Part shown: positions 1 to 64,000 of the stretch, piece by piece
Layout: every line of letters starts with the position of its first letter
Numbering within the stretch: position 1 is the first letter of the stretch
NCBI GenBank assembly: GCA_028279885.1
Contig: JANQMX010000042.1
Location: 1 to 64,000, forward strand
Direction of reading: 5' to 3'
DNA length: 64,000 nucleotides
From: Rhodovibrionaceae bacterium
GTDB taxonomy: Bacteria > Pseudomonadota > Alphaproteobacteria > Kiloniellales > DSM-21159
Translations under genes and position numbers: made by a program
The notes under the pieces: model-generated
Told to the model about the DNA's origin: nothing
Databases searched by the model: none
Seen by the model: the letters and a program-made list of their open reading frames with translations, nothing else

Positions 1-87
1 TATCTCGGACAGCTCCTTGGAACCATCCAACCTCAGGAATGCGCCAACTACTTCCAAAACGCTGGCTACGCTTCCGTCAAATTATGA
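1..87 (+). CDS. IS630-family transposase, C-terminal end (cut by window edge)
   Basis: Frame 1 is open from the first base and stops at 85-87. The 28 visible residues include QECANYFQNAGYASV, the characteristic C-terminal tail of IS630/Tc1-mariner-type transposases (DDE integrases acting on their own terminal repeats). Everything upstream, including the catalytic triad, lies outside the window, so I cannot say whether the gene is intact. An 8-bp perfect palindrome follows the stop. No partner transposase fragment or terminal repeat could be identified further inside the window, so the element probably ends within about 100 bases. Confidence 0.8.
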   Translation, partial: YLGQLLGTIQPQECANYFQNAGYASVKL

Positions 88-102
88 AACGCTCTAGAAG
101 AC

Positions 103-121
103 TCGGCGCCCCCGGCGCCGA
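103..121. terminator. Short perfect inverted repeat after the transposase
   Basis: An 8-bp GC-rich stem (103-110 with 114-121) closes on a 3-base CCC loop, 16 bases after the transposase stop. A run of Ts appears only about 10 bases downstream (ACATTTTATG), so it is a weak factor-independent terminator candidate. It could equally be part of the insertion sequence end. Confidence 0.3.
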
Positions 122-188
122 CCGGTAACATTTTATGAAGATGCCTCTGATAGGGATGAGGGGTCTCGATCATCCGAGAGGCTGACCC

Positions 189-452
189 ATGTCTCGTTTT
201 CTCATCACCGACGATAATCCCGACGGCTACAAGCTCGAGGAGATCCTGGCGGCCATCCGCAACGAGATCATCACCCGCCAGACCAAGATCATGGACGACA
301 AGCGGCCCGAGGCGCAGGCCGTCCTCACCAACAACATCAATATCCTCGGCCTGCTGGCGCAGGGCATCGCCTTGGCCGAGGATAGCACGCGGATCCTCGA
401 CAAGAGCTTCGGCCCGCACACCGACAAGGGCCCGCGCATCGGCGTGCTGTAG
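189..452 (+). CDS. Small uncharacterised protein (87 aa)
   Basis: An 87-residue soluble protein of unknown function. It has no signal peptide, membrane segment or cysteine. It is rich in charged and aliphatic residues, and residues 15-55 look helical (LEEILAAIRNEIITRQ). Coding potential is supported by normal high-GC third positions, an ATG at 189 and a purine-rich GAGAGG about 8 bases upstream. It stands alone between the IS630 end and the amidase gene. I do not recognise the family; the sequence reads like a lineage-specific conserved hypothetical protein. Confidence 0.65.
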   Translation: MSRFLITDDNPDGYKLEEILAAIRNEIITRQTKIMDDKRPEAQAVLTNNINILGLLAQGIALAEDSTRILDKSFGPHTDKGPRIGVL

Positions 453-605
453 GCTTTCGTCGCGGTTTTCCTTCATCCCCTCATAGCTGCCCTGCGGCCG
501 GCTACCGCGCGGACCGGGCGATAGGCCTTGCAGGCGCATCCCGGCCGGGCCCACTATGTCTTTGTTGGGAATAGGAAAGTAACGTTTGGGGAGACCGTCG
601 ACAGC

Positions 606-2063
606 ATGGGCGAGGCGCTTCACTTCGCATCGGCAACGGAGCTGGCCCAACGCATCCGCGACAAGAAGGTCGGCTGCCTGGAGCTGCTCGACCACTTTCT
701 CGGCCGCGCCGACCGCTTCAATCCAGCCCTCAACGCCATCATCTGGATGGACCCGGAGGGGGCCCGCGAACGGGCGCGCGCTGCCGATGCGGCCCTGGCC
801 AAGGGCGAGCTCTGGGGGCCGCTGCACGGCGTGCCCATGACGGTGAAGGAATCCTTCAACCTCACGGACTCTCCGACCACCTGGGGCATCCCCACCTACC
901 GCGACAACGTCGCGTCCGACAACGCCACCTTGGTGAGCCGCATGCTGGCTGCCGGCGTGGTGATCTTCGGCAAGACCAACGTGCCCCTCCAACTGTCCGA
1001 CTGGCAGAGCTTCAACGCCGTCTACGGCACCACGAACAACCCCTGGAACAGAGAGCGCACGCCGGGCGGCTCCTCGGGCGGTTCGGCGGCAGCGCTGGCG
1101 GCCGGCATGACCGGGCTGGAGGCCGGCAGCGACATCGGCGCCTCCATCCGCAACCCGGCCCACTACTGCGGCATCTTCGGCCACAAGCCGACCTATGGCC
1201 TGGTGCCGCCACGCGGCCAGGCGCTGCCGGGCAGCCTCACGCCCTCCGACATCTCGGTGGTCGGCCCCATGGCGCGCAGCGCCGAGGACCTGGACCTCAG
1301 CCTCTCGATCACCGCCGGCCCGGACATCCTTGAGGAGGCCGGCTGGCAGGTCGCCTTGCCGCCGCCCCGCCGCGAGCGCCTGGCCGATTTCCGAGTCGCC
1401 GTGATGCCGAGCGACCCCAACTCGGAGGTGCAGCAGAGCTATCAGGAGCGCATCGTCGAGGTCGCCGAGCAGCTCGCCAAGCTCGGCGCCACCGTCAGCT
1501 TCGAGGCCCGACCGGAGATCGACACCGACCGCGCCTTTCAGCTCTATCTGCTGCTATTGCGTGCCGCCACCTCGCGGCGGCAGACCGACGAAGAGTTCGA
1601 CGCGTACCGCAAGCTGGCGGAAGCGGCGGAAGCGGACGACGAGTCTTACCTCGTGCAGATGGCCCGTGGCGTCACGCTCTCCCACCGCGACTGGCTGGTG
1701 CTCAACAACGAGCGCATGGCCATGCGCCTCAAATGGCAGGCCTTCTTCCAGGACTGGGACCTGCTGCTCTGCCCGGCCGCGGCCTCTTCCGCCTGGCCGC
1801 ACGACCAGGCCGGCGAGCGGCACGATCGGACGATTCCCGTCAACGGCAAGCAAGTCCCCACCACCGACCAGCTCTTCTGGGCCGGCTTCAGCGGCATGGC
1901 CTACCTGCCCTCCACCGTCTCCCCCATCGGGCTCGACGAAGAGGGCCTGCCGCTCGGCCTGCAAGCCATCGCCGGTCACCTGCAGGACCGCACCTCCATC
2001 GCCTTCGCCCGACTGCTGGCGCAGGAGATCGGCGGCTTTCGGCCGCCGCCGGGCTACGAGTAG
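606..2063 (+). CDS. Amidase (amidase-signature family)
   Basis: Predicted cytoplasmic amide hydrolase of the amidase-signature family, 485 aa, the usual length. The Ser-cisSer-Lys machinery is visible: Lys81 in VPMTVKESFN, the glycine/serine loop GGSSGGS (residues 154-160) and the nucleophile Ser180 in GSDIGASIR. The frame is open from 528, but the ATG at 606 has a GGGGAG about 12 bases upstream and starts just before the conserved helical N-terminus, so I prefer it. The MmgE/PrpD gene follows after 26 bases, suggesting one operon. Substrate cannot be read from sequence; it is not clearly the GatA subunit because no gatB or gatC is adjacent. Confidence 0.9.
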   Translation: MGEALHFASATELAQRIRDKKVGCLELLDHFLGRADRFNPALNAIIWMDPEGARERARAADAALAKGELWGPLHGVPMTVKESFNLTDSPTTWGIPTYRDNVASDNATLVSRMLAAGVVIFGKTNVPLQLSDWQSFNAVYGTTNNPWNRERTPGGSSGGSAAALAAGMTGLEAGSDIGASIRNPAHYCGIFGHKPTYGLVPPRGQALPGSLTPSDISVVGPMARSAEDLDLSLSITAGPDILEEAGWQVALPPPRRERLADFRVAVMPSDPNSEVQQSYQERIVEVAEQLAKLGATVSFEARPEIDTDRAFQLYLLLLRAATSRRQTDEEFDAYRKLAEAAEADDESYLVQMARGVTLSHRDWLVLNNERMAMRLKWQAFFQDWDLLLCPAAASSAWPHDQAGERHDRTIPVNGKQVPTTDQLFWAGFSGMAYLPSTVSPIGLDEEGLPLGLQAIAGHLQDRTSIAFARLLAQEIGGFRPPPGYE

Positions 2064-2089
2064 ACAGGCTTGACCGAGAGGAGAGGGCC

Positions 2090-3496
2090 ATGACGGCCGT
2101 AACGCGCTTCGCCGAGTGGCTCGCCAGCGTCTCTCCGGCGCATGGCGAGGAGGCCTATCGTCGTGCCAAGGACGCGGTCTTCGACACCGTGGGCTGCATC
2201 CTGGCCGGCCGCGACAGCCCCTCGGCCACCGCGGTGCGCGCGACCATCGCGCCCTGGGGTGAGGGCAAGGCGGCCATCCTGGGCACGGCCGTGCGCACGC
2301 CCGCGCCCTGGGCGGCGCTGGCCAACGGCACGGCCGCCCACGCCATGGACCTGGACGATTGGGACATGCCGGCGGCGAGCCATCCCAGCGCCGTGCTGGT
2401 GCCGGCGCTCCTGGCTCTCGGCGAGGAGCGCGGCGCTGAAGGTGAGGCGCTGCTCGATGCCTATATCGCCGGCATCGAGGTGCTGATGCGCACGGGCGAG
2501 GCCGTCAACCTGCTGCACTATCACCGCGGCTGGCACACCACCTCGACCCTCGGCACCATCGCCGCCGCCGCAGGCTGCGCCCGCCTGCTCGGGCTCGATG
2601 CGACCCGCGCCGGCCATGCCCTCAGCATCGCCACCAGCATGGCCGCGGGCTTCAAGTCGCAGTTCGGCAGCACGACCAAGCCGGCGCACGCAGGGCTGGC
2701 GGCCAAGAACGGCGTGCTTGCTGCCTGCCTGGCCGAAAACGGACTGACCGCTTCGCTCGAAACCCTCGATGGCGACTGGAGCGTCTTGGCTCTGCTGGCA
2801 GGTCAGGACGCCCCGGGGTTCGCGGCCCCTTTGAGCAAGCTGGGGGCGCCGCTCGCCATCCTGGAGCATGGCGTGATCGTCAAGCGCTATCCCTGCTGCG
2901 CCTACATCCACCGGGCCGTCGACGGCCTCTTGAGCCTGCGAGATCAGCACGGCCTGACGGCGGAGACCGTACGGCAGGTACGGGTCGCCATCCCCAGCAA
3001 GAACAAGGAAATTCTGCCCTTTACGCTGCCGGAGACGCCCTCTGAGGCGCGCTTCAGCATGGAGTACTGCCTGGCCGTCGCGCTCGACCAAGGCAGCCTG
3101 AGCGAGCGGGATTTCACGCCGGAGGCGGTCGCGCGCGAGCCGATCCGGGCGCTCATTCCCAAGATCGCCTTCACCGGGCTGCCGGTGACGGCCGCGAGCA
3201 GCGATCTCGCCACCGAAGAGGCCGACCGGGTTACCGTGATCGGCGAGGATGGCGAAGAGCGGGCCATCGAGGTGCTCTATGCCAAGGGCGACCCGCGCAA
3301 CCCGCTGAGCGAAGCGGAATTGCAGGCCAAGTTCGAGGACTGCGCCCACGGCCTCCTGGCCCCCAAGGTGCTGGCAGCCGCCCAGAGCGACCTGATGGCG
3401 CTTGGCGAGCAGTCGTCCCTCACTCGCCTGACCGCGCAGCTGGCCTGCGACGACGCCACGCGTATGCCCAAACTGAGCCCGCTGCAGATTTCTTAG
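2090..3496 (+). CDS. MmgE/PrpD family protein
   Basis: Member of the MmgE/PrpD superfamily (468 aa), which includes 2-methylcitrate dehydratase and related hydro-lyases and isomerases. Typical elements are AKDAVFDTVGCILAG near the N-terminus, the helical block AHAMDLDDWD (residues about 85-94), GFKSQFGSTTKPAHAG with the family-typical KP-H region, and VKRYPCCAYIH. Start ATG 2090 follows GAGAGG. It lies 26 bases behind the amidase gene, so the pair is probably a small catabolic operon. There is no prpB or prpC neighbour, so a role in propionate metabolism is not supported here; many relatives act on other small carboxylic substrates. Confidence 0.85.
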   Translation: MTAVTRFAEWLASVSPAHGEEAYRRAKDAVFDTVGCILAGRDSPSATAVRATIAPWGEGKAAILGTAVRTPAPWAALANGTAAHAMDLDDWDMPAASHPSAVLVPALLALGEERGAEGEALLDAYIAGIEVLMRTGEAVNLLHYHRGWHTTSTLGTIAAAAGCARLLGLDATRAGHALSIATSMAAGFKSQFGSTTKPAHAGLAAKNGVLAACLAENGLTASLETLDGDWSVLALLAGQDAPGFAAPLSKLGAPLAILEHGVIVKRYPCCAYIHRAVDGLLSLRDQHGLTAETVRQVRVAIPSKNKEILPFTLPETPSEARFSMEYCLAVALDQGSLSERDFTPEAVAREPIRALIPKIAFTGLPVTAASSDLATEEADRVTVIGEDGEERAIEVLYAKGDPRNPLSEAELQAKFEDCAHGLLAPKVLAAAQSDLMALGEQSSLTRLTAQLACDDATRMPKLSPLQIS

Positions 3497-3551
3497 GGAT
3501 CAACTCGGTGCCAATGCAGTCAATCGCACCGTCCGCCGTGTCCTTCAGATC

Positions 3552-3971
3552 GTCATCCCGGACGCGGGCTTCGCGCTAGCGAAGACCGTGAGCCGGGAAC
3601 CATGGATGAAGTAGGCTCGGTTGGTGACCTATTACGTCTACATCCTCGCCACCAAAGAACGCGGGACGCTCTACATCGGCGTGACCAACGATCTTATGCG
3701 ACGCGTCTACGAGCACAAAGAAGGCTTGGCCGAGGGTTTCAGCAAGCGGCATGGCGTAAAGCACCTCGTCTACTTCGAGACACACGAGTCGATCGAGGCG
3801 GCCATTCTACAAGAGAAGCGCCTGAAGCGCTGGCGGCGCGACTGGAAGGTCGAGCTGATCGAACGCGATAACCCGCGCTGGGTCGATCTCTACAAGACGC
3901 TTATGCTCTGAGAACAACCGGCTGTATCCAGCTCAGCTTCGACATGGACCCCGGCTCAAGGCCGGGGTGAC
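3552..3971. mobile_element. Repeat-bounded element carrying a GIY-YIG gene
   Basis: A 420-bp unit whose left end GTCATCCCGGAC and right end (reverse strand GTCACCCCGGCC) form imperfect terminal inverted repeats. Each end is itself a small palindromic half-unit (left 3552-3603; right about 3944-3971). Between the halves, where other copies have a 25-40 base spacer, sits a complete GIY-YIG nuclease gene. The left 52 bases are identical to those of the gene-less copy at 4011-4140. I see no clear target-site duplication. This is the only gene-bearing copy in the window. The interpretation as a parent element is inference. Confidence 0.6.
3624..3911 (+). CDS. GIY-YIG nuclease domain protein
   Basis: A 95-residue single-domain GIY-YIG endonuclease-like protein of the YhbQ/COG2827 type. 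The signature is complete: YYVYIL near residue 3 and LYIGVTNDL about 11 residues later (the GIY and YIG strands), the catalytic Arg in LMRRVYEHK, and Glu/Lys-rich ILQEKRLKRWRRDWK in the second half. Start is GTG 3624, or TTG one codon earlier; no strong ribosome site is seen because upstream DNA is the repeat half-unit. It is enclosed by inverted repeat halves of the dispersed element family. Members of this family have been proposed to act on DNA, but no cellular role is firmly established. A role in spreading the repeats is my inference. Confidence 0.85.
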   Translation: MTYYVYILATKERGTLYIGVTNDLMRRVYEHKEGLAEGFSKRHGVKHLVYFETHESIEAAILQEKRLKRWRRDWKVELIERDNPRWVDLYKTLML

Positions 3972-4010
3972 AGTCATTGGTGCATCGATGTCCGCAGCTA
4001 CTCTTGGAAT

Positions 4011-4140
4011 GTCATCCCGGACGCGGGCTTCGCGCTAGCGAAGACCGTGAGCCGGGAACCATTTCTCAGCCCGCGCCAAGCGTGGACATGGGCCCCGGCT
4101 CGCGGGCCTTGCTAGCGCAACGCCCTCGGCCGGGGGTGAC
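4011..4140. repeat. Dispersed GTCAYCC element, gene-less copy
   Basis: A 130-bp copy with GTCATCCCGG at the left and GGGGGTGAC at the right. It has the same left 52 bases as the GIY-YIG-bearing element that ends 39 bases upstream, but here a short spacer (about 4064-4090) joins the two half-units. It fills the gap between the GIY-YIG gene and the first GNAT gene. It could fold into two long hairpins if transcribed. Confidence 0.75.
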
Positions 4141-4152
4141 GATTTGTGATGC

Positions 4153-4701
4153 TCACTCGGCCTCGAACGCCGCTTTGGTCAGGCGGAAGAAGGGCGCCCA
4201 GTGGCCCTCGTAGAGCGCTAGGCCTTCGCGGCGCAGGCCGATGGCCTCGAGCACCCGCTGTGAGCGCCAGTTCGCCGGGTCGGTCACGGCGCAGATCGGG
4301 TCGAAGTTCAAGTCCTCGAAGCCATGCCGCAGCACTCGCGCCGCCGCCTCCCGCGCCACGCCGCGGCCGCGGACCGTCGGGTGCAGGCAATAGCCGATCT
4401 CGATCGGTCCCCCGTCCGGCATGGGGGCCGGCATGGGGAAGAGGCCGCACCAGCCGATCACAGACCCCGTCCCCTTCTCCTCGATCATCCAGATCCCGCC
4501 GACCTGCGGCCAGCCGTCGTGCTCCATGCCGTTGAGGAACCAGCGGAGATACTCCTGCATGTCCGGGCGCCCGCGACCGTCGCCCATGAAGGTGCGGGTG
4601 GTGATATCGCTGGCCATTTCCCAACCGGCTTGCAGGTCTGCGTGCTGCTGAGCGCGGAGCAGAAATCGTTCGCTCTCAAGCACCGGAAGCTGTTTCAGCA
4701 T
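4153..4701 (-). CDS. GNAT N-acetyltransferase, copy 1 (RimJ/RimL-like)
   Basis: GCN5-related N-acetyltransferase of the RimJ/RimL (Acetyltransf_3) type, 182 aa, expected to move an acetyl group from acetyl-CoA to an amine. LESERFLLRA is the typical first strand, FWMIE/IWMIEEKGTG the central strand, and PTVRGRGVAREAA the pyrophosphate-binding loop. NWRSQRVLEAIGLRREG is the conserved C-terminal block. ATG 4701 is preferred over upstream open frame, which only shadows copy 2. It overlaps the end of copy 2 by 7 bases and is its close paralogue, so the pair arose by tandem duplication. Substrate unknown. Confidence 0.85.
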   Translation of the reverse strand: MLKQLPVLESERFLLRAQQHADLQAGWEMASDITTRTFMGDGRGRPDMQEYLRWFLNGMEHDGWPQVGGIWMIEEKGTGSVIGWCGLFPMPAPMPDGGPIEIGYCLHPTVRGRGVAREAAARVLRHGFEDLNFDPICAVTDPANWRSQRVLEAIGLRREGLALYEGHWAPFFRLTKAAFEAE

Positions 4702-5264
4702 CGTCTGCCGCTGGCCTTGTTGGCTTCGGACGCCGCCTTGGTCAGGCGGAAGAAGGGGATCCAATGGCCGTAGTAGAGCATCTGGCCTTCGCGGCGCAGG
4801 CCGATCGCCTGCAGCACCCGCTGGGAGCGCCAGTTGGCCGGGTCGGTGACGCCGCAGATCGGATCGAAATTCAGGTCCTCGAAGCCATGACGCAGCACCC
4901 GGGCCGCCGCCTCCCGCGCCACGCCACGGCTGCGCACGGCCGGGTGCAGGCAATAGCCGATCTCCATCGGCCCCCTGTCCGGTGTGGGCTTCGGCATGGG
5001 GAAGAGACCGCACCAGCCGATCACCTGCCCGCTCGCCTTCTCCTCGATCATCCAGAAACCGCCGACCTCGGGCCAGGCGTCATGCTCCATGCCCCGGAGA
5101 AACCAGCGTTGGTGCCGCAGTCGGTCCGGCACCCAGCGCTCGACGCCGACAAAGGTCAGGCTGGTGACGTCGGTGTCGATCTCCCAGGCCGCCTGCAGGT
5201 CGGCAGGCCGACGTGCGCGCATCAGCAGGCGATCGCTTTCGAGCTCGGGCAGTCTCTTCAACAT
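4695..5264 (-). CDS. GNAT N-acetyltransferase, copy 2 (RimJ/RimL-like)
   Basis: Paralogue of the adjacent acetyltransferase, 189 aa, with the same block order: LESDRLLMRA, WMIEEKASGQVIGW, PAVRSRGVAREAA and NWRSQRVLQAIGLRREG. Copies 1 and 2 share long identical stretches in the catalytic half (for example REAAARVLRHGFEDLN) but differ around residues 30-55, the region that usually contacts the substrate, so they may acetylate different targets. Start ATG 5264 is chosen by alignment with copy 1; a GTG at 5273 is also possible. It is the first gene of the leftward pair and is divergent from dapB across about 65 bases. Confidence 0.85.
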   Translation of the reverse strand: MLKRLPELESDRLLMRARRPADLQAAWEIDTDVTSLTFVGVERWVPDRLRHQRWFLRGMEHDAWPEVGGFWMIEEKASGQVIGWCGLFPMPKPTPDRGPMEIGYCLHPAVRSRGVAREAAARVLRHGFEDLNFDPICGVTDPANWRSQRVLQAIGLRREGQMLYYGHWIPFFRLTKAASEANKASGRRC

Positions 5265-5330
5265 GGGCCGCACTTGGTCTTCGAGGGGCGCGCATGCTAA
5301 CCCCGTCGCAATGCCAAGGGGAGAAGCGAA

Positions 5331-6137
5331 ATGAACAACCCAGCCATCGGCGTCGTGGGCTGCGCCGGACGCATGGGGACGATGATTGCGGGCGCGATTC
5401 TGGCGCGCGACGACTGCCGGCTCGCCGGCGCCACCGAGCGGCCCGGCGCCGAGGTGGTTGGCAAAGACCTCGGCAGCTTACTCGGTGGCGAGACACTGGG
5501 AGTCGCGGTCGGCGACGACCCGGCGGAACTCTTCGCCGCAGCCGACGTGGTGGTCGACTTCACGGCACCGGCCGCATCACGCACGCACGCCGCGCTGGCG
5601 GCGGAGAAGGGCTGCGCCCTGCTGGTCGGCACGACGGGCCTGCAGCCGGACGACCTGGCGCTGATCGCCCAGGCCGCCGAGCGCACCGCCATCCTGCAGG
5701 CCGCCAACACCAGCCTCGGCGTCAACCTGCTGCTCGCCCTGATCGAGCAGGCCGCGGCCAAGCTGCCGGAAAGCTACGACATCGAGGTGCTGGAGATGCA
5801 TCACCGCCACAAGGTCGATGCGCCTTCCGGCACCGCCTTGGCCTTGGGCGAGGCGGCCGCGCGCGGCCGCGGCATTGCCTTGCAGGAGCACGCGGACTGG
5901 GCGCGGCACGGCCAGACCGGCGCCCGGCGGATGGGCGACATTGGCTTCGCCGTGCTGCGCGGCGGCGACGTGGCCGGCGACCACAGCGTGATCTTCGCGG
6001 CCGAAGGAGAGCGCCTGGAGCTGGGGCACCGCGCCTCCAGCCGCGCGGTCTTCGTCGAGGGCGCGGTCACCGCCGCGCTTTGGCTCGCCGGCAAGCCCGC
6101 CGGGCTCTACTCCATGCGGGACGTGCTTGATCTCTAA
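5331..6137 (+). CDS. dapB: 4-hydroxy-tetrahydrodipicolinate reductase
   Basis: DapB, 268 aa, catalyses the NAD(P)H-dependent reduction step after DapA in the diaminopimelate/lysine pathway. The N-terminal Rossmann motif GVVGCAGRMG (residues 6-15) binds the cofactor. DFTAPAAS and GTTGL match the conserved nucleotide-domain loops, and EMHHRHKVDAPSGTAL contains the catalytic histidine pair region and Lys. ATG 5331 is preceded by AAGGGGAG. It is a single-gene unit between the GNAT pair and the acyl-ligase fusion. Full length, nothing unusual. Confidence 0.96.
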   Translation: MNNPAIGVVGCAGRMGTMIAGAILARDDCRLAGATERPGAEVVGKDLGSLLGGETLGVAVGDDPAELFAAADVVVDFTAPAASRTHAALAAEKGCALLVGTTGLQPDDLALIAQAAERTAILQAANTSLGVNLLLALIEQAAAKLPESYDIEVLEMHHRHKVDAPSGTALALGEAAARGRGIALQEHADWARHGQTGARRMGDIGFAVLRGGDVAGDHSVIFAAEGERLELGHRASSRAVFVEGAVTAALWLAGKPAGLYSMRDVLDL

Positions 6138-6268
6138 TCTGCTGATTTTGCAGTTCCTATGATCATTTCGGCATTTTTCTTCTGGGAACTTCAAAACCGA
6201 AGCCCACACTAGGATCTGTTGAAAGATCCCAGAGGCAACTCCAAGTGGGTCGGCAGCGGAAAGGAGCG

Positions 6269-8932
6269 ATGTCGGACGACTGGTCGATAGACAGCCTGCT
6301 GCAGGACATGCAGGCCCGCGGGGATGCCCCCGCCATCATCGCCCTCGACGAGGGGCGCAGCACCACCCTTGGCTATCGCGCCCTGGCAGAGCAGGCGCGC
6401 AGTCTTGCGGCTGGCCTGACGTCCGCCGGCGCCCAAGCCGGCGAGCGGGCCCTGATCATCGGCCCGAACGACGCGGACTGGGCCGTCGTCTTTCTGGCCA
6501 TCGCGGCGGCGGGCCTCATCGCCATGCCGCTCGACGATCAGAGCAACCGCGAGGAGATCGCGGCCGCCTGCGCCGCCTCGCCACCCGACTGGGTATTCTG
6601 CCATCCCCGCCACCAAGAGGCACTCGAGGCGGCGGCGCCGAGCGCCCGCCTGGTCCGGCTTGCCGAGGAGACGAACGGCGAGTCCACCGGCTGGCGCAGC
6701 TTTCTGGCGCCGCCCGAGACGGAGGGACCGCCGTCGTCCCCGGCGCAGCCCGATGGTGACACGCCCTTGCTGCTGCTGCAGACCTCCGGCACCACGGGCG
6801 ACCCCAAATACTTCGCCCTGCACAACCGGCACGTCGCCCACAACGTGCGGGCCCTGGTGGCGGCCGGCCTGATCGGACCGGGGGATCGCGTGCTGCTACC
6901 TCTCCCGCTGCACCACGCCTATCCCCAGGTGGTCGGCCTGCTGACGCCGCTCCAGGCCGGGGCCACGGTGGTTCTGGTGGCGACGGTCACCGGGCCGGCG
7001 CTGCTCAGCGCCATGAAGGAGACCGCGCCGACCGCTCTGATCGGCGTCCCGCGGATGTACGAGGGGCTGCTCGGCGCCCTGGAACGGGAGGTCGCGCGCC
7101 GCGGCCGGGTGCCTTGGGCGATCTACGGCGGACTCATGTCCGCCAGCCTCTGGCTGCGCCGCCGTTTCGGCTCGGGCTTCGGCGGTGTCGTCTTCACGCC
7201 CCTGCGGGCGCAGCTCTCGCGCAGCCTTCGGCTGCTGGTCAGCGGCGGCTCCAAGCTGAACGAGCGGCTGACCTGGCGGCTCACCGGCCTGGGCTTCGAC
7301 GTGCGCTGCGGTTATGGACTGGCCGAGACCGCCTCCATCACCACCGGGAACATCCCCGGCGCCGAGCAGTTGGGCAGCGAGGGCAAGCCCCTCGGACAAG
7401 CCGAGCTCTGCATCGCGTCACCCGATGCGGAGGGCATCGGCGAAGTCCAGATCCGCGGCCCCAACGTCTTCGACGGCTACCTGGTCGCCGACTACAACAA
7501 GGACACCTTCACCGAAGACGGCTGGCTGAAGACCGGAGACCTCGGCCGACTGGACGAAGACGGTTTCCTCCACGTGACCGGCCGCATCAAGGAGACGCTG
7601 GTCCTGGGCGGCGCCAAGAAGGTCAATCCGGAAGAGCTGGAACGCCTCTACGCAAGCTGCCCTCTCGTCGGCGAACTGGCGGTTCTCGAGAACGACGGGG
7701 CGCTGGTCGCCTTGGTCCGTCCCGACGAGTCCTCCCTGTCCGCCGGCGGGCTGAGCGAGATCGAGCAGACCATCCGTGTCGGCCTGGCGGAAGCTGGACG
7801 CGAGGAGCCCGCCTATCGCAGGCTGGCCGGCTTCGCCTTGACCCGCGAAGCCCTGCCGCGCACACGCCTCGGGAAATTTCGCCGCTTTCTGCTGCCCGAG
7901 CGCTATCGCGAGGCGAAGGCAGGACAGAAGCGGCCACGCGGCCGCCAGCGCTTCGAGGACAGCGTCTACGCACAGAACGAGGCCGCCAAGGCCGTCTGGG
8001 CGCTGTTGAACGAGCGCTACGGCGACCGCCTGCAAGGACTGGACGACCATCTGGCGCTGGATCTCTCGATCGACTCCCTGGAGTGGATCGGGGTGGAGCT
8101 GGACATCCAGCAGCGCACCGGCCTCGACCTGCAAGGGATCGACCTGGCGGAGCTGGCGACCGTCGAGGACCTGATGCGCCATGTGATCCAGGCGGTGGCG
8201 GCCGGTCCGGTGTCCTACGACAAGGCCATCGCCTATTGGACGGCGCCGCCGGCTGGCCGATGGCAGCGGCTCGGTGCCGCCTTGCGCAGCCTCAACCGGT
8301 TCGTCCTGCGCCGCTACTTCTCGCTTCAGGTCGAAGGCCTGGAGAATCTGCCGGCAGAGGGTCCCTTCGTCATCGTCGGCAACCACGCCAGCTACCTCGA
8401 CGGCTTCTTCGTCGCCGCGGCACTGCCGAAGGCGCTGTTGTCCCGGGTGCGTTGGTCGGGGGCGCGGGAACAGCTCCCCGCCCTGTCGCGCCTTCCGGAC
8501 GTCTATCGCGGGCTGCGCATGTTTCCCGTTGCCCAGGGCGCGCCCGGCGAGGGCTTGGCCATCGCCCGGGCCGCGCTGGACAGCGGTGAGATCCTCGTCT
8601 GGTTTCCCGAGGGCTGGCGCAGCCCCGACGGCGAGATGCAGCGTTTCCTGCCGGGCATCGGCCACATTCTGCGGGGCCTCGACTGCCCCGTCGTCCCCGC
8701 GTTCATCACCGGCTCCTTCGAGGCCCTGCCGCGCGGCCGACGCTGGCCAAGGCCGACGACGGTCCGGCTTCGCTTCGGTCCTCCGGTATCCGTGCAAGAG
8801 CTGGCCGACAAAGATGACGGGTCATCGGCCGAGGAGTCGATCGCGGCCACGCTGGAGACGCAGGTCGCAGCGCTCGGAGGAGTCATGCAGACGGGCGCAA
8901 AGCGTCCTAAAGAGCCAGCCGCAGTGTCGTAG
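6269..8932 (+). CDS. AMP-ligase / carrier / PlsC acyltransferase fusion
   Basis: An 887-residue, three-module protein. (1) An ANL-type adenylating enzyme, residues about 1-530, with TSGTTGDPK (172-180), GYGLAETAS and the distal lysine motif LGKFRRF. (2) A phosphopantetheine carrier-like domain around 570-640, with candidate attachment Ser603 in SIDSLEW. (3) A PlsC-type lysophospholipid acyltransferase, with NHASYLD (Asn705-Asp711) and FPEGWRS (Glu781). A plausible role is to activate a fatty acid, load it on the built-in carrier and transfer it to a lysolipid, like a self-contained relative of Aas (which has the modules in the other order and no carrier). ATG 6269 follows AAAGGAG. Its 3' end overlaps the convergent oxidoreductase gene by 26 bases. 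Confidence 0.85.
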   Translation: MSDDWSIDSLLQDMQARGDAPAIIALDEGRSTTLGYRALAEQARSLAAGLTSAGAQAGERALIIGPNDADWAVVFLAIAAAGLIAMPLDDQSNREEIAAACAASPPDWVFCHPRHQEALEAAAPSARLVRLAEETNGESTGWRSFLAPPETEGPPSSPAQPDGDTPLLLLQTSGTTGDPKYFALHNRHVAHNVRALVAAGLIGPGDRVLLPLPLHHAYPQVVGLLTPLQAGATVVLVATVTGPALLSAMKETAPTALIGVPRMYEGLLGALEREVARRGRVPWAIYGGLMSASLWLRRRFGSGFGGVVFTPLRAQLSRSLRLLVSGGSKLNERLTWRLTGLGFDVRCGYGLAETASITTGNIPGAEQLGSEGKPLGQAELCIASPDAEGIGEVQIRGPNVFDGYLVADYNKDTFTEDGWLKTGDLGRLDEDGFLHVTGRIKETLVLGGAKKVNPEELERLYASCPLVGELAVLENDGALVALVRPDESSLSAGGLSEIEQTIRVGLAEAGREEPAYRRLAGFALTREALPRTRLGKFRRFLLPERYREAKAGQKRPRGRQRFEDSVYAQNEAAKAVWALLNERYGDRLQGLDDHLALDLSIDSLEWIGVELDIQQRTGLDLQGIDLAELATVEDLMRHVIQAVAAGPVSYDKAIAYWTAPPAGRWQRLGAALRSLNRFVLRRYFSLQVEGLENLPAEGPFVIVGNHASYLDGFFVAAALPKALLSRVRWSGAREQLPALSRLPDVYRGLRMFPVAQGAPGEGLAIARAALDSGEILVWFPEGWRSPDGEMQRFLPGIGHILRGLDCPVVPAFITGSFEALPRGRRWPRPTTVRLRFGPPVSVQELADKDDGSSAEESIAATLETQVAALGGVMQTGAKRPKEPAAVS

Positions 8933-10997
8933 GCGCTTCGCCCTCCTTGGCGTCGGGCACGGCGCAGCAGGTCAGCACCTCTCCCGCGGCAACCGGGAAC
9001 GAGGGCTCCTGCACATAGCGCACATTGCCCTCCAGCAGCGTGACGGCGCAGGAGCCGCAGGAGCCTGAGCGGCAACCGTAGACCGGCGACAGCCCGGCGT
9101 CTTCCGCCAGCTCCAGCAGCGTGCCTTTCTCAGGCGTCCAGTCCGCCGTGATCTCGGCTTCGGCGAAGGCGACGCTTGCCTCGCCCTCCGCCTCGACCGC
9201 GATGGGGGACGCGCCCTCGTCCCGTCGCCGCGTCAGGCCGGCCGGGCCGAAGGCCTCGGCGTGAATGCGCCTGTCGGCAATGTTGAGGTCGCGCAGGCCA
9301 TCGTAGATCTCCTGGGTCATGGCGGCCGGCCCGCAGACGTAGAAGTCGTAGTCGTCGAAGGGCAGCAGTGCCTTCAAGGTCTCGACCGTCAGGCGGCCAA
9401 CCGCGTGATAGTCGCGCCCCTCTTCGCTACTCGCACTCGGCGCCGTCAGAATGAAACGCGCCTGCACCTGCGGGGCCGCGGCGGCAAGCTGCTGCAGCTC
9501 CTCGAAAAAAGCCCGCTCGGCTGCCGTCCGGGCGCTGTAGAGGAACCACACCGGCCGCAGATGCCGGGTGCGCAGACCCTCGGTGAGCAGGTGCCGCAGC
9601 ATGGAGACCATGGGCGTGACCCCAATGCCGCCGGCGATCATCACCACGGGCCGCCGCTCCGCCGCATCGATGGTGAACTGGCCGCGCGGGGCCAGCGCCT
9701 CGATCACATCGCCTTCCTTCAAGCGGTCATGCAGCAGACGGGACACCTCGCCTCTGGTCTCTCGTTTCACGCTGATGCGGAAAAAAGCATCTTCCGGCGC
9801 GCTGGACAGCGTGTAGGTCCGGGTCAGCGGCGCATCGGACTCAGGCCGATCGAGCTTGACGGGCAGGAACTGTCCGGCCTCAAAGCCCGGCAGGCCGCCA
9901 TCGTCGGCTGGTTCCAGATAGAAGGACCGGATGAGGCTGCTTTCTTGGACAATGCGCGCGACCCGATAGGGGCGGTAGCTGTTGCGCTGCCGCTCGGCCT
10001 CCAAACGGGCCGTCGCTTCCTGCCAGTCGCCCTGGATGAGCGAATTGGGCGAATACTCCCCAAAGCGGAAGGTCATGGGCAGGCCCTGGCGCAGGCGGAT
10101 CGCACGGCTCAGGCGGAAACGCCAGAGCCGCTCGGCCCCGCGGAAGGCGGCGATCTCCTCCGACTCGAAGATGATCTCCACCTCGCCGGCCAGGAACAGC
10201 AGGTCGCCACTGTCGAAGTCGGCGAACAGCAGACCGGCGCGAGGGTCCAGCATCAGGTTGCCCAGGGTGTTGAACTGCAGGTTGCCGGCAAAGTCCGGAA
10301 CGGTGAGCGTGCCCTCGTCGTCGATGCGCACGAAACCCGGCTTGCCGCCACGGTGGGAAACATCGACGCCGTGCACGGCCGGGTCTTCCCCTTCCGCAGT
10401 CGGGGCGGCGCTGGCGATAAAGAAGGTATCGGCTGCGGCGATCAGGCGGTGCGCGTCCTCGTCCAACCGGGTCAGCTCTTCGCGGGCCGGCCGGAAGCTG
10501 GCATCCCGCGGGTCGCGGCGGAACTCCGGCTGCCGGGTCTGAATGTACTGCGGGCAGTTGCCGAAGGCCTGGTCGATCAGAAGCTCGATGCCGCCCTCGT
10601 CCAGCGCCCCGACCCGCGCCGAAAAGCGGTTGCGGCGACGGGTGGCGAACTCGATGCCGAGACCGCCGATCTGCGCGCCGGGGCGCAAGGCCTGCTCCAG
10701 GGGATCGCCGGGGATGGCCGCCGCATCGAGCCGCAGCCGGCCAGGGTCGGGCGACTGAGCGAAGCCCGGCCGCCCAGCCAGGATCGAGGCCCAAGGCTGC
10801 CCCGTCTCGTCACGGGACCCGAGCAACAGGAAGGGCAGCTTGGCGTAGAACGCGCGGTGCTGCTCGACCAGGTGATCGCGGATCACTTTGCGACCGAAAC
10901 GCTCCACCTTTTCCCGCACACCGAGCCGCTCTTGCAGCGCCTGCTCACCGGCGTGAAAGGGCGAGGCCTGGGTCTGCTGTCGCTGTACCTGTTCCAT
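8907..10997 (-). CDS. PPOX-like / ferredoxin-NAD reductase / 2Fe-2S fusion oxidoreductase
   Basis: A 696-residue multidomain redox protein. Residues about 40-330 resemble split-barrel, FMN-binding pyridoxamine 5'-phosphate oxidase-like proteins (FLLLGSRDETGQPWAS, FAGNLQFNTLGNLMLDPRAG). Residues about 345-600 form an FNR-type module with the flavin motif RTYTLSSAP and nucleotide motif MIAGGIGVTPM. The C-terminus is a plant-type 2Fe-2S ferredoxin domain with Cys642, Cys647, Cys650 and Cys677. Electrons would run NAD(P)H to flavin to 2Fe-2S or to the N-terminal flavin. It is downstream of a GST gene (39-base gap) and divergent from a LysR gene, suggesting an inducible detoxification or stress operon. 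Physiological substrate unknown. Confidence 0.87.
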   Translation of the reverse strand: MEQVQRQQTQASPFHAGEQALQERLGVREKVERFGRKVIRDHLVEQHRAFYAKLPFLLLGSRDETGQPWASILAGRPGFAQSPDPGRLRLDAAAIPGDPLEQALRPGAQIGGLGIEFATRRRNRFSARVGALDEGGIELLIDQAFGNCPQYIQTRQPEFRRDPRDASFRPAREELTRLDEDAHRLIAAADTFFIASAAPTAEGEDPAVHGVDVSHRGGKPGFVRIDDEGTLTVPDFAGNLQFNTLGNLMLDPRAGLLFADFDSGDLLFLAGEVEIIFESEEIAAFRGAERLWRFRLSRAIRLRQGLPMTFRFGEYSPNSLIQGDWQEATARLEAERQRNSYRPYRVARIVQESSLIRSFYLEPADDGGLPGFEAGQFLPVKLDRPESDAPLTRTYTLSSAPEDAFFRISVKRETRGEVSRLLHDRLKEGDVIEALAPRGQFTIDAAERRPVVMIAGGIGVTPMVSMLRHLLTEGLRTRHLRPVWFLYSARTAAERAFFEELQQLAAAAPQVQARFILTAPSASSEEGRDYHAVGRLTVETLKALLPFDDYDFYVCGPAAMTQEIYDGLRDLNIADRRIHAEAFGPAGLTRRRDEGASPIAVEAEGEASVAFAEAEITADWTPEKGTLLELAEDAGLSPVYGCRSGSCGSCAVTLLEGNVRYVQEPSFPVAAGEVLTCCAVPDAKEGEAPTTLRLAL

Positions 10998-11036
10998 GGT
11001 TCGGATCTCCCGTGACGGACCCGGAGGAGATGGGCG

Positions 11037-11639
11037 TCAAACGTCCGTTTTCTGCATCGGCACGAAGCCCGGCAGGGCCTCGATGCGATCGAGCCAGGCG
11101 CGCACCGCCGGGAAGAGCGCGAGGTCGACGCCGCCTTCCGGCGCATGGGCGATATAGGAGTAGCCGGCGATGTCGGCGATGGTCGGGCTGTCGCCCACCA
11201 GGAAGGGGCGCTTGGCAAGCTGGCCTTCCATTGTGCCGAGCAAGGCGGCCGCGGCCTTGAGAGTGTGCTCGTGGTCGAGCTTGGCGCCGAACAGCGTCAC
11301 CAGGCGTGCCGCGGCGGGGCCGTTGGCGATCTCGTTCGCGGCCACCGACAGCCAGCGCTGAACCTCGGCACGCATTGCCGGGTCGCGGGGATACCAGCTC
11401 TCGGCCCCGCGGCTTTCGGCGAGATAGACCAGGATGGCGTTGGAGTCGCTGACGATGGTGCCGTCGTCGTCGAGGACCGGCACCTGACCCAACGGATTGA
11501 GGGCGAGAAAGGCCTCGGACTTGTGCGCGCCCTTCATCAGATCGACGTCGATCAGCTCGGTCTTCTCTCCAAGCAAGGAAAGAAACAGCTCGGCGCGGTG
11601 GCAGTGGCCCGAGAGCGCGTGGCGGTGGAGTTTCGGCAT
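11037..11639 (-). CDS. Glutathione S-transferase family protein
   Basis: A 200-residue GST-fold protein. The N-terminal thioredoxin-like domain shows NPLGQVPVL (cis-Pro loop that holds glutathione) and SDSNAILVYLA. The C-terminal all-helical domain includes RPFLVGDSPTIADIAGYSYI, the family N-capping box. It probably conjugates glutathione to, or reduces, electrophilic compounds in the cytoplasm. It is the first gene of a leftward pair with the flavin/2Fe-2S fusion and diverges from the LysR gene over 128 bases. ATG 11637-11639 is the only good start. Confidence 0.9.
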   Translation of the reverse strand: MPKLHRHALSGHCHRAELFLSLLGEKTELIDVDLMKGAHKSEAFLALNPLGQVPVLDDDGTIVSDSNAILVYLAESRGAESWYPRDPAMRAEVQRWLSVAANEIANGPAAARLVTLFGAKLDHEHTLKAAAALLGTMEGQLAKRPFLVGDSPTIADIAGYSYIAHAPEGGVDLALFPAVRAWLDRIEALPGFVPMQKTDV

Positions 11640-11767
11640 GGTGATCGTCCCTTGTGGCTAGGCCGGGTGCGGCGCCGCCGCTCCGGCCGATTGCTTTGAT
11701 GGCACCAAGATATTGCTTTTCGACGGAATGATAATGCGGTTTTATTAGAACTTATTGTCAATGAATC
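11640..11767. promoter_or_regulatory. Divergent LysR/GST intergenic region
   Basis: A 128-base gap between divergent genes. It is markedly AT-rich from 11700 to 11760 (for example TTTTATTAGAACTTATTG), unlike the GC-rich surroundings. The layout (LysR gene divergent from the operon it probably controls) and interrupted-dyad stretches such as ATAATGCGGTTTTATT point to a LysR operator and both promoters. Exact boxes cannot be fixed by eye. Confidence 0.5.
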
Positions 11768-12685
11768 ATGGACAAACTCATGGATACCCTCGATGCCCTG
11801 CGAACGTTCATCCAAGTGGCCGAGGCGCAGTCCTTCTCGGAGGCCGCCCGCCGCGGCGGTGTGTCCAAGGCCCTGGCATCCAAGTACGTCGGCTGGCTGG
11901 AGGAGCGGCTCGGCGCCCGGCTGCTCAACCGAACCACCCGGCGAGTCAGCCTGACCGAAGCGGGTGCAGCCTGCCTGCTGAGCAGCCGGCGCCTGCTGGA
12001 AGACTACGCCGCGCTGGTCGAGGAGACGGCGGAAAGCCAGCGGAGCGCGCGCGGCCTTTTGCGCATCACCGGCCCGAAGGTCTTTGGTGAGGACGTGCTG
12101 GTCGGCGTGGTCGCCGACTTCATGCGCGCCCATCCCCGCATCCAGGTCGACCTGGCCTTGGAGGAGCGCACCGTGGATCTGATCGGCGAAGGCTACGACC
12201 TCGCCATCCGCATCGGCCGGCTGACCGACTCCTCCCTGGTGGCCCGGCGCCTGGTCGACTTTCCCTACCTGATCTGCGCCGCGCAGGACTACCTGGAGCG
12301 CCGCGGCACGCCGCGGGACCCCGCCGAGCTGGCGCAGCACGACTGCATCGTCAACAGCGCGATCAGCCCGGAGGGGCAGTGGGAGTTCCGTATCGGCGGG
12401 CGGCTGACGCAGATCTCCGTGCCGACCCGGGCCCGGGTCAGCACCACCCGCGCGGTGGCGACCCTGGTGCGGGCGGGTATCGGGGTCGGTCTCTGCCTCA
12501 AGTCGACCGTGGAGGACGACCTGGAAAGCGGCGCGCTGGTTCCGCTGCTCGCGCCGTTTCAGGCCTACGACCGCAGCGTGTATGCTGTCTACCCGCACCG
12601 CGCCCACCTGCCGGCCAAGGTACGGCTGTTCCTCGATCACCTGACGGCGCAGCTCTCCGCGCCGTCGCACCATAGTGCACATTGA
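11768..12685 (+). CDS. LysR-family transcriptional regulator
   Basis: A 305-residue LysR-type regulator. The N-terminal winged helix-turn-helix covers residues about 6-65, with FIQVAEAQSFSEAARR and RLGARLLNRTTRRVSLT. The effector-binding domain follows from about 90, with GYDLAIRIGRLTDSSLVARR and GIGVGLCL, typical of the CrgA/AaeR-like subgroup. It is divergent from the GST and flavin/2Fe-2S oxidoreductase genes, which are its likely targets. ATG 11768 is used; ATG 11780 (four codons in) is an alternative. The effector is unknown. Confidence 0.92.
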   Translation: MDKLMDTLDALRTFIQVAEAQSFSEAARRGGVSKALASKYVGWLEERLGARLLNRTTRRVSLTEAGAACLLSSRRLLEDYAALVEETAESQRSARGLLRITGPKVFGEDVLVGVVADFMRAHPRIQVDLALEERTVDLIGEGYDLAIRIGRLTDSSLVARRLVDFPYLICAAQDYLERRGTPRDPAELAQHDCIVNSAISPEGQWEFRIGGRLTQISVPTRARVSTTRAVATLVRAGIGVGLCLKSTVEDDLESGALVPLLAPFQAYDRSVYAVYPHRAHLPAKVRLFLDHLTAQLSAPSHHSAH

Positions 12686-12737
12686 GTGGACAGGTGCGAC
12701 AGAGTACCCCCAGGATAACAAAGCTCGGGGCTTCAAG

Positions 12738-13607
12738 GTGCAAGACGACCGCCGCAAAGGGCTGCTGATCACGGTATCGGGCGTGCTGGTCATCACGCCG
12801 GATAGCCTCTTGGTGCGGCTGATCTCCGCCGACGAATGGACCATCCTGTTCTGGCGCGGGCTGCTGTCCAGCATCGCCATCCTTCTTGTGCTGGCCGTCC
12901 TGCAGCGCCGCCGTTTCCTGCCCGGGCTGCTGGCCATCGGCCGCATGGGCCTGGGCCTGGCCGTCATGTTCAGCATCGGCACCGTCTTCTTCATCCTTTC
13001 TCTGGAGACGACGACGGTGGCCAACACGCTCTTCATCGTCAGCACGGCCCCGGTCTTCGCCGCAATCATGAGCAGGCTCTTCCTGCGTGAGGCCGTGTCC
13101 CGCCGCACCTTGTTGACCATCGCCGTCACGCTGATCGGCGTGCTGATCATCGCCGGCGGCAGTGTCGGCGGCGGCCCTGGCTCCCTGTTCGGCGACCTTG
13201 CCGCCTTGGTGACCGCCGTTTCGGTGGCCGGCACCTTTACCATCGCCCGCCATTCCCGGCCCATCAGCATGGTGCCGGCGATGGGCATCTCAGGCCTGGT
13301 CACGGCATTGATCGCAACCGTGGTTTCCCCGCCCGTCGCGCTCTCGCAAGCGGACGCAGCCTATCTCGCTGCCATGGGCCTGGTGGTGATTCCGCTGTCG
13401 TTCAGTCTGATGACCATCGGCCCGCGCTATCTGCCGGCGCCGGAGGTCAGCCTCATCCTGCTGCTGGAAGCCGTGCTCGCACCGCTGCTCATCTGGCTGG
13501 TGCTGCAGGAGTACCCGGGCAACGCCAGCCTGCTCGGCGGCGCGATCGTGCTCGGCGCGCTGTTCCTCGCCAACCTGGCGAGCTTCTACGAACGACCGAG
13601 ACGCTAG
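12738..13607 (+). CDS. DMT (EamA) family transporter
   Basis: An inner-membrane drug/metabolite transporter, 289 aa, with about ten hydrophobic segments arranged as two EamA repeats. The second repeat contains the common block PAPEVSLILLLEAVLAPLLIW. I choose GTG 12738 because the protein then begins with the short charged leader normal for this family; a GTG at 12675 overlapping the LysR stop would add 21 residues of unusual sequence. It lies close behind the LysR gene and may be co-transcribed. It overlaps the convergent XRE gene by 4 bases. Substrate unknown. Confidence 0.85.
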   Translation: MQDDRRKGLLITVSGVLVITPDSLLVRLISADEWTILFWRGLLSSIAILLVLAVLQRRRFLPGLLAIGRMGLGLAVMFSIGTVFFILSLETTTVANTLFIVSTAPVFAAIMSRLFLREAVSRRTLLTIAVTLIGVLIIAGGSVGGGPGSLFGDLAALVTAVSVAGTFTIARHSRPISMVPAMGISGLVTALIATVVSPPVALSQADAAYLAAMGLVVIPLSFSLMTIGPRYLPAPEVSLILLLEAVLAPLLIWLVLQEYPGNASLLGGAIVLGALFLANLASFYERPRR

Positions 13608-14437
13608 AGAGTTCTTAGATGCGTGGCGACATTTCGGCCGTCGATGTCCGCCTCCCGCACCAGCCAATCGAAATGTTGGGCGAGTGATGCGATTCGTGCG
13701 CTTTCTCGAAACGCAAGATAGAAGCGACCCACATAAATCACGCCAACGTACGGCCCGAAGAGCGTAATCGGCGCGCTGAACACGCGCCGCGCATCAAACA
13801 AGAACAGCCGTAGCGACGGATAGAGATCGTGAGCGAGCTGAGCCAGGCGGTCGAGCTGCTCGCGGCGCGTTTTGAGATCGAGGCCGCGATAGTAGCCTTC
13901 ACCGCGCGCCAAAGCGCCCAGCTCTTGCAGCGGTATCGCGGTCTCGTAATCGGACGCCCCCGATCGCAACCAATCGAGACGCTCCTGCATCGTGGCGATT
14001 GCTTGATCGGGGGTCTTGCCCAGCGAAACCGAGTATTCCCAACGCATGAACGACTCGGTTTTGAGCATGTCCGGCAACGTCGCCGGCACATGGCGGATCT
14101 TGTGCCCGCTCGCTTCGCGGTACCATTCGAAGATCTGGTCGTCAGTCGGCGTGCGCTGAGCATCGGTGACCTGCATCGCTGCGGCAATCAGGTCGCCGGG
14201 GCGCTCAGGTCGGTCCGTCAGACCGAGCAGCCAATCCGCGCTCACCCCCAAGATCGAGGCGAAATCCCCCACGAGCTGCGCGTTGGGCAATCGGCAAGCG
14301 CCCGCATCCAAAAGCTGAGAGACCGTCGATCTGTTTACGCCGGCAGTGCGAGCGAGTGCGCTCTGATTCACCGCTGCATGCTCCATGGCGATCGCGAGCC
14401 GGTGACGAAACAGATCAGCGCGTTCTCTTCTGTCCAT
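13604..14437 (-). CDS. XRE-family helix-turn-helix protein
   Basis: A 277-residue regulator-like protein. Residues about 10-65 form a Cro/CI helix-turn-helix (NQSALARTAGVNRSTVSQLL), followed by SILGVSADWLLGLTDRPERP, the usual XRE exit helix. The C-terminal 200 residues (IFEWYREASGHKIRHVPATL onward) form a conserved ligand- or effector-like domain I cannot name. ATG 14435-14437 is chosen over a TTG four codons upstream. The coding DNA is visibly less GC-rich than its neighbours, consistent with later acquisition. It is divergent from the DUF2061 gene across an AT-rich gap (14438-14565) that likely holds its operator. Confidence 0.82.
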   Translation of the reverse strand: MDRRERADLFRHRLAIAMEHAAVNQSALARTAGVNRSTVSQLLDAGACRLPNAQLVGDFASILGVSADWLLGLTDRPERPGDLIAAAMQVTDAQRTPTDDQIFEWYREASGHKIRHVPATLPDMLKTESFMRWEYSVSLGKTPDQAIATMQERLDWLRSGASDYETAIPLQELGALARGEGYYRGLDLKTRREQLDRLAQLAHDLYPSLRLFLFDARRVFSAPITLFGPYVGVIYVGRFYLAFRESARIASLAQHFDWLVREADIDGRNVATHLRTL

Positions 14438-14565
14438 AAAATACAACAACGCTAACTAAACAAAACATTCAATGTTTTTTGTCGCTCAAAGACAGAATAG
14501 GCAACAGAAACGAGGTCCGCTAAGGCGACGGAGACAACGACAAGCCCGATGAGGTGGAGCCAGCG

Positions 14566-14766
14566 ATGGAGACGCGAACGAGAACGATCGTGAAGGCACT
14601 GTGCTGGCAGGCCTTGGGCTTCAAGGTGATGACCGTTATCGGCTACGTCTTTACCGGCTCGGTCGGCGAGGGCGGAGCACTCGCTGTCCTGACGACTGCT
14701 GTCAGCATGGTGAATTACATCATCCACGAGCGAATCTGGGCCCGTGTCGCCTGGGGACGCAGGTAA
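14566..14766 (+). CDS. DUF2061 small membrane protein
   Basis: A 66-residue protein with two hydrophobic segments separated by a short loop, matching the DUF2061 pattern: TIVKALCWQALGFKVMT, then the second helix, and the C-terminal NYIIHERIWARVAWGRR. In this family the His-Glu-Arg-x-Trp ending is highly conserved. Function is unknown; some relatives are found fused to or beside sulfur-assimilation enzymes, which is not the case here. Start ATG 14566 has a GAGGTGGAG ribosome site. Confidence 0.85.
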   Translation: METRTRTIVKALCWQALGFKVMTVIGYVFTGSVGEGGALAVLTTAVSMVNYIIHERIWARVAWGRR

Positions 14767-14794
14767 CAGCCGTATGCGGCCGAGAGGTTAGAGC

Positions 14795-15298
14795 TTAGCA
14801 GAGCGCCGGCGCGGCGGGACCTTGCCGATGCTTGCGCAGGGCATCGCCCAGGGCGCCGGCGAAGGCCTCCCGCTCTTCCGGAGAGAGAAAGCTGCCGACG
14901 GTGACGCTGCGGCCGTGGGAGCTCAGGCGCAAGCGCCCATCGTGCTCGCCCGGCCGGTCGTACTCCAGTCGCAGCCAATAGGGCTCGAACTGCCAGGTCT
15001 TGCGGTCGCCGTGATAGCTGACCCGCTCCACCGTCAGCCCGCCTTCGGTCAGGCAAAGCCGCTCATACATGCGGGCGCTGCGGTAGTTGATGCGGAAGGC
15101 CAGGTAGATCAGCAGCACGTCGAGGCCGAGGAAGCCGACCACCGGCCAGGCGCCGATCAGGAAGAAGACCAGCCCCGCGCCGAAGGAGACGGCGCAGACC
15201 ACCGACATGAAGATGACAAAGCCGCGCGGCCCCAGGCTGCGATGCGGCGTCAGGACCGCGTCGAAAAGCGGTTCGGGCGTAGTGCTTGCCTCGGCCAT
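14795..15298 (-). CDS. DUF2244 integral membrane protein
   Basis: A 167-residue protein of the DUF2244 family. A short cytoplasmic N-terminus leads to the LTPHRSLGPRGF motif typical of the family, then two closely spaced membrane helices (residues about 27-75). A soluble domain with TEGGLTVERVSYHG and WLRLEYDRPGEHDGRL follows. No enzymatic motif is visible and the function is not known. It is divergent from nth with a 58-base gap, a common arrangement in Rhodospirillales and relatives. Confidence 0.85.
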   Translation of the reverse strand: MAEASTTPEPLFDAVLTPHRSLGPRGFVIFMSVVCAVSFGAGLVFFLIGAWPVVGFLGLDVLLIYLAFRINYRSARMYERLCLTEGGLTVERVSYHGDRKTWQFEPYWLRLEYDRPGEHDGRLRLSSHGRSVTVGSFLSPEEREAFAGALGDALRKHRQGPAAPALC

Positions 15299-15356
15299 CC
15301 GCAAAGGATAGTGCGAACAGCTATCGTTTACCAGCGACCGAGGGACGCAGAGAGAG

Positions 15357-16022
15357 ATGACGGCGGCGAGCAAGAAGATGACCAAGGACCAGATCGAAGG
15401 CTTCTTCGACCGCCTCGCCGCGCTCGACCCGGAACCGAAAGGCGAGCTGGACCACACCAGCCCCTTCACCCTTCTGGTCGCCGTGGTGCTCTCGGCCCAG
15501 GCCACCGACGTCGGCGTCAACAAGGCGACGGGGCCGCTGTTCGCCGTGGCCGACACGCCCGAAGCCATCCTGGCGCTCGGCGAGGCCAAGCTGCGCGACT
15601 ACATCAAGACCATCGGCCTCTACAACAGCAAGGCCAAGAACGTCATCGAGCTTTGCCGGATCCTGGTGGCGCAGTACGGCGGGGAGGTGCCGCAAGACCG
15701 GGAGGCTTTGGAAGCCCTGCCCGGCGTGGGGCGCAAGACCGCCAACGTGGTGCTCAACATCGCCTTCGGCCAGCCGACCATCGCCGTCGACACCCATCTG
15801 TTTCGCTTGGCCAACCGCACGGGCCTGGCCCCCGGCAAGACGGTGCTCGAGGTAGAAAAGTCATTGCTGAAGCGCGTGCCCAAGGCGCGCCTCCTGCACG
15901 CGCACCACTGGCTCATCCTGCACGGCCGCTACATCTGCAAGGCGCGCAAGCCCGACTGCCCGCGCTGTCCGGTGATCGCGTTCTGCAACTACAAGGCCAA
16001 GACCCAGGCGGTGGTGGGTTAG
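15357..16022 (+). CDS. nth: Endonuclease III
   Basis: DNA glycosylase/AP lyase that removes oxidised pyrimidines in base-excision repair, 221 aa. The helix-hairpin-helix is LPGVGRKTANVVL with catalytic Lys127; the catalytic Asp is Asp145 in AVDTHLFR. The C-terminal 4Fe-4S loop has Cys194, Cys201, Cys204 and Cys210 (C-x6-C-x2-C-x5-C), the classical spacing. ATG 15357 follows GAGAGAG. Ten bases after the stop the large repeat array begins. A complete, ordinary family member. Confidence 0.97.
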   Translation: MTAASKKMTKDQIEGFFDRLAALDPEPKGELDHTSPFTLLVAVVLSAQATDVGVNKATGPLFAVADTPEAILALGEAKLRDYIKTIGLYNSKAKNVIELCRILVAQYGGEVPQDREALEALPGVGRKTANVVLNIAFGQPTIAVDTHLFRLANRTGLAPGKTVLEVEKSLLKRVPKARLLHAHHWLILHGRYICKARKPDCPRCPVIAFCNYKAKTQAVVG

Positions 16023-16032
16023 CCCTCCACTC

Positions 16033-17092
16033 GTCACCCCGGCCAAGGGCTTCGCGTTAGCGAAGGCAGCGAGCCGGGGTCCAGCCACAAGCGCGGGCCG
16101 TGCCTATTGCTGGACCCTCGGGTCGCACCGCTGCGCGGCGCGCCCAAGGGTGACATTGTAAGGGAGACAGTCCACGGCGTAGCCCCTCCTGTCGTCACCC
16201 CGGAGGGGCCTCGCAAGAGGCGACATCCGGGGTCCATCTCGACGTCCCGCGCAGGCCGATAGATGCCTTCGGCACCTCGCTTCGCGAGCCCGGACACACG
16301 GCCTTCGCTGACGCGAAGCCCGCGTCCGGGATGACATTTGGAATGAGACGAAAAGCAGCGCCGCACCGCAGGCTGTCTGACCAGCTCGTCTGGTCTGCCG
16401 ACCTACTCAGCCACAAGCCCCGCCTGTCACCCTTGGGCGAGGCCCACTGGGCCGTAAGGCCCGGGGTCGAGGCCCGAGGGTCCACGGCAGGGTTCCGCAC
16501 GGGCTGATGGGTGGACCCTTGTCTGTTTGGAATGTGAGAGAGTGGGGTCCGGACGGGAGACCGTAGGACCCTCGATCGCGAGATCGTTTCCGAGCTCGGA
16601 ACTCGCCACTTCGGGGCTCGCCCAAGGATGACATTACTGGAAAGGCCGCGGACAGCGCAGCCCCTCCTGTCGTCACCCCGGAGGAGCCTTGCAAGAGGCG
16701 ACATCCGGGGTCCATCTCGACGTCCCGCGCGAGTCGATAGATGCCTTCGGCACCTCGCTTCGCGAGCCCGGACACACGGCCTTCGCTGACGCGAAGCCCG
16801 CGTCCGGGATGACATTTCGGGATGGGCTGCCGGCGACGCAGCTCCATAGCCTGTCTCACCAGCTCTTCTGATCTGCCACCCTACTCGGCGACAAGCCCTG
16901 CCTGTCACCCTTGGGCGAGGCCCACTGGGCCGTAAGCCCGGGGCCGAGACCCGAGGGTCCATTCATCAGCCAGCCCGGAACCCACCTGCAATGCGCGGGC
17001 GTAGCCGCCGCCGAGACACACGACAGCAGTCCATAGCCGGTCTTTCCATGGATCCTCGGGTCTCGCCGCTTCGCGGCTCGCCCAAGGATGAC
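16033..17092. repeat. Array of five dispersed GTCAYCC elements
   Basis: This 1.06-kb stretch is almost entirely repeat. Five units are visible: 16033-16154, 16194-16335, 16426-16632, 16672-16813 and 16904-17092, each starting GTCACC and ending in GGRTGAC. Units 2 and 4 are nearly identical over 142 bases, and the linkers and following units match as well, so a block of roughly 480 bases has been tandemly duplicated (about 16140-16617 and 16618-17090). Apparent open frames here (up to 255 codons) follow the repeat and are not genes. Linkers share the sequence GCGCAGCCCCTCCTGTC before a unit. Confidence 0.8.
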
Positions 17093-17116
17093 AACAGGAG
17101 GTGGGATGAAACTCGC

Positions 17117-17626
17117 TCAGCTATCCGAGACCGCGGCGAGGTCGAGGAGGTGGCTCAGGCAGGGGGCGGTCTCGGCCGGCTCGGCATAGAGATCGCGCGC
17201 TTCGAGATAGACCACCGAAGGGCCGTCCGACGCCTCGTAGAGAACAATGTCGAGCACGCAGAGCTCGGCCCGGTACTGCCAAACCTCGGCCGGCGCCTCC
17301 TTGCGCAAAGAACTGGGCTGGCCCAGCTCCTCCAGCAGGAAGTCCGGCTTGGCGCCGATGAAGCGGCGCGGATCGTTAGCGACGACGATCTTGCGGGGCG
17401 GGGCGGCCTCTTCGTCCCGCTCCAGCTCGATGGCAAAGGACGGCGGCTCTTGCAGCACGGCTGTCGGCGGGGCGGCCGAGGGCTCGACGGCAGAGAGGGC
17501 GGCGGCGGTTTCCATGGTGGGTTGCGGGCTGCGCGTCACGCCGGTGGCGGCGACGACCGCCGCCAGCGCGCAGACACAGCCCATCAACACCACCGAACCC
17601 ACCGGAAATTTCCTTCGTGCCGTCAT
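17117..17626 (-). CDS. Uncharacterised envelope protein, 169 aa
   Basis: Unknown function. The N-terminus (MTARRKFPVGSVVLMGCVCA) is a membrane anchor or signal peptide, followed by a low-complexity Ala/Pro linker to about residue 70. The compact C-terminal domain includes PDFLLEELGQPSSLRKE, AEVWQYR and CVLDIVLYE. The pattern 'LLxxLGxPxxLRxExxAEVWQY' is reminiscent of BamE/SmpA-like small domains, but this is only a resemblance by eye. It lies 27 bases behind the bactofilin gene, so it is probably the last gene of a three-gene operon with the EI24 protein. Confidence 0.75.
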   Translation of the reverse strand: MTARRKFPVGSVVLMGCVCALAAVVAATGVTRSPQPTMETAAALSAVEPSAAPPTAVLQEPPSFAIELERDEEAAPPRKIVVANDPRRFIGAKPDFLLEELGQPSSLRKEAPAEVWQYRAELCVLDIVLYEASDGPSVVYLEARDLYAEPAETAPCLSHLLDLAAVSDS

Positions 17627-17653
17627 CCGCCGTCGGCCGGTTGCGCGCTCCGC

Positions 17654-18301
17654 TTAACTCTTCGCGGCGGCGCGGGCCGGCTTGGCGGACTCGGCCTCTT
17701 CGCTCTCCTCCGCCGCCGGTGCCTCGGCGGGTGCAGGCGGCATGGCCGCGGTCAGGTTGGGACCGTCGATCTCCTCGATCTGGCCGGAGACCTTGCCGCC
17801 GCGCTCGATTTCCATCTCCATGTAGCGCAGGGTGCCGATCACTCGGCCGCTGGCGCGTAGGGTCAGGCGGGTGCGGCAGGTCAGCTCGCCCTCGAAGGTG
17901 CCGCTGATGAAGGCCTCGTCGACCACGGCGCGGCCGCGAAACAGGCCGGTCTCGGCAATCTCGAGGATCTGGCTGTCGCTCAGGTCGGCTTCCACCTCGC
18001 CTTCGACCACCAGCTTCTCGCAGGCCATGATCTCGCCGGACAGCTTGATGCCGCTGCCGACGATCAGCTTCTTGCCCTCGCTGGTGTTGGAGCTGGAGGA
18101 AGGCTCGCTCGGCCGCTGCTGCTGCTCCGCTTGCCGCCGGACCGGTTGGGAGGCGTAGTCGGCGGTACGGCGAATGGGGTCGCGCACCGGCTGCGAGGGT
18201 TGCCGCTCCAGGCCCGAAGCCGAGTCGGAACGCCCCGCGGCCATGCGCGGCTCGAGCTGCTGGTTGGGGTCGGCGCCGCCGCCTTTCTTCTTTGCAAACA
18301 T
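17654..18301 (-). CDS. Bactofilin family cytoskeletal protein
   Basis: A polymer-forming bactofilin (DUF583), 215 aa. A flexible, polar, Gln/Ser/Pro-rich N-terminal tail (residues 1-75) precedes the right-handed beta-helix core (about 78-180), with LIVGSGIKLSGEI, KLVVEGEVEADL, ISGTFEGELTCRTRL and GRVIGTLRYMEMEIERGG. An Ala/Glu-rich tail follows. Bactofilins assemble into nucleotide-independent filaments at the membrane and help position envelope enzymes. The gene lies between an EI24 membrane protein gene (45-base gap) and the small envelope protein gene. Confidence 0.93.
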   Translation of the reverse strand: MFAKKKGGGADPNQQLEPRMAAGRSDSASGLERQPSQPVRDPIRRTADYASQPVRRQAEQQQRPSEPSSSSNTSEGKKLIVGSGIKLSGEIMACEKLVVEGEVEADLSDSQILEIAETGLFRGRAVVDEAFISGTFEGELTCRTRLTLRASGRVIGTLRYMEMEIERGGKVSGQIEEIDGPNLTAAMPPAPAEAPAAEESEEAESAKPARAAAKS

Positions 18302-18346
18302 GATCTATTCGGTCCCTTTCCTCTGTGGACTGCTGCCCGCGTGGCC

Positions 18347-19072
18347 TTAAGCCGCCGCGCCCTGCCTTTCCCGGAGCCCTTCGAAGACGTGAAGGATGAA
18401 GGCCATGGCAACGATCGGCATGAACAGGTTGAGCAACGGAACTGTCAGCAAGATGGCGATCACAACGCCGGCAAGCACGACCCTGCTCCGATGAGCTTTC
18501 CGTAGCTGCCGGCCCTGGGCTGCCGTCATGCGTCGCACGGCCGCCGTCTCGAAGTACTCTCGCCCCAGAAGATAGCCATTCAAAAGGTAGAACACCACAA
18601 CATTTAGGGGTGGTAGGAAGAGAAGGAGCAGATATACGGGTAGCAGCAGCAGATTGAGGCCGATGGTGATGCCCGCGAGCCGCAAGGCATCGGTCAGCGT
18701 CTCGGCGACGGGCTGGGCCCTGGCCGGCGGCAGGTTGGGATAGTAGCGCGCTTCCACCCGCTCGCAGATCTCCTCCAGCATGAAGGAGAGGGCGACGGCG
18801 ACGGAGGCCGGGAACAGCAGGAAGCTGACGAGTATGATGGCGCTGAAAGCGCCGCCGGCGAAGACAACCTGAATGACGCCGACCCAGAAGTCGGAGAAGT
18901 TCTCGCGCTCGGCCCAGGCCAGAAGGCCGTCGCCAACCCAGGACAGGGTGTAGAAGGCGATGAACCAGAGCAGGATGTAGCAGGCCAAGGTGAGCGCCAG
19001 GGCGCGCCAGAAGATGCGGCGCGAGCCGGGGTCGGTGAGCTGCCCGAAGGCCTTCGACAGGTTTGCCAGCAT
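18347..19072 (-). CDS. EI24 domain-containing membrane protein
   Basis: A 241-residue inner-membrane protein with about four to six hydrophobic helices, matching the EI24/CysZ-like family: FGQLTDPGSRRIFWRALALT at the start, LNLLLLPVYLLLLFLPPLN in the middle, and NGYLLGREYFE, the conserved family block. CysZ homologues transport sulfate, but EI24 proteins in alphaproteobacteria have no proven substrate and no sulfate genes are adjacent. It is the first gene of a leftward operon with the bactofilin and a small envelope protein. ATG 19070-19072. Confidence 0.88.
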   Translation of the reverse strand: MLANLSKAFGQLTDPGSRRIFWRALALTLACYILLWFIAFYTLSWVGDGLLAWAERENFSDFWVGVIQVVFAGGAFSAIILVSFLLFPASVAVALSFMLEEICERVEARYYPNLPPARAQPVAETLTDALRLAGITIGLNLLLLPVYLLLLFLPPLNVVVFYLLNGYLLGREYFETAAVRRMTAAQGRQLRKAHRSRVVLAGVVIAILLTVPLLNLFMPIVAMAFILHVFEGLRERQGAAA

Positions 19073-19159
19073 ATGCCGCGTTTAGAGGGACGCGGCGGCC
19101 CGCGCAAGAGCGTTAATGGCGGCCTGAACTCGGTGACGGCGCACGTCTGTGGCTAAGTC

Positions 19160-19452
19160 TGGACCCTCGGGTCGCCCCGCTACGCGGAGCGCCCAAGGGT
19201 GACATTTCGAAAAGGGCCACAGACAGCGCAGCACTTCATACTGTCACCCCGGCCCCCGAGCCGGGGTCCATCCCACGGCCTGCGCCAAGCCCATCCATGG
19301 ACCCCGGATGTCGCCTCTCGCGAGGCTCCTCCGGGGTGACGAAAGGAGGCAAGAGCGCACCGCCTCTGGTCTCACTCCCAATCGTCACCCTTGGGCGCTC
19401 CGCGTAGCGGTGCGACCCAAGGGCTCGCGTAGCGAGGTGCCGAAGGGAGCCA
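19160..19452. repeat. Dispersed GTCAYCC elements, one full and two half-units
   Basis: This covers most of the 508-base gap between the EI24 and adenosine kinase genes. It holds a right half-unit at 19160-19203 (ends GGGTGAC), a full unit at 19243-19340 (GTCACCCC to CCGGGGTGAC) and a left half-unit at 19384-19452 (GTCACCCTTGGGCG). A conserved linker with AGACAGCGCAGCACTTCATACT precedes the full unit. About 130 bases from 19453 to 19580 hold the adenosine kinase promoter region; I see no clear boxes in it. Confidence 0.7.
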
Positions 19453-19580
19453 CAAGCGCGGTAGTCGCAACGACCGCACGATCACCGAGCTAAAGCATCG
19501 CATGGCCGCTGGACGCCGCGCCCTGCGGTCGATAGCTTGCGCGCCGTCAACGAGGGACCGGGAAAGGGTTGGAACACAGC

Positions 19581-20579
19581 ATGGCAGAGCTTGAGCTGGA
19601 CGTCGTAGGCATCGGCAACGCCATCGTCGATGTCCTGAGCCACGCGGAGGAGCGCTTCGTGAACGAGCGCGGCCTGGCCAAAGGCAGCATGACCCTGATC
19701 GACATGGAGCAGGCCGAGGCCCTCTATGCCGAGATGGGGCCGGCGGTGGAGGTCTCCGGCGGCTCGGCGGCCAACACCATCGCCGGGGTCGCGGCGCTGG
19801 GCGGCCGCACCGGCTTCATCGGCAAGGTGCGCAACGATCAGCTGGGCGGCATCTTCCGCCACGACATCCGCGCCGGCGGCACCCTCTTCACCACACCGGC
19901 CGCCGACGAGGGGCCACCCACCGCGCGCTGCCTGATCTTCGTCACCCCCGACGCGCAGCGCACCATGTGCACCTATCTCGGCGCTTCGGTCGAATTCGGA
20001 CCCGACGACGTGGATTTCGAGCTGGTCAAGAGCGCCAAGGTGACCTACCTGGAGGGTTATCTGTGGGACGCCGAGCCGGCGAAACGAGCCTTCGTGCAAG
20101 CCGCCGAGGCGGCGCACGCAGCCGGCCGGACCATCGCCCTCAGCCTATCCGATCCCTTTTGCGTCGAGCGCCACCGCAGCGACTTCATCGATCTCGTGGA
20201 AAATCACATCGACATCCTCTTCGCCAACGAGGCGGAGATTACCTCGCTCTATCAGACCGAGCGCTTCGACGAGGCGGCCGCGCGGCTGAACGGCAAGGTG
20301 GAGATCGCCCTTCTGACCCGCAGCGAGAAGGGCTCGGTCGTCGTCTATGGCGATCAACGCTATGACGTGCCGGCGGTCAGCCTCGGCCCCCTGGTCGACA
20401 CCACGGGCGCGGGCGACCTCTATGCCGCCGGCTTCCTCTACGGCTACACGCAAGGCAAGGACCTGCCGACCTGCGCCCGCATCGGCGCCATTGCCGCCGG
20501 CGAGGTGATCAGCCACATGGGCCCGCGGCCGGAACAGGATCTGCCGGCGCTGGTAAACGAGCACCTGAGGAACGTATGA
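19581..20579 (+). CDS. Adenosine kinase (PfkB/ribokinase family)
   Basis: A 332-residue PfkB-family sugar kinase of the alphaproteobacterial adenosine-kinase type. It has [11 protein letters not shown] at the N-terminus, the substrate-site [17 protein letters not shown] and GKVRNDQLG, and the anion-hole/catalytic motif [14 protein letters not shown] with its base Asp. It likely phosphorylates adenosine to AMP for purine salvage. ATG 19581 is chosen over a TTG four codons upstream. Its stop overlaps the start of typA (ATGA), so the two are translationally coupled. Confidence 0.9.
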
Positions 20580-22405
20580 CCGCCAGCCGCGATCTTCGTA
20601 ACATCGCCATCATCGCGCACGTCGACCACGGCAAGACCACCCTCGTCGACGAGCTCTTGCGCCAGTCCGGCACCCTGCGCAGCAACCAGCAGGTGGCCGA
20701 GCGCGCGCTCGACTCCAACGACCTGGAGCGGGAGCGCGGCATCACCATCCTGGCCAAGTGCACCTCCGTGCTGGCCGGGGAGACGCGCATCAACATCGTC
20801 GACACGCCGGGCCACGCCGATTTCGGCGGCGAGGTGGAGCGCATCCTCTCCATGGTCGACGGCGCGCTGCTGCTGGTCGATGCCGCCGAAGGGCCGATGC
20901 CGCAGACCAAGTTCGTGCTGATGAAGGCGCTGGCGCGCGGCTTGAAACCCATCGTGGTGATCAACAAGACCGACAAGCCCGACGCCCGGCCCTACGAGGT
21001 GCAGAACGAGGTCTTCGACCTCTTCGCCGCCCTGGATGCGGACGAGCAGCAGCTCGACTTCCCGACGCTCTTCGCCTCGGCCAAGCAGGGCTGGGCCATC
21101 GAGGGGCTGGAGGACGAGCGCAGCTCGCTGCAGCCGCTGTTTGACCGCATCGTCGCCCATGTGCAGCCGCCGGATGTCAGCGAAGAAGGCGACTTCCGCA
21201 TGCTGGCCACCATCCTGGAGGCCGACCCCTTCCTGGGCCGCGTGCTGACTGGGCGGGTCGCTTCCGGCAGGGTGAAGGTCAACGCCGGCGTCCGCGTGCT
21301 GTCGCGCGACGGCCAACGCATCGAGGACGGCCGCTTGACCAAGCTCCTGGCCTATCGCGGCCTGAAGCGGGAGCCGGTCGAGGAGGTCGGCGCAGGCGAC
21401 ATCGTCGCCATCGCCGGCCTGCAGGAGGCGACGGTGGCCGACACCATCTGCGCCCCGGGGGTCACCGAGCCGCTGCCGGCCCAACCAATCGACCCGCCGA
21501 CCCTGGCCATGACCTTCTCGGTCAACGACTCGCCCCTGGCCGGGCGCGAGGGCGACAAGGTGACCAGCCGGGTGATCCGCGACCGGCTGCTGCGCGAGGC
21601 CGAAGGCAACGTCGCCATCCAGGTGACGGAAGCCGAGGACAAGGATTCCTTCGACGTGGCCGGCCGCGGCGAGCTGCAGCTCGGCGTCTTGATCGAGACC
21701 ATGCGGCGCGAGGGCTTCGAGCTCTCCATCAGCCGGCCGCGCGTACTGTTCCGCCAAGTGGACGGCCAGCGCCAGGAGCCGCTCGAAGAGGTGCAGATCG
21801 ACGTCGACGAGGAGTTCTCCGGCGCCGTCGTCGAGAAGATGGCGCTGCGCAAGGCGGAGCTGATGGAAATGCGGCCCTCGGGCGGCGGCAAGCAGCGCCT
21901 GAGCTTTCACGCCCCCTCGCGCGGCCTGATCGGCTATCACGGCGAGTTCCTCACCGACACCCGGGGCACCGGCGTGATGCACCGCATCTTCAGCGGCTAC
22001 ACCCCCTACAAGGGCCCGATCGCCGGCCGCCGCAACGGCGTCCTGATCTCCAACGGTCAAGGCAACGCCGTCGCCTACGCCCTGTGGAACCTGGAAGACC
22101 GCGGCCAGATGTTCATCGAGCCGGGCACCTCGATCTACGACGGCATGATCATCGGCGAGCACTCCCGCGGCAACGACCTGGAGGTCAACCCGCTGAAGGC
22201 CAAGCAGCTGACCAACATCCGCGCCGCCGGCAAGGACGAGGCCGTGCGCCTCAGCCCGCCGCGGCGCATGTCGCTGGAGCAGGCGCTGGCCTATATCGAC
22301 GACGACGAGCTGGTCGAGGTGACCCCCAAGGCTATTCGCTTGCGCAAACGCCTGCTCGATCCGCACGCCCGCAAGCGCGCCGCCAAGCGGCAAGAAGCCG
22401 TCTGA
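20576..22405 (+). CDS. typA: Ribosome-associated GTPase TypA/BipA
   Basis: A 609-residue translational GTPase related to EF-G that binds ribosomes and assists 50S assembly and stress-related translation. The G motifs are [29 protein letters not shown] and [12 protein letters not shown]. The C-terminal TypA-specific region contains [16 protein letters not shown] and [13 protein letters not shown]. Full length for the family. ATG 20576 overlaps the adenosine kinase stop by four bases. Confidence 0.97.
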
Positions 22406-22625
22406 TCGCCAAAACTGCGACCTGGTCGCGAAAATTTCAGAACCCCCCAGAATAACTGCGGAATTGGCGATCCCTTAGCGTTCCCAAGCATTTGTCGGCG
22501 CCATGCAGATGCTGGGGGCGGGCACGCCGACGTTGCATAGGTTGGCCGCTTGCGGTCGTGCGCAAAAGAGCGCATCTCCGCCACCAGATTAAGGCAGAGC
22601 AATTCCACTGGAGTGCACGGCAACC

Positions 22626-22841
22626 ATGGAACAACTCCCCGACAGGCTCGAACTCCCGGCGAACAGCGTTCAGCGGATTACGATCGTGCCTGAGCGCAAC
22701 CAATGCGGCACCTGGTCCCTGACGGCCTACATCCAGCACCTGGACGGTGCTCGTCAGGGACGCAAGGTCGCGACCTGCGAGACCTTCGAGGACTCCTGTT
22801 ACGTCCTGAAGGACATCTGGTCGAAGATTGCCAAGGCCTGA
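22626..22841 (+). CDS. Small uncharacterised protein (71 aa)
   Basis: A 71-residue soluble protein with no family I recognise. The sequence is balanced in composition and has a plausible folded pattern (NQCGTWSLTAYIQHLDG, CETFEDSCYVLKDIWSKI) with three cysteines. No strong Shine-Dalgarno is visible before ATG 22626, but codon third positions are GC-rich and the frame fits the gap between typA and the SLC13 gene. The upstream 220 bases (22406-22625) hold no other gene. I rate it as probably real but unproven. Confidence 0.55.
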   Translation: MEQLPDRLELPANSVQRITIVPERNQCGTWSLTAYIQHLDGARQGRKVATCETFEDSCYVLKDIWSKIAKA

Positions 22842-22945
22842 AGAGGCCAAGCCGAGGTTCGTCAATAGGTTCTGAAGAGCTTTCCGCTAGGCCGGGGCCG
22901 CATGAGATGCTTCCCCCGCCAGCGCACGCGGCGCTATAAGGCCGC

Positions 22946-24714
<1,769 letters not shown>

Positions 24715-24727
<13 letters not shown>

Positions 24728-26133
24728 AGGACGGCGGCACCCATAGCTCCTGGCTCTCCGCGGCGGCGATCTACCGCCATCCGCGGGTTTTGGCCATGCT
24801 GTTCCTCGGCTTTTCCGCCGGGCTGCCCTTCCTTTTGGTCGGCGGCACCCTGAGCGCGCTGCTGGTCGAGCGCGGCGTCGACATCGTCGCCATCGGCTTC
24901 TTCTCCTGGGTCAGTCTGTCCTATGCGCTCAACTTCGCCTGGGCGCCGCTGGTCGACAGCCTCTCCATCCCCTGGCTGACTCGCCGGCTGGGCAAGCGCC
25001 GCTCCTGGATGCTGGCGGCCCAGATCGCCATCGCCTGCGGCCTGCTCGGGGTCGCCGCCACCGATCCCTTGACCAGCCTGCCGCTCTTCATCGCCGCGGC
25101 GCTGCTCGCCGCCTTCGGCTCCGCCACCCAGGACATCGCCATCGACGCTTACCGCATCGAGGCGGTGGAGGAGGAGCGCCAGGGCGCGATGGCCGCCGCC
25201 TATCAGCTCGGCTACCGCATCGCCCTCTTGGCGGCGGGGGCCGGCGCGCTCTATCTCGCGACCTACGGGCCCTCGGCGACGCCGGAGGTCGGCGACTGGG
25301 GCTTCACCTATATCTTCATGGCGGCGCTGATGAGCGTCGGCATCATCACCACCCTGGTGATCGCCGAGCCCGACCACAAGCCGCGGCCCGCCCCGGACCC
25401 AAGCCTGCGCGACCAGCCGGCGCCGGTGCGGCTCCTGCACTGGGTCCGCGCCCACGTGCTGGCCCCCATCGGCGAGTTCGTCACGCGCAACGGCACGACG
25501 CTCGGCATCGGCCTCATCCTCTTCATCTGCGTCTTCCGGCTGAGCGACCTGCTGCTCGCCCAGATGGCCTATCCCTTCTATTTCGAGATGGGCTTCACCA
25601 AGGCGCAGGTGGCCGACGCCAGCAAGCTGTTCGGCTTCTTCGTCACCATCTTCGGCGCCTTCGTCGGCGGCCTCCTGGTCGGCCGCTTCGGCGTATTGCC
25701 GCCGCTCGTCATGGCCGCCGTGCTGGTGCCGGTCACCAACCTCGGCTTCGCTTGGCTCGGCAGCTTCCCGCCCCAGGCCGAAGGGACGAGCACGTTGTTG
25801 CCCCAGCTCTACATCATCATCGGCCTGGATAACCTGAGCGGCGGCATGGCCGGCACCTGCTTCATCGCCTTCCTCTCCAAGCTGACCAGCCGCGAATTCA
25901 CCGCGACGCAGTACGCCGCCTTCACCGCCATCATGCAGCTACCCGGGCGCTTCCTCGGCGGCTTTTCGGGCAAGCTGGTCGACGATTTCGGCTTCACCCA
26001 GTTCTTCCTGCTCGCCGCCCTGGCGGGTGTCCCCGCCATCCTTGGCGCCCTCTGGCTGCTCAGGCATGCTCGACGCTTGAGACGGACCGAGGAGAGGGAC
26101 GCCCCATGCAGCGCGGCGCAAATCCTGCCTTGA
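24715..26133 (+). CDS. MFS transporter, AmpG-like
   Basis: A 472-residue, roughly 12-14 helix major facilitator protein resembling AmpG muropeptide permeases: [28 protein letters not shown], the loop [14 protein letters not shown] and [10 protein letters not shown]. AmpG relatives import anhydromuropeptides for cell-wall recycling, but in alphaproteobacteria the family is broad, so substrate is uncertain. The start overlaps the SLC13 stop; ATG 24715 or GTG 24724 are both possible. The frame ends at 26133, directly before a strong stem-loop. Confidence 0.87.
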
Positions 26134-26135
26134 AC

Positions 26136-26168
26136 CAGGCCGCGATGAGCAGGACTCATCGCGGCCTG
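26136..26168 (+). terminator. 14-bp stem-loop after the MFS gene
   Basis: A perfect 14-bp stem (26136-26149 with 26155-26168) closed by a 5-base loop starts three bases after the MFS stop. No T-run follows, so it may be a transcript 3'-end protector or Rho-linked terminator. Its core (ATGAGC-rich arm) is repeated in the stem-loop at 26230-26264. Confidence 0.55.
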
Positions 26169-26243
26169 TATTGCGTTCAAACGCCACGCAGGCTTTCCTC
26201 GCTTCGCTGCGGGCGCGCCATCGCGCTTGCCACGCTGCAATGA
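26145..26243 (+). CDS. Possible 32-aa leader peptide coupled to the macrodomain gene
   Basis: A short frame beginning MSRTHRG and ending in TGA at 26241-26243, which overlaps the ATG of the macrodomain gene (ATGA arrangement). Its first codons resemble the first codons of that gene (MSGTHRS), and both starts lie inside similar hairpins. It could be a translationally coupled leader or simply the remnant of a small duplication of the gene's 5' end. The only support is the exact ATGA overlap and the similarity; there is no clear ribosome site. Confidence 0.3.
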
Positions 26244-26264
26244 GCGGAACTCATCGCAGCGTGG
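26230..26264 (+). promoter_or_regulatory. 15-bp stem-loop over the macrodomain start codon
   Basis: Arms 26230-26244 and 26250-26264 pair with a single A-C mismatch around a 5-base loop. The start codon of the macrodomain gene (26240-26242) lies in the 5' arm, so folding would hide it from ribosomes. Core sequence matches the stem-loop at 26136-26168, 61 bases upstream. Confidence 0.5.
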
Positions 26265-26767
26265 TATTAGAGATCTATCCAGGCGACATCACCGGGCTGG
26301 CCGTCGACGCCATCGTCAACGCGGCCAACGAGCGCCTGCTGGGCGGCGGCGGGGTCGACGGCGCCATTCATCGCGCGGCCGGGCCGGAGCTGCTGGAGGA
26401 GTGCCGCGCCTTGAACGGCTGCACGACGGGCCAGGCCAAGGCGACCAAGGGCTACCGCCTGCCGGCCAGGCACGTCATCCACACGGTAGGGCCAGTGTGG
26501 CGGGGCGGAGACACCGGCGAGGCAGAGCTGCTCGCGAGCTGCTATCGCACGTCCCTGGCGCTGGCGCGGGACCTTGCCGTGCGCTCCATCGCCTTTCCGG
26601 CCATCTCCACCGGTGTCTACGGCTATCCCTTGATGGCAGCTGCCGAGGTGGCCGTGACGACGGCCCGGGAAGAGCTGGCAGCCAACGCCGGTGATCTGGA
26701 GCAGGTGTTGTTCTGCGTTTTCGGAGAAGAGGCGAAAGCGGCTTACGAAGCGGCGCTGGGAGAGTAG
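26240..26767 (+). CDS. Macrodomain protein (O-acetyl-ADP-ribose deacetylase type)
   Basis: A 175-residue macrodomain of the YmdB/MacroD type, which binds ADP-ribose and removes acetyl or ADP-ribosyl groups. [21 protein letters not shown], then [14 protein letters not shown], form the ADP-ribose pocket; [11 protein letters not shown] is the phosphate-binding loop. ATG 26240 is chosen because the preceding 23 codons of the open frame have no family similarity. The start codon is buried in a hairpin and overlaps the stop of a possible leader peptide. It is followed by a repeat element. Confidence 0.92.
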
Positions 26768-26803
26768 GGCGGGCGGGTCTTTTGACGCCTCACTCCTCCT
26801 CTC

Positions 26804-26983
26804 GTCATCCCGGCCAAGGGCTGCGTGTCAACGCAGACCGCCTGTCCAGGGACCACTCCTTTCTGAATGTCATCCTTGCGCGAGACACGCAGTGTCGAGA
26901 CGCGAGGATCCAGCGGTGGGCACGGTGCGAGCTTGTGGCTGGACCCTCGGTTCTCGGCCCTTTGGGCCTCGCCCAAGGGTGAC
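26804..26983. repeat. Dispersed GTCAYCC element, compound copy
   Basis: A 180-bp unit from GTCATCCCGG to AAGGGTGAC, with an additional internal left half-unit starting near 26868 (GTCATCCTTGCGCG). It appears to be a nested or fused copy. It lies between the convergent macrodomain and phoB genes and could act as a bidirectional transcription end. Confidence 0.7.
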
Positions 26984-27028
26984 AATTGGAAAGAACGCCT
27001 TCGGCGCCCAAGAAGACGGCGCGCCCGC

Positions 27029-27721
27029 CTAAAAGGCCGGCCGGTCGATGGCGTAGCCGGCCGAGCGCACCGTGCGAATCAAGTCCGGCTCGCTGTGGCC
27101 GTTGAGCGCTTTGCGCAGGCGCCGGATGTGCACGTCCACGGTGCGCGGCTCGACATAGACATCGCGGCCCCAGACCGCATCAAGAAGCTGCTCGCGGCTG
27201 AAGACGCGCCCCGGATACTGCATCAGGTGACGCAGCAAGCGGAACTCGGTCGGGCCGAGATGCACGTCGCGCTCGCCGCGCCGCACCCGGTGGGCGACCA
27301 GGTCCATGAAGAGGTCCTCGAAGGTCAGCGCCTCGTTGGTCAGGCTCGGCGCGCTGCGCCGCATGACCGCGCGGATGCGCGCCATCAGCTCGGTCGGCGA
27401 GAAGGGCTTGGTGATGTAGTCGTCGGCCCCGGCGTCGAGGCCGCGCACCTTGTCGAGCTCCTCGCCGCGTGCCGTCAGGATGATGATCGGTACGTCGCGC
27501 GTCTCGGTACGGCGGCGCAGCTGACGACAGACCTCCAGGCCCGACATCAGCGGCAGCATCCAGTCGAGCAGCACCAGGTCCGGCCGCTCTTCCCGGACCA
27601 CCATCAACGCTTCTTCCCCGTCGCGGGCCTCGACGATGCGATAGCCGTCGCGTTCCAGGTTGTACCGCAACATCGTAACAAGCGCCGACTCGTCCTCGAC
27701 GATCAGAATCAGGGGCTTCAT
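27029..27721 (-). CDS. phoB: Phosphate regulon response regulator
   Basis: An OmpR/PhoB-type response regulator, 230 aa. The receiver domain has the acidic pair near residue 10 (IVEDESAL), phosphoacceptor Asp53 in LLDWMLP, and the conserved Thr/Lys (ITKPFSPTELMARI). The C-terminal winged helix includes LGPTEFRLLRHLM and RTVDVHIRRLRKALN, characteristic of PhoB. It activates Pho genes when phosphate is scarce. It is the last gene of the phoR-pst-phoU-phoB operon and overlaps phoU by four bases. Confidence 0.96.
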   Translation of the reverse strand: MKPLILIVEDESALVTMLRYNLERDGYRIVEARDGEEALMVVREERPDLVLLDWMLPLMSGLEVCRQLRRRTETRDVPIIILTARGEELDKVRGLDAGADDYITKPFSPTELMARIRAVMRRSAPSLTNEALTFEDLFMDLVAHRVRRGERDVHLGPTEFRLLRHLMQYPGRVFSREQLLDAVWGRDVYVEPRTVDVHIRRLRKALNGHSEPDLIRTVRSAGYAIDRPAF

Positions 27722-28455
27722 GCTCTCGCGTCAGTCCTTTCCGCGGGCGTTCCGTAACTGCTGGTTTCGTCGAGATCGCCGCGCGGGCGACCGCCTTCGA
27801 TCTTCTCGCCGGTGATCAGGAAGTAAGCGACCTCGGCGATGTTGGTGGCATGGTCGCCGATGCGCTCGATGTTCTTGGCGATGAAGAGAAGATGGGTGCA
27901 GCCGGTGATGCTGCGCGGATCTTCCGCCATGTAGGTCAGGGTCTCGCGGAACAGCGAGTTGTACATGTTGTCGATCTCGGTGTCACTCTCCCACACCGCC
28001 ATGGCCTTGGTGGCGTTGCGCTCGTTGAAGGCGTCGAGCACGTCCTTGATGCGGCGCTGCACGGCACGGCCCATGCGCGGGATCGAGCCGACCGGCTCGA
28101 TGCGCGGCAGGCTGTTCAAGGTGACCGCGCGCTTGGCGATGTTCTTTGCGTGATCGCCGATGCGCTCCAGGTCGCCGGCGATCTTCAGCGCCGAAAAGAC
28201 GAAGCGCAGGTCGTCGGCCATCGGCTGCCGCCGCACCAGCATGTTGATGACGGCGTCGTTGATCGCCTCTTCGAGCTGGTCCACCTCCACGTCCCGGGCG
28301 ATGGTGCGGTTGGCGATCTCGCTGTTGCGCTTGGTCAGCGCCTCAACCGCGCCGGCGAAGCCGGCCTCAACCTGGCCGCCCATACGGGCGATCATCTCAT
28401 TGAGCGATGTGATCTCTTGGTCGAAAGACGTAACGATGTGGTCGGAGCTTTGCAT
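27718..28455 (-). CDS. phoU: Phosphate transport system regulator
   Basis: PhoU, 245 aa, built of two three-helix bundles, each with the metal/ligand-binding repeat: ALKIAGDLERIGDHAKNIAK in the first and FIAKNIERIGDHATNIAE in the second. It links the PstB transporter state to PhoR so that the Pho response is off when phosphate is plentiful. It lies between pstB and phoB and overlaps phoB by four bases. Complete and typical. Confidence 0.97.
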   Translation of the reverse strand: MQSSDHIVTSFDQEITSLNEMIARMGGQVEAGFAGAVEALTKRNSEIANRTIARDVEVDQLEEAINDAVINMLVRRQPMADDLRFVFSALKIAGDLERIGDHAKNIAKRAVTLNSLPRIEPVGSIPRMGRAVQRRIKDVLDAFNERNATKAMAVWESDTEIDNMYNSLFRETLTYMAEDPRSITGCTHLLFIAKNIERIGDHATNIAEVAYFLITGEKIEGGRPRGDLDETSSYGTPAERTDARA

Positions 28456-28499
28456 CTCAACTGGTTCGCTGAATATCCCGAGGACGTGTCGGGCTTATT

Positions 28500-29333
28500 T
28501 TAGCCGAAGCGGCCGGTAATGTAATCCTGGGTGCGCTTGTCCTTGGGATTGGTGAAAATATCCTCGGTCGAGCCGACCTCGACCAGGATGCCGAGATGGA
28601 AGAAGGCGGTGCGCTGGGAGACGCGCGCGGCCTGCTGCATCGAGTGGGTGACGATGACGATGGTGAAGTTCTGCCTCAGCTCGTCGATCAGTTCCTCGAT
28701 GCGCGAGGTGGCGATGGGGTCGAGCGCCGAGCAGGGCTCGTCCATCAGGATGACCTCGGGATTGACGGCGATGGCCCGGGCGATGCAGAGGCGCTGCTGC
28801 TGGCCGCCGGAGAGGCCGGTGCCGGGCTCCTCCAGGCGGTCCTTGGCTTCCTCCCACAAACCGGCGCGGCGCAGGCTGGACTCGACGATCTCGTCCATGT
28901 CGCCCTTGCTGTTGACCATGCCGTGGATGCGCGGCCCGTAGACGATGTTCTCGTAGATCGACTTCGGAAAGGGGTTGGGCTTCTGGAACACCATGCCGAC
29001 GCGGGCGCGGAGCTGCACCACGTCGAGCGAGGGATGGTAGATGTCCTCTTCGTCCAGGCGGATGTCACCGACCACGCGGCAGCCGTCGATGACGTCGTTC
29101 ATGCGGTTGAGACAGCGCAGGAAGGTGGACTTGCCGCAGCCGGACGGCCCGATCAGCGAGGTCACCTCGTTGGTGCCGATGTCCAGGTCGACCTGCTTCA
29201 AAGCATGGGCATCGCCGTAGTAGACGTTGGCGTCCCGGGCCGTCATCTTCGGCTCGTTGACCGCCGGCGCGGCCTCGCCGCCCTGCTGCCCAGACTGCGC
29301 GGGGGCAGCCCCTTCCGTTTCTGCAAGCGACAT
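28500..29333 (-). CDS. pstB: Phosphate ABC transporter ATPase
   Basis: PstB, 277 aa. Walker A GPSGCGKS (62-69), Q-loop [10 protein letters not shown], signature LSGGQQQR and Walker [14 protein letters not shown], followed by the H-loop [14 protein letters not shown], are all intact. A 30-residue Ala/Gly/Pro-rich N-terminal extension precedes the ATPase fold. ATG 29333 has the ribosome site GAGGAAAAG. The protein energises phosphate import through PstC/PstA. It is located 19 bases after pstA. Confidence 0.97.
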
Positions 29334-29352
29334 CGTCTTTCTTTTCCTCTTT

Positions 29353-31224
29353 CTACCAGCGGCGCTCGAAGCGCTTGCGCAGCAGCACCGCCAGGGCATT
29401 CATCATGATCAGGAACCCGAGCAGAACCATGATGGCAGCGCTCGTCTTGGCGACGAAGGCGCGCTCCGGCAGGTCTGCCCACATGAAGATCTGGACCGGC
29501 AGCACCGAGGCCGGGTCGGTGAAGCCGCCTGGAATGTCGACGACGAAGGCGACCATGCCGATCATCAAGAGCGGCGCCGTCTCGCCGAGCGCCTGGGCCA
29601 TGCCGATGATGGTGCCGGTCAGGATGCCGGGCATGGCCAGTGGCAGGACATGATGGGTCATGACCTGCAGCTTGGAAGCGCCCATGCCGAGCGCCGCCTC
29701 GCGGATCGAGGGGGGCACCGCCTTCAGCGCGGCGCGCGAGGCGATGATGATGGTCGGCAGGGTCATCAGGGCCAGAACCATACCACCGACCAAGGGAGCT
29801 GAACGCGGCAGCTCGAAGAAGTTGAGGAAGACCGCAAGGCCGAGCAGTCCGAAGACGATGGAGGGAACGGCGGCGAGGTTGTTGATGTTGACCTCGATCA
29901 GGTCGGTCCAGCGGTTCTTGGGCGCGAACTCTTCGAGATAGACCGCCGCCAGCACCCCGATGGGGAAGGACAGCAGCAAGGTGATCACCAGGGTCAGGAA
30001 GGAACCGACCACCGCACCCCAGATACCGGCCTGCTCCGGCTCGCGGCTATTGCCGTCGGTGAAGAAGGAGATGTTGAAGCGGGTCTCGATCTGGTCGCTT
30101 TGCTCCAACGACCAAACCCAAGCGGCCTCCCGATCGGGCAGCCGCCGCTGGGACTCCGGCGTCTCGATGACGAAGATATCCCAGGTGCCGGCCGGCGCGT
30201 CGGCGTCGGAGCGCGGCGGCACCAGCGGCTCCACCGTGGCCTCGGTGTTGCTGATCTCAAGGATCTTGAGCAGGCCGCCGTTCATCTCGATGAGGTAGCT
30301 GGGCAACTGTTCGGTCAGCGCCTCCGCACCGCCGACGCGGGCCGAGCGGGCCTCGTAGTCGTCGATCTGCTCCTTCACCTGACTGCGGCGCTCTTGCAGG
30401 GACGCAAGGCTGGCCTCGGCCTGTGCGACCATGTTCTGCAGGCGGTCGACAACGTCTTCCGCTGCCCCGGACGCCTGGGCATCGGCCAAGGCCGTGCTGG
30501 AGTCCGCGAGCTGGTCGCGTGCGGCGGCGACACCGCGGTCGAGGCGTGTCACCCTGATCTGCAGGCGTTCGGCGAGCTCGCCGAGCTCCTGCTTGATGGA
30601 GTCCAGGATCTCGGCGAAGTCGTTGGAGGTGGACAGCACCCGCGTTGTGCCGTCGACCTCGATGATCGAGGCGATGCCGTTGGTCTCCTGGCGCGAGAAG
30701 TCGGACATCAGGCCCTTGCGGTAGACGTCCACGTCGGCCGAGCTCTTGACCCAGACGCTGTGGGTCGTGCCGATGATGCTCGGGTCGGCCAGAACGTCCG
30801 CGCGCAGGGTTTCGGAAGCCTCGCTGCTGACGAGGGCGCGCAGGGCCCGGCGATCTGTCCGCCCCGATACGTTGGGGAAGCGCTCATAGAGCGCGTTGTT
30901 GATCAGGGTGCCATAGCGCGCGCGGGCCAGCACCGCCGGGTCGTTGGTGCCGTCCGGGTCGATCTCCTCCCGGGGCAGCTCGACCTGGAAGTCGATGTAG
31001 TTCTGGCTGAAGGCCGGCAGTGCCTCGGTGACGATGCGGCCGAGCAGGATGAGCAGCACGGCCGCCGCAATGCCGATGGCCAAGGCGCCGAAAATCTGGA
31101 AGCGCCGTTCCGCCCGATAGCGCTTTCTCAGCCGCGCCTCGGAGAGGTCGGGGCGCCGATACGAGGCGGCGCCCGTCTCGGCCGCCTGGCCGCGCGAGCC
31201 GTTGGTGAGAGCGGCGTCAGTCAT
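29353..31224 (-). CDS. pstA: Phosphate ABC transporter permease, long form
   Basis: PstA, 623 aa, about twice the length of the E. coli protein. One membrane helix (residues about 43-66) is followed by a periplasmic insert of roughly 330 residues. The insert contains a DUF3333-like part and a strong coiled coil around 210-300 ([32 protein letters not shown]). The ordinary permease domain (about 405-620) has the EAA-type loop [20 protein letters not shown]. Alphaproteobacterial PstA often has an insert, but this one is large. It overlaps pstC by eight bases. Confidence 0.93.
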
Positions 31225-32599
31225 ATTTCTCTCGATACTTGCGGACGATGTGCAAGGCGTAGACGTTGAGGCAAAGGGTCACGACGAAGAGCACCAGGCC
31301 GAGGGCGAAGGCCGCCAAGGTCTTGGCGCTGTCGAACTCCTGGTCGCCGGTCAAGAGCGTCACGATCTGCACCGTCACCGTTGTCACCGATTCCAGCGGA
31401 TTGGCCGTCAGGTTCGCCGCCAGGCCGGCCGCCATCACCACGATCATGGTCTCGCCGATGGCGCGGCTGACCGCCAGCAGCACCGCGCCGACGATGCCCG
31501 GCAGGGCGGCGGGCAGAATGACCTGTCGAACCGTCTCGGACTGGGTCGCGCCGAGGGCGTAGGAGCCGTCGCGCAGGGTCTGCGGTACCGCGTTCATGAC
31601 GTCGTCCGACAGGGACGAGACGAAGGGGATGATCATGATGCCCATGACCATGCCGGCGGCCAGGGCCGACTCGGAGGAGACGCCGAGCCCGACCGACTCG
31701 CCCAGGCCACGGAAGAAGGGCGCCACCGCCAGGGCGGCAAAGAAGCCGTAGACCACCGTCGGGATGCCGGCCAGGACCTCGAGCAGCGGCTTGGCGATCG
31801 CGCGCACCCGCGGCGAAGCGTACTCCGACATGTAGATCGCCGAGAAGAGGCCGACCGGCACCGCCACGAACATGGCGATGACGGTGATCAGCATGGTGCC
31901 GGCGAACAGCGGAATGGCGCCGAAAGCGCCGGAGGCGCCGACCTGATCGGCGCGCAGCGCCGTCTGAGGTGACCAGTGGATGCCGAAGAGAAAGTCCCAA
32001 AAAGGAACCATCGTGAAAAATCGGCCGGTTTCGAAAAGCAGCGAAAGAATGATGCCGACCGTCGTCAGGATGGCGATCAGCGAGGCCAGGAACATGATGA
32101 CCGTGGTGACGCGCTCGACCTGATTGCGCGCCCGGAGGCTGACCGAGATGCGCTTGCGGGCGAAGAGAAACCCGATACCGACCAGGACCGCCATGGCGAC
32201 GATCATCGCGATGCGGCTGACCGTCAAGGTACTGGCGTAGCCGTCTGCGGCCGCCTGTAGCTCCGGGCTGATGGTCGCGCCGACGATATTGCCGGTGGCC
32301 AACCGCTTGATCTCGCCGATGCGCAGATCGAGCTCGGCTTGAGAGAGCTGCGAGAAGGCTTGCGGCAGGTTGGCAAGCAGCACGCTCTCGGCGATGTGCG
32401 GCTCGATGACCAGCCAGAGAACGAGCAGGATGATCGCCGGTAAGGCCACCCAGAGCGCGGCATAGAAGCCGTGATAGGAGGGCAGCGAATGAAGCTGTTT
32501 CGCCGATCCGCCACCGACCGTCAGAGCTTGGCGTTGACCGACGAAATAGGCCGCGGTCGAGAGGACCAGCAGGACCAGCAGGATTGTCAGCACGTTCAT
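31217..32599 (-). CDS. pstC: Phosphate ABC transporter permease, extended form
   Basis: PstC, 460 aa. It has an N-terminal extension with a first membrane helix, then FYAALWVALPAIILLVLWLV, an extramembrane stretch (about 85-140) and further helices before the canonical permease domain. That domain includes IYMSEYASPRVRAIAKPLLEV written in pieces, GIPTVVYGF and SYALGATQSETVRQVILPAALPG. The EAA-type loop contacts PstB. I use ATG 32599, which starts directly before the first helix; the frame is open to 32647. A strong hairpin separates it from pstS upstream. Confidence 0.92.
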   Translation of the reverse strand: MNVLTILLVLLVLSTAAYFVGQRQALTVGGGSAKQLHSLPSYHGFYAALWVALPAIILLVLWLVIEPHIAESVLLANLPQAFSQLSQAELDLRIGEIKRLATGNIVGATISPELQAAADGYASTLTVSRIAMIVAMAVLVGIGFLFARKRISVSLRARNQVERVTTVIMFLASLIAILTTVGIILSLLFETGRFFTMVPFWDFLFGIHWSPQTALRADQVGASGAFGAIPLFAGTMLITVIAMFVAVPVGLFSAIYMSEYASPRVRAIAKPLLEVLAGIPTVVYGFFAALAVAPFFRGLGESVGLGVSSESALAAGMVMGIMIIPFVSSLSDDVMNAVPQTLRDGSYALGATQSETVRQVILPAALPGIVGAVLLAVSRAIGETMIVVMAAGLAANLTANPLESVTTVTVQIVTLLTGDQEFDSAKTLAAFALGLVLFVVTLCLNVYALHIVRKYREKYD

Positions 32600-32690
32600 G
32601 AGACGGCTTCGCTCTTCCGTGGCGCGCTGAAGATCAGCCGCCAGCACCCAAGATTTCTGGTAACAAGCCCCAAAAGCACCAACCGGTCGA

Positions 32691-32718
32691 CCGGTGGCGC
32701 GCGCCTGCGCGCCACCGG
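32691..32718 (-). terminator. Intercistronic hairpin between pstS and pstC
   Basis: A perfect 12-bp GC-rich stem (32691-32702 with 32707-32718) around a 4-base loop, 23 bases after the pstS stop on the minus strand. No T-run follows immediately. Its place after the binding-protein gene and before the permease genes is where many ABC operons carry an mRNA-stabilising or partially terminating hairpin, giving more PstS than permease. Confidence 0.7.
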
Positions 32719-32741
32719 CGTTCCGGGACTAAAAAGACTGA

Positions 32742-33779
32742 CTACATGCTCTCGATGGCACGCAGACCAACCGCGTTGTCGCGGGTCTGGGCGCGCAGGT
32801 CATCGGGCAGCGCGATCAGGCCCTTGTCGGCGAGGTAGCCCTCGGGACCGAACGCCTCTTCGCTGGTGTATTCCGCGACGAACTCGGCCATGCCGGGGAT
32901 CACGCCGACGTGCTCTTTCTTGACGTAGAAGAAGAGCGGGCGGGACACCGGATAGGCGCCGTCGGCAATGGCCTCGAACTCAGGCGCAACACCGTCGACC
33001 AGGGCACCCTGGATCTGGTCGCTGTTCTGATCGAGGAACGAGAAGCCGAAGATGCCCAGCGCGGCCGGGTTGGCCACCAGCTTCTGGACGATCAGGTTGT
33101 CGTTCTCGCCGGCTTCGATGAAGGCACCGTCCTCACGCATGGCGTCGGAGACGTTGCGGAAGGCTTTCTTGTCGGCCTTACGCATCTCGGCGAGCATCGG
33201 GTAAGCCTTGGCGCCGTTGCGCATCACCAGCTCGACGAAGGCGTCACGGGTGCCGGAGGTCGGCGGCGGGCCCAGCACTTCGATCTTGAAGCGCGGCAGG
33301 GCCGGGTCGATGTCGCTCCACATCTGATGCGGGTTGTCGACCAGCTCACCGTTGACCGGAACCTGAGCGGCAAGCGCGGTGAAGAGCTGCTGCTTGGTCA
33401 GGTTGAAGAGCTCGGCGCCCTTGCGGTTGGCCAGCACGATGCCGTCATAGCCGACCTGAACCTCGACCACGCCGATGCCGTTCTCAGAGCAGTTCTCGAA
33501 CTCGCTCTTCTTGATGCGGCGGGAGGCGTTGGTCATGTCCGGGTGCTCGGCACCGATACCGGCGCAGAACAGCTTCATGCCGCCGCCGGTGCCCGTGGAC
33601 TCGACGACGGGGGTCTTGAAGTCGGTCGTCTTGCCGAACTGCTCGGCGACAGCCGTGGTGAACGGGAAGACCGTCGAGGAGCCGACGAAGCGAATCTGAT
33701 CGCGGGCTTCGGCTGTCTCGCTCTGGCCCAGGATAGCCACCGTGGCAACGGCGGCGAGTGCGATGGTTTTCTTGATCAA
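32742..33779 (-). CDS. pstS: Phosphate-binding periplasmic protein
   Basis: PstS, 345 aa, binds phosphate in the periplasm and delivers it to PstCAB. It begins with the signal peptide IKKTIALAAVATVAILG and probable cleavage near AEA-RDQ. Ligand-site motifs include FVGSSTVFPF, VESTGTGGGMKLFC and GPPPTSGTRDAF. TTG 33779 is preferred because GGAG lies 8 bases before it and it gives a normal signal peptide; an ATG at 33824 would add 15 residues. It follows phoR in the same direction, with a 186-base gap that probably holds a PhoB-dependent promoter. Confidence 0.92.
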   Translation of the reverse strand: MIKKTIALAAVATVAILGQSETAEARDQIRFVGSSTVFPFTTAVAEQFGKTTDFKTPVVESTGTGGGMKLFCAGIGAEHPDMTNASRRIKKSEFENCSENGIGVVEVQVGYDGIVLANRKGAELFNLTKQQLFTALAAQVPVNGELVDNPHQMWSDIDPALPRFKIEVLGPPPTSGTRDAFVELVMRNGAKAYPMLAEMRKADKKAFRNVSDAMREDGAFIEAGENDNLIVQKLVANPAALGIFGFSFLDQNSDQIQGALVDGVAPEFEAIADGAYPVSRPLFFYVKKEHVGVIPGMAEFVAEYTSEEAFGPEGYLADKGLIALPDDLRAQTRDNAVGLRAIESM

Positions 33780-33897
33780 GAGAGTGCTCCCAGTGATTGG
33801 GTTGTTGTTCCTGCCTTTGCGCATAGCAAGCCCGCTCGATCGGAACCGAGCCGGCGCACAGGTGGTAGTACTCGTCTAGGTCACTTATATTGCGGTT

Positions 33898-33915
33898 CTG
33901 TTACGCTTTTGTTTC
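33898..33915. promoter_or_regulatory. Possible Pho box before pstS
   Basis: The plus strand reads CTGTTAC-GCTT-TTGTTTC, resembling two 7-base PhoB half-sites separated by 4 bases. A TATAAG -10-like hexamer lies about 12 bases further on the minus strand, in the direction of pstS. The half-sites point away from pstS, unlike the classical orientation, so this is tentative. Confidence 0.3.
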
Positions 33916-33965
33916 AAACACCGGCCGCGGTGTAGATAATTCGCCGCCTCCGCACAGGGTGCGTG

Positions 33966-35438
33966 TTACGCGCGGCTGCGCAGGCTTTCCGGCGCTTCCA
34001 CTTGTTCCTGGGGCGGGGCCGGCAGATAAACCGAAAAGCGCGATCCCACGCCGACCTGGCTTTCGATCTCCAGATAGCCGCGGTGACGGTTGAGGACGTG
34101 CTTGACGATGGCGAGGCCAAGGCCTGTGCCGCCCTGGTCGCGGGAGCGCGCGGTATCGACCCGGTAGAAGCGCTCGGTCAGGCGCGGCAGATGCTCCTTG
34201 GCGATGCCTTCGCCGGAATCTTCGACGGTGATCGCGACGGCGGGACCGCCGATGCGCCGGGCGGCGGGGTCCTCCTCAGGCGAGAGATGGCGGGTGGTCA
34301 CCGTCACCTCGCTGCCGGCGCGGCCGTACTTCAGCGCGTTGTCCAGCAGGTTGCCGAACACCAGCGAGAGATCGCTGGCATCGCCGATCACCTCGGTCGC
34401 GCGCCCCAGATCGAAGACGATGCGGATGTGCCGCGCCTTGGCCTTGATCTCCAAGGGCTCGGCGACGTCCTGCAGGATGCCGTGCAGATCGGCCACATCG
34501 CTCGGCGGCGAATGCTCGCGCATCTCGATGCGGGAGAGCGACAGCAGGTCATCGATCAGCTGCGACATGCGGTCGGCCTGCTCGTGCATGATGACGAGAA
34601 AGCGCTCGCGCGCCTCCTGGTCGTCCTTGGCCGGGCCCATCAAGGTCTCGATGAAGCCCAGCAGGTTGGCCAAGGGCGTGCGCAGCTCGTGACTGGCGTT
34701 GGCAACGAAGTCCGCCTGTAGCTGGCGCGTCCGGTAGACGGTGGTGAGGTCGTGCAGCGAGACGATCACCGAGACGCCGTCGGAGGTCGACGCGTCGAGG
34801 CCGACGATACGGGCGCTGAACTGGCGCTCCACCTCGCCCGGCAGGCTGAAGGAGATCTCCGCCGAGGACCGCGGCTCGGTGTCGTCGGCGTGGTAGTTGC
34901 TGTCGATCGCGGCCAGCACGTCCGGATTGCGCAGTACGGCGGTGATGTCGCGCCCCTCGATGGCGCGGCCGAACAGGGCGACCGCCGCCGGGTTGGCCTG
35001 CACCACCTTCTTGCCGCTACCGAGCAGCAAGATGGGGTCCGGCAGGTTGGCCATGATCACCTCGCGGCTGGCCAGGGCGCCGACCAGCTCCTGCCGGCGG
35101 GCCTGGCGCTCGCCGGCCATCTCGACCAGGGCGGCGTCCAGCTCCGGCGCCAGGATGGGCGAGGTGCCGGCCGGCGGCACCGGCATGGCGCTGCCGCGGC
35201 CCAGCGCCGCGACATAGCGATAGAGGCCGTCGAGGTGGCGGAAATGCGGGACCAGGATGCCGAGGAGGGTGATCGACACCGCCAGGATGCCGCCCAGTGC
35301 CAGCTCCCAGTCCAGGGTGCCGCCGAGCCAGAGGGACAGCAAAAGGGCAACGGCCGGCGCCGCGAACAAGAGAAAAGCCGCCGGAAAGCGGCGGCTGGGC
35401 AAGCTCTTGCCGTTCTGTTGTTCGGGGACGTCGTTCAT
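33966..35438 (-). CDS. phoR: Phosphate regulon sensor kinase
   Basis: PhoR, 490 aa, membrane-bound histidine kinase that phosphorylates PhoB. Two membrane helices (residues about 20-40 and 46-64) lead to a PAS domain (about 125-235, PDPILLLGSGKKVVQANPAA). The dimerisation box is ASHELRTPLANLLGF with His250, and the ATPase has NLLDNALKYG, DSGEGI and GGTGLGLAIVKH. It is the first gene of the operon phoR-pstSCAB-phoU-phoB, so sensor, transporter and regulator are made together. Confidence 0.95.
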   Translation of the reverse strand: MNDVPEQQNGKSLPSRRFPAAFLLFAAPAVALLLSLWLGGTLDWELALGGILAVSITLLGILVPHFRHLDGLYRYVAALGRGSAMPVPPAGTSPILAPELDAALVEMAGERQARRQELVGALASREVIMANLPDPILLLGSGKKVVQANPAAVALFGRAIEGRDITAVLRNPDVLAAIDSNYHADDTEPRSSAEISFSLPGEVERQFSARIVGLDASTSDGVSVIVSLHDLTTVYRTRQLQADFVANASHELRTPLANLLGFIETLMGPAKDDQEARERFLVIMHEQADRMSQLIDDLLSLSRIEMREHSPPSDVADLHGILQDVAEPLEIKAKARHIRIVFDLGRATEVIGDASDLSLVFGNLLDNALKYGRAGSEVTVTTRHLSPEEDPAARRIGGPAVAITVEDSGEGIAKEHLPRLTERFYRVDTARSRDQGGTGLGLAIVKHVLNRHRGYLEIESQVGVGSRFSVYLPAPPQEQVEAPESLRSRA

Positions 35439-35554
35439 CTACGGTCTGCTTCTCAAGCCAATGCGGCCTCACGCCCTGCTGTACAAGCATCCGCGCGGTT
35501 CGCCAAGAAAACAGCCGCGCGTGGCACTGTGGTTTATCCGCCTGGGGATAAGTC

Positions 35555-37852
35555 TTATCCCGCCGCGCTGGTGCTGACGCTCGGCTCCAAGAGCTCGGCC
35601 TCGTGGGCGGCCAGGGCAGCGGCCGTCACCAGATCGGTGACGGTGGCACCAAGCCCCACCACCTGGGCCGGCTTCTCCAGGCCGATCAGGAGCGGCCCGA
35701 TCGAGGTGACGCCCCCCATCTGCTGCATGATTCGCGCCGAGATGTTGGCCGAGTGCAGCGCCGGCATGATCAGCACGTTGGCCGGGCCAGAGAGGCGGCT
35801 AAAGGGATAGAGCTCCATCATCAGCTCGTGATCGAGCGCCACGTTGGCCTGCATCTCGCCGTCGTACTCGAAGTCGGGCCGCCAGCGGTCGAGAATTTCG
35901 ATGGCGTGGCGGATGCGCTCGGCCTTGTCGCGCGGCGGCGTGCCGAAGTTGGAGAAGGACAGCAGGGCGACGCGTGGCTCGTGGCCCAGGGCGCGCGCCT
36001 GCTCGGCCGACTGTACGGCGATGTCAGCCAGCACCTCGGCCGAGGGCAGCTCGTGCACCTGGGTGTCGGCAATGAAGATCGAGCGGCCGCGGTGAATGAT
36101 GATGTTCATGCCGAAGACCTGGTGCCCCGCGCGCGGCTCGAGGCACAGGCTTATGTCGCCGAAGGAGGTGTTGAAGGGCCGCGTCAGGCCGGTGACCACC
36201 GCGTCCGCATCGCCGCAGGCCACCATGGCGGCAGCGAAGACGTTGCGGTTCTGATTGACCTGTCTTTGGCAGTCGCGGAACAGCATGCCGCGCCGCTTCT
36301 GCCGATTATAGAGATACTCTGTATAGCGCTCCCGCAGGTTGCCCGTGGTCGCGTTGACGATGTCGCAGAACTGCGCCTCCATGCCCATCGCCTGCATGCT
36401 GGCGAGCACCCGCGGCTCGCGTCCGATCAAGACCGGGCGGCCATAGCCGGCGTTGGCGAAGGCTTGCGCCGCGCGGATGGTCTTCTCTTCCTCGCCCTCG
36501 GCGAAGACGACCCGCTTGGGACGGGCCCGCACCTTGGTGAAGATGGTGTTGAGCGAAGAGGCCGTGGGGTCGAGCCGTTCCGACAGGCTCTGCTCGTAGG
36601 CCTCCATGTCCTCGATCGGCCGCTGGGCGACACCGGTATCCATCGCCGCCTGAGCAACGGCTTTGGGCACCTCGACGATAAGGCGCGGGTCGAAGGGCGC
36701 GGGGATGATGTACTCGGCGCCATAGCGCAGGCGGCGGCCGGAGTAGGCGCGGTCGACCTCATCGGGCACGTCCTCGCGCGCCAAGGCGGCCAAGGCTTCG
36801 GCGGCCGCGACCTTCATCTCCATGTTGATGGTCGTGGCCCGCACATCGAGCGCGCCGCGGAAGATATAGGGGAAGCCCAGGACGTTGTTGACCTGGTTGG
36901 GATAGTCCGAGCGTCCGGTCGCCATGATGGCGTCGTCGCGGATGGCGCTGACTTCCTCCGGGGTGATCTCGGGGTCCGGATTGGCCATGGCGAAGATGAT
37001 CGGCTTGTCGGCCATGGAGGTCACCATCTCGGCCGTCACCGCACCCTTGGCCGAGAGGCCGAAGAAGACATCGGCATCGACCATGGCGTCCGTCAGGCTG
37101 CGTGCCTCGGTCTTGGCGGCGTGGGCCGACTTCCACTGGTTCATGCCGGCTTCGCGGCCCTGGTAGATGACACCGCGGGTATCGCACATGATGACGTGGT
37201 CCGGCGCGAAGCCCATGGCCTTCAAGAGCTCGGCGCAAGCGATGCCGGCCGACCCGGCGCCGTTGATCACCAGCTTGGTGTTGGCCATGTCGCGGCCGGT
37301 CAGGTTGAGCGCGTTGATCAGCCCCGCGGCGGCGATGATCGCCGTGCCGTGCTGGTCGTCGTGGAACACTGGAATGTCGAGCAGCTCGCGCAACTGCTCC
37401 TCGATGATGAAGCACTCCGGCGCCTTGATGTCCTCGAGGTTGATGCCGCCGAAGGAGGCACCGAGGTAGCGGACGCAGTTGACGAAGGCGTCGACGTCCT
37501 CGGTCGAGACCTCGAGATCCAGGCCGTCGACATCGGCGAAGCGCTTGAACAGCACGGCCTTGCCTTCCATCACCGGCTTGGAGGCCAGCGCCCCCAGGTT
37601 GCCAAGACCGAGCACCGCGGTGCCGTTGGAGATGACCGCAACGAGGTTGCCCTTGGAGGTGTAGTCGTAGGCGGCCGTCGGGTCCTCGTTGATGCGCAGG
37701 CAGGGCTCCGCGACACCGGGCGAATAGGCGAGGGAGAGATCGCGCTGGGTCGTCAGGGGCTTGGTCGGCGCGATCTCAAGCTTTCCCGGGCGGCCGCGCG
37801 TGTGAAACTCCAGGGCCTCGAGCTTGCTGGGCCGCCAAACGCTGTCATCCAT
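35555..37852 (-). CDS. maeB: NADP-dependent malic enzyme, MaeB type
   Basis: A 765-residue malic enzyme that decarboxylates malate to pyruvate with NADP. N-terminal malic domains contain [31 protein letters not shown] and the metal-site FHDDQHGTA; the Rossmann domain has [10 protein letters not shown]. The C-terminal 320 residues (from about [19 protein letters not shown]) form a phosphotransacetylase-like domain that in this class is regulatory, binding acetyl-CoA. Start ATG 37850-37852. It is divergent from mutS across 151 bases. Typical long bacterial form. Confidence 0.96.
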
Positions 37853-38003
37853 GATACCTTCATCTCCCTCGGTCGCTTGCCTGAACCGGCAAGCTCTTCG
37901 TTGATCGACCGTTTTACGCCTGGGGGGCGCCTGCCGTCACGTCCCGATATCGGAAGGGCCTAGAGTCCTTGAGCGGCAGGGGCGCTGTGATAAGCATCTT
38001 TGG

Positions 38004-40763
38004 ATGAGCCGAGCCCTCAGCCAGCAGCCCAAAGCCGACCCTCCGCCTGCCGCCCCTCAAGGCGCCCCCCAAGGTGCAGCGCAAGCGGCGACGCCAATGA
38101 TGGCGCAATACCTGCGCATCAAGGAGGGCCACCCCGACTGCCTGCTGTTCTATCGCATGGGCGATTTCTACGAGATGTTCTTCGACGATGCGGTCGAGGC
38201 AGCGGCGGCGCTCGACATCGCGTTGACCAAGCGCGGTCAGCATGCCGGCAAAGACGTCGCCATGTGCGGTGTGCCGGTGCACGCGGCCGAGGCCTATCTC
38301 TCGCGGCTCATCCGCAAGGGCTTCAAGGTCGCCATCTGCGAGCAGACCGAAGACCCCGCCGAAGCCAAGAAACGCGGCAGCAAGGCGGTGGTCGAGCGCG
38401 CCGTGGTGCGGGTCGTCACCCCCGGAACCCTGACCGAGGACGAGCTGCTCGACCCCCGGGCGCACAACTACCTCGCTGCGGTGGCCGAGGCGTCGGGCGG
38501 CCTGGCCCTGGCCTGGCTCGATATCTCGACCGGCGACTTCTTCTGCCAGGCACTGGCGCCGGGCGACCTACCCGCGGCACTGTCCCGCCTGTCCCCCGGC
38601 GAGATCCTGCTGCCCGAGCGCCTCCTGGCGCGGGAGGAGAGCGCCGCCAGGCTCGCCGACTGGAAGGCGCGCCTGACGCCCCTGCCCGGCAGCCGCTTCG
38701 ACAGCGCCAATGCCAAGCGGCGGCTGGAAGCGCTGCACGGCGTCGCCACCCTGGATGCCTTCGGCGCCTTCAGCCGCGCCGAGCTGGCGGCCGCCGGCGC
38801 CCTGGTCGACTACGTGCAACTGACCCAGCAGGGGCAGCTTCCGCGGCTGGCCCACCTGCGGCAGCTCGCCGACGGCGCGGTCATGGAGATCGACGCGGGC
38901 ACCCGCCGCAACCTGGAGATCCACCAGGCCTTGAGCGGCGGCAGCGAGGGCTCGCTCTTGGCGGCGATCGACCGCAGCGTCACCGCCGCCGGCGCCCGCC
39001 TGCTGGCCCAGCGACTCGCAGCCCCCCTGACCGACATCCCGGCCATCGAGCGGCGGCTCGACGCCATCGCCTTCTTCGTCGGGCACGACGGCCTGCGTGG
39101 CCAGGTGCGGGAGACACTGAGCCGCGCGCCCGACATGCTGCGCGCCCTCTCCCGTCTCTCGGTCGGACGCGGCGGCCCGCGCGACCTGGCGGCCCTGCGC
39201 GATGCCCTTGAGGGCGGCCGCGCCATCGCCGCCCTCTTGCGGGAGCCCGGCCTACCACCCTGCCCACCGGCCATCGCCGAGGCGCTGGAGGCGCTGGCGC
39301 CGGAAGACGCTGTCCAGGGTGCGGCGCTGGAAACGCTTAGCGAAGAACTGGCCCGCGCCCTGGCCGAGGAGCTGCCGCCCCAGGCGCGCGACGGCGGCTT
39401 TATCGCCCCGGGCTATGCGCCGGAGCTGGACGAGCTCAAGGCCTTGCGCGACCGCTCGCGCCAGTTGGTGGCGGCGCTGCAGGCCCGCTACGCGGAAGAG
39501 ACCGGCATCGCCTCGCTCAAGATCCGACACAACAACGTGCTCGGCTATTTCGTCGAGGTGACCAAGGCCAACCTCGGGCGCATGCCTGAGGGCGCCGACT
39601 CGCCCTTCATCCATCGCCAGACCATGGTCAACGCCACCCGCTATACGACCCTGGAGCTCTCCGAGCTGGAGCAGAAGGTGGCTTCCGCCGCCGAGCGGGT
39701 GACGGCAATGGAGCTCGGCCTCTTCGAAGCCCTGAGCGAAAAGGTACTGGACCAGGCCGAAGCGCTGGCCGAAGCGGCGCGGGCGCTCGCCGCCCTCGAC
39801 GTCTCGGCGGCGCTGGCGCTTCTGGCCCGCGAGGGGAACTGGGCCCGGCCCAAGGTGGAGGACTCCCTGGTCTTCCAGATCACGGCCGGGCGTCATCCCG
39901 TGGTCGAGCACGCCTTGCGCAGCGCGGCCGAGCTGCAGTCCTTCGTACCCAACGACTGCGATCTTTCCGGCGACCAGCGCCTTTGGCTGCTGACCGGCCC
40001 CAACATGGCCGGCAAGTCGACCTTTCTGCGCCAGAACGCCCTGATCGCGCTCTTGGCCCAAGCGGGCTGTTTCGTGCCGGCCGACAGCGCCGTGATCGGC
40101 GTGGTCGACCGCCTGTTCAGCCGGGTGGGGGCTGCCGACGACCTGGCCCGCGGCCGCTCGACCTTCATGGTCGAGATGGTCGAGACCGCCACCATTCTCA
40201 ATCAGGCCGGCCCGCGCTCCCTGGTCATCCTGGATGAGATCGGCCGCGGCACCGCCACCTTCGACGGGCTCTCCATCGCCTGGGCCTGCATCGAGCATCT
40301 GCACGAGATCAACCGCTGCCGCGCGCTCTTCGCCACCCACTATCACGAGCTGACCAGCCTGGCCGCCAAGCTCGCGGCCCTGTCCTGCCACTCCCTGCGG
40401 GTCAAGGAGTGGGAGAACGAGGTGATCTTCCTGCACGAGGTGGCACCCGGCACCGCCGACGGCTCCTACGGCATCCACGTGGCGCGTCTCGCCGGCCTGC
40501 CGGAAGCGGCGCTGGCTCGGGCGGAAGAGGTGCTGCGCAGCCTGGAGTCCGGCGAACAGGCCGGTGCGGTGGCGCGCCTGGCCGACGACCTGCCGCTCTT
40601 CGCCGTCCAGCCGACGCGCAAGGCGACGCCTGCGCCGGAGGCGCCGGGACCGAGCGAAGCCGAAACGCGGCTCGGCGAGATCAACCCCGACGAGCTGACG
40701 CCGCGCGCCGCGCTGGAGCTGCTCTACGAGCTGAAGGCGCTCTTGGGCGGAAAGGGTGGCTAG
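38004..40763 (+). CDS. mutS: DNA mismatch repair protein MutS
   Basis: MutS, 919 aa. It recognises mismatches and starts methyl-independent or MutL-directed repair. An N-terminal Ala/Pro-rich tail of 30 residues precedes domain I with the mismatch-intercalating Phe-x-Glu motif in [12 protein letters not shown]. Clamp and lever helices follow ([20 protein letters not shown]). The ATPase has [12 protein letters not shown] near residue 665, [10 protein letters not shown] and [20 protein letters not shown]. The C-terminal tail carries the usual helical dimerisation region. ATG 38004. Confidence 0.97.
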
Positions 40764-40890
40764 CTCTTAACTCGGTAACAGTGCAGCAGTGGCTTAAGCC
40801 CACGGATGACATACCTGGCGATGAAACAGGCGTCGCTACGCCAGCCACTGACATTCGGACTTTGCGCCGACCGGCGCAGCCCCACAGACT

Positions 40891-40978
40891 GTCATCCCGG
40901 CCGCGACAGCGAGCCGGGAACCATGTCTCGGCCCGCGCCTAGCATCGAGATGGACCCCGGCTCGGGGGCCGGGGTGAC
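40891..40978. repeat. Dispersed GTCAYCC element, minimal copy
   Basis: The shortest complete copy, 88 bp: left half GTCATCCCGG to GCCGGGAACCA, a spacer of about 28 bases, and right half TGGACCCCGG to GGGGTGAC. It is preceded by GCGCAGCCCCACAGACT, the flank shared with other copies. It shows the basic design most clearly. Confidence 0.75.
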
Positions 40979-41033
40979 AATAGGAGCAGCGGCGGGATCA
41001 GTGCAGAAGCGCCTTTTCTTGTCCGCTCCGCGG

Positions 41034-41146
41034 ACACCCCCCTGTGCGACCGGAGAGATGGGGGGAGGGAATCATGATGTCACCGCAGTCGTTTACACCT
41101 CCCCCCTTGAGGGGGAGGTCGGCGCGTAGCGCCGGGAGGGGGGTGT
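41034..41146. repeat. Second repeat family with ACACCCCCC ends
   Basis: A 113-bp segment bounded by a perfect 9-bp inverted repeat (41034-41042 and 41138-41146). It contains the palindrome CACCTCCCCCCTTGAGGGGG and a GGCGCGTAGCGCC core. It is unrelated to the GTCAYCC elements beside it. Together they fill the 428-base gap between mutS and the lipoprotein gene, which holds no gene. Confidence 0.6.
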
Positions 41147-41191
41147 TGCGCAACGCCAAAAAGCCTTTGTCTGCACAATTTCGGGCGTTGC

Positions 41192-41746
41192 TCATACCCG
41201 AGGGATGACCGAGAGGCGACGCGGCTGCCCATTGGTGTCCAGGTAGTCGATCTCGACCCGGTAGGCCTCCGGCTCGGCCACCAGGGGCAGCGGGTCGCTG
41301 ATCGGGATGTTGGCCTCCGCCTCGCCGGTGAGGCCGAGCTTGCGCGGCGGACTGCGCCCGCTGCCGAACAAGCGGCCGATGAAGTCGAAGCTGAAGCTGA
41401 CGCCGACCCCCCTGTCGGAACTGCCGGTCACCGAGACACCGCGGCCCGGGCCCGGATCCCCCGCTTCCCGCTGGTAGAGGGAGGCCGGACCGGCCGCCAA
41501 CGTCTCGGCATCGGGCCCCACCAGGGTCACGGCGGTGACCCGCTCGCCGGGGCGGAGGCCGGTCACGCTGACCCGCAGGCTGCGCCGGTTCTGCAGCAGG
41601 CGGGCGTTGACCTCAGGCTCTCTCGGGCTTGTCGAGGCGCTGTCATCGGTGCTGCAACCGGCCAGCAGGAGGGGGCCTGCGAACAGCAGCAGACGGCGGG
41701 GGATGCACCGGCCCTGGCTGCCGGCCTTTTGCTTTCTTAAGCTCAT
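41192..41746 (-). CDS. Putative lipoprotein, 184 aa
   Basis: Unknown function. A basic N-terminus and hydrophobic stretch end in the lipobox LLLAGC (Cys31), so it is predicted to be lipid-modified and membrane anchored. The mature part carries NRRSLRVSVTGLRPGERVTAVTLVGPD, a beta-rich segment, then a Gly/Ser region (GRGVSVTGSSDRGVGVSFSF) reminiscent of a strand of a small beta-sandwich. It is divergent from glnD with a gap of only 47 bases. No clear ribosome site is seen at ATG 41746. Confidence 0.75.
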   Translation of the reverse strand: MSLRKQKAGSQGRCIPRRLLLFAGPLLLAGCSTDDSASTSPREPEVNARLLQNRRSLRVSVTGLRPGERVTAVTLVGPDAETLAAGPASLYQREAGDPGPGRGVSVTGSSDRGVGVSFSFDFIGRLFGSGRSPPRKLGLTGEAEANIPISDPLPLVAEPEAYRVEIDYLDTNGQPRRLSVIPRV

Positions 41747-41793
41747 CAGTAGACCATATAGCTCTAGAGACGCGTATTTCCGGAATTCTGCCC

Positions 41794-44616
41794 GTGGCCT
41801 TGCAACCGAGTCCTTTGATCGAAGCGAAAGCCCCCCGCGGCACTGCGCCCGGCGCGCGCAGCCAGAGCGCCAAGGGCGGGATCCCGCTGCCCGACCTTTC
41901 GGGCGTGCGGGAGCAGATGCGCATCTGCGCGCGGCGCGGCGCCAACAGCGCCGAGGTTCGCAGCCAGGTTCTGACGCTGCTGCGGGACGCGCACAAGGCG
42001 GGCCGTGAGGCGATCCTGGAGGCCTTCAAGGAAACGCGGGATGGCCGAAAGGCCACCCGGCGCCTTTCAGAGCTGGCGGACCAGATCGTCCGCCTGGCCT
42101 GCCAGCACGCCGCCGAGGACCTCTACCCGCTGGGCAACCCCTCCAAAGCCGAGAAGATCACCCTGGTGGCGGTCGGCGGCTATGGCCGCGGCGAGCTGGC
42201 CCCCTTCTCCGACATCGATCTCTTGTTCCTGCTGCCCTACAAGATCACGCCGCGCAGCGAGCAGGTGGTCGAGGGGGTGCTCTATCTCCTCTGGGACATG
42301 GGCTTCAAGGTCGGTCACGCTACCCGCTCGCTGAACGACTGCCTGCGCCGCGCCCGCAACGACCACACCATCGCCACCAACCTGCTCGAGACCCGCTACC
42401 TCTGGGGCGAAGACGCGCTCTATGACGAGTTCAAGGAGCGCTACCGCAAAGAGGTGGCCGAGGGCCGCGGCGACTGGTTCATCGAAGCCAAGCTCGCCGA
42501 GCGCGACCGGCGCCACCAGCGCCACGCCGAAGGCTCGCGCTATGCGCTGGAGCCCAACATCAAGGAGAGCAAGGGCGGCCTGCGCGACCTGCACACGCTC
42601 TATTGGATCGGCAAGTTCCTCTATGGCGCCGAGGAACCGAAAGACCTGATCGAAGCCGGCGTGCTGACCAAGGAGGAGGCGCGGCGCTTCGACAAGGCGC
42701 TGAACTTCCTCTGGACGCTACGCTGCTGGATGCACGTCATGACCGGCCGCGCCGAGGAGCGGCTGACCTTCGACCTGCAGCAGAACCTGGCGCCGCTGCT
42801 CGGCTTCAACGACCACGCCGGCACCCGCGCGGTCGAGCGCCTGATGAAGCGCTATTTCCTGGTCGCCAAGGACGTCGGCGACCTGACCCGCATCTTCTGC
42901 GCCCAGCTCGAGGCCGAGCACAATCGCCGCTCGCGCTTCCGTCTGCCGAGCCTGGGCCGGCGCCGGCGGGTGCGCGGCTTCGGCCTGGAAGGCGACCGCC
43001 TGCAGGTCAAGGACGCCGAGCACTTCCAGAACAACCCGGTCGACTTGCTGCGCATCTTCCTGGTGGCGCAGGAGGAGGAGCTGGACATCCATCCGGCGAC
43101 CCTGCGCCTGATCACCCAGAACCTGAAGCTGATCGATAAGGACCTGCGGGCCGATCCCAAGGCCTGTCAGGTCTTTCTCGACATCCTCGCCAACAAGACA
43201 AACCCGGCAGTCGCGCTCCGGCGGATGAACGAGGCCGGCGTGTTCGGCAAGTTCATGCCGGATTTCGGGCGGGTCGTCTGCCTGATGCAGTTCAACATGT
43301 ACCACCACTTCACGGTGGACGAGCACACCATCCGCGCCATCGGCACCCTGCATGCCATCGAAGCCGGGGAGCTGGCCGAGGAAGCGCCCATCGCCACCGA
43401 GGTGGTGCATCGCCTGCACTACCGCCGGGCGCTCTACTTCGCCGTGCTGCTGCACGACGTTGCGAAGGGCCGGCCGGAGGACCACTCCATTGCCGGCATG
43501 AAATTGGCCCGGCGCCTCGGGCCCAAGATGGGCCTCAGCGCCGAGGAGACGGAAGCCGCGGCCTGGCTGGTGCTGCATCACCTCGCCATGAGCGACACCG
43601 CCTTCAAGCGCGACCTCAACGACCCCAACACCATCGCGCAGTTCGCCAAGCTGGTGCAGTCGCTGGAGCGCCTGCGTCTCCTCCTGGTGCTGACCGTGGC
43701 CGACATCCGCGCCGTCGGCCCGGGCGTCTGGACCAACTGGAAAGCCTCCCTGCTGCGCGATCTCTTCTGGCGCACCGAGGAGTTCCTGACCGGCGGCCTG
43801 CTGCACGAGGGCCGCGAGACCCGCATCGAAGGGGTCAAAGCGCGGCTCAGCGAGCGCCTGGAAGAGCAGGGCTGGCTGGCCGAGGACATCGAAGCGCACA
43901 TGGCGCGCGGCTATCCCGCCTATTGGCTGTCCGGCGACGTCGATCTCCTCGTCAGCCAGGCGGAGATCGTCCGCGATGCCGAACGCGGCAAGCGGCCGCT
44001 CAGCATCCACTCGCGCATCGACCAGTATCGCGGCGTCACCGAGATCACCGTCTACACCGCCGATCACCCGGGGCTCTTCTCCCAGATCGCCGGCGCCATT
44101 GCCGTGGCCGGTGCCACGGTGGAGGGCGCGCGCATCGCCACCCTGACGAACGGCATGGCGCTCGACACCTTCTATATCGAGGACGCCGGCGGCGGCCCCT
44201 TCGACAGCCCCACGCGTCTCGCCAAGCTCTCGGCCCTGATCGAGCGGGCGCTCTCCGGCCAGCTCAGGATGATCGCCGAGCTCTCCAAACAGACCTCGCC
44301 GCTGCCCTCGCGCTTCGCCGTCTTCAAGGTCGCCCCCCACGTGCTGATCGATAACAAGGCCTCGCGCCACTACACGGTGATCGAGGTCAACGGCCGCGAC
44401 AGCCCGGGCCTGCTCTACCGGGTGACCCTGGCGCTCTCCAAGCTCGGGCTCGGCATCCACGGCGCCAAGATCGCCACCTTCGGCGCGGAGGTGGTCGACG
44501 TCTTCTATGTGCAGGACGTCTTCGGCGACAAGATCGAAGCCCCAGCCAAACAGCGCGCCATCCGCAAGCGCCTCCTCACCGCGCTCGCGGAGTCCCAGGC
44601 GGCGGGGAAGGGTTAA
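41794..44616 (+). CDS. glnD: PII uridylyltransferase / uridylyl-removing enzyme
   Basis: GlnD, 940 aa, senses glutamine and adds UMP to or removes it from PII proteins. The nucleotidyltransferase motif is YGRGELAPFSDIDLLFL, the HD hydrolase motif is FAVLLHDVAKGRPEDHS, and two C-terminal ACT domains (EITVYTADHPGLFSQIAG and TVIEVNGRDSPGLLYRVT) bind glutamine. The start is uncertain: the frame is open from 41629, and GTG 41794 gives the usual length. Pieces of its 3' end are duplicated downstream. In related genomes murJ and trpS follow directly; here two CTERM genes intervene. Confidence 0.95.
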   Translation: MALQPSPLIEAKAPRGTAPGARSQSAKGGIPLPDLSGVREQMRICARRGANSAEVRSQVLTLLRDAHKAGREAILEAFKETRDGRKATRRLSELADQIVRLACQHAAEDLYPLGNPSKAEKITLVAVGGYGRGELAPFSDIDLLFLLPYKITPRSEQVVEGVLYLLWDMGFKVGHATRSLNDCLRRARNDHTIATNLLETRYLWGEDALYDEFKERYRKEVAEGRGDWFIEAKLAERDRRHQRHAEGSRYALEPNIKESKGGLRDLHTLYWIGKFLYGAEEPKDLIEAGVLTKEEARRFDKALNFLWTLRCWMHVMTGRAEERLTFDLQQNLAPLLGFNDHAGTRAVERLMKRYFLVAKDVGDLTRIFCAQLEAEHNRRSRFRLPSLGRRRRVRGFGLEGDRLQVKDAEHFQNNPVDLLRIFLVAQEEELDIHPATLRLITQNLKLIDKDLRADPKACQVFLDILANKTNPAVALRRMNEAGVFGKFMPDFGRVVCLMQFNMYHHFTVDEHTIRAIGTLHAIEAGELAEEAPIATEVVHRLHYRRALYFAVLLHDVAKGRPEDHSIAGMKLARRLGPKMGLSAEETEAAAWLVLHHLAMSDTAFKRDLNDPNTIAQFAKLVQSLERLRLLLVLTVADIRAVGPGVWTNWKASLLRDLFWRTEEFLTGGLLHEGRETRIEGVKARLSERLEEQGWLAEDIEAHMARGYPAYWLSGDVDLLVSQAEIVRDAERGKRPLSIHSRIDQYRGVTEITVYTADHPGLFSQIAGAIAVAGATVEGARIATLTNGMALDTFYIEDAGGGPFDSPTRLAKLSALIERALSGQLRMIAELSKQTSPLPSRFAVFKVAPHVLIDNKASRHYTVIEVNGRDSPGLLYRVTLALSKLGLGIHGAKIATFGAEVVDVFYVQDVFGDKIEAPAKQRAIRKRLLTALAESQAAGKG

Positions 44617-44632
44617 GGGTTCCTCTCAGGAT

Positions 44633-44955
44633 GTCATCCTTGGGCGGGCCCAGCGGGCCCGTCCCGCATGCGGGCCGAAGCCCTTCGGCGCGGCGAAGGC
44701 CCGAGGATCCACTCATCAGCCCGCACAGAACCCTGCCGCTGCTGCGCACCTCGCCAACGTGAGCCCTCGGAACTCGCCGCTCTGCGGCTCGCCCAAGGGT
44801 GACAAAGGTAGGGGGCGCGGAAAGCGCAGCACCACAGACTGTCATCCCGGCCTTGAGCCGGGATCCATGGTTGGGCCGGGCGCGGACGATCGAAGGAAAG
44901 GCGCAGGCCGACGAATGGACCCCGGCTCGCGGGCTGCGCCCTTGGCCGGGGTGAC
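44633..44955. repeat. Two dispersed GTCAYCC elements after glnD
   Basis: Unit 44633-44803 begins 16 bases after the glnD stop (GTCATCCTTGGGCG to CCCAAGGGTGAC). Unit 44841-44955 is of the CCCGG type (GTCATCCCGG to CCGGGGTGAC). The 37-base linker includes AAAGCGCAGCACCACAGACT. No gene lies in this 355-base gap. They separate glnD from the convergent CTERM gene. Confidence 0.75.
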
Positions 44956-44971
44956 ATGCGGGGTGCTGTTC

Positions 44972-45625
44972 CTACGCCCCCCTCGCGGCGGCGAGGCGTC
45001 CAGCGGGGCAGGGGCCGGTACGGCGCAGAAGCGCCACACCACCGAGACCGACGAGCAGCAGCAGCAGCGTCGGCGGCAGCGATAGCGGGGTCACTTCGGT
45101 CACCCGCGACCAGTTGGCGGGGTCCAGCACTCCCTGCACATCGGCAAGAGACAACGCTACAGAAAGTGAATCATCGAACAGCACTTCATTCTCGCCGTTG
45201 ATGAACCAGCTCAAATCGGTGTCGAAGGGGAAACTGGCAGCCAAATCGACCGTGGCACTACTATCGCTCCAGTTCGATGGTGCAGAGATCAGGTTGCCCG
45301 CAGCGCCCGTGGCAAAGCTGCCGGAGCTTCCAGACAAGCCGCCGTCGAAGGGGGTGAAGAAGCTGACCACAGCGGCGCCGTTGTTGATGTCGAAGGTGAC
45401 GGACTGCAGGTGATCCGCCGTCCAGACCTGGGACAGGTCGTTCGTTCCGCCGTTGTCGAGGGTCACCGTGATGCTGGCGGGATCGCCGACCTCAGCGAAA
45501 GTCCCTGAGGGATCAATGCCGCTGATCTGACTCTCGAAGCGATAGGAGAAGGGAACGGCCGACGCGCTCGTGCCCATTACCATAAGCGCCAGCCCGACGG
45601 ACAGCGCTGAGAAAAATGCTCTCAT
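44972..45625 (-). CDS. PEP-CTERM-like secreted protein, copy 1
   Basis: A 217-residue exported protein. An N-terminal signal peptide (FFSALSVGLALMVMGTSASA) is followed by a beta-rich Asn/Ser/Gly domain (FSYRFESQISGIDPSG, WSDSSATVDLAASFPFD). It ends with a short Pro-flanked hydrophobic helix (LPPTLLLLLVGLGGVALL) and an Arg-rich tail. This tripartite end matches VPLPA/PEP-CTERM sorting signals processed by exosortases. No exosortase gene is in the window. Start ATG 45625 has GGGGAG upstream. Its paralogue lies 485 bases away with the same ends and a different, shorter middle. Confidence 0.82.
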   Translation of the reverse strand: MRAFFSALSVGLALMVMGTSASAVPFSYRFESQISGIDPSGTFAEVGDPASITVTLDNGGTNDLSQVWTADHLQSVTFDINNGAAVVSFFTPFDGGLSGSSGSFATGAAGNLISAPSNWSDSSATVDLAASFPFDTDLSWFINGENEVLFDDSLSVALSLADVQGVLDPANWSRVTEVTPLSLPPTLLLLLVGLGGVALLRRTGPCPAGRLAAARGA

Positions 45626-45781
45626 GAAAGACTCCCCAAGTTTCAGTAGCTCCAAAGCACAGACCGGGCCCGCCCGGCTGCAACCACAGCTATAACCACT
45701 ATCATTCACTAGTATACACGTCTACAGGAAAAGTGTGGCTTCCTGGCGAAGCGCCGCAAAAAAGCAAGCGAGATCACCTGG

Positions 45782-45851
45782 CAAGCAGCGCGCCATCCGC
45801 AAGCGCCTCCTGACCGCGCTCGCCGAATCTCAGGCGGCGGGGAAGGCCTGA
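45782..45851 (+). pseudogene. Duplicated 3' end of glnD
   Basis: Seventy bases that match the last 70 bases of glnD (44547-44616) at about 62 positions and still read QRAIRKRLLTALAESQAAGK before a stop codon. Upstream of 45782 the similarity ends abruptly. There is no start codon or preceding domain, so it is a fragment left by a local duplication that also included repeat units and the CTERM gene. Confidence 0.85.
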
Positions 45852-45866
45852 ATATTCCCTCGGCCT

Positions 45867-46049
45867 GTCACCCCGGCCCTTAGGCGAGCCAAAGGTTGAC
45901 AGCCTAAATTGAGCCATGGGCGGCGCAGCACCCCCTACTGTCATCCCGGCCAAGGGCGAGAGCCCGCGAGCCGGGAACCATGGAAACGCCTGCGCTGGCT
46001 TAGAAATGGACCCCGGATGTCACCTCTCACGAGGCTCCTCCGGGGTGAC
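45867..46049. repeat. Degenerate and full dispersed GTCAYCC elements
   Basis: A collapsed 34-bp unit (45867-45900) is followed by a full 110-bp unit (45940-46049), which is preceded by CGGCGCAGCACCCCCTACT. This mirrors the layout between glnD and CTERM copy 1. With the glnD fragment it fills the 484-base gap between the CTERM genes; the remaining 45626-45781 is the AT-richer upstream region of copy 1, with a TATACT -10-like hexamer on the minus strand at 45711-45716. Confidence 0.7.
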
Positions 46050-46109
46050 GAGAGGAGAGCGGCACCAAACGCGTAGCTCACCCGAGGGTAGCAGTTGGTA
46101 GTGGTTGGT

Positions 46110-46490
46110 CTAGGCACCTCTCGCCTCGGCGAAGGCCCCGGTCGTGGCGGGGCTGCCGCGGCGCAGCAGGGCCACGCCACCCAGACCGACGAGCAGCAGC
46201 AGCAGCGTCGAGGGCAATGACATGGGGGCCGCTTGGGTCACCAGCGTCCAATTTTCGGGCTCGATAGTCCCGCCCACAGTCTCGAGCCGCAACTCTACAG
46301 TATCGGAGATCAGGACCGGATTGAACCCGTTGATGGACCAGTCGAATTCGGGCTCACCTGCCCCAGCGGGTAACCCCGACGCGTTGGTGGCCGTGGCCTC
46401 GAAGCGGTAAGAGAAAGGAACGGCGGAGGCGCTGGTGCCCATCACCATAAGCGCCACCCCGACCGACAGCGCTGAAAGACGTGCTTTCAT
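46110..46490 (-). CDS. PEP-CTERM-like secreted protein, copy 2 (short)
   Basis: A 126-residue paralogue of the protein encoded at 44972-45625. The signal peptide (LSALSVGVALMVMGTSASA), the first mature residues (VPFSYRFE) and the C-terminal sorting helix (LPSTLLLLLVGLGGVALLRR) are almost identical. The middle is about 80 residues shorter and largely different (WSINGFNPVLISDTVELRLE, EPENWTLVTQ). Only fragments such as the W-x-I-N-G motif align. It is probably exported and held or released by an exosortase system elsewhere in the genome. Confidence 0.8.
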   Translation of the reverse strand: MKARLSALSVGVALMVMGTSASAVPFSYRFEATATNASGLPAGAGEPEFDWSINGFNPVLISDTVELRLETVGGTIEPENWTLVTQAAPMSLPSTLLLLLVGLGGVALLRRGSPATTGAFAEARGA

Positions 46491-46656
46491 GAATACGCCC
46501 CAAGGTTCAGTTGCCCCTAGGCGGACAACATGGAGGAGCGTTTGCCGGACCGGTAAGGAGCATTTCTCAAGGGGGTGGTGCGGAGAATTCCAACCCTCCG
46601 AAAGGCCTTTCCGTTCAAGCGTTCAAGCTCATCGGACGGCGCGCGCCGCGAGGGCA

Positions 46657-46713
46657 GCGAGTCGGGCTGCCGGGAAGGCTTGAGGATCTCTCAAGACGTC
46701 ATCCGTGGGCGGG
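46657..46713 (+). repeat. Possible third, decayed copy of the glnD end and repeat start
   Basis: Similar, with several mismatches and small gaps, to the glnD stop region and the start of the following element (about 44587-44648): GGGAAGGCTTGAGG compares with the glnD end, and GTCATCCGTGGGCGGG with the element start. It lies in the 361-base gap between CTERM copy 2 and murJ, which otherwise holds their promoters. Identification is by eye. Confidence 0.4.
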
Positions 46714-46851
46714 CTACGCAGGGCCTCGCGCAAGGACGGCAGCCAGCGGTACGGAAACGCCCGCGGGTCGCCATGCTTTTGCCTTTCCGCGGCGCTGGGA
46801 CATGACCTAGAGCATGATGGGAGGGTCCAGAGCTAACTGAACTCCCCAGCG

Positions 46852-48405
46852 ATGTCGCTTCTTCGCTCCTTTGCCACGGTCAGCGGCTTCACCGCGGCCT
46901 CTCGCGTGCTCGGCTTCTTGCGCGACATCCTGATCGCCAACTACCTGGGCAGCGGCCCGATCGCCGACGCCTTCTTCGTCGCCTTCCGCTTTCCCAACCT
47001 CTTCCGCCGTCTGTTCGCCGAGGGCGCCTTCAGCGCCGCCTTCGTGCCGGTCTTCGCCAAACGCCTGGAGGAGGAAGGGCGGGAGGCCGCGCGGAAGCTC
47101 GGCGAGGAGGTGCAGGCGGTGCTGGCTATCGGCGTCTTCGCCTTCACGGCGCTGGCCATCATCTTCATGCCCTGGCTGATGCCGCTGATCGCACCCGGCT
47201 TCCGCGACGATCCCGAGCAGATGCAGCGCGCCATAGAACTGGCGCAGATCTGCTTCCCCTACCTCTTCTTCATGTCGCTGACGGCGATGCTGAGCGGCGT
47301 GCTCAACTCGCTCTACCACTTCGCCGCGGGGGCGGCGGCACCGGTCGCGCTCAACGTCTGCTTCATCGTCTCCCTGCTGCTCATCGTGCCGGCCAGCGAG
47401 GAGCCGGGGGAGGTGCTGGCCTGGACCGTCACCGTTGCCGGCGTCGTCCAGGTCGCCATCGTGGTGGTCGCCTGCCGCACCATGGGCATGAGCTTGCGGC
47501 CCAGCCTGCCGCGTCTGTCGCCCGGCGTGCGGCGCATCTTCAAGCTGATGGGGCCCGGCGTGCTCTCCGCCGGGGTGCTGCAGATCAACATCCTGGTCGG
47601 CACCATGATCGCCTCGCTGCAGGCCGGCGCCGTCTCCTGGCTCTACTACGCCGACCGGGTCTATCAGCTGCCGCTGGGTCTGATCGGCATCGCCATCGGC
47701 GTGGTGCTGCTGCCCGACCTCACCCGCAAGCTGCGCGGCGGCGACAGCGAGCAGGCGCTTCACAGCCTGAACCGCGGGGTCGAGATGGCGCTGCTGCTGA
47801 CCCTGCCGGCCACGGCGGCGCTGTTGGTCATCCCGGTACCCATCGCCGAGGTGCTGTTCCAGCGCGGTGCCTTCACCGCCGCCGACAGTCAGGCGACGGC
47901 GCAGGCACTCTTCGCCTTCGCTCTCGGCCTGCCGGCCTATGTGCTGGTCAAGGTGCTGCAACCCGCCTTCTACGCGCGGGAGAACACCGTCACCCCCTTC
48001 CACTTCGCCGCCATCGCGGTGGCCGCCAACGTCGTGCTGAGCCTTGCGCTGTTCTACTGGATCGGCTTCGTCGGCATCGCCCTGGCCACCGCCGCCGCCG
48101 CTTGGCTGCAAACCCTGCTGCTCGCCGTCCGGCTGCTGCGCGACGGCAGCGCGCGGCCCGACGGCGCCTTGCTGCGCCGGCTGCCGCGCAGCCTCTTGGC
48201 CTCGGCCGTGATGGCGGCGCTGCTCTGGGGCCTGCACCAGGCACTCCAGCCCTGGCTCGCAGCCGGCGAGGGACCGGCGCTCCTGGCGCTCGCCATTTTG
48301 GTGGGGGCGGGCCTCGCCGTCTTTGGCCTCAGCGCGCTGCTGTTCCGGGCCATCACCCTGGGCGAGGTCCGGGCGCTGCTCCGCCGCCGCAAGCCCGCCG
48401 CTTGA
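46852..48405 (+). CDS. murJ: Lipid II flippase MurJ (MviN)
   Basis: MurJ, 517 aa, with about 14 membrane helices; it moves lipid II across the inner membrane for peptidoglycan synthesis. The family start is evident (TVSGFTAASRVLGFLRDILIA written in pieces, GPIADAFFVAFRFPNLFRR), as is FAEGAFSAAFVPVF, with the essential Arg residues in the first helices. ATG 46852. Its usual upstream neighbour glnD is 2.2 kb away because of the CTERM/repeat insertion, and trpS follows after 97 bases. Confidence 0.96.
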   Translation: MSLLRSFATVSGFTAASRVLGFLRDILIANYLGSGPIADAFFVAFRFPNLFRRLFAEGAFSAAFVPVFAKRLEEEGREAARKLGEEVQAVLAIGVFAFTALAIIFMPWLMPLIAPGFRDDPEQMQRAIELAQICFPYLFFMSLTAMLSGVLNSLYHFAAGAAAPVALNVCFIVSLLLIVPASEEPGEVLAWTVTVAGVVQVAIVVVACRTMGMSLRPSLPRLSPGVRRIFKLMGPGVLSAGVLQINILVGTMIASLQAGAVSWLYYADRVYQLPLGLIGIAIGVVLLPDLTRKLRGGDSEQALHSLNRGVEMALLLTLPATAALLVIPVPIAEVLFQRGAFTAADSQATAQALFAFALGLPAYVLVKVLQPAFYARENTVTPFHFAAIAVAANVVLSLALFYWIGFVGIALATAAAAWLQTLLLAVRLLRDGSARPDGALLRRLPRSLLASAVMAALLWGLHQALQPWLAAGEGPALLALAILVGAGLAVFGLSALLFRAITLGEVRALLRRRKPAA

Positions 48406-48502
48406 TTTGGGCGGCTTGATTAAGACGGTCCCGCACGGCAATAACCCGAGCAACCCTTTCGGGCTTATCCTTTCAACGCCTCAGCTTCCGTGAGCCCGCG
48501 AC

Positions 48503-49531
48503 ATGTCCCGCGTCTTCTCCGGCGTGCAACCGACCGGCAATCTCCATCTCGGCAACTACCTCGGCGCCATCCGCCACTTCGTGCCCCTGCAGGATAGCCA
48601 CGACTGCATCTACTGCGTCGTCGATCTGCACGCCATCACCCAGTGGCAGGACCCGGCCGAGCTGCGCGCCAACACCCGGGAGGTCACCGCCGCCTACCTC
48701 GCCGCCGGCATCGATCCCAAGCGCGCGATCATCTTCAACCAGAGCCAGGTGCCCGAGCATTCGGAGCTGGCCTGGATCTTCAATTGCGTCGCGCGTCTCG
48801 GCTGGCTCAACCGCATGACCCAGTTCAAGGACAAGGCCGGCAAGGACCGGGAGAAGGCGAGCGCCGGGCTCTACGTCTATCCCAACCTGATGGCGGCCGA
48901 CATCCTGGTCTACAAGGCGACGCACGTGCCCGTGGGCGAGGACCAGAAGCAGCACCTGGAGCTGACCCGCGACATCGCCCAGAAGTTCAACCACGACTTC
49001 GGCGTCGAGTTCTTTCCGCTGATCGAGCCCTTGATCATGGGCGACGCCACCCGGGTGATGTCCTTGCGCGACGGGGCCAAGAAGATGAGCAAGTCCGACC
49101 CCTCGGACATGAGCCGCATCACCATGACCGACGACGACGACGCGCTGGCCAAGAAGATCCGCAAGGCCAAGACCGACCCGGAGCCGCTGCCCGGGCCCGA
49201 GGTCTTGGATGCGGCCGGCAAGGTCGCCGACGAGGCGCGCAAGGCGCGGCCCGAAGCCTACAACCTGCTCGGCATCTACGGCGCCCTGGCCGAGAAGGAG
49301 CTCAGCACGGTGCTGACCGAGATGGAGGGCCAGCCTTTCTCCAGCTTCAAGCAGCAGCTCGCCGATCTCGCCATCGCCACCCTGGGCCCGATCGGCGGCG
49401 AGATGAAGCGCCTGATGGCCGACCCCGGCGCGGTCGATGCCGTGCTGCGCGACGGGGCGGAACGGGCGCGCGAGCGCGCCGGGCCGATCCTGAAAGAGTG
49501 CCAGGACATCGTCGGCTTCCTGCGGCCGTAG
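48503..49531 (+). CDS. trpS: Tryptophanyl-tRNA synthetase
   Basis: TrpRS, 342 aa, charges tRNA-Trp. Class I signatures are the HIGH-like [14 protein letters not shown] near the N-terminus and KMSKS in [10 protein letters not shown] (about residues 193-202). [20 protein letters not shown] and [16 protein letters not shown] are family-specific. ATG 48503. It completes the glnD-murJ-trpS group. Full length, ordinary. Confidence 0.97.
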
Positions 49532-49610
49532 AACCCTTCCGTATTGATCGGAAGCGCGTCGAACCTCGTCGACTGCCACCCACCCACCCGGTGGCGCAGC
49601 ACCTTCTGTT

Positions 49611-49770
49611 GTCATGCTTGGGCGAGGCCCACTGGGCCGTTAGGCCCGGGGCCGAGTTCCGCCTGTGGGCCGAAGCCTTGGCGAAGGCCTAAGCATCCAC
49701 TCATCAGCCTGCGCCAAGCCTATCCGTGGACCCTCGGAACTCGCCACTACGTGGCTCGCCCAAGGGTGAC
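49611..49770. repeat. Dispersed GTCAYCC element after trpS
   Basis: A 160-bp copy of the TTGGGCG type (GTCATGCTTGGGCG to GCCCAAGGGTGAC), preceded by GGCGCAGCACCTTCTGTT. It occupies much of the 515-base gap between trpS and the TauE gene. Bases 49771-50046 are AT-richer and appear to be the TauE promoter region; I see no gene there. Confidence 0.75.
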
Positions 49771-49863
49771 ATCCCTGGATAGATGGCCGGCAGCGAGAGA
49801 AAATCACGACCGACTTTCGCGCCACACAGCGACATTTTTTTGCTGCGGTGCGCAATGCGTTAA

Positions 49864-49890
49864 TTGGCTTTGAAAGCAAAAGGGTATAAG
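49864..49890 (+). promoter_or_regulatory. Possible promoter for the TauE operon
   Basis: TTGGCT (49864-49869) and TATAAG (49885-49890) with 15 bases between them lie in the most AT-rich part of the gap, about 155 bases before the TauE start. The spacing is slightly short, so this is tentative. Confidence 0.25.
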
Positions 49891-50046
49891 CTGACGTTGA
49901 CGACGTTTGGATAGCCGCTTGCTCCAGGTCGTCCCGGGGGCAGCTCGTCCACTTCATCGCAGTGTTCGAAGACACCCTCGCGCGCGCCCTGCTTCACGAT
50001 AAGGCCATGGTGATCGGGAGGGACGTGAGCCTCTAACCTGGTCCTG

Positions 50047-50958
50047 ATGCAGATTTACCTTCCGATCGCCGAGCTTTCCGTCAACGTTTTCCTGTTGCTC
50101 GGCTTGGGAGGATTGATCGGCTTTCTCTCCGGCCTGTTCGGCGTCGGCGGCGGCTTCCTGATGACGCCGATGCTGATTTTCATCGGCATCCCCCCGGCCA
50201 TCGCCGTGGCGACGCAGGCGAACCAGGTGATCGCCTCCTCCATCTCCGGCGTGCTGGCGCATTTCCGCCGCGGCAACGTCGATATCAAGATGGGCCTGGT
50301 GCTGCTGGCCGGCGGCTTCGTCGGCTCGACCGTCGGCGTTGCGCTGTTCACCCTGCTGCGCGGGCTTGGCCAGATCGACCTGGTCATCAGCCTGTCCTAC
50401 GTCATCCTCTTGAGCACCATCGGCGTCATGCTGCTGTTCGAGGGCACCCGCGCCCTGCTGCGCCGCCGCCGCAACGTGCAGCGGCGCAAGCTGCATCAGC
50501 ATCACTGGGCCCACGGCCTGCCGCTCAAGATGCGCTTCCGCAAGTCGCGGCTCTACATCTCCGCGCTGCTGCCGCTCGGCTGCGGCTTCGTCGTCGGCGT
50601 GTTGAGCGCCATCATGGGCGTGGGCGGCGGCTTCATCATCGTGCCGCTGATGATCTATCTGCTCGGCATGCCGACCACGGTGGTCATCGGCACCTCGCTG
50701 TTCCAGATCATCTTCGTCTCGGCCAACGTCACCTTCCTGCAGGCGACCCAGAACCAGACGGTGGACATCGCGCTGGCGCTGATGCTGATCGCCGGCGGCG
50801 TGGTGGGGGCGCAGTACGGCGGGCGCTATGCCTCGCGCCTGCCGGGCGACTCGCTGCGCATCCTGCTCGGCGCCCTGATCATGGGCCTCGGTATCAAGCT
50901 GCTCTATGACCTGGTGAGCACGCCCGACGACCTCTATTCCCTGGGGGCGACCCTGTGA
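50047..50958 (+). CDS. TauE/SafE family sulfite exporter-like permease
   Basis: A 303-residue inner-membrane protein with about eight helices in two repeats. Each repeat begins with the family motif (GLFGVGGGFLMTPML and IMGVGGGFIIVPLMIYL), which forms the substrate pathway in TauE/SafE exporters of sulfite and organosulfonates. A basic cytoplasmic loop (RRRRNVQRRKLHQHH) separates the repeats. ATG 50047. It overlaps the TIGR02186 gene by four bases; that pairing is characteristic of alphaproteobacteria. Substrate is inferred. Confidence 0.9.
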   Translation: MQIYLPIAELSVNVFLLLGLGGLIGFLSGLFGVGGGFLMTPMLIFIGIPPAIAVATQANQVIASSISGVLAHFRRGNVDIKMGLVLLAGGFVGSTVGVALFTLLRGLGQIDLVISLSYVILLSTIGVMLLFEGTRALLRRRRNVQRRKLHQHHWAHGLPLKMRFRKSRLYISALLPLGCGFVVGVLSAIMGVGGGFIIVPLMIYLLGMPTTVVIGTSLFQIIFVSANVTFLQATQNQTVDIALALMLIAGGVVGAQYGGRYASRLPGDSLRILLGALIMGLGIKLLYDLVSTPDDLYSLGATL

Positions 50959-51722
50959 GCCGCCTGGGCACGCCTCTCCGCCTGCTGCTGCTGCTTTGCG
51001 CGCTGCTGCTCTGCGCCACGGCACCGCTCGGCCAGGCCCGGGCGCAGCTCACCACCGACCTTTCCAACCACGTGGTCGCCATCACCACGGGCTTCGCCGG
51101 CTCCAGCGTGCTGATCTTCGGCACCGGCGCCGAGCCGAACGACGACATCGTCATCGTGGTGCGCGGGCCGGAAAAGAACCAGGTCGTCCTGCGCAAGAGC
51201 AACGTCGCCGGCATCTGGATGAACACCGCCCGCATCACCATCGAAAACGTGCCGAGCTTCTATGCCCTGGCCAGCACGCGGCCACTCCACGAGATCGCCG
51301 ACGAGGCGGTGCTGCAGCGACACAGGATCGGCGTCGACCAGATCCGCGACCCCAAACTGCGCCTCAAAGCCTCCGAGAACCTGGCGCGGGAGTGGGAGGA
51401 GGCCTTCGTCCGCCGCAAGCAGGCGCAGGGCACCTATAGCGAGTCCTACTATCTCATCCAGCGGCGCAGCGCGGCGCTGTTCCGCGCCGAGATCCCCATC
51501 CCGCCCAATGTGCCGGTCGGGCCCTATCACGTCGAAACCTACGTCTTCCGCGATGGGCGTATCGCCGAAGCCCAGTCGCAGCCGCTGTTCATCCAGAAAG
51601 TCGACCTGGAGGCGGAGGTCTACGACTTCGCCCACACCCAAGCCGGCATCTACGGCCTGCTTGCCGTGGTCATGGCGGCGCTGGCCGGTTGGCTGGGGCA
51701 TCTCATTTTCAAGCGTGACTAG
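50955..51722 (+). CDS. TIGR02186 family membrane protein
   Basis: A 255-residue protein with a cleavable-looking signal peptide (LLLLLCALLLCATAPLGQARA), a periplasmic beta-rich domain (LTTDLSNHVVAITTGFAGSS, LIFGTGAEPNDDIVIVVRGP) and one C-terminal membrane helix (GIYGLLAVVMAALAGWLG). The architecture matches TIGR02186, nearly always encoded beside a TauE-like permease. It probably assists that permease from the periplasmic side, but no function is proven. It overlaps the TauE gene (GTGA). Confidence 0.88.
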   Translation: MSRLGTPLRLLLLLCALLLCATAPLGQARAQLTTDLSNHVVAITTGFAGSSVLIFGTGAEPNDDIVIVVRGPEKNQVVLRKSNVAGIWMNTARITIENVPSFYALASTRPLHEIADEAVLQRHRIGVDQIRDPKLRLKASENLAREWEEAFVRRKQAQGTYSESYYLIQRRSAALFRAEIPIPPNVPVGPYHVETYVFRDGRIAEAQSQPLFIQKVDLEAEVYDFAHTQAGIYGLLAVVMAALAGWLGHLIFKRD

Positions 51723-51742
51723 TCGGCCGCCTTGCGCCAACA

Positions 51743-52270
51743 ATGCACGCCATGAACGAGGGAAATAGCGAGGTACCCACGGAAGAGGCCGCAGCGGCGG
51801 ACGCCCACCGCCAGCGCATCTTCCTGGTCGTCGTCGACGACAGCCCCGAGATGGACGTCGCCCTGCGCTTTGCCTGCCTGCGCGCGCGGCACACCGGCGG
51901 TCGGGTGGCCCTGCTCTACGTCCTCGAGCCCTCCGAATACCAGAACTGGCTGAGGGTCGGGGACCTGATGCGGGACGAGGCGCGGACCGCCGCCGAGCAG
52001 CTCTTGCAAAGGCTGGCCCGCCAGGTGAACGAGATCGCCGGTTCCATGCCGGTGCTCTATCTGCGCGAAGGCCCGCAGCGCGACGAGCTTTTCGATTTGA
52101 TCGAGGAAGAGCCCTCGATCTCCATCCTGGTGCTCGGCGCCAGCGCGGAAAAGGGCGGTCCCGGCCCGCTGGTCCAGGCCCTGACCGGCAAGTTCATCGG
52201 CCGGCTGCGCATCCCCATCACCATCGTGCCCGGCAGCCTGACCGAGGATGATGTGGATTCCCTGAGCTGA
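51743..52270 (+). CDS. Universal stress protein family
   Basis: A 175-residue cytoplasmic protein with the UspA fold: IFLVVVDDSPEMDVALRFAC in the first strand-loop-helix, GRVALLYVLEP, then ISILVLGASAEKGGPGPLVQALTGKF, which resembles the G-x2-G-x9-G-(S/T) nucleotide-binding loop. ATG 51743 or 51752 could be used. It lies 20 bases after the TIGR02186 gene, so it is probably in the same operon. Function in stress tolerance is inferred from family. Confidence 0.88.
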   Translation: MHAMNEGNSEVPTEEAAAADAHRQRIFLVVVDDSPEMDVALRFACLRARHTGGRVALLYVLEPSEYQNWLRVGDLMRDEARTAAEQLLQRLARQVNEIAGSMPVLYLREGPQRDELFDLIEEEPSISILVLGASAEKGGPGPLVQALTGKFIGRLRIPITIVPGSLTEDDVDSLS

Positions 52271-52305
52271 TCGTCTGGTATCGAGAAGGCGCCCTATCTT
52301 CTGTT

Positions 52306-52451
52306 GTCATGCTTGGGCGAGGCCCACAGGGCCGTAAGGCCCTGGGCCGAGTTCCGAGCATCCACTCATCGGCCCGCACGAACGTCCACCGTGGATCCTC
52401 GGAACTCGCTGCTCAGGCTCTATGAGCCTTCACAGCTCGCCCAAGGATGAC
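52306..52451. repeat. Dispersed GTCAYCC element before the NfuA gene
   Basis: A 146-bp TTGGGCG-type copy (GTCATGCTTGGGCG to CCCAAGGATGAC) preceded by CTTCTGTT, the same flank as the copy at 49611. Its left 30 bases are nearly identical to that copy. It fills half of the gap between the stress protein and nfu-like genes. Confidence 0.75.
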
Positions 52452-52557
52452 AGCTTGAGCGAAACGGCTGGCGCCACAGCTCTGCCTTGATCTTGTGTGG
52501 GGCGCCCCATACATCGGAGTCACTAGCGCGACAAAGCAAACGACACGGTGCGGCAGC

Positions 52558-53112
52558 ATGTTCATTCAGACCGAGCAGACCCCCAACCCTGCGACGCTCA
52601 AGTTCCTTCCAGGCCAGACGGTGCTGGAGCAAGGCACGGCCAGCTTCGCCAGCGAGGAAGAAGCCACCCGCTCGCCGCTCGCCGAACGGCTGTTTCAGGT
52701 CGAAGGCGTGTCCGGCGTGTTCTTCGGCCATGACTTCATCTCGGTCAGCAAGGACGACGAGAAGGAGTGGTACCTGCTGAAGCCGGCGGTGCTCGGCGTG
52801 ATCATGGAGCATTTCGTTGCCAAGCGGCCCCTGTTGAACGACGAGGGCGACGGCGCGGACGCCGAGGAGACGGGCGAAGACAGCGAGATCGTCGGACAGA
52901 TCAAGGAGCTGCTGGACACCCGCGTACGCCCTGCCGTGGCGCAGGACGGCGGCGATATCATGTTCAAGGGCTTCGAGCGCGGCGTCGTCTATCTGCACAT
53001 GCAGGGTGCCTGCTCCGGCTGCCCCAGCTCGACCATGACCCTGAAAATGGGTATCGAAAACATGCTCCGTCACTACATTCCCGAAGTGACGGAAGTGCGC
53101 GCGATCGACTAA
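52558..53112 (+). CDS. NifU/Nfu family Fe-S scaffold protein
   Basis: A 184-residue Nfu-type iron-sulfur carrier. The N-terminal Nfu_N domain opens with [19 protein letters not shown] and includes [13 protein letters not shown]. The C-terminal NifU domain (about 110-184) has [15 protein letters not shown] and the cluster-binding Cys152-x2-Cys155 in ACSGCPSS. It likely delivers 4Fe-4S clusters to target enzymes. ATG 52558 is chosen because the upstream open frame has no family similarity. It is followed after 119 bases by the nitroreductase gene. Confidence 0.94.
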
Positions 53113-53231
53113 GCGGTCGCGTCACGCCGCACAACAACAGGCTCAGGTCGGATTGCGGTCGGCGCGGCCAGCTTGCGGCTGCGTGCCCTCCGGGCCTTAC
53201 TTTTCAAGGCGCTGTCCATCGAGGGGGTCCC

Positions 53232-53828
53232 GTGACAGAAATCGTGAACGACAAGGCGCTCGACGTCCTGTTCCGCCAGGCGCGCAGCCATACCGCTTGG
53301 CAGAACAAGCCGATCAGCGAGGTGACACTGCAAGCGCTTTGGGATCTGGCGAAAATGGGACCGACCAGCGCCAACTGCTCGCCGATGCGGGTGGTCTTCG
53401 TGGAATCCCAGGAAGCCAAGGAGAAGCTCAAGCCGCACCTGATGCCGGGCAACGTCGAACAGACCATGGCCGCCCCGGTCTGCGCCATCCTGGCCAACGA
53501 TGCGGAATTCTACGAGCACCTGCCGCGCCTCTTTCCGCATAGCGATGCCCGCGCCTGGTTTGCCGGCGAGGAAAAGAAGGCGCATGCGGAGGCGACGGCC
53601 CTTCGCAACGGCAGCCTGCAGGGCGCCTATTTCATGCTGGCCGCGCGCGCGCTCGGCCTGGACTGCGGGCCCATGTCCGGCTTCGACAACGCCGGGGTCG
53701 ACCGGGACTTCTTCGCCGGCACCACGCTGCGCTCGAACTTCCTCTGCAATCTCGGCTACGGCGACCCGGAGTCGCTCTATCCGCGCGGCCCGCGTCTGGA
53801 CTTCGACGAGGCGTGCCAAATCCTCTAG
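53232..53828 (+). CDS. RutE/HadB-like nitroreductase (malonic semialdehyde reductase type)
   Basis: A 198-residue flavin-dependent oxidoreductase of the nitroreductase family closest in pattern to Rut[41 protein letters not shown] (FMN phosphate contact), and [14 protein letters not shown]. RutE reduces malonic semialdehyde in pyrimidine breakdown, but no other rut genes are here, so the name is by similarity only. GTG 53232 follows GAGGGGG. Its 3' end overlaps tsaB by 16 bases. Confidence 0.88.
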
Positions 53829-54538
53829 TAGCCAAGCCCGTCTGCCTGCTGGCCCTCGACGCCAGCAGCGGCGCCTGTTCGGCAGCCGTTTGGCGTGAAG
53901 GCACCGTGCTGGCCGAGCGCAGCAGGACGATGCAGCGCGGCCAAGCCGAACAGATCGTGCCCATGGCCTCAGCCGTGATGGCCGAGGCCGGCATCGCCTT
54001 CGCGGCGCTCGATGCCGTCGCCGCGACGCGCGGCCCCGGCAGCTTTACCGGCGTGCGCATCGGTCTGGCCGCGGCGCGGGGCCTCGCCCTGGCCTGCGGC
54101 AAGCCGGCGATCGGCGTCACCGCCTTCGAGGTCTATGCGGCGCTCTTGGCCGCGGAAGGTAACGGGGAACCCGGTCTGGTGGTCATCGAGTCCGGCCGCG
54201 CCGAAGTCTTTGCGCAAGCCTTTGATAGAGACGGCCGCGCCCTCACAGAGGCCGCTTGCCTGCTGCCGAACGACCTGGCCGCGGGGCTGCCGCAGGGTGA
54301 CTGGCTGCTCGCCGGCACCGCGGCCGACCGCATCATTCCAGCCCTGGCGGAGGCCGGGCACCAGAGCGTGGCCAGCCGGGCCTGCAGGCCTCTCGCCGCC
54401 GCCGAGGTCGCCCGTCTTGCCGCCGAAAAGCCTCTGCCCGAGGCCGGCACGCCGCCGCCGGCGCCGCTTTATCTGCGCCCAGCCGACGTCAGCCTGCCCT
54501 CCAAGGCGCTGCTCAAGGGCGCACGGGCGCAGCCGTGA
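53813..54538 (+). CDS. tsaB: tRNA t6A biosynthesis protein TsaB
   Basis: TsaB (YeaZ), 241 aa, the scaffold partner of TsaD in forming threonylcarbamoyl-adenosine 37 on ANN-decoding tRNAs. The actin-like ASKHA start [16 protein letters not shown] and the core [21 protein letters not shown] are diagnostic. Start GTG 53813 overlaps the upstream gene. It overlaps rimI by four bases; tsaB-rimI is a classic pair. Confidence 0.95.
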
Positions 54539-55008
54539 CGCCGTCGCCTTGTATCATTCGGAGCCATGACGCCGAGCGCCTGGCCAGGCTGCACCGCCAC
54601 TGCTTCGCCGAAGAGGCCTGGGACGCGGAGGCCTTCGCGGCGTTGCTCGGCATGCCGGGATGCCGGGGCTGGCTGACGGCCGAGGACGAGGGGCAGGACA
54701 GCCCGCTCACCGCGCTGCTGCTGGCGCGCCAGGCCGCCGACGAAGCAGAGGTGCTGACGCTGTGCGTCGCCCCGACGCACCGCCGCCAGGCACTCGCCAA
54801 GCAGTTGGTGCGCCGGCTGATCGAGACCCTGGCGCGGCAGGGTGTCGTGGCGCTCCACTTGGAAGTCGCCGTCGACAACCGCGCGGCCCGCGCGCTTTAC
54901 CGTGGATTTGGCTTCGTCGAGATCGGCCGCCGCCCAAACTATTACAAAGCGGTGACTCAGACCGCGCCTGTCGATGCCTGTATGCTGCGCCTTGAGTTAT
55001 GTGGTTAG
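54535..55008 (+). CDS. rimI: Ribosomal-protein-alanine N-acetyltransferase RimI-type
   Basis: A 157-residue GNAT acetyltransferase, with the acetyl-CoA loop in APTHRRQALAKQLVRRL (a Q/R-x2-x-A variant of the usual Q/R-x2-G-x-G/A) and the C-terminal VDNRAARALYRGFGFVEIGRRPNYY typical of RimI. It likely acetylates ribosomal protein S18. GTG 54535 overlaps the tsaB stop (GTGA). The glycine substitution in the CoA loop is a small oddity. Confidence 0.9.
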   Translation: MTPSPCIIRSHDAERLARLHRHCFAEEAWDAEAFAALLGMPGCRGWLTAEDEGQDSPLTALLLARQAADEAEVLTLCVAPTHRRQALAKQLVRRLIETLARQGVVALHLEVAVDNRAARALYRGFGFVEIGRRPNYYKAVTQTAPVDACMLRLELCG

Positions 55009-55174
55009 TCTGCGACAACTGGTCGACTCCAAAAGCCACCATGCAATCGTTTTCCGTTACTCTTAGGAACTTCTGTATTCCAGTGAGATAAATATGATTT
55101 CGAGCAAGAAAGAACTTGATCACGGCAAGCGAAGACATTATAGAAGGCGGCGAAACGGGTATATAGGGTCCGAA

Positions 55175-55585
55175 ATGTCTGAAGAAAACCAGTCGAACGA
55201 GTTGCTATCACTGACGACGAACATCGTCTCAGCCCATGTTTCCAACAATCCGATCGCGCCCGGTGATTTACCGACGCTGATCCGCAACGTATATGAGACC
55301 TTGTCTTCTGTTGGGCAAGAAGAAGCCCGCGAACCAGACCTCCCGGAGCCGGCAGTTCCGATTAAGAAATCGGTCACACCCAACTACATTGTTTGTCTTG
55401 AGGACGGCAAAAAGCTGAAAATGCTGAAGCGCCATCTGAAAACCGCATACAACATGAGCCCGGAGGAGTACCGGGAGAAGTGGGGCCTGGCGAAAGACTA
55501 TCCCATGGTCGCCCCGAACTATGCGAAGCAGCGCAGCCAGCTGGCCAAGGAGATCGGCCTCGGCACGCGCTCGCGCAAAAGCTGA
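55175..55585 (+). CDS. mucR: MucR/Ros family transcriptional regulator
   Basis: A 136-residue zinc-finger regulator of the Ros/MucR family. The core is YIVCLEDGKKLKMLKRHL and TAYNMSPEEYREKWGL, the conserved DNA-binding finger in which the second Cys is replaced by Asp (CLED), as in many MucR proteins. MucR binds AT-rich sites with T-A steps and silences or tunes many genes, often including its own. The upstream gap (55009-55174) is AT-rich, fitting autoregulation. ATG 55175 is preferred; the frame is open to 55094. Confidence 0.93.
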   Translation: MSEENQSNELLSLTTNIVSAHVSNNPIAPGDLPTLIRNVYETLSSVGQEEAREPDLPEPAVPIKKSVTPNYIVCLEDGKKLKMLKRHLKTAYNMSPEEYREKWGLAKDYPMVAPNYAKQRSQLAKEIGLGTRSRKS

Positions 55586-55645
55586 GGTGCCTCAAACGCC
55601 GTCAGAAGCCGCGCGCGGCCGACGGCGGCACCACCGGGTTTTCTG

Positions 55646-55675
55646 CGAAGGGCGTCTGATAAAAGGCGCCCTTCG
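55646..55675 (+). terminator. Stem-loop between mucR and fur
   Basis: A 9-bp perfect stem (55646-55654 with 55667-55675) and a 12-base AT-containing loop, 60 bases after mucR. No T-run follows. It may end the mucR transcript. Confidence 0.4.
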
Positions 55676-55744
55676 GCGTTGCCAGGACACCACATCCTGT
55701 GGCTTTCTTAATGGCAGGCGCCACAGCAGCCCAGATACAAGAAC

Positions 55745-56164
55745 ATGCCTGATCGTATCGAGAAACTCTGCCTCTCCAAAGGCCTGAAAATGACCGAGCA
55801 GCGGCGGGTCATCGCCCGTGTGCTGTCCGAAGCAACGGACCACCCCGACGTCGAGCAGCTTTACCAACGCGCCTCCAAGATCGACTCCCGCATTTCCATC
55901 GCCACCGTCTATCGCACGGTCAAGCTGTTGGAAGAGGCCAGCATTTTGGAGCGACACGACTTCGGCGACGGCCGTGCGCGCTATGAAGAAGCGCCCGAGG
56001 AGCATCACGACCACCTGATCGACGCCAATTCGGGCGAGGTGATCGAGTTCTTCAACGAAGAGATCGAGCAGCTGCAGCGGAAGATCGCTAAAGAGCTCGG
56101 CTACAAGTTGGTCGATCATCGACTTGAACTTTACGGCGTGAAGCTCAAAGCTGGAGAGAAGTGA
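55745..56164 (+). CDS. fur: Fur-family metal regulator (Fur/Mur)
   Basis: A 139-residue ferric-uptake-type regulator. The winged helix ends in ISIATVYRTVKLLEEASIL, and the metal site has HHDH at residues 87-90 (EEHHDHLI). The structural-zinc CxxC of E. coli Fur is absent (LIDANSG in that place), as is common in alphaproteobacterial Fur/Mur proteins, which may respond to manganese. It follows mucR and precedes olsB. ATG 55745. Whether it senses Fe or Mn cannot be told here. Confidence 0.92.
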   Translation: MPDRIEKLCLSKGLKMTEQRRVIARVLSEATDHPDVEQLYQRASKIDSRISIATVYRTVKLLEEASILERHDFGDGRARYEEAPEEHHDHLIDANSGEVIEFFNEEIEQLQRKIAKELGYKLVDHRLELYGVKLKAGEK

Positions 56165-56276
56165 GGCGCACACGGCGGCCGCGGTCTTCAGCCGCCGACA
56201 GGATGCGCCCGAAAAGACTCGCCCCGAAAAGACGAGCTGGGCGAGCCACAGCGGAAGGGACCCGCCGCGGACGATA

Positions 56277-57176
56277 ATGTCCAACGAACTCAAGCACGAC
56301 GCCGAGCCTGCGACGCCGAACCAACGGCCGGTCGACACGCAGCTGCGTGGCCTCTGGCTCCGCCTGGCAGAGACGCCGGAGGAGATCGAGGCCTCCCAGG
56401 CGCTGCGGTACGAGGTCTTCTGCGAGGAGATGTCGGCGCAACCGAGCGCCGAGATGCGCGCCGTGCGCCGGGAGTTCGACGCCTTCGACCCTTTCTGCGA
56501 CCACCTGCTGATGTTCGACAGCAGCAAGCCCGCCGCCGGCCTTCCGGGGGAGGTCGTCGCCACCTACCGCTTCATGCGGCGGCCGCAGGCAGCCCGCATG
56601 GGCCGCTTCTATACCTCGACGGAATACGACATCGGCCCGCTGGTGGCCTATCCCGGCGAGATCATGGAGCTTGGCCGCTCCTGCGTCGCCCGGGACTATC
56701 GTCGCGGCGTCATTATGCAGCTCCTTTGGGCCGGCATCGCCCAATACGTCTTCCACTTCGACGTGGCGCTGATGTTGGGCTGTGCCAGTCTGCCGGGCAC
56801 CGATCCCGACGCCCTGGCCCTGCCGCTGACCTACCTGCACCGCGCGCACCTGGCACCGCCGGAGCTGCGTGCCACGGCCCTACCGGAGCGCTTTGTCGAC
56901 ATGGAGCGGCTGGGCGGCCAGGAGATCGACCAGAAAGCCGCGCTGGCCGAGCTGCCGCCCTTGCTCAAGGGCTATCTCAGGCTGGGCGGCTTCGTCGGCG
57001 ACGGGGCGGTGGTCGATCACGAGTTCGGCACCACCGATGTCTGTGTCGTGGTCAAGACCGACCTGGTCACCGACAAGTACTACCGGCACTACGCCCGCAG
57101 CGGTCAGGCCCAGCCGGATGCGGCATCGGACGGCGCCTCGGGCGCCGAGGCGCAGACGGCCGAGAGCGGGCGGTAG
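56277..57176 (+). CDS. olsB: L-ornithine N-alpha-acyltransferase OlsB-type
   Basis: A 299-residue member of the GNAT-like OlsB family, which forms lyso-ornithine lipid from ornithine and 3-hydroxyacyl-ACP. Typical are ASQALRYEVFCEEM near the start, CDHLLMFD and VVATYRFMRR, then YDIGPLVAYPGEIMELGRSC with the family's catalytic Glu region. YLRLGGFVGDGAVVDHEFGTTD marks the C-terminal half. It lies just before olsA, confirming the pathway. The last 35 residues are Ala/Ser/Glu-rich and probably disordered. Confidence 0.92.
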   Translation: MSNELKHDAEPATPNQRPVDTQLRGLWLRLAETPEEIEASQALRYEVFCEEMSAQPSAEMRAVRREFDAFDPFCDHLLMFDSSKPAAGLPGEVVATYRFMRRPQAARMGRFYTSTEYDIGPLVAYPGEIMELGRSCVARDYRRGVIMQLLWAGIAQYVFHFDVALMLGCASLPGTDPDALALPLTYLHRAHLAPPELRATALPERFVDMERLGGQEIDQKAALAELPPLLKGYLRLGGFVGDGAVVDHEFGTTDVCVVVKTDLVTDKYYRHYARSGQAQPDAASDGASGAEAQTAESGR

Positions 57177-57190
57177 AGGACCCGGCGGCG

Positions 57191-58018
57191 ATGCTCGGCT
57201 CACCCTTCCTGGCGGCGAAGAGAGCGTTCTTGTACGTTCTCCTGACCGTCGTCAGCGCGTTCCTGCAGGCCGTCTTGCGCTGGATAGGCGGGCGGGCACA
57301 AATGCAGTTTCCCCGCTGGTATCACAAGAAGGTGCTGCAATGCCTTGGCGTCACGGTCGACATCAAAGGCCGTAAATCGACGGTCAGGCCAACACTCTTC
57401 GTCAGCAACCACATCTCCTATCTCGACATCCCGGTGCTTGGCAGCCAGATTCCCGGCTGTTTCGTCGCCAAGGCCGAGATCGCCGACTGGCCGGTCTTCG
57501 GCATGCTCGCCAAGCTGCAGAACTCGATCTTCGTCGACCGCCGGGCGAGCCGGGCGGCCGAGCAACGCGACGAGATCAACCGCTACCTGGACCGGGGCGA
57601 CCCCCTGATCATCTTCGCCGAGGGCACCAGCGGTGACGGCAACCGCGTGCTGCCCTTCAAATCCTCGCTGCTGAGCGTCGCGGAGCGGCGCCCCGGCGGC
57701 CAGCCGCTGACGGTGCAGCCGGTCTCCATCTGCTATCGCCTGCTGGACGACGTTCCCATGGGGCGCTATCTGCGCCCCTACTTCGCATGGTTCGGCGATA
57801 TGGAGCTGGCCAGCCATGTCTGGGAAGCCATCGGGCTCGGCAGGGTGACCGTAGAGGTCATCTTCCACGCGCCGGTGACGATCGAAGAGCTCGGCGGCCG
57901 CAAGCAGCTGGCCCGCTATTGCCAGGAGCGGGTCGCCGAAGGGGTCGCGTCAGGCTTGACCGGACAGTCGCTGGCCATTGAGAAGACACCGCAGAGCCTA
58001 AACAAAGAGGCGGCATGA
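57191..58018 (+). CDS. olsA: Lyso-ornithine lipid acyltransferase OlsA-type (PlsC family)
   Basis: A 275-residue PlsC-type acyltransferase with an N-terminal membrane helix. The acceptor motif NHISYLD (Asn73-Asp79) and the second motif [15 protein letters not shown] match OlsA proteins, which acylate lyso-ornithine lipid or lysophosphatidate. ATG 57191 follows olsB by 14 bases; together they form an ornithine-lipid synthesis pair common in alphaproteobacteria under phosphate limitation. Confidence 0.92.
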
Positions 58019-58082
58019 GTCCCGCTGTCACAATTTCCTATGTATAAACGTAGACCAACAGAGCTGTAGGAGCCTGCCGGTA

Positions 58083-59545
<1,463 letters not shown>

Positions 59546-59549
<4 letters not shown>

Positions 59550-60565
59550 CGAAGCCCGTGGAGACAAGGCCCGTGGAAGCGCCGCTGATACTCCGGTTCG
59601 ACGACAACCGCCTGCTCGCCGCCCTCTACGGCGAGCACGATCAGAATCTGCTGCGGCTGGAGCAGCATCTCGGCGTCACCCTCAGCTCCCGCGGCAACCA
59701 GATCGCCATCGCCGGCGCGCCCGACCGGATGCAGGTGGCGGAACGGGTGCTGCAGGCGCTCTACCGCTGCCTCGAGCAGGGCCGCGACGTGGGCGATGCC
59801 GAGGTGGACGATGCCGTGCGCCTCATCCAGGAGAGCGAGGAGGGGCTGGAAGGCGTCTCGGCGCTGCACAACGACGACCTGGTGCTGCGCACCAAGAAGC
59901 GGCACGTCGCGCCACGCTCCCCGCGCCAAGCCCACTTCATCAAGGCCATGCAGCGCAACGAGCTGGTCTTCGGCATCGGTCCGGCGGGCACCGGCAAGAC
60001 CTATCTGGCGGTGGCCAGCGCCGTCACCGCCATGATGAGCGGCCAGGTCGACCGCATCATCCTCTCCCGCCCCGCCGTCGAGGCCGGCGAGCGCCTGGGC
60101 TTCCTGCCCGGCGACATGAAGGACAAGGTCGACCCCTACCTGCGGCCGCTCTATGACGCGCTCCACGACATGCTGCCGGCCGAGCAGGTGACCAAGCGCC
60201 TGGAGACCGGTGAGATCGAGATCGCGCCGCTGGCCTTCATGCGTGGGCGCACCTTGAGCAACGCCTTCATCATCCTGGACGAGGCGCAAAACACCACGCC
60301 GGTGCAGATGAAGATGGCGCTGACCCGCCTGGGCGAGAACAGCCGCATGGCGGTGACCGGCGACCTGACCCAGGTCGACCTGCCGCGCGGCACCCCCTCG
60401 GGGCTGCGCAACGCGACCGATCTCTTGGCCGGCCTCCCGGGCATCAGCTTCGTGCAGTTCACCGAAGGCGACGTGGTGCGCCACCCTCTGGTCACCCGCA
60501 TCGTCCGCGCCTACGACCGGCAAGAGCGCGAGGAACGGGAAGCGGACCTCTTCGAAAGACGATGA
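59546..60565 (+). CDS. PhoH family ATPase
   Basis: A 339-residue PhoH-like protein. The N-terminal KH-like part binds nucleic acid; the ATPase has [14 protein letters not shown] (Walker A) and [16 protein letters not shown] (Walker B with motif III). Often called PhoL, it works with YbeY in RNA metabolism. It is located miaB-phoH-ybeY with four-base overlaps on both sides. GTG 59546. Confidence 0.95.
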
Positions 60566-61149
60566 CCGAACAACCCCGAAGTCCCGCCTACCCGAACGCC
60601 AGCCCCGACGCCCATGGGGACGCGGAGCTGGCAGTCCAGCAGCAGACCCCAAGCTGGGATGTCCTGCAGCCGGATTTCGAGCACCGCTTCCGCCGCCTGG
60701 CGGCCGAGGCGCTGAAGGACAGGCCGAAGGCCGGCGAAATCACGCTCATTCTTGCCGACGACGCCCTGCAGCAAACGCTCAACCGGCAATACCGCGGCAT
60801 CGACAAGAGCACCAACGTGCTGGCCTTCGCCGATCTCGACGAGACCGGCGGGGAACGGTCCGGCGAGCCCGCCATCCTTGGCGACGTCGTCCTGGCCTTC
60901 GAGACCTGCGCGCGGGAGGCCGAGGCACAGGGCAAGCGGCTGGAGGACCACGCGCTGCATCTGGCGCTCCACGGTCTGCTGCACCTGCTCGGCTACGACC
61001 ATGACACGGCAGACGAGGCAGAGGCCATGGAGACCGTCGAGCGGCACCTGCTCGCCAAGCTCGGCATCGCAGATCCCTATGCCGAGGTATCGGACCCGCC
61101 GGCCGCTTTACGCCCCGAGGCGCCCTTGGGGGGTCGCGTCGATGGCTGA
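60562..61149 (+). CDS. ybeY: rRNA maturation factor / endoribonuclease YbeY
   Basis: YbeY, 195 aa, a metalloprotein involved in 16S rRNA 3'-end maturation and quality control. The zinc site HGLLHLLGYDHDT is complete (three His). The STNVLAFADLDETGG and GDVVLAFETCAREA segments are family-specific. Residues 1-30 form a Pro/Ser-rich N-terminal extension. It overlaps phoH (ATGA) and the CorC-like gene by eight bases. Confidence 0.95.
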   Translation: MTEQPRSPAYPNASPDAHGDAELAVQQQTPSWDVLQPDFEHRFRRLAAEALKDRPKAGEITLILADDALQQTLNRQYRGIDKSTNVLAFADLDETGGERSGEPAILGDVVLAFETCAREAEAQGKRLEDHALHLALHGLLHLLGYDHDTADEAEAMETVERHLLAKLGIADPYAEVSDPPAALRPEAPLGGRVDG

Positions 61150-62077
61150 CGCCGCCGCCAGCAACGGCGCCCGCCGGGGCCTCCTGAGCAAGCTCTTCAA
61201 GCGCCGCAACGGCGACCAGCAGCTGCGCGAGCAGATCGAAGAGATCATCGAAGAGATCGGCGAGATCGAGGCCGACGCCGGCGGACCCATCGGGGCGCAC
61301 GAGCGGCTGCTGCTGGGCAATATCCTGAGGCTGCGCAACGTCTCCGCCTACGACATCATGCTGCCGCGCGCCGACATCGTCGCCGTCGAGGTCGAGACCA
61401 CCATCGAGGCGGTGCTCGACATCATGGCCAAGGAAGGCCACTCGCGCCTGCCGGTCTATCGCGAGACCCTGGATGACGTGGTCGGCCTGGTGCACATCAA
61501 GGACCTGCTCGCTTATCGCCAAGAGCCCGAGCAATTCATCCTGGCCGACGTCGTACGCCCTCTGCAGGTCGTCGCGCCGTCCATGCGTGCGCTCGACCTT
61601 CTGTTGGAGATGCGCCTGAAGCGCGCGCACATGGTCCTGGTGGTGGACGAGTATGGCGGCATCGACGGACTGATCACCATCGAGGACCTGGTCGAGGAGA
61701 TCGTCGGCGAGATCGAGGACGAGCACGACGTGGTCTCAACGCCGCTGCTCCGGCTGGCCGGCGACGGCACGGCCATCGCCGACGCCCGCGTCGATATCGA
61801 GGATTTTGAAGCCGAGGCCGGCACGCTGCTGTCGGAAGAGGAGCGGGAGGAGGACATCGACACCCTGGGCGGGTTGGTCACCTATCTGCTGGACCGCGTG
61901 CCCAGCCGCGGCGAGCTGGTCACCCATCCCCATTCCGGGGTCGTCTTCGAGGTGCTGCAGGCCGACCCGCGACGGGTCAAACGCCTGCGCATCCGGAACC
62001 TGCCGGCCACGGAACAGCCCGCCGGGGGACCGTCCGCCGAGGGAAAGTCCGCCGGGGGAAAGTCCGAGGACACATGA
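61142..62077 (+). CDS. CorC/TlyC-type CBS-domain protein
   Basis: A 311-residue cytoplasmic protein. A basic/acidic N-terminal linker ([17 protein letters not shown]) precedes two CBS domains ([17 protein letters not shown] and [20 protein letters not shown]) that bind adenine nucleotides. A C-terminal CorC_HlyC domain follows ([39 protein letters not shown]). The name comes from cobalt/magnesium efflux, but in this operon its role is unclear. The tail ([11 protein letters not shown]) is Gly/Ser-rich. It overlaps lnt (ATGA). Confidence 0.93.
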
Positions 62078-63693
62078 GCGAAGCCGCGAGCCAGGCCGGC
62101 GCCGGCACGCTTTCGACCGCCTTGCTGCAGGCTGCCACCTGGCACCGCGCGATCGCCGGACGCCGGCGCTATGCCTTGGCCGCGGGGCTCGGTCTCTTGG
62201 CCGCCCTGGCTCTGCCGCCACTACACGTCCTGCCGGTCCTGCTGATCGTCTTCCCCGGCTTGGTCTGGCTGCTCGACGGCGCCACCAGCACGCGCCAGGC
62301 CTTCATGCTCGCCTGGTCCTTCGCCATCGGCTACTTCGCCGCCGGGCTCTACTGGGTCGGCATCGCCATGACCGTCGACTTCGCCCGTTTCGGCTGGTTC
62401 ATTCCCTTTTCTACTCTCGGCCTCTCCATCGGCCTCGGCCTCTTCCCGGCGCTGACCATCGCCGCAGCCTGGCGGCTCGGCTGGCACGGGCCGGCGCGGA
62501 TCCCCCTGCTGGCGGCCGCCTGGGTGTTGGCCGAGCTTCTGCGCGGCTTTGTGCTGACCGGCTTTCCCTGGAACCTGCTCGGCACCGTATGGGCCTTCCA
62601 TCCCCTGCCGCAGCAGCTTGCCGCGGTCACCGGCGTCTGGGGATTGAGCGTCATCACCCTGCTGGCTGCGGCTGCACCGGCCCTTTTGGCAGATCGCGGC
62701 AGCGCCTCGGCCGGGCGCCGGAGCGCTCTCTGGGTGATTGGCATCGCCTATGGACTGCTGGCCCTGATGCTGGCCTTCGGCGCCCTGCGCCTGGTCAGCG
62801 CGCCCGCGCCGACGACCGAGGGGGACGGCCCCCGCCTGCGGGTGGTACAGGCCAGCATTCCCCAGGCAGAGAAGTGGGTCGGCGCGCTGCGCCCCGTCCA
62901 CGTAGAAAGGCAGATTGCGCTTTCCCAGCGGCCGGGTTTCACGGACATCGATCTGGTGATCTGGCCGGAGACCGCCGTGCCCTACTATCTGAACCGGGAG
63001 CCTGCCGTACGCCAACGCCTCGCGGCAGCTGCGCCGCCGAACGGATTTCTCCTAACAGGCAGCATCGAGTTGGAACGCACGGCAGACAGCACCGATGTCT
63101 ACAACGCGCTCTTCGCCCTCGATCCCGTGGGCAACATCGTCGCCAGCTACCGCAAGTTCCACCTGGTGCCCTTCGGCGAGTACGTGCCCTTCCGCGATGT
63201 GCTGCCGATGGACAAGATCACCGCCGGCAAACAGGATTTCACCCCCGGCCCTGGCCTGACCTCCTCCCTGACCATCGGGACGCTGCCGGCCGCCTCGGCC
63301 CTGATCTGCTACGAGATCATCTTCTCGGGGCGGGTCACGGCGGCCGGCGAGCCGCGCCCCGGCTGGCTGCTCAACCTGACCAACGATGCCTGGTTCGGCC
63401 ACTCCAGTGGGCCCTATCAGCATTTCGCGAGTGCCAAGCTGCGCAGCATCGAGGAGGGCCTGCCCCTGGTCCGCGCGGCGAACAACGGCATCTCCGCCGT
63501 GGTCGACGGCTATGGCCGGGTGCTCGGTCGCCTGGGGCTCGACGCGGTGGACACACTGGATGTGAACCTGCCGCCCAGCCTGGCGCCGACACCGTACGCG
63601 GTCATCGGCCGCTGGGCGGTCGCCATCCTGCTGGCTCTTTTAGTGCTCTGGCATCTGGTTTTGAGGTCAAAACCGGAACGTTCGTGCGGTTGA
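62074..63693 (+). CDS. lnt: Apolipoprotein N-acyltransferase
   Basis: Lnt, 539 aa, completes lipoprotein maturation at the periplasmic face. About seven membrane helices (residues 30-220) lead to the nitrilase-fold domain, with catalytic triad Glu in VIWPETAVPYYL, Lys in SYRKFHLVPFGEYVPF and Cys in ASALICYEIIFSG. A last helix (VAILLALLVLWHLVL) ends the protein. It is the last gene of the miaB-to-lnt chain, with a 171-base gap before the xre gene. Confidence 0.96.
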   Translation: MSEAASQAGAGTLSTALLQAATWHRAIAGRRRYALAAGLGLLAALALPPLHVLPVLLIVFPGLVWLLDGATSTRQAFMLAWSFAIGYFAAGLYWVGIAMTVDFARFGWFIPFSTLGLSIGLGLFPALTIAAAWRLGWHGPARIPLLAAAWVLAELLRGFVLTGFPWNLLGTVWAFHPLPQQLAAVTGVWGLSVITLLAAAAPALLADRGSASAGRRSALWVIGIAYGLLALMLAFGALRLVSAPAPTTEGDGPRLRVVQASIPQAEKWVGALRPVHVERQIALSQRPGFTDIDLVIWPETAVPYYLNREPAVRQRLAAAAPPNGFLLTGSIELERTADSTDVYNALFALDPVGNIVASYRKFHLVPFGEYVPFRDVLPMDKITAGKQDFTPGPGLTSSLTIGTLPAASALICYEIIFSGRVTAAGEPRPGWLLNLTNDAWFGHSSGPYQHFASAKLRSIEEGLPLVRAANNGISAVVDGYGRVLGRLGLDAVDTLDVNLPPSLAPTPYAVIGRWAVAILLALLVLWHLVLRSKPERSCG

Positions 63694-63864
63694 ACAGGCC
63701 GCAGCGAAGCCATGCAAGTCATGCGGGTCTGATATCGCAACCAAAGACCGTTCAAATTAGCCGCTAAAACGACTTTCTTCTTGTAGGGACACTTTGCAGC
63801 CTCTTACGATTGCGCCGGCTGTAGTTCGCAGGTCCAGAAAACGAATAAACGGAATGGTAGTGGG

Positions 63865-64000
63865 ATGGCGCGCAAGGTAGCGGGGCAACGGGGCAGTGGT
63901 GTGCCCAATCCGGTAGACGTACACGTGGGCGCGCGCATGCGCCAAAGACGCACGCTACTGGGTATGAGTCAGGAAAAACTGGCCGAAACGCTCGGCATCA
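63865..64000 (+). CDS. XRE-family transcriptional regulator (5' part, cut by window edge)
   Basis: The frame from ATG 63865 runs out of the window. Its 45 visible residues end in ARMRQRRTLLGMSQEKLAETLGI, the first helices of a Cro/CI-type DNA-binding domain. In related alphaproteobacteria an XRE gene sits between lnt and metK, so this is very likely that conserved regulator. The upstream ATG at 63854 stops after eight codons. The gap 63694-63864 presumably holds its promoter. Confidence 0.88.
   Translation, partial: MARKVAGQRGSGVPNPVDVHVGARMRQRRTLLGMSQEKLAETLGI

Follow-up and report, generated by a model that had tools for sequence, protein, structure and literature searches.

Repeated glnD 3′ Ends Between glnD and murJ in a Rhodovibrionaceae Bacterium: A Probable Record of Displacement Rather Than of Simple Tandem Duplication

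Organization of the glnD–murJ Interval

The stretch of DNA analyzed here (hereafter the window; 64,000 nucleotides from a Rhodovibrionaceae bacterium) carries an intact glnD gene followed by repeated copies of its own 3′ end, interspersed repeats, two small CTERM genes on the minus strand, and finally murJ (Table 1). The GlnD protein of the sister species (G001) is 92% identical. A preliminary description, made from the letters alone, had reported a glnD fragment downstream of the gene that matches about 62 of 70 bases and still reads in frame, and this is exactly what is found: 44547-44616 and 45782-45851 differ at eight positions (62/70 identical), and the copy remains in frame down to a stop codon. 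The self-comparison aligns 65 nt at 92% identity (44547-44611 with 45782-45846), and the left edge of the orphan copy, tail 2, is uncertain within ~45768-45782. The similarity is far beyond chance: against all 5.6 Mb of the genome, the match between tail 2 and the glnD end has an E-value of 5e-21, and the runner-up has one of 0.008. Of the final 23 GlnD positions, with the stop counted, tail 2 still encodes 22; the two frames read KQRAIRKRLLTALAESQAAGKA and ...GKG ahead of their stop codons. Both the repetition of the gene end and its in-frame state are directly visible. Additionally, tail 2 is traversed by a 38-aa frame that begins with GTG (45735-45851; MASWRSAAKKQARSPGKQRAIRKRLLTALAESQAAGKA), and nothing marks this frame as a gene. 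The order of glnD end, repeats, and minus-strand CTERM gene, likewise described previously, is present twice, at 44547-45625 and at 45782-46490. Homology of the two modules is supported.

Table 1. Features of the glnD–murJ interval (positions in the window).
Feature	Position	Strand	Description	Basis
glnD	41806..44616	+	[protein-PII] uridylyltransferase, intact	NCBIfam PRK05092 equivalog, 1252 bits, over cut-off
Tail 1	44547-44616	+	Active glnD 3′ end, last 70 bases
Spacer 1	44617..44971	.	Genome-wide interspersed palindromic repeats	Matched tens of times across many contigs in both genus genomes
CTERM gene 1	44972..45625	-	217 aa; signal peptide, inferred short beta-type domain, LPPTLLLLLVGLGGVALLRR sorting-like tail	ORF, homology
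CTERM gene 1 promoter region	45626-45776
Tail 2	45782-45851	+	Second, orphan glnD end; stop TGA
Spacer 2	45852..46109	.	Interspersed repeats
CTERM gene 2	46110..46490	-	126 aa; signal peptide and C-terminal anchor as in CTERM 1
Tail 3	~46636-46687	+	Degenerate; probably a third glnD end	Self-match, pre-repeat ranking
murJ	46852..48405	+	Downstream neighbour	NCBIfam TIGR01695, 458 bits

A third, degenerate glnD end, tail 3, is probably located 165 bp upstream of murJ, with a repeat of the interspersed type starting nine bases after it. In a 2.5-kb self-comparison, 46665-46714 matches 44598-44649 at 81% (E = 7e-8); part of this match is the genome-wide repeat itself, and hence only the 66 bases preceding the repeat were aligned to the three glnD ends. 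In this ranking, tail 3 outscores all 259 others that lie just before a repeat start of this kind in the loci compared and is the best of 260 against all three ends; with the repeat part set aside, it is not exceptional in the window, where 16-40 of 3728 sequence windows score equally well.

CTERM Genes and Interspersed Repeats

CTERM 1 is homologous to a gene of the sister species (L053:1406-2020, 70%) and to a paralogue on contig C78 of the same genome (69%). CTERM 2 lacks ~90 residues of the middle part, and its 5′ region past ~46517 is unlike that of the other copies; the two genes of the interval share two alignable blocks, one of 121 nt (83% identity) and one of 153 nt (76%). As in the PEP-CTERM/exosortase system (PMC1569441), the proteins combine a signal peptide, a hydrophobic stretch, and a basic cluster at the end, and the genome encodes two exosortases (PF09721 matches of 231.7 and 230.9 bits, over the Pfam cut-off). 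In contrast to that system, ~9-15 residues follow the RR cluster, and a search against the NCBIfam and Pfam CTERM models returned no match above cut-off (TIGR02595 reached 14.1 bits, with its cut-off at 16; the other models score lower still relative to their own cut-offs). With the C-terminal segments under every curated cut-off, the name CTERM is used here for likeness, not membership, and the proteins are probably exosortase-sorted surface proteins. The residues after the RR cluster (...FAEARGA; 44972-45016 and 46110-46160) are apparently encoded by part of an interspersed repeat, and this apparent source, TCTCGCCTCGGCGAAG, is found elsewhere in both genomes of the genus.

The spacers consist of repeats from a very abundant interspersed palindromic family (TGTCATCCCGGCC.../CCGGGGTGACA), which comprises several subtypes of ~40-120 bp each and for which an Rfam search returned no match. 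Relative to the one spacer of the sister species, spacer 2 is in register (171 nt align at 82%, and 25/25 bases agree at an equal distance past the stop codon), although repeats elsewhere are as similar to the sister spacer as spacer 2 is. The repeats common to the two spacers were rejected as module evidence; because they occur genome-wide, they argue neither for nor against duplication.

The second CTERM locus (L054:4658-5910, on contig C78) contains a tandem CTERM-family pair of 79-81% identity, in which one gene is intact (216 aa) and the other copy carries an internal deletion and no longer has a start codon. A duplicated gene end was sought beside this pair and none was found, the repetition being limited to the pair. 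Islands integrate at the ends of tRNA or housekeeping genes and restore the gene end. A small mobile unit that inserts at the glnD 3′ end, restores it, and leaves a direct repeat with each insertion would likewise explain why direct repeats of the glnD 3′ end flank each unit and why a third copy lies at the far end. Such an origin is nonetheless very improbable, as the interval from glnD to murJ contains CTERM genes and repeats only, with no integrase or other mobility gene, the ends of the units are not identical, and the C78 locus carries its CTERM genes without a repeated gene end.

Related Genomes and Divergence of the Copies

The comparison set comprised 12 genomes of the family, including one other species of the genus, the sister species G001, an incomplete Rhodovibrionaceae metagenome-assembled genome (MAG); a search of named genomes with glnD returned a single close relative, an incomplete Rhodovibrionaceae MAG. 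Among the 12 genomes, the CTERM gene is found only in the two of this genus. The sister species has one module, consisting of the glnD end, repeats, and one CTERM gene, followed by a gene that we take to be YceI-like from reading its sequence. This gene (L053:300-960) takes the expected place of murJ on the far side of the CTERM gene, and its region has only repeat matches in the genome of the window; murJ itself had no match in the incomplete G001 genome. In two further genomes (G004 and G005), glnD and murJ are adjacent, with at most ~200 bp between the matched parts and no module, and in G009 an unrelated gene lies between them. For the remaining family genomes that were inspected, a search of the few kb following glnD did not find murJ (in G010, this region amounted to a few bases). 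The inspection of relatives that the preliminary description had recommended thus gives zero modules or one, and with the window all three states, zero, one, and two, are observed directly.

Pairwise identity among CTERM 1, CTERM 2, the copy in G001, and the paralogue on C78 is ~68-75%, and dS is 0.55-0.68 for every pair; CTERM 1 and CTERM 2 (~68-71%) resemble each other no more than they resemble the C78 paralogue or the sister copy. Between the genome of the window and G001, dS is 0.26-0.30 for glnD and mutS and 0.48 for a fast-evolving neighbour gene. Over 69 bases, tail 2 differs from the G001 glnD end at three positions and the active tail 1 at five, and no base is common to tails 1 and 2 against G001; the eight differences between the two tails accordingly divide into five unique to tail 1 and three unique to tail 2. 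A tandem duplication that copied the entire module recently, once the two species had separated, has a simple topology in its favor, along with 92% identity of the tails over 65 nt, but it is hardly credible given tails without a single shared base against the sister species and CTERM genes that have diverged from each other as far as from the other copies. Equally improbable is an assembly artefact in which two haplotypes were joined: the assembly is divided into 111 contigs and the spacers are repeat-rich, whereas the copies are 8-30% diverged, the junctions are distinct, and CTERM 2 carries an internal deletion.

In the tree, CTERM 1 joins the G001 copy and CTERM 2 joins the C78 pair (support 95/94). 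Constraining CTERM 1 and CTERM 2 to one clade is 5.9 log units worse with five rows (p-AU 0.047) and 1.5 log units worse with the four rows that remain without the fragmentary C78b (p-AU 0.33). From these comparisons, the two genes may well not be sister genes, although their signal-peptide ends are nearer to each other than to that of the sister species' copy.

The silent changes bear on how long tail 2 has been an orphan. Seven of the eight differences between the two tails are silent, with the TAA/TGA exchange included. For a freely drifting tail 2, ~55% of the changes would be non-silent, and the probability of at most one in eight is 0.017, which rises to 0.12 if tail 2 was orphaned for half of its branch. 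The decay without coding constraint that is expected of a tandem duplication was thus not found (P ~ 0.017, on small numbers). Furthermore, the three differences between tail 2 and G001 are typical of functional glnD (mean 4.7 per 69 nt) and fewer than the 9.4 that neutral drift would be expected to produce over the time since the two species separated; the scarcity of differences has P = 0.016 against neutral decay, and 0.07-0.16 under slower clocks. These tail tests overlap, their common base being eight differences in 69 bases, and a P-value of ~0.02 is modest. The pattern is as if both glnD ends had worked in glnD until recently.

The main rival to the displacement set out below, and a possible one, is a tandem duplication of the glnD-end and CTERM module at or before the split of the two species, after which the sister species would have kept one copy or regained the single-copy state by recombination between the tails. 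The tails and CTERM genes recur in one order and orientation, the two spacers have a common skeleton, the tail dS (0.45) and the CTERM dS (0.59) between copies 1 and 2 are similar in size, and a donor is not required. Such an ancient duplication would, on the other hand, have to accommodate an orphan tail that has kept nearly all of its coding positions through almost exclusively silent change, a tail 2 and spacer 2 that are nearer to the sister species than copy 1 is, a tree that does not pair CTERM 1 with CTERM 2, and a third tail that demands an additional duplication and loss. It is thus entertained as a tentative alternative. The inference of a tandem duplication of the whole module, drawn in the preliminary description, therefore stands only in part: the modules are homologous, but a simple duplication in place fits poorly because CTERM 1 and CTERM 2 are no closer mutually than to the paralogue or the sister copy and because an old fragment left in place should decay regardless of coding.

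Displacement at the glnD 3′ End

The interval is probably a record of displacement, of a kind known from other loci, rather than of simple tandem duplication. In the reading that we favor, at a probability of roughly one half, a diverged glnD 3′ end with its CTERM gene was recombined in, and the old end with its CTERM gene was left behind. A DNA fragment from a related strain would have brought a diverged glnD end, a spacer, and a CTERM allele; homologous recombination inside glnD would have joined it at one side, and an illegitimate join at ~45777-45781, within the last 23 codons of the resident glnD, at the other. The incoming end, now tail 1 with CTERM 1, would have kept glnD whole, while the resident end, tail 2 with CTERM 2, would have been displaced downstream, where decay began; tail 3 may be the remnant of an earlier round of replacement. 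The donor, the mechanism of recombination, and the order of events are what we infer in this scheme. A junction is visible in the self-comparison at ~45777-45781, and wear rises away from glnD, with CTERM 2 internally deleted and altered in its 5′ region and tail 3 barely recognizable. If two glnD ends each evolved as working ends and now lie on one chromosome, arrival from another strain is the simplest account.

Several results count against the displacement. The AU test against a clade of CTERM 1 and CTERM 2 is borderline in the larger alignment and not significant in the smaller one; the signal-peptide ends of the two genes are mutually closer than to the sister species; and the CTERM dS is only moderately above the value of 0.48 for the fast neighbour gene, so that the CTERM copies could have diverged at about the time when the two species did.

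The closest known parallel is found in the type VI secretion system (T6SS) effector-immunity modules of Vibrio cholerae, in which modules are displaced sequentially and homology-facilitated illegitimate recombination has been proposed (Kirchberger et al., 2017, PMC5361080). Both systems combine an anchor that is conserved upstream with a new module downstream of it, behind which the 3′ ends of older genes and their partner genes stand in a row. Unlike the V. cholerae modules, in which immunity genes are retained with a clear benefit, the locus described here carries a decaying small CTERM gene behind a housekeeping gene, and far fewer strains are available for comparison. Homology-facilitated illegitimate recombination has been demonstrated in naturally competent bacteria and, as a rare event, in Escherichia coli conjugation (PMC3240628); a homologous join at one end and an illegitimate join at the other would yield the glnD-CTERM structure, and its operation at glnD is suggested by the topology and the divergence pattern. 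The locus also resembles an ordinary tandem duplication with a truncated neighbour end, in that the repeated parts share one order and orientation, but the divergence and the silent changes do not suit a copy made in place and freed from selection.

More speculatively, and with considerable doubt, the interval from glnD to murJ may be a recurrent swap site for alleles of CTERM surface proteins, in which the conserved end of glnD would serve as homologous anchor and the stacked old glnD ends would record past swaps. A repeated gene end together with a repeated neighbour does not by itself prove tandem duplication. If displacement is the true origin, short repeats of the end of a housekeeping gene behind that gene would provide a dated record of imported neighbours, beyond the toxin-immunity loci.
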